A program made the position numbers and the translations under genes. A stretch of DNA of 64,000 nucleotides from Cephalotus follicularis (taxonomy: Eukaryota; Streptophyta; Magnoliopsida; Oxalidales; Cephalotaceae). Shown here piece by piece: positions 1 to 64,000 of the stretch (positions are counted from its first letter, which is position 1; every line of letters begins with the position of its first letter). The notes below the pieces were generated by a model. The model did not search any database and was not told the origin of the DNA. It saw only the letters and a program-made list of their open reading frames with translations. The stretch is taken from the NCBI GenBank assembly GCA_001972305.1, contig BDDD01000051.1, forward strand, positions 457,652 to 521,651. The letters run 5' to 3'.

Positions 1-1682
1 TCCAGTTATGTTACAGTTAGCCAGTCGCTACTAGTTAGGGTGCCTTCCATCAGGAAGTTTTTCCCACCCTCTAGATAGATGCCTAAGGTCTAACTAGTCC
101 AGACCTTGAGTATCTAGAAGGTCGGATACCGACCCAGCCATGCCATTCGAGTTGGTATTTCCCTCGTTAGCCATTCGAGCTGGCAGTCCCTCGTTGTTAG
201 CCATTCGAGCTGGTATTTCCCTCGTTGTTAGTTATGGCGAGCAGTCGCCCAGTTATGTTATGTTATTTACTTTGCTAGCTGCCTTATCCGCCTGTCTCAG
301 TTGCGGGATTGTACGGCTGTGCTTAGTATTCCAGCGAGATATCCTAGGTATGTTATGTTAGTGTAGTTAGTTCAGTTATGTTATAACCCATTTCAGTTAT
401 TCACCACCACAGATTACCTCTTTACCCTTGCACGCAGGTAGCATGGCTGAATCCGAGCGTTGTTGTGAGTGCTGAGTTCGTTAGCTAGCTACATGGTTAT
501 GTTGCAGCTTCGTTTCGTTATTCACCACCACGGATTACCTCCCTACCCTTGCACGTAGGTAAAATGGCTGAATCTGAGCGTCGTTGTGAGTACTGGGTTC
601 GTTAGTTAGCCAGTCACGTTAGTAATTTTTGACAAAAGTTTGTGAACTTGTGGAGTTCACTCCAAGGCCAGTTCACCGATACACTTTTCTTCATCTTTTT
701 GATCGAAATTTTGTCAGTTTTGAGGAAAGTCATGTAATCCGCAGCTGCAGAAATTACTTTCTGCAGCTGAGGAGAACTTTTACCTCCTTTCTGCAGCTAC
801 AGAAATATTTCTGCAGCTACAGAAAGGAACAAGTACATCTCCTAACCGGTTTTCTGCAGCTGCAGGAAACTCTTTCCGCAGCTGCGAAAAGTTATTTTAA
901 TTGCTCTCTTATGCGTAGCTACAAGGTGTAGCTGCGAAAATGACCCCTCTCTGTAGAAGCTCCTTTTCTGCAGCTGCATAAATATTTCTGCAGCTACAGA
1001 AAAGACGTTTTAGTTCCTATTTCTGCAGCTACAGAAATATTTCTGCAGCTACAGAAAAGAAGTTTTAGTTCCTACAACGAGAGCATACTCTTTCTGTAGC
1101 TGCTTAAAACCGATCCCCAGCTGCAGAAAGGACCGTCACAGCTAAAAAGACCATCTTTTACCCGGTTAGACTTCGGTTTTAGGTTAATTTTCTGTAAGAA
1201 ACTTTTGGTTTCAAATGTTAGTTAGTAAACTCCAATCATTTTGATCAATGTTGGAAGGTTTTAGTTAAGTTAGTAAGTCAAATTGTTAATCCAGTTCCCA
1301 AACGATATTTGGGTTTTTGGAGTTAAGTTAGTGAGTTAGTAAGTTAAGTTAGTAAGTTAAGTCAGTTAGTTAGTTATTTTGTCATCCGTTAAGTCATTTC
1401 TTCAGGATGGATAGTGACTTCGAAGTTTTCAACTCGAAGGTGAGTTAGCTAGCCATCTTTAGCGGGTTTTTGGAGATGAAAGAACAAGTTAACCATTCGA
1501 TGTTGAACATTTGTGACGAGAACAACTACCTCTACGTTAAGGTCGACGTTCTCTCCTTCCACCTCCGACGGTCGTTCTCCCTCTCTCTCTCTCTTCTATC
1601 TCTCTCCTCTCCTTTACTCTTATTACTCTCTTTTCTCTCTTTTAACTGAATTTATCAGTTAAGCCAGTTGAGAGGCTTTGAG
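1..1682. repeat. LTR-G segment present as complement without reversal (mirror image)
   Basis: Read base by base from left to right, the complement of this segment matches the plus strand of the solo G LTR from about 17881 to 19458. Two 20-base checks are exact. Bases 1196-1215 are the complement of 18976-18995. Bases 1401-1420 are the complement of 19193-19212. The match runs through the whole segment, including the repeat array, with gaps. To the right of 1682 the LTR is in ordinary reverse-complement orientation to the same solo LTR. Reversing 1-1682 in place gives an unbroken G LTR across 1683. Inversion always reverses and complements, so this is not an inversion; a sequence-handling artefact is the first explanation to test. 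Confidence 0.93.
740..1140. repeat. Array of CTGCAGCTACAGAAA-like units (mirror of the GACGTCGATGTCTTT array)
   Basis: Irregularly spaced units of the type TTTCTGCAGCTACAGAAA fill this stretch. The straight complement of CTGCAGCTACAGAAA is GACGTCGATGTCTTT, which is the unit of the array in the solo G LTR at 18595-18920 and in the copia LTRs at 5420-5970 and 58765-59310. The array is therefore the G-LTR array seen in the mirrored segment, not an independent PstI-site repeat. Confidence 0.85.
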
Positions 1683-2404
1683 GGTCGCATGCTCTATAGG
1701 ATATTGATTGATTGATTGGGTGTTTCATACACCACCACTGAGTATCTGCCATTGATTGATTGTTATAGATCCTATCCGTATGCTATGTTGGGCCATTGTC
1801 GTACGGATAGTCTGATCGCCAATTGTACATGTACATTTTCCATGTCATGCATTCTGCCATTGATTGATTGTTATAGATCCTATCCGTATGCTATGTTGGG
1901 CCATTGTCGTACGGATAGTCTGATCGCCAATTGTACATGTACATTTTCCATGTCATGCATTGATATTGTACACCGCACATTGTTATTGTATAAATTGTCA
2001 CTGATATTACACATTGTACATATATACATGCTGCATGGGGTTTCTGCTTAGCCAGTGTGGCTAACCCCATCCTTCGGGGTGGGGCTGTGTTGTACCTTTG
2101 TGTGCTGCATAGGTAGGGCAGCAGGTAGCAGTGGACAGAAGGACTGAGGACCGTTGATTGCTTGACTGCTTGGACACCGAGGAGTTGGTTGTGAGAGATT
2201 AGAGTGTTTTGTATTGAAAGACTTGTATTGTAAAAGGAATTGTATCGTATGTATGGATCAGTGTATTGTTCTTCTGCAACTGATATATATATATTGCAAA
2301 GTTTTAAGTTTTTCCGCATTTTATATTGCTAGTCCCGACCATCGTATTGTATAGTGGACTGAGCGTAATGCCACGTGTCCGCCCTCCGGGTGCGGGGTGT
2401 TACA
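1683..2404 (+). repeat. 3' part of LTR-G, normal orientation
   Basis: This part is the ordinary reverse complement of 17269-17879 in the solo G LTR. Shared landmarks are GGTCGCATGCTCTATAGG at the left, the TATAGATCCTATCCGTATGC block, and the canonical LTR end GGGGTGTTACA at 2404. The LTR is followed at once by GTTATGCATTGC, with no tRNA primer-binding site, so it does not look like a working 5' LTR of the element to its right. It could be a solo LTR, or the remnant of a recombination between two elements. Its left end lies outside the window. Confidence 0.8.
1745..1960 (+). repeat. 108-bp exact tandem duplication inside LTR-G
   Basis: Two adjacent 108-base copies begin at 1745 and 1853, starting TCTGCCATTGATTG and running to TGTCATGCAT. 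I see no differences between the copies. The solo G LTR (17269-19610) and the M LTRs carry a single copy, so this is a recent private duplication. The length is a multiple of three, which gives a chance open frame with a repeated peptide; it is not a gene. Confidence 0.88.
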
Positions 2405-2466
2405 GTTATGCATTGCATATAGATTATATAATGAATTGTGATATACTGTTATTGCATGTGAAGGAA
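2405..2466 (+). other. Leader between LTR-G end and gag of element A
   Basis: Sixty-two AT-rich bases separate the LTR end from the gag start codon at 2467. Gypsy elements of this lineage normally carry a TGGTATCAGAGC-type site complementary to initiator tRNA-Met directly after the LTR. I find none here, in contrast to element M, where TGGAATCAGAGG is next to the LTR. The leader is therefore truncated, or separated from its own LTR by the G LTR. Confidence 0.6.
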
Positions 2467-4059
2467 ATGGTGCCTCGTGGCCGTGGCCGTGGTCGTGGTC
2501 GTGGTAGAGTACGTGGCCGAAGTGGAGGTAGAATAGCCTCCCAGCCACAAGTGGATCAGGGTATACCTCCTAGGGAGCCTAAGAGGCAGGCAGATCCTGA
2601 GATACAGAGACAGCAGGATCAGTCGGCGGCAGCTGCCGACATTCCAGCAGCGCAGTCTGCTGCACATGTATCACCACCGCATCCAGCAGTTACAGGTTGA
2701 CAGCCCGAGTTGATGCAGGCAGTTACATTATTAGCCCAGGCTTTGGGTACTACTAGATCCCTGCCGTTACCGATAGAGCGCATGCAGCGTTTGGGAGCTA
2801 TAGTCTTTGAGGGGACAGGAGATCCGGCTGATGCAGAGTCATGGTTGAGCCGTATAGAGCGTATATTTGAGCAGATTGGGATTACAGATGATTCAAGAGT
2901 GCGGTATGCATCATTTCTGATGGAAAAGGGTGCCCTTCGCTGGTGGGAAACCCTCAGGGCTAGATATGAGGATCCAGCACAGATTACATGGGAGGTGTTC
3001 AGACGAGAGTATCATCAGCACTTCTTTCCTCCCACATATATCCAGGAGAAACGGAGAGCGTTTATTCACCTGCGTCAGGGCAATATGATGGTGGCGCAAT
3101 ATGAGTATAGATTCATGGAGCTGTCTCATAATGCTCCGGCGCTCGTAGCGGATCAGGCAGAGAGATGTCAGAAATTCTTGGAGGGGTTGAGACCAGAGAT
3201 CCGACATACCGTAGCAGTCTCCCATTGGACTGTCTTTGGTGATTTAGTGGAGTCAGCAAAAAGGGTGGAGCAGAGTATATCTGATCAGAGGCTTCATCAA
3301 GAGTAGGGTCGGAAACGACCAACATCACGATTTGATCATGGAGAGAGTTCCTCTAGGGGTCAGAGGCGACGAGTACCTCTGCCTTCTACCAGATCAGCTG
3401 ATGGGGAGACCCATAGATCGACTAGATCAGAGGGACGGAGAGCATTCTCCCAGCCACAGATGCAGACATCAACTTCTAGTTCTATGAGAGAGAGATCTTA
3501 TCAGAGTGGTAGACAGACTCGAGCTCAGAGTGTAGCTGTTTCTTCGCAGCCACCTCGATGTCAGACGTGTGGCCGATTCCATTTTGGGGAATGTCGTAGT
3601 GAGGTACGAGTATGCTATCGGTGTGGTCAGATAGGACATATTAAGAGAGATTGTCCACAGATTGCACAGCAGCAAACAGCAGCGGCATCAGGATCAACTC
3701 CTACAGTTAGGCAGTCTGCGGACAGGGGTACAGTTCAGATAGGGCAGCAGTCTGGTGTGCCGAGGAGCGGGACTATTGCACCGCAGGCTAGTACTTCTAG
3801 AGCTGGCAGGGGTAGACAGCCGAGTAGACCTGCGGTGACCACCAGAGTTTATACATTGTCCAGAGATGAGGCACTGGCAGCTCCTGATGTGACAGTAGGT
3901 ACGGCTATTATCTTTGGGAAGAATGTCGTAGTCTTATTTGACACGGGATCTACCCTATCTTTTATTGCTCAAACATTCTGCATTCATTCTGACTGGGATC
4001 TAAGCCCATTAGATGTCAGTGTGGTAGTATCGTCCCTATGGGACAATCTTATCCGGTAG
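2467..4059 (+). pseudogene. gag: Element A gag and start of protease, with two in-frame stops
   Basis: The frame starts with MVPRGRGRGRG, a basic glycine-arginine stretch typical of Tekay gag N-termini. The retrotransposon gag domain follows, with the recognisable run EGTGDPADAESWLSRIERIF. Next come a Ser/Arg-rich linker, a CCHC zinc knuckle (CYRCGQIGHIKRDC, coded near 3610-3655) and the protease active-site motif LFDTGS near 3935. In-frame stops lie at 2698-2700 (TGA) and 3304-3306 (TAG); the frame is otherwise open across both. At about 4040 it shifts into the frame of the following segment. Gag would form the virus-like particle and bind element RNA in the cytoplasm. The start at 2467 is chosen because the upstream frame is LTR sequence. 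Confidence 0.85.
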
Positions 4060-4787
4060 ATCGAGTGTACCGGGACTGTGATGTTGTTGTTGGAGGACAG
4101 AGATTTCCAGCAGATCTTATACCCTTTCACATCGAGGATTTTGATGCTATCCTCGGTGTGGATTGGTTATCAGCTCATCGAGCATTGGTAGATTTTTCCA
4201 GAAGAATAGTTACCTTTTGTATGCCCGATGGATCCAGTATGCAGTTGGAGTGCGAGCGGCGCGCTGAACCGATTCGGATGATTTAAACCATGGCAACATA
4301 CAAGATTCTGTAGGCAGGTGGCCAGGGATATTTGGCTCATGTAGTAGATATTGGGATGACTAAGCCGAAGTTAGAAGATATACCTGTGGTCTGTGAGTTT
4401 CCGGACGTATTTCCGGAAGAGTTGCCAGGACTACCACCAGAAAGGGAGACTGATTTTTCGATAGAGTTAATCCCTGGTACAGTTCCTATATCTCTCACAC
4501 CTTTCAAGATGGCACCGGTTGAGTTGAAAGAGTTGAAGGGGCAATTGCAGAAGTTGCTGGAGAAGGGATTCATAAGACCCAGTAGTTCTCCCTGGGGTGC
4601 TCCAGTGTTGTTTGCTAAGAAGAAGGATGGTACGCTCCGATTGTGTATTAACTACAGGCAGTTGAATAAGGTCACGATACGGAATAAGTATCCCTTACCT
4701 CGTATCGATGATCTATTTGATCAGCTACAGGGAGCCTGTGTATTTTCGAAGATAGATCCTCGATCAGGGTATCATCAATTACGGATT
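4038..4787 (+). pseudogene. pol: Element A pol, part 1: end of protease and N-terminal reverse transcriptase
   Basis: This segment continues protease in a shifted frame, with the conserved flap-to-dimer motif ILGVDWL. A TAA stop at 4284-4286 follows. Reverse transcriptase then opens with the linker [18 protein letters not shown] and goes on to [19 protein letters not shown] and [13 protein letters not shown], the fingers and palm motifs of Ty3/gypsy RT. It ends exactly at the copia B insertion, and the same codon run resumes at 10499. The frameshift relative to gag-protease near 4040 and the stop are disabling. RT would copy element RNA into DNA in the particle. Identification of the family is secure; activity is not possible as it stands. 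Confidence 0.87.
4783..4787 (+). other. Target-site duplication GGATT, left copy (element B)
   Basis: GGATT here is repeated at 10494-10498. Removing 4788-10493 and one copy restores the RT reading frame of element A (…HQLRI followed by REQDIPKTAF), which proves insertion of B into A. Confidence 0.95.
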
Positions 4788-5325
4788 TGAATAAACTACA
4801 AGGGGGGGTGAATTGTAGTTTCTAAAAATAATCTAAACTTTTCGCAATGAACAATAATAATGAACAATATCAATATAAACAATAATGTAAAGAGATAGAG
4901 TTAGGGAGATTTGCAAACACTAGTTTAGAGTGGTTCGGCCAAACTCTTGCCTACGTCCACTTTTCCCAAGGATCTCCTTGAGTTTCCACTAGTTCTCCGA
5001 ATACAATTGCGGGTGCTATTCGGTACACCTTTGTGATTGACCTCAATCACTTACAACTCTCTTTGGGTTCACTCCCCAAATTCACTAGGGTTCACTCCCC
5101 TATTACAATCAAAGTATAAAGTGTAGTGTTTGTAGCTAAACCTCTCACAAGGTTGGATATTACAAGATATAATTGCTCAAATCAGTGAGAACAAGAAAAT
5201 AGCTTAAAGTGTGAAGAGAAAGCTTTTTTAATGAACTTTGAATTTGATTCGATCTTTGTATGTTTGTTTTGCTTGATCTTTGTATGTATGATATTCTTCA
5301 CTTGTTCTCTGAGGTTTCAGTCTTC

Positions 5326-5333
5326 CTTTTATA
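5326..5333 (-). promoter_or_regulatory. TATA-box candidate in B 3' LTR
   Basis: TATAAAAG on the minus strand, conserved in both C LTRs (58672-58679 and 62945-62952). It lies downstream of the GTCGAC array in element sense, as expected for a U3 enhancer block followed by a core promoter. Function is inferred from position only. Confidence 0.5.
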
Positions 5334-5419
5334 CCCATAAAAGGTTTTGTAGCCGTTACTTGAATAATGGAAGCTTATGATTAAAGAATGTGTAGTTGCA
5401 ATCTTTGATTTTTGTCTCT

Positions 5420-5970
5420 GCTGGTATAAAGACGTCGACTTCTTTCAAAAAAGGCGTCGATGTCTTTGTAGCTGATAGCCGTTTGTAGTGCATGTACTAG
5501 CCGTTCCAGGTTTCCCGGGTCTTGTTCATTTAAAAAGACGCCGATGTCTTTTTAAAAGGCGTCGATGTCATTTCTGGGAAATCTCCAGGTATTGACACTT
5601 TGAACATCTCGTCGACTCCTTCTGTGGGAGTCGATGTGTTTTCTGGGAAATGCAGGTGGCTCTAGAAAGGCGTCGATGTCTTTGGAAAGGCGTCGATGTC
5701 TTTCGTACGGACGTCGATGTCTTTACTGATAAGCGTCGATGTCATTGCAGGAAAATGTCCTGTAACTTTGGCACCTAAAGACGTCGATGTCTTTCAGATG
5801 GGGATCGACTTCTTTCGTACGGACGTCGATGTCTTTGCCTTTAGAAGTCGATGTCTTCATGTGAATTTGACCTTTAACTTCTGGCATGAAAGGCGTCGAT
5901 GTCTTTTAGAAAGGGATCGACTTCTTTCGTACGGATGTCGATGTTATTCCTTGAAAGTCGATGTCTTCTT
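5420..5970 (-). repeat. GACGTCGATGTC near-palindrome array, B LTR
   Basis: Well over a dozen units of the type AAAGACGTCGATGTCTTT, AAAGGCGTCGATG or GGATCGACTTCTTTC occur at irregular short spacing. The core GACGTCGATGTC is almost its own reverse complement. Sirevirus LTRs are known to carry repeated palindromic motifs in U3, and this fits that description. Confidence 0.85.
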
Positions 5971-6085
5971 CTGCAGATGGTGTTTTTGCTTTGGTATTGA
6001 TCTTGTAATTTCATGCACAACAAGTAGACTTGTTAAATGCAAATATGTTATCATCAAAACAAGGATTGAGACTAAATCGTCAACA

Positions 6086-6099
6086 ATCTCCCCCTTTTT
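6086..6099 (-). other. Polypurine tract of element B, adjoining the 3' LTR
   Basis: ATCTCCCCCTTTTT on the plus strand, that is AAAAAGGGGGAGAT in element sense, sits directly against the LTR and would prime plus-strand DNA synthesis. Similar tracts recur at 6331-6340, 6368-6380 and 6423-6431. Confidence 0.85.
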
Positions 6100-6735
6100 G
6101 ATGATGACAAAAATTTGCTCAAAAGGCATAAATTAAAGTAATACCAATTAAGAAACATAAAATACCAATTAAGAAACATAAAAGAAAACAAATAGAGATA
6201 TCTTGCAGAGATGATATTGAATTCAAATAAGTCATAAGTTATGCTTCCTTGAACACTTTCTCCAATATGTGAGCCTTTTCTCCAAATTAACATTAACTTT
6301 TGAGTTTAAGCTCTAAACTTCCCTTTTGTTGTCCCCCTTTGACACTAACATATATTTTGAGCTTATTCTCCCCCTTTTTTGTATAGCATCAAAAAGTACT
6401 ACAAAAAGGCAGAAAGCATTAGCTCCCCTTTAATAGAAGCAAGGTTAAAGAGAGTGAATATAGGCATTATGCATAAAATATCGGTAATGAATATAATTTT
6501 CGACAATAATGGAGAAAACACATCCATTTAACACAATTATATCATAACTCAAAAACTCATTCATACAATCATAAACGCAATTCATAACATCGTTTCATAA
6601 ACACAAATCCATAAACACATAAACATTTCATTAATATCATAAATTCAAACTTTGTTCTTACAAATATAAGTAAACACTTAGTTTTCGTTACAACAAAACT
6701 AAAAACCAAAAATAGCAACAACAGCAACAACAAGA
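6100..6735 (-). other. Non-coding stretch of B with repeated polypurine tracts
   Basis: AT-rich sequence between the extra ORF and the 3' LTR. The only structure I see is three more GGGGGAG-type purine tracts (minus strand; 6331-6340, 6368-6380, 6423-6431). The related region of C at 59443-60058 has the same tracts. Repeated polypurine tracts in this position are a described Sirevirus trait. Confidence 0.65.
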
Positions 6736-8070
6736 TTATTCAGCAGCAGGAGGGGTATTGGAATCGGAGGATTTATCGCCCTCATCGCCCGAAGTCTCTT
6801 CGCAACGATCAATAGTCTTGGAGTCGGCAAGCTTCCGTTCCATTCTTTTTAGACGCCTCTTAACGACTCTTAGATCGTAGTAGACGGTGTCATCAACATT
6901 TTCGTACTCGGAATGAAGTATTTTATGATATCCCTCCAATCTACTGAGCCGCGTGTTGACTTGCTTAAATTTATCATCAAGCGAGGCTTGCATGGAAGCA
7001 AATTGAGAACGCATGAACTCCATCATCCTGTCATAATCAGTAGTGGATGAGGAGCTTTGAGCTTGAGGCTAAGCAGGGGCAGCTTCACCTTGAGCTTCCC
7101 AAGGAGGGTTCTCTTCTTGCTCTTCAATAGCAATCCTTGGCCCTTGATCCACTTTGGGGCAATAGGTCCAGATTCCTTCCTGTTTTTTCCACCCCATCCG
7201 ATTTAGGGTACTCTTGTTGTATGTGTCTTCTTTCTTCAACTTGGTTGCAATCTCTCCTTCTAACCGAATGTGAAAGTGTTGGAAGACTTTGGTAAGAATG
7301 GAGCCAAATGGTAAAACAGATTTCTTTTGTGAGAATGCTCTAACCATAGTCTTGAGCATGAGGAGAGGAAAACAAAACTCAATTTTTGAAAGGATGCACC
7401 ACATAAGAAAAACTTGCATCCTAGAAAGCTTGGCATACCCTCCACCGGTGGGTAGAATTTGGTGTACAATAAGATGGTGGAGAAGCCTATGGTCTACAGA
7501 CAGTCTATTTGTTGTAAGAGCCATATTTGGATGGGCATTTGGATCATTAGGGTACAAAATCGACAAAATTTGGTTAGGGTGAAAACCCTCAACCTCCGGC
7601 CATTTCTTGTGTTCAAAGACATATAGACCGGTGTGTGGAATGTGTAAAATAGATGCTAGAATCCTAGCATTTAGATAGATTCTCTCTCCTTTAACATAAG
7701 AAGAGAGGGAAAATTCCTCATTTTGACTAGAAACCATCATAAGGTTAGAATAAAATTCCTTGACCAATTTGATGTAAAAAGGGTCAGAAATTTGAACAAG
7801 AAGAATGAGATGGAGGTCCTCTAACCAGGAAACAAAAGAAAATTCGGAGGAACAGAAATCTAAGTCAATATTCTTGCCTCCCATGACTCTTTTGTCAACA
7901 AAAGCAACACTTCTCAATGGGACAGGGGCTTGCTCTTCGGATTCGGAATCCGATTGGAAAGCTGGATCAGGGGAAGGTTCTCTAATCTCAAGCCTCTGCT
8001 TTTTAGCAGATTTCGGTGGCTGAGAGGAAGAAGCACCCTTCTTTTTGGTACCCTGTTTTGTCCTGACCAT
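6736..8070 (-). pseudogene. Extra ORF after pol in B (env-like position), one premature stop
   Basis: In frame from a start at 8070 (MVRTKQGTKKKG) to the stop at 6736, interrupted only by TAG at 7069-7071, where the intact copy in element C has a Gln codon. The upstream Met at 8106 adds twelve residues that C does not share as coding, so 8070 is preferred. Visible parts: a Lys-rich N-terminus, an acidic Ser/Glu region, a central domain resembling the 'putative plant transposon protein' family (FYSNL, HIPHTGLYVFEHKKWPE, LLHHLIVHQILPTGGG), then a C-terminal charged helical region likely to form a coiled coil. I see no signal peptide or clear membrane anchor. Position matches the env-like gene of Sireviruses; the function of this protein is unknown. 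Confidence 0.78.
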
Positions 8071-8657
8071 TTTATCGAACAGATGGTGTGCACAAGACAC
8101 AAGCACAAAGAGTGATACAAACAGATGATTTGGACGAGATGAAAACGGTTTTTGAGGATGGATACGGGATCAGAGGATGTTTTTCGACCAAATAGAACGA
8201 TTTTTGAAGAAAAATGGAAAGAGAAGAAATTTTTTGAAATGCTCAGAAATGGAGGTAAAATGAGAAATGAACATGAAGTCGACTTTTTATGAAGAAGTCG
8301 ATTTCTGAGTAAAAGACGTCGATGTGATTCAAAAGAAGTCGACGCGTTCTTTAAAATAGAGCTACAAAAACGGTGCGTTTTGAGGAGCATCGACACGTTT
8401 TAAACGAAGTCGACGTGTTTCAGTGAAACACAAAGGGATCGATGTTTTTCAAAAAGGATCGACGTTATTTTCATAAGTCAGAATTTTTCCAGAAAAGAGG
8501 TCGACGCGTTTTAGTAAAGCATAAAATTTCCAGAAAAGAAGTCGACTCTTTTGTAAAACAGAGCAGAAAAATCAAGCCAAAAACAGAACAAATAACTAAA
8601 ACAATCATCATATCAAATATGCAATCAATCAAACATATCATTCAGACATCATAAACA
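8071..8657 (-). repeat. Spacer between RNase H and extra ORF of B, with GTCGAC array
   Basis: No coding frame. From about 8275 to 8545 there are roughly a dozen GTCGAC, GTCGATG or ATCGACG units separated by 10-25 bases, for example AAAGAAGTCGACGCGTT. The array is the same kind as in the LTR but sits internally, just 5' of the extra ORF in element sense. Its conservation in C (61590-61865) suggests it is a functional part of the element, perhaps a second promoter; that is inference. Confidence 0.7.
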
Positions 8658-10037
8658 TCATTCAATCTCACATAAACCTAATTCTCTTCTAAAGTTAGAA
8701 AAGGTTTGTTCATCTGACGGTTTTGTGAAAATGTCCGCGACTTGTTCTTCGGTCGGGACGAAAACTAATTCTATATCACCTTTTTCAATGTGGTCTTTAA
8801 TGAAGTGATATCTAATGTCTATGTGCTTGGTTCTTGAGTGATGAACGGGATTTTTCCCTAAGCAAATAGCACTAGTGTTATCACACCTAATTGGTACTTT
8901 TTCAAAAGTAAACCCATAATCAAGGAGTTGTTGCTTCATCCACATTACTTGTACGCAACAACTGCCCGCGGCAATATATTCAGCTTCGGTAGTTGAAAGA
9001 GCTACCGAATTTTGTTTCTTGCTAAACCAAGAAATGAGCATATTGCCTAAGAATTGACAAGTGCCACTTGTGCTCTTTCTATCCACTTTATATCCTCCGA
9101 AATCGGCATCGGAGTAAGTGTGTAGGTCAAATGATGATTGCCTGGGATACCATAATCCTAAGGTCGGTGTATATGCTAAATATTTGAAAATGCGTTTTAC
9201 GGCATGCAAATGTGATTCTTTGGGACAAGCTTGAAATCTAGCACACAAACAAACACTAAACAATATATCCGGCCTACTTGCCGTTAAATAGAGCAAAGAC
9301 CCTATCATACTCCTATATAGTTTTTGATCGATTGACTTACCTTGCTCATCATTGTCAAGCTTTGTTGTTGTGCTCATGGGTGTCTTGCTCTTTTTAGCAC
9401 TTTCCATCCCAAATCTCTTAAGTAAGTCCTTGACATACTTTGATTGATTGATGAAGATGCCTTCCTCCAATTGTTTGACTTGAAGTCCGAGGAAATAATT
9501 GAGCTCACCCATCATGCTCATCTCGAATTCCACCTGCATAATCTTAGCAAAGTTCTTGCACAAGTTTTTGTTAGTAGAACCGAAAATGATATCATCTACA
9601 TATATTTGAACAATCAAAATTTCATTATTGATAGTTTTTGTAAAAAGTGTGATGTCAATAGTTCCTCTTTTAAAACCATTTTCAATTAAATAGCCACTAA
9701 GCTTTTCATACCAAGCTCTTGGAGCTTGTTTTAAACCATACAAAGCCTTTGAAAGCTTAAAGACATGGTTGGGATAATTAGGGTTTTCAAACCCGGGAGG
9801 TTGTTCCACATACACTTCCTCCTTTATTAACCCATTTTAAAAAGCACTTTTGACATCCATTTGAAAAAGAGTAAAATCTTTAAAAGATGCATATGCAAGC
9901 AACATGCGAATTGATTCTAATCTTGCTACGGGTGCAAATGATTCATCAAAGTATATTCCCTCTTCTTGAGAGTAACCCTTAGCAACCAACCTAGCTTTGT
10001 TTCTAATAACAATTCCTTGGTCATCTACCTTATTCCT
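8658..10037 (-). pseudogene. pol: Element B pol fragment: reverse transcriptase and RNase H
   Basis: The frame from 9815 down to 8658 is open for 385 codons. It continues upstream to about 10037 after one in-frame TAA in the 'AF.NGLIKEEVYVEQPPGF' region near 9835. RT motifs are YGLKQAPRAWYEKL and the catalytic YVDDIIFGS. RNase H follows with YSDADFGGYK, ALSTTEAEYIAAGSC and the CDNTSAICL-to-HIDIRYHFIKDH end. The C-terminus VADIFTKPSDEQTFSNFRRELGLC is typical of copia. The N-terminal fingers of RT are present only in part ([14 protein letters not shown]), because pol is cut at 10037 and joined to LTR sequence. Integrase, protease and gag are absent. The catalytic residues that I can see are intact. 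Confidence 0.9.
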
Positions 10038-10493
10038 GTCGATGTATTTTCTGGGAAATGCAGGTGGCTCTAGAAAGGCGTCGATGTCTTTGGAAAGGCG
10101 TCGATGTCTTTCGTACGGACGTCGATGTCTTTACTGATAAGCGTCGATGTCATTGCACGAAAATGTCCTGTAACTTTGGCACCTAAAGACGTCGATGTCT
10201 TTCAGATAGGGATCGACTTCTTTCGTACGGACGTCGATGTCTTTGCCTTTAGAAGTCGATGTCTTCATGTGAATTTGACCTGTAACTTCTGGCATGAAAG
10301 GCGTCGATGTCTTTTAGAAAGGTATCGACTTCTTTCGTACGGATGTCGATGTTATTCCTTGAAAGTCAATGTCTTCTTCTGCAGATGATGTTTTTGCTTT
10401 GGTATTGATCTTGTAATTTCATGCACATCAAGTAGACTTGTTAAATGCAAATATTTTATCATCAAAACAAGGATTGAGACTAAATCGTCAACA
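10038..10493 (-). repeat. Truncated 5' LTR of element B
   Basis: These 456 bases correspond to 5630-6085 of the 3' LTR with about ten differences. Only the U3 part is left. The TATA box, R and U5 and the following primer site have been deleted, and the break joins U3 to RT. The right end is the canonical CAACA next to GGATT. The GTCGATG array continues through it. Confidence 0.92.
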
Positions 10494-13012
10494 GGATTCG
10501 TGAGCAGGATATACCGAAGACTGCTTTTAGAACCTGATATGGCCACTACGAGTTCTTGGTCATGCCTTTTGGACTGACCAATGCGCCGGCAGCATATATG
10601 GATTTGATGAATCGAATTTTCCGGCCTTTTCTAGACAGTTTTGTAGTGGTGTTCATCGATGATGTGATGGTATATTCTCGCAGTCATAATGATCATGGTG
10701 GACATTTGAGGACTGTTTTGCAGACACTGAGAAATCATCAGCTTTATGCCAAGCTCAGTAAATGTGAGTTTTGGCTAGACAGAGTTGTATTTTTGGGACA
10801 TGTGATCTCGGGTTAGGGCATTGAAGTAGACCCAAAGAAGGTAGAAGGTTTATTGGCTTGGGAGCGGCCCAGAAATATTACAGAGATACGCAGTTTTCTG
10901 GGGCTGGCAGGATATTACAGGAGGTTTATTGAAGGCTTCTCCTTGTTAGCTACACCTTTGACTAAGCTGATAAGTAAAGAAGTTAAGTTCGAGTGGACCG
11001 ATGACTGTGAAAGGAGTTTTCAGGAGTTGAAGAATAGATTGACCACAGCTCCAGTTTTAGCTCTTCCATCTCCAGGTGGCGGTGGATTTGTAGTTTATAG
11101 TGATGCTTCCAGGCAAGGTTTGGGTTGCGTACTGATGCAACATGGGAAGGTAATAGCTTATGCCTCGAGACAGTTGAAAAGACATGAGGTTAATTATCCC
11201 ACCCACGACTTGGAGTTAGCTACGGTGGTTTTTGCCTTGAAGATTTGGCGTCATTATTTGTACGGGGAGACTTGCCAAATCTTTACTGATCATCAGAGTT
11301 TGAAATATTTATTTTCACAGCAGCATCTTAACCTGAGGCAGAGGAGATGGATAGAGTTGATTAAAGATTATGACTGTACCATTGACTATCACCCTGGCAA
11401 GGCCAATGTCGTGGCAGATGCGTTGAGTAGGAAATCTTCTGCTTCCCTTGCCCATGTACAATTGACTTATCTGCCGTTGTTGGAGCAGTTGAGGTCTACA
11501 GGTGCGGAGTTATCAGTGGATGATAATGGTGCAATATTAGCTACCCTACGAGTGAGATCAATACTAGTGGATCGGATTAAAGAAGCACAGGAGCGGGATT
11601 GGAGACTTGTAAAACTTCTTAAACAGGTCAGAGAGGGTTCTAGGATGGATTTTCATATCAGGGAGGATGGTGCACTTATGTTTGATCAGAGAATCTGTGT
11701 GCCGCATGTAGAAGCTATAAAGCAAGAAATTTTAGAGGAAGCTCACTGTTCTGTATGGTCGATGCATCCTGGTAGTACTAAAATGTATCAAGATTTGAGG
11801 CAGAATTATTGGTGGAGAGGCATGAAAAAAGAGATAGCCAAATATGTGGCAAGGTGTTTGACATGTCAGCAGGTTAAAGCAGAAAGACAGAAACCTTCAG
11901 GATTATTGCAGTCGCTTCCTATCCCAGAGTGGAAGTGGGAGCATATTACTATGGATTTTGTTTCAGGGCTTCCTCTTACTCAAAGAAAACGAGATTCCAT
12001 ATGGGTTATAGTTGACTGACTAACGAAATCGGGGCACTTTCTGCCAACACGCATGGATTACAACTTGGAGATATTAGCACAGATGTATGTGGATGACATT
12101 GTTAGGCTACATGGGGTTCCCATTAGTATTGTATCAAATAGAGATCCCCGGTTTACATCGAGATTTTGGAAGAGCTTGCAGACAGCTTTGGGTACCGAGT
12201 TGAGACTTAGTACTGCATTTCATCCCCAGACTTATGGACAGTCTGAGTGGACTATACAGATTTTGGAGGATATGCTGCGAGCTTGTGTCATGGATTTCAG
12301 GGGTAGTTGGGATACTCGCATGACTTTGATTCAGTTTTCTTATAATAATAGTTACCAAGCTAGTATCGGCATGGCACCTTATGAGGCTTTGTATGGTAGA
12401 CGATGTAGAACGCCCTTGTGTTGGGATGATGTAGGAGAAAGGAGATTGTTGGGTCCAGATTTAGTGAAGGATGCTACAGAAAAGGTGAAGATCATCCAGG
12501 AGAGACCGCGGGCAACGCAAAGCAGGCAAAAGAGCTATGCGGATAAACGTCGAAAGGATTTGAAATTTGAAGTCGGTGATAAAGTATTCCTTCGAGTATC
12601 ACCTTATACAGGAGTTATCCGCTTTGGTAGGCGTGGCAAGCTAAGTCCCCGATATGTTGGTCCTTTTTAAATTTTACAGAGGATTGGACCTGTTGGATAC
12701 CCGTTAGCTTTTCCACCAGAGTTGGCCCGTATTCATGATGTCTTCCATGTATCAGTGTTGAGGAAGTACATCCCAGATCCTTCACATATCTTAAATACCC
12801 CGATCGATTTGTCCGATGAAGGTTTACCGGACTTAGCTTATGAACAAGAGCCTGTGCAAATTTTGGATCGTCGAGATCAGGTTTTGAGGACCAAGACTAT
12901 TCCATTGGTTAAGGTCTTGTGGAGGAACCAAGTTGTAGAGGAGGCTACATGGGAGTGCGAAGATGAGATGAGGATGCGCTACCCAGATCTCTTCGATGTT
13001 ACAGGTATGTGA
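10494..13012 (+). pseudogene. pol: Element A pol, part 2: RT, RNase H, integrase, chromodomain-type tail
   Basis: One reading frame covers the whole stretch, broken by four stops: TGA 10535-10537, TAG 10814-10816, TGA 12017-12019 and TAA 12668-12670. RT has [14 protein letters not shown] and the catalytic FIDDV. RNase H has [29 protein letters not shown] and [11 protein letters not shown]. Integrase has the HHCC finger ([13 protein letters not shown] … [10 protein letters not shown]), then MDFVSGLP and NRDPRFTSRFW. The third acidic site reads YGQSEW where GQSER is usual. The tail VFHVSVLRKY … TKTIPLVKVLWRNQ … EATWECEDEMR is the C-terminal module of Tekay-type chromoviruses, which targets integration to heterochromatin. 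The first and third stops replace expected Arg codons (CGA to TGA), as methyl-cytosine decay would do. Confidence 0.9.
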
Positions 13013-13045
13013 ATTTTGAGGACAAAATTCAAAAAAAATTAAGCG
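13013..13045 (+). other. Decayed 3' end of element A internal region
   Basis: GAATTTTGAGGACAAAATTC is the usual Tekay sequence just after the pol stop. The purine tract that should follow has become A-rich (AAAAAAAATTAAG). Its right border with the D LTR is approximate. Confidence 0.5.
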
Positions 13046-16000
13046 TGTATGACATTCATTATATTTTATGGGACCTGTGGTAAATTACTGAGATATGTAT
13101 TAATTATTTAAGGCATGCATTATTTATTATTGGGCTTGTCTAATAGAACTTTAAATGGGCTAGAGAGTTATTAAACTTTAATGTCATTATTCTAAGATGA
13201 GGCCCAAATAATGCTTAAAGCCAAAGTTAAACATCTACTATATTAAAGGCCCAAATCAACATTTTTATGTCCCAAACTCTATTCTTATTCATGGCCCAAT
13301 AAACACCAATTCCCTTCTCTATCACTTCAGCCAAAATTATACATGAATTGGGCCAAGATTACTTCATTTTTTCTTCTTCTCTTTTTAGATGATTTTGACA
13401 TGAAATTGGCCCAAATTTTCGGCAATTCCTTCTCCCTATAGCCGGCCACATTGCTCCATTCTTCTCCACATTTCTAGACATATCTAAAGCTTACAAAGGA
13501 AGCCAATAAATCGGCACCTCCACCCTTCAAGCAGCCGACGCCTTCCTCCTCATCTCCTTCAAATTTCTACGAATTCTTCGAGGTTTAAGCCAAGAAAATC
13601 AGCAATCCTCCTCCATTCTTGAAACTAGTAAGTTATTTTAGCTTTTAGTTAAGTTTAGTGAAAGTTTTGTTTTGTTTTTCTTGGCTTTTGCTGGAAAATC
13701 GGGTTTGGAAGATTGATATGGAGAATTGATTTTTTCTCTTTAGATTCTATGATATATTTATGTTAGGATTGAAAGCTTGTCGCACAAATTAAATTCTTCT
13801 CCTCTTCATTATAAAAACGGGTTTGAATATTGTGAGAAAAAAAACTGAGATGTTGTAGTCTATATGTTAACTTGTTGATTTGATATTAAGGAAATGATGA
13901 TATAATTTCTTGCTACTCTTGTTCATGAAATTTTGGCTGCAAAGGGGAGTAATGAGGGGCTGCTTTTTTTAAGAATTAAGAAGGGATGCGTATTAGATAA
14001 TGACATGAATTAAACACTCTCACATTTCCTTTAATTTTTGGATTATTTGAGTGATAATGGAAGAATGACTTCTTTGCAATGTAGGTATGTAATTGAGAAT
14101 GAATTGAAGATGTTATTATGATATAGTCACCCGTTTACCCTTTTTTTAATTCCGGGTTCCCCAAATGGTGATTCTTGCATATGCTTAATGTTTAGTTCAT
14201 CTTAAAGTGTCTTTGACATGGGAAGGAACTAGTAAATTGAGTTTTATATATATATATATTTCCGCAAGAATTAAGTTTATATGGTCTTCTTAAAGTTTTG
14301 TAAGAGAAGCATTGTTATATAAATGTTAGAGGTTATGGATTGGTGAAATTAGAGCCTATTAGGTTAATTAATATTATAGTAACTTATACCTTCTTATAAG
14401 CATGTCACGTCACGCAATATAAACTGATAAACGTTATAGAAGAAAAGAGTCGAATAAGGCCAATAGTTTAAAGTAGCTATCACGTGCATTATGCTCATAA
14501 TATACATATAAGCATGGAATATATGCTTAAGTATAATTTTATGTAACGACCTTGTAGACGCGGATTCGGTTTCTGATCCGGAGCATCGCGAGGTTAGTCA
14601 GCGATAGCCAAGTTCCATAAACCAGTGAGTGGGACATTCCCTTCCTCTTATCTTGAGTATTTCGTTGATATGTGCCCGGTTGTGTTTATGTTATATAAAT
14701 TGATTGGGATTTGAATCCCATATGTTTTATGTGAGTTTGATTCTTGATTTGTATATGAGGCTTTGATTCTGGGTGACTAAGTCACCTTCATGTGATATAT
14801 GTCATCGTGATTATTATATCTTACTTGTACTCTGATACTGGTACGTTGTGATACGTCACATATGATTCTACCGGTCCAAGGAGAGGTGTATGTTAGACGC
14901 TCAATTCTACTTAGCAGGCCCATTGGTCTATGATGGGGTGTTATATGGAAACTGCCCTCGGGTTCCATACCTGGATCTGTGGCATACTATTGTCTATGAT
15001 GGTATGCTGAGTGTGAGTGCAGCAGAGCTGCTCCATTACCCTCCTATTGGACTGTATTTGGTTGTTGATATATATATTGCACGCGGTCCCTCGGATGAGG
15101 TTGAGTGTGCGTGCCGGTTTTTCGGACGATGGCTGGGTCCGTGAACTGATCATGCCGACCCCTCGTTCGAGGCAGAGGTAGGCACTCTACACTGGTGTAT
15201 GATGGATGATGATCACATCCTGTAGCCTTATTTAGTATTATTGCTGCAGCAGATACATTATGACGCCATGTGATTTGGCGGGGTTATATTATGACGCCAT
15301 GTGATTTGGCGGGAATATGTGATGACGCCATGTGATGTGGCGGTGATATGAGACGATGACAAGTGTACCAGTATTTCTTGGGTATTATACTGTTTTTTTC
15401 ATGGGCACATACCTTGATTTATCATTGATGATCATATCTTAATCCTTGATATTCTTGCGTACTGATTTTATTGTTAGCCTTTCGCTTGGTAGTGTATTGA
15501 TTTGATCTTTGATATTGTTCCATTGATTCCTATGTTATTGTTTGAGCATCCTTTTATGGAGCCATGATAGTCTTTCATTTTTTTTTACTTATTGTTTCTA
15601 CCCAATATGGGTTTATATTCTCGATCATGGCATATTCCTTTCAACGCATCCAATTTTTGATGGATGCACCAAGGAATGCTTTGTTCTCACTCACTAGTCA
15701 TTTGGACTAGCCCCCTTATTGTTTTAATTTTTCAGTTGAGGCGGCGGTGGACCATCCAGGTGATCCACCAGTTCAGGAGTAGTATTTTTGGAGGTAGACC
15801 ACAGGCCCGACACCATTTACTGGCACCAATAGCCAACGTCACATGCATACATGGGCATATTTTTGGGTTGTATATATTTGTTTTGTTATGGTTATATGAA
15901 ATGGTAAATTTTGAGCTAGTGTTTTCCTTTTGAGAATGTTATACTAGTATAGTGATTATGATGAAATCAGGCATAATTTGATAAGCCTGTGATGAATAGA

Positions 16001-16471
16001 TTTAGAATGAACTGCTAATTCCTCTTTCGGGAGTGTGGATATTATAAATTGTGATTTCTTACAGGTAAAATTTTTTGGGAAATGTCCATTTTTAGGGGAA
16101 CTCTTGCAGTTTTTCTGCAGAAATTTCACCCTATTAAAATAGACAAATATCTAGATATATCACTATGATTATGTGTATAGAAAGGATTTTTGTATTGAAA
16201 TGATGTTAATAGGATTAAAGAGGTCGGGAATGGAATTAAATAATGAATCTTGAAGTAATATGTTATAAGAACAAATGTTGAATATATGTTTAAACGATAG
16301 GAGTAGATTAATGGTGAAGTTTAAATAGAAACCTAAAGTTAAACATGCTTGAGTTAGAGAAATTTTATATTGGGTGACCTCCTAGGAAGTTAAGTTGTGT
16401 CATGCATAGTTAGTGTTTTATGAGGCATGGCTCGTCGAATAGGAGTATGGTTAAAGGGACGGGTCGTGTCA
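13046..16471 (+). repeat. LTR-D, plus orientation, 3' LTR of element A
   Basis: About 3.4 kb, starting near TGTATGACATTC and ending GACGGGTCGTGTCA at 16471. It matches the D LTR on the minus strand (27968-45315): the end block, the TAGTCATTTGGACTA hairpin (15699-15713), the 'CCATACCTGGATCTG' block and the TTAAGGCATGCA block near the start all recur in order. The D-minus copy has about 60 more bases at its start, including TAACACCCC, so the first bases of this copy may be lost or changed. No gene is seen inside. Confidence 0.75.
15260..15352 (+). repeat. Three 31-bp tandem units in LTR-D
   Basis: ATGACGCCATGTGATTTGGC starts at 15260, 15291 and 15322, with few changes between units. The D-minus LTR has an expanded, more diverged version of this repeat near 33590-33730 (units ending in CCATATCTAATGGC). 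Confidence 0.85.
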
Positions 16472-16950
16472 GCCATTATATATTTGGAGCTCACCTTGTT
16501 CTTGCTATTTTCCAAAACGTCGTCGTTATTACCTTATATGTCAACTTGTTCTCCTTTTTCCCAGAACATCGCTTTTATTATTTATCGTTGCCTTAATGCT
16601 GATCTTTGACTTCATATTTTGTGTTGAAAGTCGACTTGAACTAAAAAACGTTGCCTTAATGTTGAGCATTAACTTTATCTCCTGTGTTCAACATCAACTG
16701 AAATTTTCTAGGCGTCGTCGTGTTCATCTTTTCTTCCCGCACAAGACATAAAAAACTCAGCACGTCGACTTTATTGTGAATAATGTCGACTGTTTTGGTT
16801 TATATCAGTACAGTGCAAATTTTTGAAGTTTTTCTCCTCTTTGTGCAAAATACTTAACCATGAGTTCATTTTTTAACTTAGCCATTTCTTTAACACTTTG
16901 TTATCATCAAAATCATTTGTTCAAGTTTATTCAGGATTAAAAACTCAACA
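16472..16950 (-). repeat. Partial 3' LTR of element H
   Basis: The right end AAACTCAACA at 16950 is followed by a polypurine tract, so in element sense the LTR starts TGTTGAGTTTTTAATCC. The left part is missing; LTR-D of element A ends at 16471, so A probably inserted here. GTCGAC units occur at 16631, 16762 and 16787 and related CGTCGTCG units near 16518 and 16712. Confidence 0.7.
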
Positions 16951-17268
16951 TTCTCCCTTAATTTATGATGACAAAATCATTAGCATAATAAAATTTTTGA
17001 AAGAAATTAAAGGAAGCCAAGGTTTAAAAATACTCTCCCTTAACAAAAGTCTTCCCCTTGAAAAAGAAAGGATTTGAATTCAACAACTATGAGTTTAAAA
17101 TTTAACAAAATAAGAGTTAAGGAAAAAAATATTACCTTAGCACTTTATGCATATCATCATATTTTTGGTTTTATTTTCAAAATTTAAAAACAACTAATTT
17201 CCATCCATGAACCTTGCATATCACAAATATTCATTTCAAATAATAAATTAAACTTTAAACAATATTAT
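16951..17268 (-). other. Polypurine tracts and non-coding 3' region of H
   Basis: TTCTCCCTTAAT next to the LTR, then CTCTCCCTTAAC near 17032 and CTTCCCCTTG near 17051, are purine tracts in element sense and resemble the repeated tracts of B and C. The rest is AT-rich with no frame. Solo LTR-G interrupts it at 17268; the H sequence continues at 19611-19671. Confidence 0.6.
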
Positions 17269-19610
17269 TGTAACACCCAGCGCCCGCAGGGCGGACACGT
17301 GGCATTACTCTCAATCCAATACACAAAACAATGGTCGGGACTAGCAATATAAAAATGCGAAAAACTAAAAACTTTGCAATATATAACACTTGCGGAAGAT
17401 ACAATACATTACAGGTCCTTACAATACATTAACAATCCACCTTTCATTACAATATCTCTATCAGCTCCGCAAAGCCCAAGGAGTCGTGCGGTCAGCAGGT
17501 CTTCAGTCCTTCGGTCCACTGCTACCTGCTGCCCTACCTATGCCACACACAAAGGTACAACACAGCCCCACCCCAAAGGATGGGGTTAGCCATACTGGCT
17601 AAGCAGAAACCCCTTGCAGCATGTATGCATGTACAATGTGCAATATCGGTGACAATCAATACAATATCAATGTGCGATGTACAATATCAATGCATGACAT
17701 GGCAAATGTACATGTACAATTGGCGATCAGACTACCCGTATGACAATGGCCCATAACAGAGCATACGGATAGGATCTATAACAATCAATCAATCAATCAA
17801 TGGCAGACACTCAATGGTGGTGTATGAAACACCCAATCAATCAATCAATATCCTATAGAGCATGCGACCGATGTCAATTCAGTGTCAATCAGTTAGCAGT
17901 GATCAATCCCACTGAAGGTAGTCCTTCAAAAAGGGTGGGAGATCTACCTACGGTTCTCAGGCTGATCAGGTCTGGAACACATAGATCTTCCAGCCTATGG
18001 CTGTGCCAATACAATCTCGATGAGCTACAGCTGAGGGAGCTACTGATGCCGTTAGGGAGCTACGGCCCTCAGCGAGCATCAATCGTCAATCGTCAATCAA
18101 TCGTGCTCTTCAGCACATGCTCGTCAGCATGACAATACAATAAAAGAAACGGTCGACGGAATAGGATGACGACATAAACCACAAGGTCACTCTATAGGAT
18201 CCATACAATACAATCAATCATTCAGTCAAGTTAGTACAACATTAAGTAAAGTCAATGAGTGGTGGTGCCTAATGGAGAAATGGGAACGTGCGTCCATCTT
18301 ACCGACTTAGACTCACAACAACACTTACGACTCAAGCAATCGATCAATGTATCAATACAACGTCGATGCAAGGCCGATAAATGGTGGTGCCTAATGGAGG
18401 GATGGAAACGTGCGTCCATTTTACCGACTTAGGCTCACAGCAACACTCATGACCCAAGCAATCAATCGGTCAGTGCAATCATTAAAACTGTTTTCAAACA
18501 CTTGAACACCTCAAGTGAGGCTGCAGTCAAGTGGCGATGCGAAAAGAAGTGGAAAACTAACTTTAAAACAATTAAAAACTCCTTTCAGTACATTAGGCGT
18601 CGATGTCTTTGGTGAAAGACATTGACTCCTTTTTAAAACGATGGAAAGACGTCGATGTCTTTCCCTATTTATATAGAGAATTGGGCAAAGACGTCGACGT
18701 CCTTGGAGAAAGGCGTCGACGCTTTTCAATAAAAACAGCCTGAGAATGCGCATCGATGTTCGGCATCGATGTCTTTCCAGGGGAGAGACATCTCGAGGCA
18801 AAGACGTCGACGTCTTTGAAAGACGTCGATGTCTTTGCTGCAGAATCAAGGATATAGCACTCAGATGAAAAAGACATCGACGTCTTTGGGCTAAGGGTCG
18901 ATGTGTTTCCCGGGCAGAGTCGATTTTTAGGTAGAAAAATGGGCCAATCTCAAGCCAAAATCCAAATAAAAGACATTCTTTGAAAACCAAAGTTTACAAT
19001 CAATCATTTGAGGTTAGTAAGACTAGTTACAACCTTCCAAATTCAATTTCAATCCTTTAATTAACAATTAGGTCAAGGATTTACTTAAAACCCCTAAAAA
19101 CCCCAATTTCACTCAATACATTCAATTCAATCATTCAATCATTCATTCAATCATGCAATTCAATCAATAAAGCAGTAGGTAATTCAGTAAAGAAGTCCTA
19201 CCTATCACTGAAGCTTCAAAAGTTGAGCTAACGATCGATTAATCGGCTGAAATCGCCCAATAATCCGCTACTTTCATGTTCAATCGGTAAGCCACCACTT
19301 GTAATCACTGTCCTTGTCGATGGAGATGCATTCCGGCTGCAAGGGATTAAGATGGAGGCTCCAGCTAGAGAGAAAGAGAGAAGGAGAAGAGTGAAGAATG
19401 AAGAGATAAGAGTAAGAAATTGACTTATATAGTCAATTCGACCAACTCTCCGAAACTCAGCCCAGAATCTCGACTATACATGCATATGATCAATACAGTA
19501 TCAATAGGTATAAGAATACCTCAATTAAATACAGTTCAGTACGGTCCAATACGGTGCAATACGGTACGATGTATGCATGAACAGTACAAAAGGGAATTCG
19601 GGTCATCACA
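17269..19610 (-). repeat. Solo LTR-G with target duplication ATTAT
   Basis: It begins TGTAACACCC on the plus strand and ends TCATCACA. ATTAT stands on both sides (17264-17268 and 19611-19615). There is no internal element sequence, so it arose by LTR-LTR recombination. It aligns with both M LTRs and is the reference for the mirrored segment at 1-1682. A minus-strand TATATAAG box is at 19424-19431. At 2342 bases it is close to the 2328-base M LTR. Confidence 0.92.
18595..18920 (-). repeat. GACGTCGATGTCTTT array in solo LTR-G
   Basis: About a dozen near-palindromic units such as AAAGACGTCGACGTCTTT at irregular spacing. The same unit occurs in the copia LTRs of B and C although G belongs to a gypsy lineage. 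The M LTRs carry a diverged CGTCGACGCGTAA version at the same place (50300-50600). Confidence 0.85.
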
Positions 19611-19671
19611 ATTATGCTAACTTTCTCCCCCATTTTGGAGAGAATAAGAAAGGCACAAAAATGAAGTTAAT

Positions 19672-22001
19672 TGTCACACCCCGCTTGCATTAACAACATA
19701 CAACATGGCAATTTAACAGATATCCAGCTTATACAGAGAACGCTAAAATTTAAAACTTTTAAACAGACATCATCTTGCAGAAGCATTTATATATAAGCTG
19801 AAAACAAAAGGAACCATGCGTCCCATACTGCATGATTCCCACAACATCCACGGTAAAACATAGTTAAAAAGCCCACAAGCGGAGCATGATCCAAAAGTTG
19901 ATACAACAATAACAGCAAAACATTAGCACATAAACCAAAGTACAACATGTTTGCTATACTGCTTAACAAAACACTTAAAACATGAACTCTGTCACTTCAC
20001 TGTCCAGCACAGCCATGCTCGGCGATATCCAAAACGCAGCATCAATCTGCAACAGTAGAGGGTTAGCCTTTGTCCTCACTCGGCCAAAGTCATAAAAGCA
20101 ACACAATATCAATAAAACCAAAGTATGAAAGCAGCATGATGCAGTACATACTATATCTCGATGCATATATATAAATATAGATATGCATATGCCCAAACAC
20201 GATGTCACGATATCACAGTAATCACGATGTCACGATGTCACAATATCATGATGCACGGTCTCAAACAAGTCCAAAGGACTACACAATACTCGGTTCACGG
20301 TTCACGGTTCACGGTGGGTACGAAGAGCATGGCCAACTCCTGGCCCCGACGTCGTACATCCCGACATCGGCCCCGACTCCGGACGGCACGAAGCAGGTCA
20401 CAATACAGTAAGTCACCCAGCCAACTCCTGGCCCCTGAGTCGACCAGACCACTAGTCATCGCTGGCACCTCCGCCACGCAACTAGTACGGCCACAATCAA
20501 AATCACAATCAGCAATCACAGTCAAGCTCAATCACAATCACAACCATCTCGATGCTCAAAACAGTGTTCCAAGTAGTTTATAAAACAAAATACCTGAAAA
20601 CAAACTCATTTTCACGATGTCACGGTTCACGGTTCTCGATATCACAAAACTCAGTTCACGGTGTTTTTGGAAGTCATTTTCACGGTTCGAAAGTATATAT
20701 TTTCTCAAAACATATATTTTCGTGTAAAGTAATGGTTTTCATTAAACTACAATGCACTTCCAGAAAGGTGATATAACAGTTCAAACTCCAAAATCACAAT
20801 GCTCAAAACAGTTTATAAAGCTTCACGAAGCAAAACGTCACAATACACGATGCATACATATGTTCACGGGGCAAAACAGGCCCTAACAGTCGGCTGCCTC
20901 CCACTGGCAGTCGGCTGTTCCCCTCAAAGCAGTCGGCTGCCCTACCCAGGCAGTCGGCTACTCAACCAGGCAGTCGGCTGTCTATCAAGACAGTCGGATG
21001 CTCGCACTTGACAGTCGGCTGGCCCCATAGGCAGTCGACTGTCCACGCTCCCATAGTCGGCTGCTGACCTACAGCAGTCGACTACACAACCTCTGCAGAC
21101 ATTTTCCTGGAAACAAACATGGGTAGTCGACTGGCCTCCCAAGAACAATCGGCTGGACCCATAGGCAGTCGACTGCCCAACGCGGGCAGTCGGCTGGATT
21201 CTGCAGGAGGCGTAAAAACCAGCAGCTAAAACAGCCACAATCACACACCCAACACGGCCCAAAATAACACATTTATGTAATAACACATTCCAAGCTCACA
21301 ATAGAACATAAACATGCATTTTATTCCATCAAAAACATTAACCATTGAAATCATGTTGCAAAAACGACTTCCCCCTACCTTAGAACTCCAAGTTAGGAGC
21401 TGCAATCCACCTCTTCAAGTCCAAATCCGAGGCTTTTGCACCCCCAACACGTCCAGCAACCTTCAACGGGTCTGAACTCCCACTGTCAAGCCTCCAAGCT
21501 TCCACGGTTCAACACACAAGCTTCGTATCCTCAACACACACACACTTTCACTCTCAAACTCGCAAGCACTCTTGAAATCACAGAGAATGATAGAGGAAGA
21601 GGAGAGGAAAGCTGTGTTTTATGGAGAAACCCCCGGCCCCTCACACTGCCATCTGCCATAAAAACCAAAACACTCTCCCTTTTGTCACTTAAAGGCTGAC
21701 AGCACGTGGGCTGTCTGGCGCATGGCAGTCGACTGCCGTGGCTTGACAGTCGGCTGTTTCTGCAGACACTCCCACCAGCCGGCTGCTTCCTCACAGCAGC
21801 TGGCTGCCACGCTTCAGCAGAGGGATCCAGTCGACTGCCTCCCTGTGGTAGTCGGCTGCCCCCTGCACAAAAACACACAACAACACACTTTCTTGCAACA
21901 TTCAACACACAAAAGAGGGAAAACACAGTTCTCATTAACACAAGGTGTAAAGTTACATTGGAAAAGCAATATTACACATTGACGAAAACCCCGGGCGTTC
22001 A
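19672..22001 (-). repeat. Solo LTR I-minus with target duplication TTAAT
   Basis: TGTCACACCCCGC at the left and CCCGGGCGTTCA at the right give TG…CA ends. TTAAT flanks both sides (19667-19671 and 22002-22006). In element sense it ends GCGGGGTGTGACA, like LTR I-plus at 26553, and shares with it the GCCGAGTGAGGACAAAGGCTAA-type block, written here in reverse near 20068. Short tandem motifs CACGATGTCA (20195-20260) and GGTTCAC (20290-20315) are present. No gene is seen. Confidence 0.88.
20883..21195 (-). repeat. AGTCGGCTG / AGTCGACTG array in LTR I-minus
   Basis: About a dozen units of GCAGTCGGCTG, with AGTCGACTG variants, are spaced 15-35 bases apart. A second cluster lies at 21724-21858. AGTCGACT is a palindrome; AGTCGGCT is one base away. 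This resembles the GTCGAC arrays of the other LTRs in form, with different flanks. Confidence 0.85.
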
Positions 22002-22006
22002 TTAAT

Positions 22007-24047
22007 CATCAACAACACATAAACCAAGTTCTCTTCTGAATTTTGAAAAGTTGTTCTCATCAAGAGATTTTGTAAAAATATTAGCAATTTGATTATCAGT
22101 TGAAACATATATTAAAAAAATATGTTCCTTTTCAATATGAAGTGATATCTTATATCAATATGCTTTATTGTAGAATGATGAACTAGATATCTAGATAAAC
22201 AAATAAAACTAGTATTATCAACCTTAGTAGGAACATTTTCAAAAACAAAGCCAAAATCAGTAAGTTGTTGCATCATCCATAAAACGTGAGCACGACAACT
22301 TTCAACGGTGATATATTTAGCTTCAGTAGTAGAAAGTGCTACTGAATTTTGTTTCTTACTATACCAAGATATAAGCATGTTTCTAAGAATTTGACATAAA
22401 CCACTAATACTTTTACGATCTATCTTATAGCCACCAAAATCAACATTCGAAAAAGCATGCAATTAAAAAAAGAATCTCGAGAATACCAAAGACCTAAAGT
22501 AGGCATATATATTAGATACTTAAAAATTCTTTTCACAACAAAAAGATGAGATTCTTTAAGATTGAATTGAAAACGAGTATAAAGACATACACGAAACAAA
22601 ATATCAGATCTACTAACAGTTAAATATATTAAAGATCAAATCATACTTCTATAAAACTTTTGATCAACGGATTTACCTTGTTCATCCTTGTCTAGCTTTG
22701 TAGATATACTCATAGGAGTTTTACTTACCTTTGATGTTTCCATTCCAAACATTTTGAGCAAATCTTTGATGTACTTTGGCTGATTTATGAAAATTCCCTC
22801 TTTGGATTGCTTGATTTGAAGTTCAAGAAAAAAGTTTAACTCTCTCATCATACTCATTTCAAACTCAGCTTTCGTAATATCAGCAAAATCCTTACATATG
22901 GATTCGTTAGTAGAATCAAAAATAATATCATCAACATAAATTTGTACTACAAGAAAATCATTGTCATTGACTTTTGTAAAAAGATTAATATCTATATTTC
23001 CTCTTTTAAAACCTTTATCAATCAAGAATTTTGTCAATCTATCATACCAAACTATTGGAGCTTGTTTTAACCCATATAAAGCCTTTTTAAGTCTAAAAAC
23101 ATGGTTTAAAAATGTGAATCCTCAAAACTAAGGGGTTGTTCCACATAAACTTCTTCTTTAATAAAACCATTTTAAAAAGCACGTTTAACATCAATTTGAA
23201 AAAGAATAAATTTTTTATAACAAGCAAAAGGAATTAACATATGTATAGATTTAAGTCTAGCAACAGGAGCATAGGTTTCATCATAATCAATTCCTTCTTC
23301 CTCTGAGTAACCTTTTGCTACAAGTCTAGCATTGTTTCTTACGATAATACATTGATCATCCATTTTATTTCTGAATACCCATTTAGTGCTAATAACATGA
23401 TGATTTAAAGGTCTACTTATAATAGTCCATACTTCATTTTTTTCAAATTGATTCAATTCCTCTTGCATAACAATTATCCAATTTTCATATTTTTCAGTCT
23501 CTTTTATATTTTTAAGCTCTATTTGAGATAGAAAAGCAAGATAATTAAATGCATTAGCTTTGGAACGAGTTACAATATCTTGTTTAGGATTACCAATAGT
23601 AGCCTCATGTGGATATCCTTATACTTCTTTTAGAGTATTTTCGTGCAAAAATTTTTGATAGTCTTCTTATGAATCATTCTTCAATTCTTCATCCATTTGA
23701 TGGCTTTCATGTTGACTATCCATTTCATTTACTTCAAGAAAATCTATTTCAACTATATTTCTAGGAAGTTTGGGATTAAATTCATCAAAAACAACATGCA
23801 CAGATTCCTCAACCAACAAAGTTCTTTTATTGAAACATCTATAAACTCTACTATTAAAAGAATAGCCAAGAAAAATTTATTCATCCGTTTTTGAATCAAA
23901 CTTACCAAGTTAATCCTTACCATTGTAATGATGAAGCATTTACACTCAGAGGTATGAAAGTAACTTATGTTAGGCTTTCTCTTCTTCCACAACTCATATG
24001 GTGTCTTTTTGAGAATTGGCCATATTGATATTCTATTTAGAATAAAA
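22007..24047 (-). pseudogene. pol: Element H pol: integrase C-terminus, RT and RNase H
   Basis: In element sense the order is integrase end (ILNRISIWPILKKTPYELW), then reverse transcriptase ([39 protein letters not shown], then YVDDIIFDS), then RNase H (FGGYKIDRKS, ALSTTEAKYI, VDNTSFICLSRYLVHHS, KHIDIRYHF). Open pieces are 23468-23172, 23037-22636 and 22462-22112, with stops and frameshifts between them. Near 22452 the usual YSDADFGG reads FSNVDFGG, so the first aspartate of that RNase H motif appears changed. It is clearly a copia pol and related to, but well diverged from, the B and C copies. Solo LTR I-minus interrupts the sequence just after the pol end. Confidence 0.85.
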
Positions 24048-26553
24048 TGTAATTACCGCAAATTTCAATTAATGTATCTTGTATGATTAATGAATAAATT
24101 ATACATTAAATTGAAATTAAATGCTTAATTGTCCAATTGTTTTAGCCAATTGTTATTATTTGATTGAGTGAACAATGTAATTGTCAAATTGAAGACTTAA
24201 TTGAAAGGGAATTGAACTAAGTTGAACTGAATTGGAAGTTGGGAAAATAAATTTTAAAGAAACTGAAAATGGTGCCAAACCGTCGACGCCTAAGTCAAAC
24301 CATTGATGATTTGAACAAGTGTAAACTGTCGACGGCAAACACCAAAGCATCGATGCTTTGTGCTTAACCGGTGATGCTTTGCCCGATGACAGGTGTCTAT
24401 TGTAGGCGATTAACACAGAGTGGCATGAAAGGGCGTTCTAACATGGACAGGTGTCCCAGGACGTGTCAAGGACGCCCAAAACGTGTCCTCAGCTACTATC
24501 AACATCCAGATTAGTGTCCTGTGAGTGTGTTACCTGTAAAATAGAAAGAGAAAAACAAAATGGAGAAGGAAAACAATTGACAGAGGAGAGAAAACATTAA
24601 GGAATTGAGTTAGACGAATTGATGAATCACTGAGGTAATGAAAACCATTTATATCAGCTTTTCTTGAGCATGGATTGAGAGTTAAAAATGTTGAAAGGAA
24701 GGAATGCTTGTTGAACTGGGAATTTCTGGTTGAAGGAAAATGGAGTTTTGAAGTTGAACTTGAAGCTTTGATTTAAGTTGGTAAGCTTCTAGTTCGAGTC
24801 CTGTTATTGGTTTATAGTTATACTATTATATACATAGTGATTCTTGCTTTATATACCTACTGTTAACATGCAATCATAGATTAATTTATGAGATTATTGG
24901 AGATTGAATTGGAATTGAAGGAGTATTGGAGTTAAAGAGAAGAATCAATCAATTGATTCTGGGAAAGCTACTGAGGTAGGTTGTATGATATGATTTTGAA
25001 GATATTGCATGTATTTCATGTTTGGATAGTTTATATCGGATTGCATACTGATTGAAATGAATTATAGTGTGAATTGTACATGTTCTGTTTATTGTGAATT
25101 GCCTGCACACTATAAACCGACGACACTTAATATAGAACTGTCGACGCTTAAGGAACCGTCGACGCTTAATGGAAAGCTGTGACACTTAAATCGTAAATAG
25201 TGTTGGCGCTTAAGGCTTAATTCGTTCGATGCTTAAGAGAATAATAGTCGACGCTTTGGATTAGACTGGCAATGCTTTACAATAAACTGCCGACGCTTAA
25301 GTGTACTGTTTAGGCTAAATCGCATAGAATTACACTGGATTCCAAAGAGGATGATTTCCACAATCATCCTCTGCTATGTGTAATCAGAATATAGGATTGA
25401 ACGGCTTCTGCATCTACTGTTTGAGTGCAAATTGCTACTAATTGTCCTGTTTACTGTTTGATTCTTGAACTGTATACTGTTATGCAATTACATATTGCTA
25501 CAGCTACTGTTATAGATATCGTATATCTATCTAGTATTTTACACAAATACTACTGTTTTCAAGGATTTCCAGAAATGAGTGCTATATGCACAACTGAACA
25601 TTTTAATTACTGTTTTCTCTACGGAGAACCACTGTTACTGTTTCCACTGTACTGTTTTCCTCCAATGAGAGGCACTGTTACTGTACTATTACTGTTTTCT
25701 CAAAATGAGATTTTACTGAACTGTTTTACTGTTTTCTTATAACAAGACTACGGATATATTACATTATATATGTAATAATCTATACTGTACTATAAACTGT
25801 ATTGACTGTGATTGATAGTTTCTGATGGTCTTGTGATCAGAGTGCATCACGGACTACAGAGGTGAGCCTAGGGGTCAGGAGTTGGCTAAAGCTTATACAC
25901 CAAACTTATCTGTAACGCAGATCGTGACTGTTAGCTGCCCGCTAAATGTCGGCAGTACTGTTTACCTTTTCTATCATCATCGGAGTGCATGGTAGTAGTT
26001 AGGTGGTGCATCGTTGGGGCTTGGAGGTAGCGACAGATGACACCCACTACTAGTCTTCGGACAACTTAATTGTTTGTACCCTTGTGCGGTATGATTGATA
26101 CCTGACTGATTGTAGCCACTTGGCATGATTGCTTATATATATCGGCATATCTATATGTACTATTTTCAAAATAACTGTCATGCATGGATTGCATCTTTAT
26201 ATTCATTGTCATGCATACTTCCTACTTAGCCGAGTGAGGACAAAGGCTAATACCTACAATTTCATATTGACAAGGAGATTGGAGGTGTGCTACTGAAGCT
26301 ATACTTGGAGGCTTCTATTTTAAGGTTGTTAAAATTGTACTGTAATAAAGTCATACCTTGGTTGTTATATTTACATTGATAATATGTAATATATAACTTG
26401 TACTGTACTGAGCTTAAGCATGTAGTATGAGATACATGTGTATGCAATTTGATAATCCAGTATGAGTCAATGATTCCGCAAAAGTTTTAATTTTTTTTAT
26501 TGGTAAATACTGGATTAATTTATAACCATGTGTTAATAAAGCGGGGTGTGACA
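24048..26553 (+). repeat. Solo LTR I-plus with imperfect target duplication
   Basis: TGTAATTACCGC at the left and GCGGGGTGTGACA at the right give canonical ends. The flanks are TAAAA (24043-24047) and TATAA (26554-26558), one base apart. Taking TATAA as the original restores the integrase frame of H exactly. The 3' half shares the GCCGAGTGAGGACAAAGG block (near 26230) with LTR I-minus; the 5' half does not align. Repeated ACTGTTTACTGTTTTC motifs at 25430-25760 are pyrimidine-rich. No gene is seen. Confidence 0.82.
24280..25310 (+). repeat. CGTCGACGCTTAA units in LTR I-plus
   Basis: Two clusters, 24280-24375 and 25113-25310, carry GTCGACGCTTAA and decayed forms (GTTGGCGCTTAA, TGCCGACGCTTAAG). 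The same GTCGACGCTT word dominates the Athila-like J LTRs. Confidence 0.75.
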
Positions 26554-27190
26554 TATAACATGAAGTGTTTGTAGCTTAAACCCAAAAATATTTTGGTAAA
26601 TTATTTACACAAAGCATAGTTCTTGCCATCTCCTCTAAAGTTCTATTTTTTTTCAACAACACTATTTTGTTGAGGAGTTCTAGGCGTTGAATACTCATAT
26701 TTAAAACCATTTTCATTACAAAATTCTTCAAACATATGATTTTCAAATTATTTATTATGATCACTCCTAATTTTTAAAATAGAAGTACATTTTTCTTTTT
26801 GAACACTAATACAAAATTTTGAAAATTCTTTAAACACTTCACTTTTATGACTAAGAAACATTGTCCATACATACCCAGAATAGTCATCAACGATAACAAA
26901 AATATATAATTTACCACCAAGACTTCTTGTGTCAATTGATCCAAATAAATCAATATGCAATTGTTGTAGTGACCTAGTTGTAGAAATAATGTTTTTACTC
27001 TTAAAAAAAGTTCGTGTTTGCTTTCCTTGTTAACAAGCATCAGAAATTTTATTTTTTTGAAAATATATTTTTCGAAGACCTTTAACTAAACCAAGTTTAA
27101 AAGTTTTCGAAAGAGTTTTCATATTAACATGTCCAAGTATCCTGTGATACAACCAACTATCTTTGTTTATGGATACAAGGCATTTAATAT
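26554..27190 (-). pseudogene. pol: Element H integrase, N-terminal and core
   Basis: Reading the minus strand: the finger and linker region (near 27040, partly frameshifted), then the core start MHIDLFGSIDTRSLGGKLY with the first catalytic Asp, FVIVDDYSGYVWTMFL, then KIRSDHNK, where the usual second Asp motif is RSDHGGEF. After a frameshift comes KFVMKMVLN … TMLCVNNLPKYFWV, the end of the core. The solo LTR I-plus splits the next codons, and 24047 resumes them. Integrase would join element DNA to the chromosome. Several frame breaks make it non-functional. Confidence 0.8.
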
Positions 27191-27621
27191 TTTAATAATG
27201 CAAATCATTTAAATCAATAATATAAATATTGCCTTCTCTGTATCCAATAATCTTTGTAGAGTTATCATTAGTGTCTACTACTTTGCAATAATCATTTTCA
27301 AAAATAACTCTACCACGTTTGTCACATAATTGACTTATGCTCAACAAGTTGTGTTTAAGACCTTCCACATGCAATACATTAGTAATAATAGTAAGATGGT
27401 TATCTATGGATCCCGTACCGACAATCTTTCCTTTAGTGTTGTCTCCAAAAGTAACTTATCCTCCATTCTTAGGTTCCAAAGTGATAAATAAGTTTTTATC
27501 TCCGGTCATGTGTTTTGAACATCTGCTATCAAGATACCAGCATGTTTTTTTTGAAGATGCCGTTAACACACCTCCATGTCACATTTATACTTGTTTTTTA
27601 ATGCCATCAAGGCTAGTTTAG
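27191..27621 (-). pseudogene. pol: Element H protease end and GAG-pre-integrase region
   Basis: The segment 27374-27192 is open and reads HVEGLKHNLLSISQLCDKRG, the conserved copia 'GAG-pre-integrase' domain. Upstream, around 27400-27560, the minus strand encodes CSKHMTGDKN-type protease sequence with frame breaks, then a glycine-rich VTFGDN run. Together they place protease before integrase, as in all copia elements. The active-site D(S/T)G itself is not convincing here. Confidence 0.7.
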
Positions 27622-27967
27622 CTTCCTCATCTGAACTAAGTACATCACTATCGCTTCACGTGGCCATCATAGTCTTTTTCTTTCTACAATACTCCTTTTT
27701 TTTAGTTTTGGACATTCATTTTTTAAATGTTTGAGCTTGTTGCATTCAAAATATGTAAATTCTTCCTTCTTAGGTTTTTGCTTGGAATATTGTCCTTTCT
27801 TGAAATTTTTGCTACCGAATTTGTTCTTGGCAAAAAATATCTTAAACCTTCTTGTGATGCACTCATATCATCATCACTATCTTCTTTTGATTTATGAGCA
27901 ATGATCTTCTTCTTTTTAAGCTCTTTTTCCTCATCTTCATCTTGAAACTTTATGGTCATTTCACGAG
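27622..27967 (-). pseudogene. gag: Element H gag C-terminus with remnant zinc knuckle
   Basis: The open piece 27959-27723 begins MTIKFQDEDEEKELKKKK, the usual continuation of SIRE-like gag after 'SLMTYE'. Downstream in the shifted frame near 27760-27730 lies FECNKLKHLKNEC, a CCHC knuckle in which the first Cys is changed. The N-terminal gag resumes at 45316 on the far side of LTR D-minus. Confidence 0.75.
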
Positions 27968-27977
27968 TGACACAACC

Positions 27978-29011
27978 TGTGACATCCGTGTCCTTGTACG
28001 GTCTGTGTCTGTGAGCCTACGTGGCCTCTGTCTGTCTGTCGGTCTGTTAATCTGTTTTCTGGCATTCATGATATGCATCATGACATTATTTAAAATTTTT
28101 ATGGTTTTATTCTGATGGTTTTCTGCATAAGAAATAAATTTGCCTTTTAGCAAATCAAATGATTTTTTTTCTGAAATGACTGATTACTCGGAAAAATAAC
28201 CCAAGTGGTATGTCCCAAATATCCAGTTTTTGTCCGTATCGGTTAAATTTTGGACAAAATCAGTATGTTTTGGTTATATATAAAGGGAAAATGCCAAATC
28301 CCTTTCATATTTTTTGCCTCTCTCTCTCATCTCTCCCGCTCTCTCTCTCCTCTCTCCCGTCTCTCTCCGGTTTCTGGCTTCTGCCGCCGGCATCAGTGCC
28401 GATCTGACGCCGGCGAAGGTACCAACGGGACCGCCTCTTCGACCCGAGCACACCGCACCCCTCCACACCGCAGGCAACCGTGCCGTGAGCGCCCGACGAG
28501 CTTCTCTCTTCCGGCCATTGTTTCCCTTCGTTCCGGCGTCTCCGGTGGTCGTCACGGCAAGGCGAGCCCAGATTTGGACTCCTGGCATTGCGGTCGTTCG
28601 AACGGTACGCGCATCGACACGTGACGACGTCGGCAACGTCGATCGCCGGCAAAAGGCAGCCGCGGTCAACGCGCCCGTTCTGGCCAAACGCGGCGGTGCC
28701 AGACCCAACGCGCCCCAGATCCGTGATCTCCATGCTAGTGTGATTTTTACAAACTGTGTTTTTTCTTTACAGGGGGCATAGTCCTATAAACGAATACTAC
28801 ATGCCCGATTTTCGTAAAATTTTAAGAGTTATAATTATTTTCAAGTTTTTCAAGAAACTTTTCTGTTTTCTTTCTGTTTTGAAGAACTTTCTGTTTTAAA
28901 ATGCTTTTCTGAAACTCTGTTATGTTGAACCTACGAGGTGAGTCTCTGTTGGAAGGCTTGGCCTCGTAGCGGGCACGACGGATTCCAGCCGGGCTGGGTC
29001 CGGGCGTGACA
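27978..29011 (+). repeat. 5' LTR of element E, with GC-rich middle block
   Basis: The first ~470 bases match the start of the right LTR (30456-30926) and the last ~275 match its end (32212-32488). The middle, about 28447-28736, is GC-rich and has no counterpart in the right LTR. TATATAAAG at 28277-28285 is a TATA candidate shared by both LTRs. A CT-rich tract follows at 28318-28370. Confidence 0.85.
28277..28285 (+). promoter_or_regulatory. TATA-box candidate in E 5' LTR
   Basis: TATATAAAG, also at 30755-30763 in the right LTR, followed within 40 bases by a CT-rich leader as often seen after plant TATA boxes. Positional inference only. Confidence 0.5.
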
Positions 29012-29014
29012 GCT

Positions 29015-29026
29015 TAGTATCAGAGC
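29015..29026 (+). other. Primer-binding site of element E (initiator tRNA-Met type)
   Basis: TAGTATCAGAGC lies three bases after the LTR end; the usual plant site is TGGTATCAGAGC, one base different. Confidence 0.85.
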
Positions 29027-30438
29027 TTTTGGTTTTCAGATTCTCTAGACTCATCTGCATATCATGCATTCTGGTAGGCATTCATTCTGTGTTCTGGTAT
29101 TCTGAGTTCTGGTATAAGTGTGGGTAGCATGCCTTGTGGTCGTGAAATCATCTTGTGGTAGAGTTTGAGTTTGGGCTCAACCCAAATGTTCTGATGTCTG
29201 AGATTTCTGCTCTGGATTTCTCTGTCGCAACAGAGTTGTTGCTGGGGTGTCACACCCTATTCCCCTGTTCTGATATGGTAGATCTGAAGTGTCTGCTGAT
29301 GTTTTGAGGTCTGATTCTGTTGCTGAAAATACTGGTTATATCTAAGGTTATAAAGATAGAGATGTTCAATTCTGAAGTTTTAAGGTTCGAGTTTTAGTAT
29401 GAATATCTGTTTTGTGGTATTGTAATTAAGTTTCTGATGAGGTTCTGATCGGTGTCTGATACTCTGTCTGATGGAGTTCCCTGTTAAGGGGGATATGTTT
29501 GGGAGTTAATAGATTCTGAGGAATGTGATGCTCTGCTGTGTAGTAAATGTCGAGTAGTTGATGTGATTGATCCATCATTCTGGAAAGTTTTATGACCGTG
29601 TATCTTTTATGAATCGTGGTACGAGAAGTTATAATATGGAGTCCGTTGATAAACGTCTTTTGAGATAATGAGTATGGTCATTTTGAATAAGGTTAAATTG
29701 AAGTTCGGGATTCAATCTTTCTGCTTGATGGTTCACTACATGATTAGGGTATAAAATCTGTATTATGGCCTTGAGGTTATAAGAATGCTTTATTTGCAGA
29801 CTCTTCTGATCTGATGAGACTTGAGTTGCATTTTAATGACTTTAGTTTTAACCTCTGCAAGTCATGTGGGAGACTTGACGATAGGAAATGAAGATCTGTA
29901 AAGTGGAAATATGTTCGTAGGGTTCTCGATATGCCTATGTAATATCGATGATTGCAATATGAGTTCTGCTGATTTTGGTGGCTGTTAAGGATCCTTAATA
30001 TTTGTTTAAAGTTCTGGCATGATTGAATTTTTATATTGAATTGAAGTTCCTAGATGATGGAAATGTTACGAGTTCTAGTGATATGTTATGAATCTGGTAA
30101 CGTTGAGGATTATAGTATAATGTTTTTGATCAAATGTCTGTTAATGATCTGTATCCGTGACTTAAAGTTTTGACGCGATCTGTTTAGAGAATGAATTTGA
30201 GGTTTCTGATTGATAAACTCTTGCGAGTTAAGATACCTTATGAATTATGCTTGGAGAAAAACTTTTCTAGTTCTGGTGTCAAAATCTGATAGTGATGTGT
30301 AAATGGTTCTGACGTGTATAGAAGCGATTGTCGAAAGTTTTTGGTGATTTGATTTCTGTATTGTGAAAAAGTTACTATGAGTTCGATCTTCTGTTTTGTC
30401 AACCTTTGGAGTTCTGCGAATTTCGAGGATGAAATTCT
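29027..30438 (+). other. Non-coding interior of element E
   Basis: No coding frame of note. Sequence is rich in TTCTG and TCTGAT words. A copy of the purine-tract region, TTAAGGGGGATATGTTTG, occurs internally near 29485-29502 as well as at the true 3' end. That suggests the interior was built from repeated 3' ends or a shortened pol region. Confidence 0.6.
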
Positions 30439-30455
30439 GTTAAGGGGGATATGTT
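30439..30455 (+). other. Polypurine tract of element E
   Basis: TGTTAAGGGGGATATGT adjoins the right LTR and would prime plus-strand synthesis. Confidence 0.75.
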
Positions 30456-32488
30456 TGTGACATCCGTATCCTTGTACGGTCTGTGTCTGTAAGCCTACGT
30501 GGCTTATGTCTGTCTGTCGGTCTGTTAATCTATTTTCTGGCATTCATGATATGCATCATGACATTATTTAAAATTTTTATGGTTTTATTCTGATGGTTTT
30601 CTGCATAAGAAATAAATTTGCCTTTTAGCAAATCAAATGATTTTTTTTCTGAAATGACTGATTACTGGGAAAAATAACCCAAGTGGTATGTCCCAAATAT
30701 CCAATTTTTGTCCATATCGGTTAAATTATGGACAAAATCAGTCTGTTTTGGTTATATATAAAGGGAAAATGCCAAATCCCTTTCATTTTTTTGCCTCTCT
30801 CTCTCATCTCTCCCGCTCTCTCTCTCCTCTCTCCCGTCTCTCTCCGGTTTCTGGCTTCTGCCGCCGGCGTCAGTGCCGATCTGACGCCGGCGAAGGTACC
30901 AACGGGACCGCCTCGTCGTCCCGAGCCCTTTGAGGTCGGCCATGGAGGCGACCAGTCGAGGGACTCGCTCGTCTGTACTGTGAGTGGAACACTTTCTTTA
31001 ACCTTTTTACTCTGGAGTTTCTTTTAATGTTTTGAATGTTTCAAACGTTTTACGTTTTGCTTTCCGTATATGAATGAAACTTGATCTGTTTCTGTTCTCA
31101 AAATCTGTTTAAGTTAATATCTGAAACTTTCATTTACTGTTTTCAAATGCTCGCACGGCTATAGTCATACTATGACACTATTTTCTGGTATATCTGTATA
31201 TGATGAGGAAAATGATTTCCTCTATCTATTTAAATCTGTTTTAAATCTGTTTTGATGACTCGGATGAGTCTCTGTATTCTGAAATTCTGAAATCTGAAAT
31301 TCTGTTTTCTGAAATCTGTTAAATATGTTTAGATGCATGGTGATCTCGGTATTGTATTATATATATATCTGATGCCCATGAGGGGCTTTGTCTACACGTG
31401 TATGACTTTCTACTGATGCTTGGACACGACGGTGTCCTTGCCACTATTTCTGCTGGACGTTCGGCCCGACGGGGCCCAGGCGTCGACCTTACTTAGTAGA
31501 CCCCATGGCATCTTTATATATTTTTCTGTTTAAACTCTGTTACTATCACATATATGTATATATGAAAATCTGAGGATTTAATCTGTTTGAAAGGAATGAT
31601 ATGAATTTCGGTTGACTTCTGGAAATTTCGATTTTAGAATTGGTTTTGGATTTATATTCTGTTTAAAATGACTTAAATGGTTTTATAAACAAGATTCTGG
31701 CTTTTGTTTCTGTTTCTGAATTTCTGATTTCAGTTGTTTTATATTTTTGTTATATCTTTTCTACAAAAATATTTATATGCGAGCAAAACTCTGCGAAGTC
31801 TTTTTGTTCCATCTAACTAGTCCTGTGGACTAACCCTCTCCTCTGTTTTCTGTATTTAGTTTTAACAGGTTAGTCTGCTGAATTCTGTCAGCTGGAGTCA
31901 GTCAGTCTGCTGAGGTGAGACCATAAAGGACATGCTACCAGAGTCAAAACATGCATATCATCATTACATCAGTATTTAAATTTATGCATTTCATATGTTT
32001 TTATATAACTGTTTTTGGTTTTGTTTAAAAAGGGTTGAACCCTAATCAGGTTTTAAGTTTTTGATAATATGGTTGAGAAAGAGCCCAACCCATACTTGTT
32101 TTCTGTTTATATTGCGATCTGATGAGGGCTGAGCCCATTTTATAAACTGTTCCTCCTTCGGGAGTGTGATCTGCTGAGAGCTGAGCCCATTACAAACTGT
32201 TTCCTCCTTCGGGAGTGTGATTTTTACAAACTGTGTTTTTTCTTTACAGGGGGCATAGTCCTATAAACGAATACTACATGCCCGATTTTCGTAAAATTTT
32301 AAGAGTTAGAATTATTTTCAAGTTTTTCAAGAAACTTTTCTGTTTTCTTTCTGTTTTGAAGAACTTTCTGTTTGAAAATGCTTTTCTGAAACTCTGTTCT
32401 GCTAAACCTACGAGGTGAGTCTCTGTTGGAAGGTTTGGCCTCGTAGCGGGCACGACGGATTCCAGCCGGGCTGGGTCCGGGCGTGACA
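30456..32488 (+). repeat. 3' LTR of element E, 2.0 kb
   Basis: It shares its first ~470 and last ~275 bases with the left LTR. Its ~1.29 kb middle (30927-32211) is absent there. That middle carries features of related plant LTRs: the CTAGTCCTGTGGACTAACCC block near 31816 and CTCCTTCGGGAGTGTG blocks near 32152 and 32204. This LTR is probably nearer to the ancestral form. Confidence 0.85.
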
Positions 32489-32493
32489 CAACC

Positions 32494-34003
32494 GGTCCCG
32501 CTAATCTGAACCCTGACTGACAAGCCGTGCCATACTATAGACTAACTGCGCTCAACTAGAAAATAACTTCCCAAGAGGTTACCCATAACATTTCTCTTGC
32601 CCATGCACGTTTAACCGTAGAGTTTCTATAAAGATTTATCCATAAAAACACTTCATATTCCTTACTCACTGATTCAAAATTTAACTTAATATCTTACATT
32701 AAGTATCATATAACCGTAACTCACATCCTTGACCTCCATAACTTTAATATCACTATTATATTCAAGATTTTCAATTTTTATCATAGTCATATCAATAATT
32801 TCCTTATTTCCTTATTTATTAATCCAATAAATATGGCAGAAATTCCCAAAGAAAAACTGTAAAAATTCACCATAAAAATGAACATTTTCCAAAATTTTCA
32901 CCTGTCAAAAAAATCACAGTTTGTATATCCACACTCCCGAAGGAGGATTCAGCAGTTCATTATGTCTAGTCCACCATCAGGATATCACGATCATATAGTT
33001 AAGTTCATCTCATCATTTTAGCTATATGTAATGACATTGCTTAACATATATCTACATCTCAATATCATCATCATGAACATTAAAAAAACATCCCAAATGT
33101 CCCAATGCATGCATGTGAGACTGGCCAAAACTGCCAGTGCAAGGTGCCTGAATTCCGTGGTCTACCTCTATCAAATCTAACTGCTACTGTACTAGTGGAT
33201 CAGGTGGATCATCAACTGCTGCCTCAATTGATAAAAAAAAATACTATGAGGGGGTTAGTCCAAATGACTAAGTGAGTTAGGACAAGTCATTCCCTGTTAC
33301 ATTCATCAATAACCGGATGTGCTGAATAAAATATTAAGGTATGATAAAAAATATACTTAAAACCATAAAGGAACGAAGTAAAACCAGAAAATGAAAACAA
33401 CATCTGTAAAGGAGAAACTCATAACACAATAAATCTCAATACTCGAATCGCACTCATTGAGTACAGAAGGATCACAATGAACATCAGAAAATAAATCAAA
33501 GAATGTGCACATAGAAAACATAAAAAAAAATCTGGGGATGCTGGTATAACTATATCACATCATCATCCTTATGCACCAATGCAATGTCTCATGTCACCGC
33601 CATATCTCATGGCACTGCTATATCTCATGTCTCTGCCATATCTAATGGCAATACTACTCTGCTCTACCATATCTAATGGCAATACTGCTTTGGCCATATC
33701 TAATGGCACTGTCATATCTAATGGCATCATATCATCAGACTAGCAATATGGTCTGTCAAGTGAGTAACGGGCCACTCGGCTGCACTCACACTCAGCATAC
33801 CATCATAGATTATAGTATACTACAGATCCAGACCATGGATACCTGGGAGCAGTTCCCACATAACACCCCATCATAGACCAATGGGCATGCTAAGGAGAGT
33901 TGAGCGTCAAACGCACACCTTACCCTAGACCATTATTGCCTGTCACAGACTATATAGTACCCAGCATCAGAGTATAAAATACGGTATCTTCATAAAAATA
34001 TAG
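32494..34003 (-). repeat. LTR-D-minus, middle part
   Basis: This is D sequence between elements E and J. It aligns in reverse with 16460-14790 of the plus-strand D LTR: TCCACACTCCCGAAGG (32930), GGGTTAGTCCAAATGACTAA (33251-33270), the CCATATCTAATGGC repeats (33590-33730) and the AGACCATGGATACCTGGG block (33829). No gene is seen; short open frames here are chance. Confidence 0.75.
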
Positions 34004-34008
34004 GAAGG

Positions 34009-35790
34009 TGTTTAGCATAAAAATATGTTGATTTTAACGAGGTAATTGTTATATTTTTATGCTTAGACCAAATTACTTAGATTGTTTTTATTGGGTTTGC
34101 AGGTACAAAGGAAAAATATCATAGTGAAGTGAAATTGGTTCAAATTCTCCAAATTACAGAATAATGCGTCGACACTTTCATTATAAGGGTCGACGCCTAT
34201 CTTTAAAGCGCTGACGGTTTACTTTAAAGCGTCGACGCTTATCTCACACATTATTAAGCGCTGACGCTAAGATCACATTGTCGACACTTTAAGCTTCCAC
34301 ATCTCGGCACTTTGTTCTACGTTCTCTGCTCGGCACTTTGTGGTTTCTTAGCTCAACATCTCATCTATGGTCTGACAAACAACTCAAGCATGCCCCATAC
34401 TTGTGGTCCATGCTTTGCTCTACCATCGTTACCATGATTGGCATCTCGGCATCTCTGTAAAGTGGTGCTCGAATATGCATGGTCTGATTGGCTAAGTCTG
34501 ACTTCATGCACTGCTCGGATTCTCTTGATGGTCTGCTTGGCTATTTCAAGTCGTCATCTCAAGTCTGCTCGGCAAGTTCATTTCATGCTCAGAAATCCAA
34601 AGTCTGCTTGGCATCTCTGCTCAGTTCATTTCATGCATTGCCCTAAGTTCAGGTCAACACTTCAAGCTCTGCTCGGCTACATGTTGCAATTACAAGTTTA
34701 AAGCGCCGACACTTTATTCGACACCGCGACGCTTAAGCCCTTAAGCGCCAAATGTTATACGCACATCTCGGCACTTGGTTAAAATACATATGTTAATAGT
34801 GGTGATGCTATGAATAAAACTTCGACGCTTTGTGGTCTGCTCTGAATAAGAAGTCGCGCACGTAGGCCTAATTTGCCAGCAATTGTTAGGATTGTTTCAG
34901 CATGTTTTTAATTTGTATTTTAGGAAAGTTTTTAGCCGCAACTTTTACTTGAAGCAGAATAACTAGGTTAGAATTTATTCCTTTTCTATTAAATATTGCA
35001 ATGTATAAATAGAAGAGAAGGGCTGCATAAACAGTGTCGACGTTTTTACAAAGTGGCCGCTTCTCTTCTTCCTTTCAGTTTTGTAATATTAGTCTCAATG
35101 TTTAGTAGCTAAATTCTTAAGGTTTTTAGGGTTAGAACAAACCATTAGATTGTATTGTTACAATTCCATCAATAAAAATCATTGAATATTTGATTTGTTC
35201 TTCAATTTTCTGCATTCACACACACTTTGTCTGTCTAATTAAAATCCACAAACATCTTGTCGGTGAATATGAAAGTTGTTGGATAAATGGTGTTTAACGC
35301 AATCAATGGAGTCTACTCATACGGTTTGTCATGCCGAACACACTCCGTATAGACCTAGCATGTCTACTCATACGATTTGCCGCTACCGTACTCCGTATAG
35401 ACCTAGCATGACTACTCATACGATTTGTCATCACAGTCGTACTCCGTATCGACCTAACTGCTGTTGGTTACCAAGGTCTGAGCAATCAAGTAAGTGAGTT
35501 GTTCAATATAATCTATAGTCAGTTTCTATTCCCTAAAACCAACTTTAATTTGCATATTTTATTCCCTTTAATTTATTGCTTTGATGATTCATAGTTGCAT
35601 GCGTTTAAATCTCTTTCTTTGCAATCCAGTAGCTTAACCATCGATACTTCTCTCGATAGCGTCGACGCTTTTCTGTTTTGTTTACTTGCTTTCATGACAT
35701 AACCGTCGACTCCTTGTCACAAGCGTCGACGCCTTACTGCACAACCATGTACTTGCGGTATAAATTTAAAACATTCAAAATTTGTGAACA
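34009..35790 (+). repeat. 5' LTR of element J
   Basis: 1782 bases from TGTTTAGCATAA to TTTGTGAACA. It carries GCGTCGACGCTT-type units at 34165-34290 and 35650-35740, and a TATAAATAG box at 35004-35012. A direct repeat of ACTCATACGATTTG and GTATAGACCTAGCATG words lies at 35310-35460. Compared with the right LTR it lacks about 146 bases (matching 43431-43576) and one copy of a 126-base duplication. Confidence 0.92.
35004..35012 (+). promoter_or_regulatory. TATA box of J LTR
   Basis: TATAAATAG followed by GAGAAGGGCTGC is conserved in the right LTR at 42702-42710. It is a good consensus plant TATA box in a plausible U3 position. Confidence 0.65.
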
Positions 35791-35796
35791 AGTTTT

Positions 35797-35814
35797 TGGC
35801 GCCGTTGCCGGGGA
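35797..35814 (+). other. Primer-binding site of element J (tRNA-Asp)
   Basis: TGGCGCCGTTGCCGGGGA, six bases after the LTR end, is the site complementary to tRNA-Asp that characterises Athila-type elements. Confidence 0.93.
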
Positions 35815-36034
35815 AACAAGTTTTAGATTAATTTTAATTTATTTAACTGATTCGTAAGATTTAGTTTAGATTTAATTAAAAAAACTGGTTTGCTTTAATT
35901 CATGTTTTATGCTTTAATTTGTTAGTTGAGTAGATATTTTCTATTTCAGTGTGTGTTTTGCGTTAGTTATTAATTCCCTGTTTGTGCGTTCCGTTAGTGT
36001 TTTGTTTGTTTTCCGTTTCTGTTTTTGTTAATGT
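35815..36034 (+). other. Leader of element J
   Basis: T-rich untranslated leader between primer site and gag. I see no further structure. Confidence 0.5.
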
Positions 36035-37682
36035 ATGACTGAGTGGGTTCGTGGTCCAAATTATCAACAAGCAACAATGACGGACGAACGACCCATCCAA
36101 ACTCTGCACGATATATTCTATCCTGCGAGGACAGCGCAACAATCCTGTATTCTATTGCCTGCTCCTCAAGGGAACAATTTCGAGTTAAAATCTCAGTTCA
36201 TCAGCATGCTTCCACACTTTCATGGTTTACCCAATGAGGATGCATATCTCTTCCTTCGTGAGTTCGAGGAGGTGTGTGCCCTCATGAAACTTCAGTAACT
36301 CTCGGATGACGCAATCAAATTGCGTTTTATCAATTTTTCTCTGAAGGATGGAGCTAAAAAGTGGCTCTACAGTCTCCCAAATGGTTCCATCTCTACATGG
36401 GACCATTTCACTGTTTCATTCCTTAAGGAGTTCTTTCCACTTCATAAAACCAATAAACTTAGGAACGGCATTCTCCAGTTTCGCCAGCGACCCAACGAAT
36501 CATTCTCTCAATGTATGGACTGTTTCAAAGACCTTCTCTTAGAGTGTCCTAATCACGGTCTGAACATGTGGCATTTATGCCAAATCATTTATGAAGGGAT
36601 TGACTACCAGACCAAGCAATTGGTTGAGTCGATGTGTCCAGATGGGTTCGCCTCGTACACCAATGAAAACGAGGCTTGGAATTTCCTTTTAGATTTAGGA
36701 GAGCGAACTAGGGAGTGGGAGTCCACTCAAGTTTCTGAGAGAGCTTTGCCGAATAAAGGGTACGTTATAGAGGGAGCAGTTGCTAAGGAGGCACAGTTAG
36801 ACAGCCTCCTCACGAGACTGGAGTCGATAGTGAGGGGGTCCCGCGAAAGCAAATCACATCGATCAAAGCACCCCTATGTGTTCTTGGTTCCAATCACCAA
36901 GTCATGTTTTTGAAGAATGCCCAAATTATTATGACAATCAGTACTCTCTTGAGAATGTTGCCGCAATGCATCAATTCAACCCGTATAGAAACACTTACAA
37001 TCCGGGTTGGCGAAATCACCCAAACTTCTCATGGAGCAAAGGGCAAAACGCAAGAGGAACTTCAAACTTTTCAGGTCCAAACTCAAATTTTTTGGGGCAA
37101 CCTTTGAGCTTCACTGGCCAGTCTGCATCACAGCAGACCTTTCCAAGGTTTCCCCCGAATTCCAATAATGTCTGACCACCCTTCCCACCACAAAATCAAT
37201 TCCAAAATCAACAACCACCTGGATTGTTGAACCAAACGGAAGACACGTCTAGGATTTCCTCACTCGAAAAGAGCATGGAGTTTCTTAAGAGCACCGTAAT
37301 GACAACTCAGCACAATATGGAGAAGCAAATCTCTCAATTAGCATATGCGTTGCAAGCAAGAGAGAAAGGCAAGATGCCTTCTCAGCCAGACCCGAATCCT
37401 AGGACAACCATGAATAATCACGCTCATATCCAACCAATACCAAATCCGCAAGGCTCTTCTTCATCCTCGGGGCAATCAAATCCAAGTAATTTTATCAATG
37501 CCCTTAAGAGTGGCAATGAACGTCATCCAGCCGCAATATCAAGTGAGCAGTCGAGAGACCCCTCTTCCCAACCAGAAAATGTAAATGATGAATCAAGAGA
37601 AGAAAAAGACGAAGAAAAGGAACAACCAGCGGTAACAGCCGAACGCAATATGTTCCCGCAACACTTTTTTCAAAACGATTAG
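36035..37682 (+). pseudogene. gag: Element J gag, with two stops and one frameshift
   Basis: The frame starts MTEWVRGPNYQQ and soon reads HDIFYPARTAQQ and LPHFHGLPNEDAYLFLREF, the Athila-type gag domain, then WLYSLPNGSISTWDHF and QFRQRPNESFSQCMDCFKDL. A TAA at 36296-36298 interrupts the domain in frame. Near 36880 the frame shifts by one into CSWFQSPSHVFEECPNYYDN, the remnant of a Cys-rich motif. A TGA at 37173-37175 follows. The rest is a Gln/Pro/Asn-rich tail containing a helical SLEKSMEFLKSTVMTTQHN stretch. A Met at 36068 further in is possible. The protein would form particles; it cannot be made whole from this copy. Confidence 0.85.
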
Positions 37683-40600
37683 AGAAAAATAAGAAAGCCC
37701 CAGCAATGGAAAAGATCACTGAAACTTTCAAACAAGTCCAAATAAATATTCTATTGCTGGACGCAATTGCCTAAATGCCTCCATATGCAAAATTTCTGAA
37801 AGACTTATGTACGCAAAAGCGAGTCCACCCGACTTCGAAAAAGGCTTTCTTGGCAGCAAAAGTCAGTGCGATGATTTCACAACCCATGGTACAAAAATAC
37901 AAAGACCCCGGCTGCCCAACAATCTATTGTGTCATCGGCAATACAAGATTTGAACATGCCTTGCTTGATTTAGGAGCAAGTGTCAACTTGTTTCCATCTT
38001 CAATTTATGAGCAGCTAGAATTAGGAAAGTTGCGCCTGACCACGATGACACTACAATTAGTGGATCGATCGGTGAAAATCCCTAAAGGAAAATTTGAGGA
38101 TGTTTTAATCAAGGTTGACGAGTTTATCTTTCATATAGATTTTGTCGTCTTAGATACCCAACATGTGAATAATATAAAGGATCAAATCTCAATTATCCTT
38201 GGTAGACCATTTTTTGCCACGAGTAATGCTTTGATCAATTGCCGAAATGGGATGATGAGATTGAGCTTCGGAAACACGTTAGTGGACTTCAATATCTTCC
38301 GTCTGGGAAAGCAGCCAGCTAATGAAGTGCACGCACTTCATTCCATTCCCGATCACATTGATATGGTCTTTGACATTGATTTTGATGAAAACTTCAATGA
38401 ATGCATTCGGGATTCAGAGGATATGGATGGAGGTGACTTCTTTGATGTGTTTAGTATGCAACCTTTGGAACCAGTGGGCCCCTTGTCCACATCTATACCT
38501 AAGCCATCAATCAATGAGCCTCCGAAACTCGAATTAAAGGAATTGCCCTCTACATTAAAATATTCATTTTTAGGTGAAAACCAAATGCTTCCTATTATTC
38601 TATCATCTGATCTTACTCCCGGTCATGAGGAGGAGGTTATTCACCTACTCAAAGAAAATAAAGAGGCAATTGGTTGGACAATGGCTGACATCAAAGGAAT
38701 TAGCCCTTCTGTTTGCGAGCATCGTATAAATCTCATAGAAGGATCCAAACCTTCTAGTGAACCTCAGCGGCGAGCAAATCCCTTGATAAAAGAAGCCATA
38801 CAAAAAGAAATTTTGAAGTGGCTGGACAATGGGATCATTTATCCCATCTCGGATAGTCAATGGGTGAGTCCAATCCACGCTGTTCCAGCGAAATTCGGAG
38901 TGAAGGTAGTGTAATCCTCCACCGATGAATTAATTCTGACTAAGATCCAAACTGGATAGAGGGTGTGCATTGACTATCGCAAGTTCAATACAGCCACCTG
39001 GAAGGATCATTTTCCCCTTCTGTTTATTGATCAAATGCTAGATAGGTTGGCTGGTCATGAGTATTACTGTTTTCTTGATGGGTATTCCGGATATAATCAA
39101 ATTTCCATCGCCCCCGAAGATCAAGAGAAGACCACATTCACATGCCCCTTTGTCACATTTTCATATCGACGCATGCCATTCGGCCGCTGCAATGCTCCCG
39201 TGACTTTCCAGCGGTGCATGATGAGTATCTTCTCTGATATGGTGGAGGACTTTCTTGAAGTATTTATGGATGACTTCTCTGTTCATGGTTCCACGTTCTC
39301 TAAATGCCTTCATCATCTGAAATTTGTACTCGAAAGAAGTAGGGAGAAAATTTTGGTGCTTAATTGGGAGAAGTACAATTTTATGGTGAAGAAGGAGATC
39401 GTTCTTGGACATATAGTATCAAAAGAGGAAATTCAAGTCGATAAGTCAAAAATAGAAGTCATCAAACATTTTCCTCCACTTCGAAATGTAAAAGACATCC
39501 GAGCATTCCTCAGACATGCTGGCTTTTATCGTAGGTTCATCAAAGATTTTAGCAAGGTAGCTCGACCCTTGACCTCGCTCTTAGCGAAAGATCAAGATTT
39601 TGTATTTTCTGATGAGTGTCTTCAAGCGTTTAACTGCTTAAAGAATCAGCTAACATCTGCTCCTATCATTCAGGCACCGATTTGGACTGAGCCTTTTGAG
39701 ATCATGTGTGACGCTTCCGACAGTGCCATTGGAGCTATTCTCGGGCAAAGGATGAATAAATTACCTCACGTCATTTACTATACAAGTAGGACCCTTTCTG
39801 AGGCGCAATTAAATTATACGACCACCGAGAATGAGTTTTTAGTAGTGGTCGTTGCATTAGAAAAATTCCGGTCATACCTTTTAGGATCACATGTTATTGT
39901 TTATACTGATCATGCTGCGATTCGGTATCTAGTGGGCAAAAAGGATGCGAAAGCGCGTCTTATCTGATGGGTTCTGCTACTTCAAGAATTTGACGTGGAA
40001 ATTAGAGATAAGAAAGGGACAGAGAATTTGGTTGCCGATCACTTATCCCGACTTTCCAATGCACCCGAGGGCAATGGCCCAATCAATGAAAATTTTTTGG
40101 ACGAGCAACTTTTGCGCATTGAGAGTGAACCATGGTATGCGGACATAGTTAATTATCTCGCAAGTGAAACACTTTTTCTGGGATGATCCTTATCTTTTTA
40201 AGGCATGTCCCGACCAGATTATGCGTCGGTGTGTTCCTGATCATGAACATCGTTCAATTCTGTCTTTTTGTCATGATTTAGCGTGTGGTGGCCATTTTGG
40301 CCCAACCAAGACAACGGCCAAGGTTTTATAATGTGGTTTTTATTGCCTGACCTTTTTTAAGGATGCTTTTCAATACTATAGGGCTTGTCCGTCTTGTCAA
40401 TCTCTAGGCCGTGTGACTAAGAGTAATATGATGCCCTTAACTCCGATTTTGACAGTATAGATTTTTGATGTTTGGGGCAATGATTTCATGGGTCCTTTTC
40501 CCAATTCATTTGAAAATTTATATATCCTTCTGGCTGTAGACTATGTTTCGAAGTGGATTGAGGCGATCCCTTGTCGAACCACTGACAACTCTGTGGTTGT

Positions 40601-40922
40601 CAAGTTTCTCAAGGAACATATCTTTTCTCATTTTGGTACCCCACGTGCCATTATTAGTGATAAGGGTACCCACTTTTGCAATCATTCTTTCGAAGCACTA
40701 ATGAAAAGATATGAGATTACTCACAAACTTGCCATGCCATATCATCATCAAACAAGTGGGCAAGTTGAAGTATCCAATCACCAGATTAAGCAAATTCTCG
40801 AAAAAACATTCAACCCTAGCCGAAAGGATTGGTCCACCCGACTCGTGGATGCTTTATGGGCTTATCGAACTGCTTTCAAGACTGACCTTGGTCAATCCCC
40901 TTACCGGCTTGCACGAATTTAA
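37683..40922 (+). pseudogene. pol: Element J pol: protease, RT, RNase H, partial integrase
   Basis: Open pieces share a frame from 37775 to 40186. Protease has LLDLGASVNLFP and ILGRPFFATSNALI. Stops at 38912-38914 and 38957-38959 lie at the start of RT. RT continues with [29 protein letters not shown] and the catalytic FMDDFSV. RNase H has [32 protein letters not shown] and [10 protein letters not shown]. The stop at 39965-39967 is TGA where Arg is expected. Integrase follows after frame breaks: [36 protein letters not shown] and [12 protein letters not shown]. It breaks off at SPYRLARI, so the C-terminal third is missing. The family is clear; the copy is dead. Confidence 0.87.
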
Positions 40923-41568
40923 TTTGGTAAAGTTTTTGTTGTTGCATGTGCGAATTGCAAATTCTTAAGCTACTTATTATTTTGGATGTCTGGTGTTTGC
41001 TCCATCCATGATAATTCATATGGAAAGGTAGTGGATGAATGAGTTTGAATAAACAAAAGAAAAAGAAAAGAAAGAAAGAGAAATATCTATCAATATATAT
41101 ACATGTTAGTGTTAAAAGTTCTTTTGTCTAACTCCAAAGTAGGATTTTATGTTGTTGAGAATGCATATCTTGATTGGCTAAACAAAAGAGGAATAACAGA
41201 AAAATTTGGTAAAGCTCCTTAATTGAGATGTCTTTTGATTCTAGAACTTGGAATGAGATAATAAAATTCAAGTATGGAGGTTTCCTATTAATTTTAAGTA
41301 GAGATACATTTAACTTACTAGCAAGGTTGAAATGAATTGAATTTTGTGTGTTTATTCGCTGGAAAATACTCACGAGACAAAACTCGTCCACTAGGGCCAC
41401 CTAGGGGTTTAACGGCTTTTTGCAGATACTAAATGCAATCGTGATTTCTATGAAAGTGAGTTAGGTGTTTGTTTATGTTTTATGTTTTATGTTTTTGTTT
41501 TTGTGTGTTTGCTCTTACTTTCCATTTTGTTTGCTTGAGAACAAGCAAAGTCTAAGTATGGGGGTATT
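40923..41568 (+). other. 3' untranslated region of J with polypurine tract
   Basis: No coding frame and no env-like ORF. The end GTCTAAGTATGGGGGTATT, directly before the LTR at 41569, is the usual Athila-type purine tract. A stretch of AAAGAAAAGAAAGAAAGAG near 41057 is low complexity. Confidence 0.7.
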
Positions 41569-43629
41569 TGTTTAGCATAAAAATATGTTGTTTTTAACGA
41601 GGTAATTGTTATATTTTTATGCTTGGACCAGATTACTTGGGTTGTTTTTATTGGGTTTGCAGGTACAAAGGGAAAATATCATAGTGAAGTGAAATTTGTT
41701 CAATTCTACAAATTACAGAATAATGCGTTGACACTTTCATTATAAGCGTCGAAGCCTATTTTTAAAGCACTGACTGTTTACTTTAAAGCATCGACGCTTA
41801 TCTCACACATTCTTAGGGGCTGACGCTAAGATCACACTGTTGATGCTTTAGGGTTGACACTTTCATTATAAGCGTCGAAGCCTATTTTTAAAGCACTGAC
41901 TGTTTACTTTAAAGCATCGACGCTTATCTCACACATTCTTAAGTGCTGACGCTAAGATCACACTGTTGATGCTTTAATCTTCCGCATCTCGGCACTTTGT
42001 TCTACGTTCTCTGCTCGGCACTTTGTGGTTTCTTAGCTCAACATCTCATCTCTGGTTTGACAAACAACTCAAGCCTACCCCATACTTGTGGTCCATGCTT
42101 TGCTCTACCATCGTTACCATGCTTGGCATCTCGGCATCTCTGCAAAGTGGTGCTCGGATATGCATCGTCTGATTGGCTAAGTCTGACTTCATGCACTGCT
42201 CGGATTCTCTTGATGGTCTGCTCGGCTATTTCAAGTCGTCATCTCAAGTCTACTTGGCAAGTTCCTTTTATGCTCAGAAATCCAAAGTCTGCTTGGCATC
42301 TCTGCTTATTTCATTTCATGCATTGCCCTCAGTTCATATCAACACCTCAAGCTCTGCTCGACTACATGTTGCAATTACAAGTTTGATTTCAAGTTTAAAG
42401 CGCCGGCATTTTATTCGACACCGGCGACGCTTAAGCCCTTAAGCACCAAATGTTATACGCACATCTCGGCGCTTTGTTCAAATACATATGTTAAAAGCGG
42501 CGATGCTATGAATAAATCGTTGACGCTTTGTGGTCTGCTCTGAATAAGAAGTCACGCACGTGGGCCTAATTTGCCAGCAATTGTTAGGATTGTTTTAGCA
42601 TGTTTTTAATTTGTATTTTAGGAAAGTTTTTAGCTGCAACTTTTACTTTAAGCAAAATAACTAGGTTAGAATTTATTCCTTTTCTATTAAATATTGCAAT
42701 GTATAAATAGAGGAGAAGGGCTGCATAAACAGTGTCGACGTTTTTACAACAGTGGTCGCTTCTCTTCTTCCTTTCAGTTTTGTAATATTAGTTTCAATGT
42801 TTAGTAGTTAAATTCTTAAGGTTTTTAGGGTTAGAATAAGCCATTAGATTGTATTGTTACAATTCCAGCAATAAAAATCCTTGAATATTTGATTTGTTCT
42901 TCATTTTTTTGCCTTCACACACACTTTTTCTGTCTGATTAAAATCCACAAACATCTTGTCGGTGAATATGAAAGTTGTTGGATAAATGGTGTTTAACGTA
43001 ATCAATGGAGTCTACTCATACGGTTTGTCACGCCAAACACACTCCGTATAGACCTAGCATGTCTACTCATACGATTTTCCACCGCTGCCATACTCCCTAT
43101 AGACCTAGCATGACTACTCATACGATTTGTGATCACAGTCGCACTCCGTGTTGACCTAGCTGCTTTTGGTTACCAAGGTCTGAGCAATCAAGTAAGTGAG
43201 TTGTTCAATATAATCTATGGTGAGTTTCTATTTCTTAAAACCAACTTTAATTTGCATATTTTATTCCCTTTAATTTATTTCTTTGATGATTCATAGTTGC
43301 ATGCGTTTAAAATATGTTTCTTTCAATCCAGTAGCTTATCCATCGACGCTTCTCTCGATAGCGTCGACGCTTTTCTGTTTTGTTTACTTGCTTTCATGAC
43401 ATAACCGCCGACGCCTTGTGACAAGCATCGACGCTTTAGTGCCCTATTTCAACTGTTTATTTTATTTTATGTTTTTATTAGTACTTTTTGATACCAGTCC
43501 TCTACTTTGCATACTATGCCTAGGTTAAATAGATTAAAATTAATTTAACTTGATTTCCTAGTGTTCGACCCCTTATTGCACAACCGTGCACTTGGGGTAT
43601 AAATTTAAAACATTTAAAATTCGTGAACT
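41569..43629 (+). repeat. 3' LTR of element J
   Basis: 2061 bases, starting TGTTTAGCATAAAA. It is longer than the left LTR because of a 126-base duplication near its start and about 146 bases near its end that the left LTR lacks. The last bases read CGTGAACT where the left LTR has TGTGAACA. GTCGACGCTT units lie at 41740-41970 and 43338-43432. Confidence 0.92.
41728..41975 (+). repeat. 126-bp tandem duplication in J 3' LTR
   Basis: TTGACACTTTCATTATAAGC begins at 41728 and again at 41854. The left LTR has one copy at about 34169. Each copy holds three to four decayed GTCGACGCTT units, so the duplication raises the number of those units. Confidence 0.85.
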
Positions 43630-43634
43630 GAAGG

Positions 43635-45315
43635 TGACCTGGTCACCTAGAATCCAACCCTCATATGCTCGAATATCACATATCAATAAATGAACATGCT
43701 CAACATAAGACATGTGGGAATGTCTCAGGATGATAAAAATAATAAAAAATAGGAAGGGAATGTCTCACTCACAGATTTACTGAATCAACTACCGCGGACT
43801 AACCCTTGAATGCTTCGATTCAGCTACTAGATCCAAGTCTACATTGCCATCACATTACAATTTCCATGAGCATACTTCCTATTCTTATACAAAGAAAAAT
43901 GTATGCAATGCATATATGAGCCATATAATAGCTATTTTTCCCCTCAAATAACATCTTGTCTAAATTGACTTTAATGCCAGTTTGAACATATACTCACCAA
44001 CCGACATTACCATTTACATCATTAAATCTAGAAATTTATCAACCTTCGATAATTTCACATGGAGGCCAAAATATTAGAGCATCAAAATTTGATTAAATTT
44101 ATTTCAATTCTAATCCATCTCTATGAACATAATTATCAACTTACTAATTTCCATTCTACATCTTTGAACCCTAAGCAATCCCAACTCCTCCTTACTTCTT
44201 ATCAAACCCAAAAATTAGAGAATGAAAATAGTAGGCTATTCATGAAAATTTCAACTAACTATTACATTAATCAACTTTAAAATCATAACAAAATATCACT
44301 TCTCCTTCACCTCTAGGGAACCCAAAACTTGGAGAGATAAAAATGGAGATTAAACCATGTTAACAAACTTTAAATTTTCCACTATATCATCATCTTTAAA
44401 ACCATAAAAATTCATCAACCATTTCTACTTCTATTGGAGCTGAATTTTGAGAGATAGAAGATATGATTAGTATATACAATTAACCTCATTTTGCCATCAC
44501 ATATACATCTCTAACTCCATAAAGAAAATCAATTCTTCCTTACCCTATAATAAACCCAAAATTTAAAGGCGTAGAAAAGTGATGAATCTTTGATAATTTA
44601 ATCCAAGACTAGTCTAATCATCATCAATTATGCAAGCATAGTTCATCACTTTCATCATCCTTCTCCAACCCAAAAATTTTGAGAAATAAAAGGTAAGAAT
44701 GCTAGAGAACTTACAAGATTATGGTAGAACAATGAAGGAGAAATCACTTCTAGCTTGTTTCTTTGAAAAATTCTTGAAGAAAAGTTGAAGAAGAAAATGA
44801 GAACTTGCAAGGGAGATGCTTGCTACGGCCAAGAGAACATGAATGCCGTTTCTTCTCTTCTAAAGTCCATTTAAGCATGAAGAATGTAGTGTTTTCCATA
44901 AGCTTGGGGGTTTATCTAGTTTATGGGCCAAAAGTTACATAAAATAAAATTTAATCGGGCCTTAATGTATGCAATTTCGGCTGGGCTAAAAAAAGATAAA
45001 GTCTGGGCCTTAATTCATAAATTAATCACATAAAAATTGGGCCTTAAGTACACATATAAACCAGCCATGCTTAGGAGGAAACCTTTGGGCCTTAAACCAA
45101 TGTGATTAACACATACTCCATTTATATAATTAGCCCATAAAATGAACTTAATAAATTTAATCCATAATGAAATTCATAACTTGGGTCCAAAATAATTTAG
45201 TGCATGCCTTAAGAAAAAAAATCACCAAAGGTTCATGTAATATTATCAATGGCATGCACACTCATAAAAATGTATACTTAAATGATTATCCTCCAACTAT
45301 GACACGGGGTGTTAC
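43635..45315 (-). repeat. LTR-D-minus, remaining part
   Basis: This continues D after element J. It aligns in reverse with 14790-13046 of the plus-strand D LTR: GGTGACCTGGTCACC (43633), GGAATGTCTCACTCAC (43757), GGGCCTTAA words (44957-45095) and TGCATGCCTTAAG (45202). It ends GGGGTGTTAC at 45315. AT-rich, no gene. Confidence 0.75.
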
Positions 45316-45511
45316 GATATGTCATAAAAGATCCAAGTAATTCCTCCAGCGGTAGTTCATTGAGATTTTTAGCTTCCTCAATAGCAATAATTTTAGGCAT
45401 CTAACTTTTGGGTAGACACCTAAAATGTTTTTTTACCAATCCACTGTTAGTATAAATCTTATCAAGAGCTTGTAAGGAAATAATAATATTGGTGAAACGA
45501 ATATACATGCT
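45316..45511 (-). pseudogene. gag: Element H gag, middle piece
   Basis: On the minus strand it reads SMYIRFTNIIISLQALDKIYTNSG, then KHFRCLPKSWMPKIIAIEEAKNLNELPLEELLGSFMTYR, the conserved UBN2-type gag domain of SIRE-like copia elements. The stretch continues at 27967 after removal of LTR D-minus. LTR K interrupts it on the other side, with some tens of bases lost. Confidence 0.82.
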
Positions 45512-45746
45512 TGAGGTAACATCCCGTGATGTTTTCTCTTGGAGATAAAGAAAGTTTGAGGATAACAAGCTTAAGTTAAAAAGGCCAAGGACTTAAGGAT
45601 AAATAATAAGATGTTATAAGGGGTCATGTGTTAAGCTTCCTTCAGAAGTTTCCAAGTTCCAAGGCAAATGATGGCTGTGTAAGGTGTGTTCAGTGTTATA
45701 GCATGCTCATGTTAGAGTGTTGGCATAGTCTTTAGCTTCAGCGGTT

Positions 45747-45747
<1 letters not shown>

Positions 45748-45781
<34 letters not shown>
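45748..45781 (+). repeat. (GA)n microsatellite
   Basis: Seventeen uninterrupted AG units within LTR-K. Confidence 0.97.
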
Positions 45782-45786
<5 letters not shown>

Positions 45787-46346
45787 TCCTTCCTTCTTCT
45801 CCCAGCGTTTTCAAGGAAGAGAGTCTAGTAGTCCTGCATGTCCGAGCTCTCGGATAAGCGAAGAAGGAGGAAGCAGCAAGCAGGGAATGTAAGCCAGCAG
45901 AGAACGTAGCAGTGGTACGAAGCTTTCCAAGCTTAGCAAGAGGAGCAGTTAGACGAAGAAGAAGAAGAGATAGAGAGCTATAGTTTTCCTTTTCCTTCTC
46001 TTCCTTTCACGAGCGAAAGAAGAGTAGCAGTTTGAAGCTTCCTAGCACAGTAAGAAGAAGTAGCAAACGAGGAGAAAGAAGAAGCAGTTAACGCCAGAGG
46101 ATGTAGCCAAGAACTATGAGTGGGACATCTTTTCCTTTACAGATATTCATGTTTATGTTATTTTCTTCTTGAAAATCTTACCTTTAGTTTCAGTGCAGAG
46201 CAAGTGAGTTTAGTTGGGAATCTCTTCCCCAGCGTTTTTATGTAAGCCATTCTTTGTGAGTGAAGAGTTTAAGCCGAGCAGAGATGCTCAGTTCCTTTCT
46301 AAGTATTAGTTATCCTCAGATAAGGTAACAGTACATGTTCACCCCC

Positions 46347-46620
46347 CTCCTCGGCCTACTATTGTCTATGATGGGAAATCGAGCGAGTCTGCCCCTGGGT
46401 TCCATACCTGGATCTCCTTTACACTGTTGTCTATGACGGGGTTTAGGGTGAGTGTAGCAGAACACGAATGTACATAGCTCTAACCTCCTCGGTCTACTAT
46501 TGTCTATGATGGGAAATCGAGTGAGACTATCCCCGGGTTCCATACCTGGATCTCCTTTGCACTGTTGTCTATAACGGAGTAGAGCTAAGTTGCAAGATAG
46601 TAGAGCCTAGAGCCTTTCAG
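46347..46620 (+). repeat. 138-bp tandem repeat in LTR-K
   Basis: CCTCCTCGGCCTACTATTGT … TCCATACCTGGATCTCC … CACTGTTGTCTAT occurs twice, with the TCGG word at 46351 and 46489, a period of 138. The copies differ at several positions. LTR-D carries one such block (near 14960-15030). Confidence 0.85.
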
Positions 46621-47604
46621 TAAGTTTTCCAAAGGAGGACCTTGTCCTCAATCCTCAGTTCAGATTAGAAAGATAAACAAGTTCAGAGGAGAACTTAGGT
46701 TCTCGGCAGGCAAGCTGCCCAGTTTACGGCTAAGGCCGAATATCAGCTCAGCTCAGCGCCACTATAAGTTGGCTACTATGTATACATGCAACATCAGGCC
46801 ACTATAAGTTGGCACCTATATTATGTATAAGCAAAGAAAGAAATCAAAGTAAGTTCCAAGTCCAGTTCTCGTCCTCGTCTGCATTTTAGCCTAGTTGGAT
46901 CTTTTTCAGAGAATCTAACAGTTGAAATCTTAAGTTTTATTCAGCTTTTCATGAGTATTCTAGAGTATCAGCTAAGCAGAGGAAAGAGTAAGTCTTTCAA
47001 AGTACTTTGAGCATTTCTTTATTGTATGCCATGACATATATGTTGGTTATAGCTCTTTTCCCCAGTTGGGATTTTACTCATGTTCATGGTAAGTTCTTTC
47101 AGCGTATTCATTTTAGAAGAATGCATTAGAGGATGTTTTGTTCTCAGTCACTTAGCCATTTTGACTAATCCCCTCACAGATTATTTTGCAAAGCAGCCAG
47201 CAGGACGAGGAGATACTCCAAACCAGCAGTAGAAAGCTTAAGCTAAAGTAGTTTTGAGCTCAGCACCTCGGGAAGCAGCTCGGGCATCTAGCATAGCATT
47301 GCGTTGGGCATTCTTTTGGGTTCCTTTACCTTATTTTTATTGTAGAGTAGCCGAGAGTTTATGTTTTGTATATGATATGTTAAAGCATGAGATTCTATGG
47401 TTTTCTTTTGATGTATAGAAGGAAAGCTTTTGTTGTTTCTTTGACTGAGCAGAGAAAGCAGTGTATGTTTATAGTCAGAGGACTAGCATGTTATGTAATA
47501 GTACTTTCAAGAATGATATAGATCTTCTTAGTCAGTGGACTAGTTTTACCTTGAGTTATGATGAATGTTTGATGTTATGATTTTTATGTTTTCAGTTATG
47601 ACAG

Positions 47605-47905
47605 AGGAGCTTGAGAGTCCTCGGATAGCATAGCAGAGCATGGGATGAGTTAACGTTTAAAGGTTATGTCTGAGGAGCCAAGAAGTCCTCGGATAGCATG
47701 TTCTTTTGATGTATAGATGTTGAGATATCTTAGTCCGAGGAGAGTAGGAGTCCTCGGATAGCTTTATGTTTATGTGCGTAGCTTAAGGCGTTGTCCCCGA
47801 ATGCCTTAGAAGAAGAAAAAATATAGGGAGACCTCTGATGGCTTTAGAGATAGACGTGAGGCTCAAGGTGGAGTCCTCGGATATAAGTCAGAGGAGACAA
47901 GTTAG
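47605..47905 (+). repeat. TCCTCGGATA cluster with a TCCGAGGA hairpin, LTR-K
   Basis: AGTCCTCGGATA recurs about five times. At 47734-47758 TCCGAGGA and TCCTCGGA form a perfect 8-bp inverted repeat around a 9-base loop. Confidence 0.75.
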
Positions 47906-48408
47906 AGAGATAGGTCAGAGGAAGACTTGAGGTTTCATGCGGCAGATGAGTATAATATTTTATAGCGCTACAGTGTTTTAAGTTAGTTAAGATCTGCGTT
48001 TTGATGCTCGGCAAGCTTATGTTATAAAGAGCTCTTTGAAGAAGAGCAGAGGAGAAAAGCCCATGGAGGAAGTGTGTCCTCGGGACAAAGCAGACCTTGG
48101 TGTTTAAGTGATCATGTGAGGAGCACGTGGGTGTTCTCCTCAGGCATTTAGTACTGCAGCGGATAAGCAGTGCTAAGGACACAATGAAATGGGGAGTTTG
48201 GATCCTCTGTTCCTTTGAGTCCTCTGCCCTTTTTGTCTCGCATCAGTTGCGCGCCCAGCCCATGCCTCCTCGTCTGGCCTTTGCGTAGCAGATTAGAGGA
48301 TCGATCTTAGCAGTTTTAGCAAGCAGTTAAGCAGACCAGGGTTGTTGGCAGGAGCGCCATCCCCGACAGGGCACGTCTCCCAGAGCAGAGCGGGAACGGG
48401 TCCTGTCA

Positions 48409-48846
48409 CTAAACATTTCATATTCTCTAGTAAACATTTTAATCTTGACATCGTGACTTGATTGATACATTTATAAGTAACTTTGAGTCTATCCCACATT
48501 TCTTTTGCGGTAGAATAAGAAGATACTCTATTAAACTCATTTGAATTCAAAACACAAATAATAGCATGTTTAGCTTTTGCATTCAACTGAATTTTTTTCT
48601 ATCATCATCATTAAACATATGTCTTGGATTGAGACTTCTAACACCATAATTAGAAATGAAGGTAGGTAAATCAAGTCCATCGATTATAACAACCCAAAGT
48701 TTGAAATCAAGTGCTTGAATAAATATAGTCATTTTAGTTATCCAATGACTATAGTTGTTACCATAAATATATGGAGGTTTAGAGATAGACATGTTCTCAC
48801 CATTACTTCCATTCATATCCATGATGAGCTTTTGTACCTTTAACAA
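48409..48846 (-). pseudogene. gag: Element H gag, N-terminal piece
   Basis: The start at 48846 leads into KLIMDMNGSNGENMSISKPPY and NYSHWITKMTIFIQALDFKLW, the copia gag start, to 48583. A frameshift then gives NAKAKHAIICVLNSNEFNRV, STAKEMWDRLKVTY and, after another shift, the 'MFTREYEMF' region, where LTR-K enters. An upstream start cannot be excluded, but the primer site lies only 15 bases away. Confidence 0.83.
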
Positions 48847-48860
48847 TTAAGAATTATAAG

Positions 48861-48880
48861 GTAACCAGCTCTAATACAAA
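48861..48880 (-). other. Primer-binding site of element H
   Basis: On the minus strand it reads TTTGTATTAGAGCTGGTTAC. TGTATTAGAGCTGG matches the initiator tRNA-Met site TGGTATCAGAGCTGG with small changes, and it directly follows the LTR end. Confidence 0.75.
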
Positions 48881-48881
48881 T

Positions 48882-49003
48882 TGAGAGAATATATATAAGA
48901 GAGGGAGTGAATTGTATATTCTATGGATATGTATACTTTTTCTAGTTGTTATAAAAATTAAACCAAGAAGATGAATAAGTACTAAGAATTTAAGCAAGTA
49001 TGT
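48882..49003 (-). repeat. Partial 5' LTR of element H
   Basis: TGAGAGAATATATATAAGAG on the plus strand is the outer U5 end of the LTR next to the primer site. After 122 bases it is cut by the M element at 49004, and no continuation is seen right of 57580. Confidence 0.7.
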
Positions 49004-51331
49004 TGTAACACTCCGCACCCAGAGGACGGACACGTGGCATTACTCTCAATCCAATAAACAATACAATGGTCGGGACTAGCAATATAAAAATGCAGAAAAC
49101 TAAAAACTTTACAATACATCTTAATATGCGGAACCATAACAATAATCCGTCAATACGATACAATATGATACTAATTATCAATCTTCTCAATACAGTTTAC
49201 AATACAAGCTCTGCCAAAACAAAACGGTCATGCGGTCAAACGAATCTTCAATTCTTATGTCCGCTACTACTTGTTTCCCTACCTGTGTCATACAAGAATG
49301 CACCCATAGCCCCATCCCGTAGGATGGGGTTAGCCACAAGGCTAAGCAGAACCCCCATGCAACATGTATGCATGTACAATGTGCAATATCCGTGGTAGAT
49401 TATACAATATCAGTGTGTTGTGTACAATATCAATGCATGATATGGCAACTGCATGCATACAATTGGCGATCTAACTATCCATATGACACTGGGCCATAAC
49501 AGCCCACATGGATAGGATCTATAACAATCAATCAATGGCAAACACTCGGTAATGGTGTATAAAACACCCAATCAATCAATCATATCCTATAGAGCATGCG
49601 ACCTCGGGTCAATACAATGTCAATTAATGGCAATGATCAATCCCACGGAAGGTAGTCCTTCGAAAAAGGTGGGAGATCTATCTACTTGTCTCAGACTGGT
49701 CAGGTCTGGGACTCATAAATCTTCCAGCCTATGGCTGGGTCAAAACAGAGCATCAACCATGGGGGAGCTACTACCGTCGGGGAGCTACGGCTCGCCAGAA
49801 GCATCAATCAATAACAGTACTGCTTGTCAGCAAGTCAATACAATATAATAAATGAATCGATCGACAAAATAGGTGGACAAAGTCAACAACCTAACATGCC
49901 GATGCGAGTCATAAAGTCGCTCTATAGAATCCATACAATACAATCAATCTGTCAATGGGATGCCAATAAATGGGGATGTCTAATGGAGAAATGGGAATGT
50001 GCGTCCAATGTTCCGAACTTAGATTCACGACATTTATGGCTCAATCAATCAATCAATAGTCGATAGACGGTGACAATCAAATTAACAAGATAGGAAATAA
50101 CATCTATCCAGTCAAGAAAGTCAGTGGGTCGCCGCCTATGGCTCAATCAGTCAATTTATCAATACAAATCGATGTAATCATTGAAAACTAGGGAAGACTA
50201 TTTTCAAACGCTTGAATACCTCAAGTGAGGCTCTGGTCAAGCGGTAATGTAAAAAGAAGTTGAAAAACAGCTTTAAAACAGTAATTTTCCAAAACAGGGC
50301 GTTAGGCATCGACGCTATGGCCATACGCGTCGACGCGTAACATTTACTTTCAATAATAGGCTGATAGGTGTCAACACCCTTGGCAAAAGGCGTCGACGCG
50401 TAAACAGAAAACGTCGACACCGAGATGGCTTATATGATTTACGTTGACGTCTTACCTGGGAGAAAGAAATCCCAAGTCATACGCGTTAACTCCAAAGATA
50501 CACGTTGACGTTAACATCGAATAAAACCTCAATAAAACAGTTCAAAGGCTCAAGGCATTAACGCCAATAGGCTAGGCGTTGACGTCTGTGCTGGGAAAAA
50601 CCATTTTTTAGCAGAAAATGAAGCCGATGCCGGGTCAAATTCCAGTTTAAAGAAATTCTTTGAAAACCAATGGTTAAAATCACTCTTTTAAGTTTAGTAA
50701 AACTTGTTACAACCTTCAATTTACAGTTCCAATCTTCCTAGATCAGTTAGATCAAGGATTCAATTTAAAATCCCTTATACCATAATTCAATACAATACAA
50801 TCACTCAATCATTCAATTCAATTCAATCAATCAATCAGTCAAGCAATAGACAATTCAAGTAGAGAATTCCTACCTAGAAATGGAGCTTCAAAAGTTGAGC
50901 TACCAATCAATCAATCAGCTGGAAGCACTCAAGATCTAGTCGTTGCCTTGTTCAAGAAGAACGAAGATAAGACTTGCAATTGTTGTTCATTGTTGGTGTG
51001 GCAATCCGGAGCTGTTAGGGGAAAAGAAGGCTACTCAGCTAGGGAGAGAGAAGGTGAAGGATAGAGACAGAAGGAGAAGAATGGAGAAATGAGAGAATGA
51101 AGAAAAAATGGATAAGGATTGACTTATATAGTCAATCCAGCCAACTTTTCTGAAACTTAGCCCAAAATACCCCAACTATACATGCATATGATCAATACTA
51201 TAAACATTAGGTATAGAAATACCTCAAACCAATCATCTCTCAATGTCCAATACAATCCATTACAATCCAATAAGGTACAATGTATGCATGAACAGTGCTT
51301 AATAGAACAAAAGGAAATTCGGGTCGTTACA
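49004..51331 (-). repeat. 3' LTR of element M
   Basis: TGTAACACTCCGC on the left and GGGTCGTTACA on the right; 2328 bases. A minus-strand TATATAAG box is at 51123-51130. The CGTCGACGCGTAA array occupies 50300-50600. Confidence 0.93.
50300..50600 (-). repeat. CGTCGACGCGTAA array in M LTR
   Basis: Units such as GGCGTCGACGCGTAA, GGCATCGACGC and GCGTTGACG replace, at the same place, the GACGTCGATGTCTTT units of the solo G LTR. The array word has thus changed within one LTR family while position and GTCGAC core are kept. Confidence 0.75.
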
Positions 51332-51348
51332 TTTTCCCCTCCTTAAAA
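51332..51348 (-). other. Polypurine tract of element M
   Basis: In element sense TTTTAAGGAGGGGAAAA, directly before the LTR start TGTAACGACCC. Confidence 0.85.
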
Positions 51349-51368
51349 GAATCTGGTCCCCATATTCA

Positions 51369-52757
51369 TCAGTCGATAGATCGATAAAATAGAAAATGAT
51401 ATTTCTCTCTCATATCGTCCTCCCGCTCCCAGGTGCGCTCCACTGAACCATGATACTGCCATAGAACACTAACCAAAGGAATGGTCTTATTCCTCAAAAC
51501 CCTGATCTGTCTGTCAATAATCTGTATAGGAGTCTCAATAAAAGACATGTCAGGTTCTAACTGAATCTGACTGTACTCAATGATGTGTGAGGGATCTCTA
51601 ACATATTTCCTCAACTGAGAAACATGGAACACCTCATGAACTCCTGACAAGGATGGAGGCAAAGCAAGCCTATAAGCAAGTCGACCAATCTGATCCAATA
51701 CCTCGAAAGGTCCAATAGAACGGGGGGAAAGCTTCCCTTTCCTCCCAAATCTCATGACTCCTTTGGTGGGTGACACTTTGAGAAAAACATGGTCACCAAC
51801 ACTAAACTCCAATCCTCTGCGATGAATATCAGCATAGCTTTTCTGTCTACTCTGTGCTACAATCAATCGGTCTTTAATCAATTTCACTTTCTCTGAGGTA
51901 ATCTGTACTATCTCTGGTCCCAAAATGCTCCTCTCACCGACCTGATCCCAACAAACTGGCGATCAGCACTTCCTACCATATAGGGCCTCATAAGGAGCCA
52001 TTTGTATGCTCTCGTTATAACTATTGTTATACGAGAACTCAATCAAATGCAAGAAATCATCCCAATTACCTCCAAAGTCGAGAACACATGCTCGAAACAT
52101 GTCCTCCAATGTCTGAATGGTCCTTTCGGACAATCCATCTGACTGGGGATGAAAAGCAATGCTAAAACTCAATTCCGTACCCATAGCTGCCTGTAACTTC
52201 CTCCAAAACCCGGAAGCGAAGCGAGAGTCTCGATCCAAAACAATGCTAATAGGGGCTCCATATGCTTTAACAATCTCTCTTATGAACAATCTGGATAACT
52301 TTTCTCTGGAATAAGTCATCCAAATCGGTAGAAAATGGGCCGACTTCGTAAGTCGATCGACCACAACCCATATAGCATCATGTCTGTCACGAGTCAGAGG
52401 TAGGACGGACATGAAATACATGGTAATATGCTCTCATTTCCACTCTGGAATGAGTAGAGGCTGAAGCAAACATGTCAGTCTCTGGTGTTCCGCCTTGACT
52501 TGTTGACAAGTGAGGCATCTCGATACAAATTCTGCGATCTCTCTCTTCATGACAATCCACCAATAACTTAGTTTTAGGTCATGATACATCTTCGTACTCC
52601 CCAGATGAATAGAGAGACGAGATTTATGAGCTTGAGAAAGAAGCTCCTCTTTCAACTCACTATTGGCTGGAATGCAAATTATGTTCCTGTATCTCAATAA
52701 CACATCTGAAGATAGAGAGAAATCAGGTTTCAAACCCCCGTCAATAGCAGCCTCCAC
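51369..52757 (-). pseudogene. pol: Element M integrase and chromodomain-type tail
   Basis: Open pieces are 52757-52434, 52421-51963 and 51923-51369. The HHCC finger reads HLGSTKMYHDLK … [12 protein letters not shown]. The core has RDRHDAIWVVVDRLTKSAHF, LDRDSRFASGFW and FHPQSDGLSERTIQTLED, containing the expected acidic residues. FSYNNSYNESIQMAPYEALYGRKC closes the core. The tail reads GDHVFLKVSPTKGVMRFGRKGKL, VFHVSQLRKYV and TIPLVSVLWQYHGSVERTWEREDDM, the chromodomain-type module. Frame breaks near 52430 and 51940 separate the pieces. The protein would insert element DNA, with the tail guiding it to chromatin. Confidence 0.87.
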
Positions 52758-54335
52758 TTTCTATAGTTCCAAGTCCACCCTTTGAGCATCTCTGATCTGG
52801 TGAAACAATAAAGGTTGCACATGAATATGAGAAAGTGTCATACAAGACAGCTTGCGACTCAATGCATCTGCGATGACATTCTCCTTTCCTGAATGAAATT
52901 CATTGTTACAATCATAATCATTAAGAAGTTCAAACCACCTTCTCTGCCTCATGTTCAATTCCTTCTGTGAAAAGAGATATCTCAAACTGTTATGATCCAT
53001 GAAGACTGTAAACTTGGTCCCATAAAGTAGTGGCGCCATTTCCCAAGAGCAAAGACAATGGCCGCCAACTCCAAGTCGTGCACTAGGTAGTTTTCTTCAT
53101 GTGGTTTGATCTTTCTCGATGCATATGCTATTACTTTACCATATTGCATAAGAACACAACCAAGACCTTTCCCAGAAGCATCAGTATACACTGCAAAGTC
53201 TTCATTCCCATCTGGCAAGGCTAGGACAGGAGTGGAAATCAATCTATCCTTTAACTCTTGAAAACTTCTATCTCAAATGCTATCCCATACAAAAGCAGCA
53301 TTCTTCTGTGTCAATCTAGTAAATGGTGTAGCAATTCGGGAAAATCCCTCAACAAACCGACGATAATACCCTGCTAAACCCAAGAAGCTACGGACCTCGG
53401 AAGCATTCGTCGGTTGTTTCCAATCTTTCACGGCCTCAACCTTTGACGGATCCACTGATAAACCGTCACCAGAAACAATATGCCCAAGAAAAGAAACTTC
53501 CGATAACCAAAATTCGCACTTGTCGAATTTGGCATACAATCGATGATCTCTCAATGTTTGCAATATAATATAGAGGTGCTGGGCATGCTCCTTATCGGTC
53601 CTGTAATAGACCAAGAGGTCATCAATGAAAACCACTATAAACTGATCCAAATACTGTGTGAACACTCGGTTCATTAGGTCTACGAAAGCTGCGGGAGCAT
53701 TAGTCACACCAAAAGGCATAACTAGAAACTCATAATGACCATATCGCGATCTGAAAGCAGTCTTCGGAATATCCTCCTGTCTGACTTTCAGCTAGTGGTA
53801 ACCCGATCTCAAGTCGAGTTTAAAAAAATTGTCGCCCCTCTAAACTGGTCGAATAACTCATCAATATGCGGTAGAGGGTACTTATTCTTCACTGTAACTT
53901 TATTGAGTCGACGATAGTCAATACATATTCGGATCGATCCATCTTTCTTCTTGACAAAAAGAATAGGTGCTCCCCATGGTGAAGCACTAGGACTTATGAA
54001 ACCTTTGTCCAGAAGATTTTGTAACTATATCTTTAACTCTTTCAATTCTATTGGTGCCATTTGGTACGGTGCTTGAGAAATCAATGCAGTTCCCGGTATC
54101 AAATCAATTACAAATTCTATCTCTTTGTTTGGCGGTAATGAAGTCAAATCCTGAGGAAAAACATCTCCGATTCACAAATCACTGGAATATCTTCCAGTTC
54201 TGGTCGCCATCTATCGGTATCAAGCATATGTGCCAGAAACCCCTAGCATCCCTGTCTCAACAATCTGTCCGCATGCAAAGCTAAAATCATCGGAACAATC
54301 GATGGCTCTAAGGTGCCAGGGAATCGAAAAGGTAG
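52758..54335 (-). pseudogene. pol: Element M reverse transcriptase and RNase H
   Basis: The segment 53719-53273 is open and holds [18 protein letters not shown], the catalytic [10 protein letters not shown] and [19 protein letters not shown]. RNase H follows in 53242-52982 ([35 protein letters not shown]) and, after a frameshift, 53039-52761 ([37 protein letters not shown]). The N-terminal half of RT, 54335-53720, is much more decayed; fragments such as [11 protein letters not shown] near 53960-53930 are readable only across breaks. Active-site aspartates in the palm are kept. Confidence 0.83.
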
Positions 54336-55985
54336 TCATCCCGGAGGACTGAAAACCACCACTTTCCGATAACAATCCACCTGAGCAAAACTAGCAAACA
54401 ACCAATCCATGCCAAGAATCACATCTAGGCTATCCATAGGAAGAACATTAAGATCGGCTAACAAGCTACGGTCATCAATCTCTATAACACAATCTCTACA
54501 CACTCGATCGGTAGTCACTGACTCACCGAGAGGTGTAGACACTTCCATCAAGAAAGGAAGGTATTCGGGTCTCAAACCAACATTGTAGACAAAATGCGAT
54601 GCAATGAATGAATGGGATGAACCCGGATCAATAAGAACCCGTGCTGGAAGCTGAAAGAATCGAATGGTACCTCTAATCACTACGTCAGACCCTGCTGCAG
54701 CACTCGGTTCCATGGCAAAAACTCTAGCCTGAACTGTCAGAGCATAACTTATGAGATGTTTCCCTCTGGACTGCGAAGTCCCACAACGAAGAAGACGGTG
54801 CACTATCAATCGGTCTCTATGGAGGCGGTGACTGCTATGTCTGATCCAATCCTCTAGAATAGGAACTCTGAGGAGAATCTCCGGCAATGTGGTCAGAACC
54901 ACCACAAGCCAAGCAATGGCCCAAAAACCATCTACAATTTTCAGAAGTATGGTTGGTCTTCTGAAAATGCACACAAGGAACCAAGGCACTCTGATTACCG
55001 ATCCCAAAAAATCTGGAAGGTGTACTCTGACTGGACACTGAAGATCGGCCTCCCCGGTGTGCGGTCCTTGACATGCCTCTCTTCCGAGTATGGGACTGGT
55101 TCCCGCTATCCTGACTGCTACCGTGAGAGCCAGGAGAGGGACTACTATCTGTCTTCTGCGATTTAGTACTCCCACTCTGCCAAGCAGAAGGAGTAGGCCG
55201 GGTGCGGGCTTTATCTCTCATCTATCTAGCCTCCTCTGCAATATCCTCAAGCTGCATAGCTCGGGAAGAAATATCTGATATGGAGGTCAATCCCAAGGGA
55301 GTTAACTGCCTCCTCAAATCCAATCTCAGTCCCCTAAGGAACTTCTTTGCTCTACGCTCTTGGCCTTCTACTAAGTACGGGGCATATCGGGCTAACTGCA
55401 TGAATCTCGTCTCGTACTCAGCAACTGTCATATTCCCTTGTACCATATTAACAAATTCAATCTCTCTTCTATCTTTATCTTTCTCTACTTGAGGGTAGTA
55501 ATTGCATAGAATTCTCTCTTGAAGGCATCCCAAGAGCGGACTGTACCATTTCTCATCCAATCTGTGTTTACCATAGCCCACAAATGTTCGGCTTCCCCTT
55601 GGAACATATACACTACCAATACCAATTTCTGTTCATCATCACATCCCATTGCCTCAAAAATCTATTCCAATTGAGTTAGCCAAGACTTAGCAAGGGTAGG
55701 ATCAGGGAGTCCTACGAATGCTGGAGGCTACAACTTTAGGAAGTAGCCCAACATGTCTTCCCTCCTTGGTCTACGTTCCACTCGAGCATGTTGGCGTCCC
55801 ATCAGAGTATGCATCTGTGCCATAGTGGCACACAACTGTCTCCAGACCTCAGGGTTAGCCCCAGCTGGTGGAGCAATAGGATCATACTCTGGAAAAACAT
55901 TACCATGAACCGGTGCATTATCAACAGGAGCAGGGGCAGGAGCATTCTTTGCACCCCGACGTCCACGCCTTCCTCTATTGTTCAT
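54336..55985 (-). pseudogene. gag: Element M gag and protease
   Basis: The start at 55985 gives MNNRGRRGRRGAKNAPAPAP, then ANPEVWRQLCATMAQMHTL. A stop and shifts separate it from the capsid end at 55581-55222 (FVNMVQGNMTVAEYETRFM, QLARYAPYLVEGQERRAKKF). A Ser-rich linker and CLACGGSDHIAGDSP follow, a CCHC knuckle whose last Cys reads Ser. Protease in 54750-54336 has ARVLIDPGSSHSFIASHF, where DPGS stands at the active site, a variant common in this lineage, and VILGMDWLF. Frames 55221-54835 and 55175-54336 overlap, which marks another frameshift. Confidence 0.83.
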
Positions 55986-56150
55986 CGCTATTAGAAGACA
56001 ACAATGGGATGATTAGATACAATCTCTTTCAATTCCAATATCAATCCTTATTCCAAATAAATAATAACATGAATAGGTAAGAACATATATCTTGCAAATC
56101 CATTCAGTCAATCTTAATCAACGCATTAATATACTTTGCTAGCAGGCCGA
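55986..56150 (-). other. Leader of element M
   Basis: AT-rich leader between primer site and gag start, no further structure seen. Confidence 0.6.
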
Positions 56151-56165
56151 CCTCTGATTCCATTC
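56151..56165 (-). other. Primer-binding site of element M
   Basis: GAATGGAATCAGAGG in element sense directly follows the LTR end GGTGTTACA. TGGAATCAGAGG is close to the initiator tRNA-Met site TGGTATCAGAGC. Confidence 0.8.
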
Positions 56166-57580
56166 TGTAACACCCCGCGCCAGGAGAACGGACATGTGGC
56201 ATTACTCTCAATCAAATATACAATACAATACATCTCAATATGCGGAACCATAACAATAATCCGTCAATACGATACAATATGATACTAATTATCAATCTTT
56301 TCAATACATTTTACAATACCAGCTCCGCCAAAACAAAACGGTCATGCGGTCAAATGAATCTTCAATTCTTCTGTCCGCTGCTACTTGCTGCCCTACCTGT
56401 GTCATACAAGAATGCACACACAGCCTCATCCCGTAGGATGGGGTTAGCCACAAGGCTAAACAGAACCCCCATGTAACATGTATGCATGTACAATGTGCAA
56501 TATCCATTGTAGATTATACAATATCAGTGCATGCATACAATTGGCGATCTAACTATCCATATGACACTGGGCCATAACAGCGCATATGGATAGGATCTAT
56601 AACAATCAATCAATGGCAGACACTCGGTGGTGGTGTATAAAACACCCAATCAATCAATCATATCCTATAGAGCATGCGACCTCGGGTCAATACAATGTCA
56701 ATCAATGGCAATGATCAATCCCACGGAAGGTAGTCCTTCGAAAAACGTGGGAGATCTATCTACTTGTCTCAGACTGATCATGTCTGGGACTCATAGATCT
56801 TCCAGCCTACGGCTGGGTTAAAACAGAGCATCAACCATGGGGAAGCTACTATTGTCGGGGAGCTACGGCCCTCCGGGAGCATCAATCGTCAATTAATAAC
56901 AGTACTACTCGTCAGCAGGTTAATACAATAAAATAAATGAATTGATCAATGAAATAGGTGGACAAAGTTTACAGCCTAACATGCCGATGCGAGTCATAAG
57001 GTCGCTCTATAGAATCCATACAATACAATTAATCTGTCGGTGCGATGCGATGCCAATAAGTGGTGATGTCTAATGGATAAATGGGAATGTGCGTCCAACG
57101 TTCCGAACTTAGATTCATGACACTTATGGCTCAATCAATCAATCAATAGCTGATAGACGGTGACAATCAAATTAACGAGATAGGAAAAAACATCTATCCC
57201 GTCAAGAAAGTCAGTAGGTCGTTGCCTATGGCTCAATCAGTCAATTTATCAATACGAATTGATGCAATCATTGAAAACTAGGGAAGACTGTTTTCAAACG
57301 CTTGAATATCTCGAGTGAGGCTCCGGTCATGCGGCAATGTGAAAAGAAGTTGAAAAACAGATTTAAAACAGTAATTTTCTAAAACAGGGCGTTAGGCGTC
57401 GACGCTATGGCCATACGCGTCGACGCGTAACATTTACTTTCAATAATAGGCTGATAGGCGTCAACACCCGTGGCAAAAGGCATCTCTAAAAACCAGTAGG
57501 TTTAGGCGTTGACGTCCTTGGGTCAAGGCGTTGACGCGTAAACAGAAAACGTCGACATCGAGATGACTCATATGATTTAC
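56166..57580 (-). repeat. Truncated 5' LTR of element M
   Basis: It matches the 3' LTR from TGTAACACC up to ATGATTTAC (57580; equal to 50446 in the 3' LTR). The last ~885 bases are missing. Around 57490-57530 it has about 50 extra bases with GGCGTTGACG units compared with the 3' LTR. Confidence 0.9.
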
Positions 57581-58148
57581 CTAGGTGGCAAGAATTGATC
57601 AAGTGGTGACTATTTGAATAAAAGTAGATGTCCATTTAATGATAAGAAGTTGTTGAGTGATTATAATAAAAATAAAGTTATTAATCACAAATGAAGTAGT
57701 ATTATAAATAAGTTGTCAAATTATTATTAGTATTTTTTTTTAAAATTATTAATAATTTTTTATTTTTAATGAAACAATCATCAATAATAATTTGACAACT
57801 CACTTGTGATATACTTACGATATTACCATATTTTTTATTAATAGCATTATTCATAAAAACGAGTATTTGATCCTACCCATCCCATACGGGTATTAATAAG
57901 TTTAAAACATTATTGTTTAAAAATTATGTTTGTTACCCATAATTTGTTTAAAACATTATGTTTGTTTTTATATTATTGAGTATTATATTATGAGAACATG
58001 AAATTTTCAAAAGGGTACGGATAGGGTACGGGTATTAATAAATTTTTACAGAGACGGGAATGAAGATCTTTTACAATACCCGCACGGGTATGAGGAGGGT
58101 ACGAAGAAATTAATAAAAAAAGGAGACGGGGACTGAAATAAACACTCT
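57581..58148. other. AT-rich segment with inverted repeat and GGGTACGG-type repeats
   Basis: No gene. The left part holds an 18-bp inverted repeat (57711-57800). The right part has CCATACGGGTATTAATAAG (57883-57901), GGTACGGATAGGGTACGGG (58015-58033) and ACCCGCACGGGTATGAGG (58079-58096), words seen in non-autonomous hAT-like DNA transposons. I could not find terminal inverted repeats, so that assignment is tentative. Confidence 0.4.
57711..57800. repeat. 18-bp perfect inverted repeat, 54-base loop (MITE-like hairpin)
   Basis: AGTTGTCAAATTATTATT at 57711-57728 is the reverse complement of 57783-57800. Weaker pairing extends outward on both sides, as in an old foldback element. Confidence 0.75.
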
Positions 58149-59428
58149 TGCAATATACAAGAGGGGGGTGAATTGAATATTGAAGTAAATAATGAAAATT
58201 TAAAACTTTTAAAGGAAAGGAGTGAAGGGAAAGAAAAACTTCTCCGAAATTTAGAGTGGTTCGGCTAACTCTTGCCTACGTCCACTTTTCCCAAGGGAGC
58301 TCCTTGAGTTTCCACTATCTCGAATTGATTAAGGCAGCAATTCGTTACACCTCACAATTTCGTGATTGACCTCAATCACAAGACCTTGACCTCAAAGCCT
58401 TAGAGGATTCTCCTCTTTTACAAGTAATGATAAAAGTGTTTACAAGATGACCTCTCAAATAGGTAGGTATGAAAATTACAGCTCTCAATATGAAACACTC
58501 AGATAATCTCAAAGAGTAAAGCTTAGAAGCTTGTTAGAACACTATGGAGCACTTTGAGCTTATTGCACACTAGAATGCTTGGATTTGATATTTCTCTTGA
58601 TGTTGTATGATTGATGTGAATAATTCTGAATTCTTGTTGTTCAGTGTATATTCTCTGAGGTTTCAGTCTTCCTTTTATAGCCATAAAAGTTTTGTAGCCG
58701 TTGCATGAATTATGGAAGCTTTTGATTTAATAATGTGTAGTTGCAATCTTTGATTTTTGTCTTCTGATATAAAGACGTCGATGTCTTCCAAAAAGGCGTC
58801 GATGTCTTTGTAGTTGATAGCCGTTGGTAGTGCTTGTACTAGCCGTTCCAGGTTTCCCGGGTCTTGTTCATTTAAAAAGACATCGATGTCTTTTTAAAAG
58901 GCGTCGATGTCATTTCTGGGAAATCTCCAGGTATTGAAACTTTGAACATCACATCGACTTCTTTTGTGGGAGTCGATGTATTTTCTGGGAAATGCAGGTA
59001 GCTCTAGAAAGCCGTCGATGTCTTTGGAAAGGCGTCGATGTCTTCCGTACGGACGTCGATGTCTTTACTGATAAGCATCGATGTCATCACTCGAAAATGT
59101 CCTGTAACTTTGGCGCCTAAAGACGTCGATGTCTTTCAGATAGGGATCGACTTCTTTCGTACGGACTTCGATGTCTTTGCCTGTAGAAGTCGATGTCTTC
59201 ATGTGAATTTGACCTGTAACTTCTGGCATGAAAGGCGTCGATGTCTTCTTGAAAGGGATCGACTTCTTTCTGTACGGACGTCGATGTTATTCCATAAAAC
59301 TCGATGTCTTCTTCTACAGATGGTATTTTGCTTTGATATTGAACTTGTAATTCCTTGCACATCAAGTAAACTTGCCAAATGCAAATATGTTATCATCAAA
59401 ACAAGGATTGAGACTTAAATCGTCAACA
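58149..59428 (-). repeat. 3' LTR of element C
   Basis: It begins TGCAATATACAAG and ends CGTCAACA; 1280 bases. A minus-strand TATAAAAG box is at 58672-58679. The GACGTCGATGTC array spans 58765-59310. It aligns throughout with the B LTR. Confidence 0.92.
58765..59310 (-). repeat. GACGTCGATGTC array in C 3' LTR
   Basis: Same units and order as in B (5420-5970) and in the other C LTR (63045-63575). It lies upstream of the TATA box in element sense. Confidence 0.85.
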
Positions 59429-59442
59429 ATCTCCCCCTTTTT
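59429..59442 (-). other. Polypurine tract of element C
   Basis: ATCTCCCCCTTTTT on the plus strand, directly beside the LTR. Further tracts stand at 59660-59670, 59694-59708 and 59751-59758. Confidence 0.85.
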
Positions 59443-60058
59443 GATGATGACAAAAATTTGCTCAAAAGGCATAAATTAAAGTAATACCAATTTAAAATTA
59501 TAAGTGAATATCAAATAGAGATATCTTGCAAAGATCATATTGAGTGTGCAATATCAAATAAGTTATAAGATTTGCTTCCTTGAACAATTTCTCCAATATG
59601 TGAGCCTTTTCTCCAAGTTAACATTAACTTTTGAGCTTAAGCCCTATTCTCCCTTTGTTCTCCCCCTTTGATACTAACATATTTTGAGCTTATTCTCCCC
59701 CTTTTTTTGTATAGCATCAAAAAGTACTACAAAAGGCAGAAAACATTAGCTCCCCCTTAATAGAAGCAAGGATAAAGAGAGTGAGTATAGGCATTATGCA
59801 TAAAATATCATAATATCGGCAATGAAAATAATTATCGGCAATAATTGAGAAAACATAATCATACAACTCAAAAATCAGAAACTCATTCATACAATCATAA
59901 ACACGATTCATAACATCGTTTCATAAACACAAATTCATAAACACATAAACATTTCATTAATATCAAAAATTCAAACTTTGTTCTTACAAAACATAAGTAA
60001 ACACTTAGTTTTCATTACAACACAACTAAAAACAAGAAACAAAACAACAACAACAAGA
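59443..60058 (-). other. Non-coding 3' region of C with repeated purine tracts
   Basis: Matches 6100-6735 of B. AT-rich, apart from the extra purine tracts. No gene seen. Confidence 0.65.
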
Positions 60059-61384
60059 TCATTCAGCAGCAGGAGGGGCATCGGAATCGGATGATTCATC
60101 GCCCGAAGTCTCTTCGCAACGATCAATAGTCTTGGAGTCGGCAAGTTTCCGTTCCATTCTTTTGAGACGCCTCTTTACGACTTTTAGATCGTAGTAGATG
60201 GTGTCATCAACATTTTCGTAGTCGGAATGAAGTATTTTATGATCGTTCTCCAATCTACCGAGTCGCGTGTTGACTTGCTCAAATTTATCTTCATGCGAGG
60301 CTTGCATGGAAGCAAATTGAGATCGCATGAACTCCATCACCCTGTCATAATCAATGGTGGATGAGGAGCTTTGAGCTTGAGGCTGAGCAGGTGCAGCTTC
60401 TTCATGTGCTTCCCAAGGAGGATTGTCTTCTTGCTCTTCAATTGCAATCCTTGGCCCTTGATCCACTTTGGGGCAATAGGTCCATATTCCTTCTTGTTTC
60501 TTCCACCCCATCCGATTCAAAGTACTCTTGTTGTACGTGTCTTCTTTCTTCAACTTTGTTGCAATCTCTCCTTCTAGCCGAATATGACAATGTTGGAAGA
60601 CTTTGGTGAGAATAGATCCGAAGGGGAGTACGGATTTCTTTTGTGAGAATGCTCTAACCATAGTCTTGAGCATGAGGAGAGGAAAACAAAATTCAATTTT
60701 AGAGAGGATGCACCACATTAGAAAAACTTGCATCCTAGACAATTTTGCATACCCTCCACCGGTGGGTAAAATTTGGTGTACAATGAGATGGTGGAGAAGC
60801 CTATGGTCTACTGACAATCTATTTGTGGTCAGTGCCATGTTGGGATGAACATTTGGATCATTGGGGTACAAAAGAGACAAAATTTGGTTAGGGTGAAAAC
60901 CCTCAACCTCCGGCCATTTCTTGTGTTCAAAAACATATAAACCGGTGTGTGGAATGTGTAAAATAGAAGTTAGAATCCTAGCATCTAGGTAAATCCTTTG
61001 CCCTTTCACAGAAGAAGAGAGGGAAAATTCCTCATTTTGGCTAGAAACCATCCTAAGATTGGAATAAAATTCCTTGACCAATTTGATGTAAAAAGGGTCA
61101 GAAATTTGAACAAGAGGAATGAGATGGACGTCTTCTAACCAAGACACAAACGAAAACTCGGAAGAACAGAAATCTAAGTCAATATTTCTGCCTCCCATGA
61201 CTCTTTTGTCAACAAAAGCAACACTTCTCAAAGGAACAGGGGCTTGCTCTTTGGATTCGGAATCCGATTGGAGAGCAGGGTCAGGAGAGGGTTCTCTAAT
61301 CTCAAGCCTCTGCTTTTTAGCAGATTTCGGTGGCTGAGAGGAAGAAGCACCCTTCTTTTTGGCACCCTGTTTTGATCTGATCAT
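60059..61384 (-). CDS. Intact 441-residue extra ORF of element C (env-like position)
   Basis: Open from 61384 (MIRSKQGAKKKG) to 60059. The N-terminus is Lys/Ser-rich and followed by an acidic segment (residues ~30-50). The central domain (~residues 70-320) resembles the 'putative plant transposon protein' family: FYSNLRMVSSQNEEF, IPHTGLYVFEHKKWPE, LLHHLIVHQILPTGGGYAKL, FPLLMLKTMVRAF. A Glu-rich linker follows. Residues ~350-420 (MEFMRSQFASMQAS … LKRMERKLADSK) look like a coiled coil, before an acidic end. No signal peptide or clear transmembrane helix is seen, so true envelope function is doubtful. The B copy differs by one stop and scattered substitutions. It is the only long undamaged retroelement frame in the window. 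Function unknown. Confidence 0.85.
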   Translation of the reverse strand: MIRSKQGAKKKGASSSQPPKSAKKQRLEIREPSPDPALQSDSESKEQAPVPLRSVAFVDKRVMGGRNIDLDFCSSEFSFVSWLEDVHLIPLVQISDPFYIKLVKEFYSNLRMVSSQNEEFSLSSSVKGQRIYLDARILTSILHIPHTGLYVFEHKKWPEVEGFHPNQILSLLYPNDPNVHPNMALTTNRLSVDHRLLHHLIVHQILPTGGGYAKLSRMQVFLMWCILSKIEFCFPLLMLKTMVRAFSQKKSVLPFGSILTKVFQHCHIRLEGEIATKLKKEDTYNKSTLNRMGWKKQEGIWTYCPKVDQGPRIAIEEQEDNPPWEAHEEAAPAQPQAQSSSSTIDYDRVMEFMRSQFASMQASHEDKFEQVNTRLGRLENDHKILHSDYENVDDTIYYDLKVVKRRLKRMERKLADSKTIDRCEETSGDESSDSDAPPAAE

Positions 61385-61969
61385 TTTGTCGAACAGATGG
61401 TGTGCACAAGAGATAAATAGAAGGAGTGATAAAAACGAATGGATTTGAGGAGAGGAAAACTGCTTTTGACGATGGAGAAGGAATTAGAGGATGTTTTACG
61501 ACAAAATAAAACGATTTTTGACAGAAAACAGAAAGAGAAGAAAATTTTTGAAAACTCAGAAATGGGGGTAAATTGAGAAATGAGCATGAGGTCGACGATT
61601 TTATGAAGAAGTCGATTTCTGATTAAAAGACGTCAACGTATTTCAAAAGAAGTCGACGAGATCTTTAAAATAGAGCTGCAAAAACGGTGCGTTTTGAAAA
61701 GCATCGACGCGATTGAAAATAAGTCGACGTGTTTCAGTGAAACACAAAGGGATCGACGTTTTTCAAAAAGGATCGACGAGATTTTCATAAGTCAGAATTT
61801 TTCCAGAAAAGAAGTCGACGCGTTTTTATAAAGCATAGAATTTCCAGAAAAGAAGTCGACTCTTTTGTAAAACAGAGCAGAAAATCAAGCAAAAAACAGA
61901 ACAATAACTAAAACAATCATCATATCAAATATGCATTCAATCAAACATATCATTCAAACATCATAAACA
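61385..61969 (-). repeat. Spacer of C with GTCGAC array
   Basis: Matches 8071-8657 of B. Between 61590 and 61865 there are about a dozen GTCGACG, ATCGACG and related units. No coding frame. Confidence 0.7.
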
Positions 61970-62473
61970 TCATTCAAGCTCACACAAACCTAATTCTCTT
62001 CTAAACTTAGAAAAAGAATTCTCATCTAAGGGTTTGGTGAAAATATCCGCCACTTGTTTTTCGGTGGGAATATACTCTAAAACAATGTCACCACTTTCTA
62101 CATGTTCTCTTAAGAAATGGTATCTAATGTCAATGTGTTTTGTCCTAGAGTGATGGACTGGGTTCTTAGCTAGGCAAATACTACTAGTATTGTCACATTT
62201 GATGGATACATCCTTAACACTAATACCATAATCAACAAATTGTTGCTTTTGCCAAAGAATTTGAGCACAACAACTACCTACTGCAATATACTCAGCTTCA
62301 GTGGTAGATAAAGCTACTGAATTTTGCTTCTTACTAAACCAAGAGACTAGCATGCTTCCTAGGTATTGCCATGAGCCACTAGTGCTCTTGCGGTCTACTT
62401 TATAACCACCAAAGTCGGCATCCGAATAAGAGTGTAAATCAAAACTAGAGTCTCGGGAATACCATAAGCCTAA
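61970..62473 (-). pseudogene. pol: Element C RNase H fragment
   Basis: The frame is open from the break at 62473 to the stop at 61970. It starts LGLWYSRDSSFDLHSYSDADFGG, continues VALSTTEAEYIAVGSCCAQILW and ends CDNTSSICLAKNP … VADIFTKPLDENSF. The fragment keeps the later RNase H motifs; the earlier part of RNase H and all of RT are lost. It has no start codon of its own until 62353, so expression is unlikely. It is close to the same part of B. Confidence 0.88.
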
Positions 62474-63701
62474 TAAAACTTTTAAAGGAAAGGAGTGAAG
62501 GGAAAGAAAAACTTCTCCGAAATTTAGAGTGGTTCGGCTAACTCTTGCCTACGTCCACTTTTCCCAAGGGAGCTCCTTGAGTTTCCACTATCTCGAATTG
62601 ATTAAGGCAGCAATTCGTTACACCTCACAATTTCGTGATTGACCTCAATCACAAGACCTTGACCTCAAAGCCTTAGAGGATTCTCCTCTTTTACAAGTAA
62701 TGATAAAAGTGTTTACAAGATGACCTCTCAAATAGGTAGGTATGAAAATTACAGCTCTCAATATGAAACACTCAGATAATCTCAAAGAGTAAAGCTTAGA
62801 AGCTTGTTAGAACACTATGGAGCACTTTGAGCTTATTGCACACTAGAATGCTTGGATTTGATATTTCTCTTGATGTTGTATGATTGATGTGAATAATTCT
62901 GAATTCTTGTTGTTCAGTGTATATTCTCTGAGGTTTCAGTCTTCCTTTTATAGCCATAAAAGTTTTGTAGCCGTTGCATGAATTATGGAAGCTTTTGATT
63001 TAATAATGTGTAGTTGCAATCTTTGATTTTTGTCTTCTGATATAAAGGCGTCGATGTCTTCCAAAAAGGCGTCGATGTCTTTGTAGTTGATAGCCGTTGG
63101 TAGTGCTTGTACTAGCCGTTCCAGGTTTCCCGGGTCTTGTTCATTTAAAAAGACGTCGATGTCTTTTTAAAAGGCGTCGATGTCATTTCTGGGAAATCTC
63201 CAGGTATTGAAACTTTGAACATCACATCGACTTCTTCTGTGGGAGTCGATGTATTTTCTGGGAAATGCAGGTAGCTCTAGAAAGCCGTCGATGTCTTTGG
63301 AAAGGCGTCGATGTCTTTCGTACGGACGTCGATGTCTTTACTGATAAGCATCGATGTCATCACTCGAAAATATCCTGTAACTTTGGCGCCTAAAGATGTC
63401 GATGTCTTTCAGATAGGGATCGACTTCTTTCGTACGGACGTCGATGTCTTTGCTTGTAGAAGTCGATGTCTTCATGTGAATTTGACCTATAACTTCTGGC
63501 ATGAAAGGCGTCGATGTCTTCTTGAAAGGGATCGACTTCTTTCTGTACGGAAGTCGATGTTATTCCATAAAAGTCGATGTCTTCTTCTGCAGATGGTATT
63601 TTGCTTTGATATTGAACTTGTAATTCCTTGCACATCAAGTAAACTTGTCAAATGCAAATATGTTATCATCAAAATAAGGATTGAGACTTAAATCGTTAAC
63701 A
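62474..63701 (-). repeat. 5' LTR of element C, lacking its last ~52 bases
   Basis: Matches 58201-59428 over its full 1228 bases without length change. The break at 62474 removes the U5 tip and primer site and joins the LTR to RNase H. TATA candidate at 62945-62952; GTCGATG array 63045-63575. The right end reads CGTTAACA. Confidence 0.92.
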
Positions 63702-64000
63702 GAGACGAAGACTATGGTATTCATACCTTACCCTTCCCATTGCCATCCCTACTTTAACCTTATATTAATCTCTTGAAACTAACTTCGTTATAATCGATAC
63801 CATCTAAAATCTCTTGGGTCTATCATTCCATCAATTTTCATTTCTAAAAACGTCCAAAATAGGGAAATTTTAGTTTGGAATACAACAAAACTTATAAAAC
63901 AATAATATACTCGTTAATTTCATTTATTTTAATTCTACCATCCATTGTTTTATTTGATATTAAACCATTACATCTTCTTCTTTTTTTTTGTCATTGAGTA
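63702..64000. other. Flank of element C, unassigned
   Basis: AT-rich sequence without a gene. The first bases (GAGACGAAGACTATGG) resemble GAGACGGGGACTGAAA just left of the element (58122-58137), as if C sat between two copies of one repeat. Nothing else is recognised. Confidence 0.4.

Follow-up and report, generated by a model that had tools for sequence, protein, structure and literature searches.

LTR sequence reversed without complementation at gap edges of the Cephalotus follicularis assembly, almost certainly an assembly artefact

The first 1682 bases of a 64-kb stretch of the Cephalotus follicularis assembly (hereafter the window; C51:457652-521651) are a complement-only copy of an LTR, and this block is a pattern in the assembly file, with an origin in biology very unlikely. 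Blocks of this kind have their order reversed in place, sit at gap edges, continue the neighbouring contig from their gap-side end and recur in two LTR families. They are almost certainly an assembly artefact, in which a gap filler's long-read extensions of contig ends, some of them reversed and uncomplemented, were put between the contig edge and the gap.

Results

Read from left to right, the complement of window 3-1682 aligned with 17873-19458, inside an ordinary solo LTR of the same family (17249-19640, plus strand), over 1722 columns at 78.8% identity (1436 bits, E = 0). A sequence-only reading of this DNA had described 1-1682 as the straight complement of that LTR, and the alignment bears it out; both of the 20-base correspondences that it gave (1196-1215 with 18976-18995 and 1401-1420 with 19193-19212) are exact. 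An ordinary copy on contig C1187 is closer, matching the block's complement at 94-95%, and related LTRs at 49607-51157 and 56685-57404 gave weaker complement-only matches. Compared with the window without complementation, 1-1682 matched only itself (internal repeats included) and, in three low-complexity matches of 30-32 columns, 45748-45781 (E up to 1e-3). The complement-only relation is confirmed as real, with chance excluded: the best of 100 shuffles (in 2-base blocks of the complement) scored 35.6 bits against the 1436 bits of the real alignment, and the best complement-only score among 36 other 1682-base tiles, each compared with the window minus 1-1682, was 53.6 bits. At E up to 1e-10, all complement-only matches within the 64-kb window involve 1-1682, and reverse-only matches there numbered none.

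The block (window 1-1682, no strand assigned) directly follows an N run of 9,407 bases (C51:448245-457651), a single long run of a sort that need not be an assembly gap, exact 25-N runs elsewhere being the ones that look like assembly gaps. Because the window begins at the first base after the Ns, the block forms the gap edge. In the coordinates of the ordinary C1187 copy it covers LTR positions ~639-2263, and it adjoins an ordinary reverse-complement piece of the same LTR at window 1683-2405 (minus strand; LTR positions 638-20). That piece, too, had been recognized in the sequence-only reading (as 1683-2404), in agreement with alignments of 1683-1853 at 91% and 1859-2426 at 83%. Where the block's far end meets the ordinary contig edge (1682/1683, no strand), LTR position 2263 abuts 638, and position 639 is found at window base 1, on the gap side. 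Under the proposed mechanism, a gap-filling step would use long-read sequence to lengthen contig ends into scaffold gaps, and some of the added strings would be reversed, not complemented, and then placed between the edge of the contig and the gap. In the window, such an extension would leave the contig edge (base 1683) at LTR position 639 and run outward to 2263; written backwards, it would have 2263 next to the contig and 639 next to the Ns. Since the start of the outward extension is found at the gap and its far end beside the contig, the extension appears to have been written backwards.

The rest of the assembly, where the sequence-only reading had proposed looking for reversed, uncomplemented copies of this LTR, does hold blocks of the same kind. 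With window 1-2400 as the query against the genome (1.577 Gb in 9,746 contigs), complement-only matches were found on at least nine other contigs among the 40 of 5,813 candidates that were scored. A four-way comparison at all nine contigs gave a complement-only or reverse-only stretch in every case (9 of 9), and on eight of them this stretch was collinear with ordinary, like-oriented pieces of the same LTR; the 15 kb examined on C1459 held none. Junctions, expressed as C1187 LTR positions (contig edge/gap-side end of the block), were 638/639 in the window, 1686/1685 on C295, 1121/1122 on C103, 810/810 on C1351 and 1116/1118 on C28; they were looser on C21 (695/687), C33 (1370/1360) and C453 (2215/2192, with 36 more bases to the N run). 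The junction on C2749, 2091/2100, stands without N, and the block end concerned there is the one away from the contig.

Recurrence extended to an LTR of a different family, located at window 58134-59428 (plus strand), the surroundings of which share only short matches with the block (up to 101 columns, none inside the probed part). The second probe, the complement of 58250-58700, returned at least 41 match rows on 39 contigs at 79-99% identity when compared with the genome (40 of 143 candidates scored), and the best ten of these 41 rows were complement-only or reverse-only without exception. Second-family junctions (contig edge/gap-side end) included 58735/58734, 58844/58843, 58247/58248 and 58684/58684, and one block (locus L026) ended 13 bases short of the scaffold end, with a junction of 58166/58163 at that edge. 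As both of the two LTR families tested were positive, a mechanism tied to one element is unlikely.

We assessed gap context and continuity for 20 blocks on 20 contigs, made up of the ten first-family blocks (window included) and the best ten of the 41 second-family rows. An N run lay at most 160 bases away in 17 of the 20 (directly adjacent in 13, and 7, 36, 89 and 159 bases off in the remaining four), and 18 of the 20 had a contig edge on one side and a gap or a scaffold end on the other (17 an N run, one a scaffold end). Eight of the 17 adjoining N runs were exactly 25 N long. Of 465 ordinary 500-base control tiles, drawn from the window and from loci L020-L034, 8 had an N run within 200 bases, a rate that is raised by the choice of 10 of these 15 loci because of a block. 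The two blocks with no N nearby, C2749:159739-160381 (L013:4240-4882) and one on C1518 (L030:1382-2319), may be gaps that a reversed extension closed. The stretch examined held an ordinary piece of the same LTR for 17 of the 20 blocks (the blocks at L014, L028 and L030 had none there), and in LTR coordinates the gap-side end continued the contig edge within 0-3 positions in 10 of these 17 and was off by 6-31 positions in the other 7. At L016, L025 and L034, 367-650 bases that were unmatched by the LTR references lie between the block and the ordinary piece. Matched block lengths were ~0.4-1.7 kb, the extent differing from locus to locus. Relative to the N run, 13 blocks were on the left and 4 on the right, with 1 at a scaffold's high end; this leftward bias might stem from a single branch in how the software handles strands.

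Ordinary sequence was found at other gap edges: the far edge of the window's gap, both edges on C1187 and the opposite edges on C295, C1459, C21, C28 and C1351; the opposite gap edge on C103 matched nothing. Given these ordinary edges among the gap edges examined, only some edges are reversed. Complement-only matches (E up to 1e-10, more than 100 columns) were absent from 35 kb of other stretches (L021-L024), comprising 30 kb beside the window or its gap (far edge included) and 5 kb beside the C1459 block.

A copied element would be expected to form a family. At nine affected gap edges, the complements of ~400 bases aligned to ordinary LTR sequence with 79-98.8% identity (308-403 columns). An ordinary LTR gave the top-scoring match at five of these edges, and a different complement-only block did so at the other four; such mixed best matches are as expected if the blocks were drawn from the same pool as the ordinary copies. 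We built a tree from 17 LTR pieces (265 columns; a piece had to cover at least 230 bases of the chosen part, which admitted 6 of the 10 first-family blocks). Its six complement-only pieces needed six label changes, where shuffled labels needed 5.2 on average, and 0% of 200 bootstrap trees united them. The tree is short, with one well-supported inner branch, and its well-supported branches alone are compatible with one origin. In this weak tree there is no sign of a complement-only lineage, and the blocks look like separate local products. End branches were near zero in five of the six complement-only pieces, shorter than those of most ordinary copies, as if the blocks had been averaged from reads of several LTR copies.

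Discussion

The sequence-only reading had left two options for the block: parallel-strand copying, or a processing step in which a string was reversed and not complemented. The latter fits the gap-edge position, the gap-side continuity, the recurrence in two families and the absence of signs of a separate lineage, and the former found no support beyond the sequence relation itself. That relation is indeed real and beyond chance, and at four of the nine edges the blocks are as close to each other as to ordinary copies, as a true biological event that produced a complement-only LTR copy might allow. Against such copying, an N run or scaffold end is present at 18 of the 20 blocks, the blocks occur in two LTR families with a different extent at each locus, continuity is kept at the gap side, the tree shows no lineage of their own, and the 35 kb of other stretches lack complement-only matches at the same thresholds. 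Copies of a biological element would be expected mainly in closed sequence, and 2 of the 20 blocks are without a gap or scaffold end. Parallel-strand copying was accordingly rejected on gap-edge position, continuity, recurrence and the tree, and we regard its probability as negligible.

Any string reversal would produce the same local relation, including a different processing error in which, for example, whole contig pieces were misoriented during scaffolding or submission rather than added by gap-edge extension. The inner order of a reversed contig, however, would not carry on from the neighbouring contig on the gap side, nor would the reversal be confined to ~0.4-1.7 kb between contig edge and gap, and we consider this explanation highly unlikely. 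Still less probable, to an extreme degree, is an alteration of the sequence between the public record and this analysis: all 20 blocks, on 20 contigs, share one geometry that respects gap edges, and a planted change would more naturally be single. Some observations do count against the artefact reading, among them the blocks without N (2 of 20), those without an ordinary piece (3 of 20), the inexact junctions (7 of 17), the unmatched bases at L016, L025 and L034, the affected edges with another complement-only block as best match (4 of 9), the weakness of the tree and the limitation of the reversal to some gap edges.

For the reversed gap-edge extension, we infer software as the cause, in the form of a PBJelly-like gap filler that extends flanks; that PBJelly, or a script around it, holds an orientation bug is our guess. 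Gaps that PBJelly overfills keep a run of exactly 25 N. Part of the program's published description covers flank extension, a minimum gap of 25 N and gaps left 'overfilled' (PMC3504050), and part of a later account gives a count of 28,377 overfilled gaps in one assembly (PMC9635638). The blocks resemble PBJelly-type extension as portrayed in those parts of the two sources, in that new sequence stands at contig edges facing a still-open gap and 25 N is the threshold, and they differ from it in that reversed, uncomplemented extensions go without mention there (PMC3504050, PMC9635638). The 25-N runs adjoining 8 of 17 blocks here may be set beside the 25-N gap minimum in the same part of the PBJelly description (PMC3504050). 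That a widely used flank-extending gap filler has a systematic orientation bug, which left mirror-order sequence at many gap edges in this assembly and probably in others made with it, is a tentative proposal that we hold to be possible and on balance doubtful. Among the papers listed for reversed, uncomplemented assembly sequence, we recognized no description of such a bug.

Other known arrangements are similar in part. An ordinary inversion misassembly likewise places a segment in the wrong order within otherwise collinear flanks, but inversion misassemblies are reverse complements, whereas the blocks here are reversed in order only. Mirror repeats and parallel-stranded DNA share with the blocks a relation of a sequence to its own unreversed complement; they are short structures, in contrast to the 1.7-kb copies at gap edges described here.

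As biology the block has no importance; it matters for data quality, as a modest warning about assemblies. Reversed, uncomplemented sequence would go unmatched by ordinary alignment and so would look unique or novel, and it would probably hide LTR ends from repeat annotation and could seed false predictions. Screening is easy: the complement of the bases adjoining each N run can be aligned to the remainder of the assembly.

Additional observations in the window

The ordinary LTR piece that adjoins the block holds a perfect tandem duplication at 1745-1961 (two 108-base copies, 100% identical), and overlapping alignment shows the same 108-base stretch once in the C1187 copy; the duplication could be another artefact of the gap edge, for instance an overlap left unmerged. 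A search of the plasmid collection gave no match, and scans of the 64-kb window with Rfam (gathering scores) and ARAGORN found nothing. Two open frames, at 7069-8106 and at 60059-61384 (minus strand), match Pfam Transposase_32 ('Putative plant transposon protein'), and other open frames in the window have domain matches to retrotransposon reverse transcriptase, RNase H, integrase and protease.
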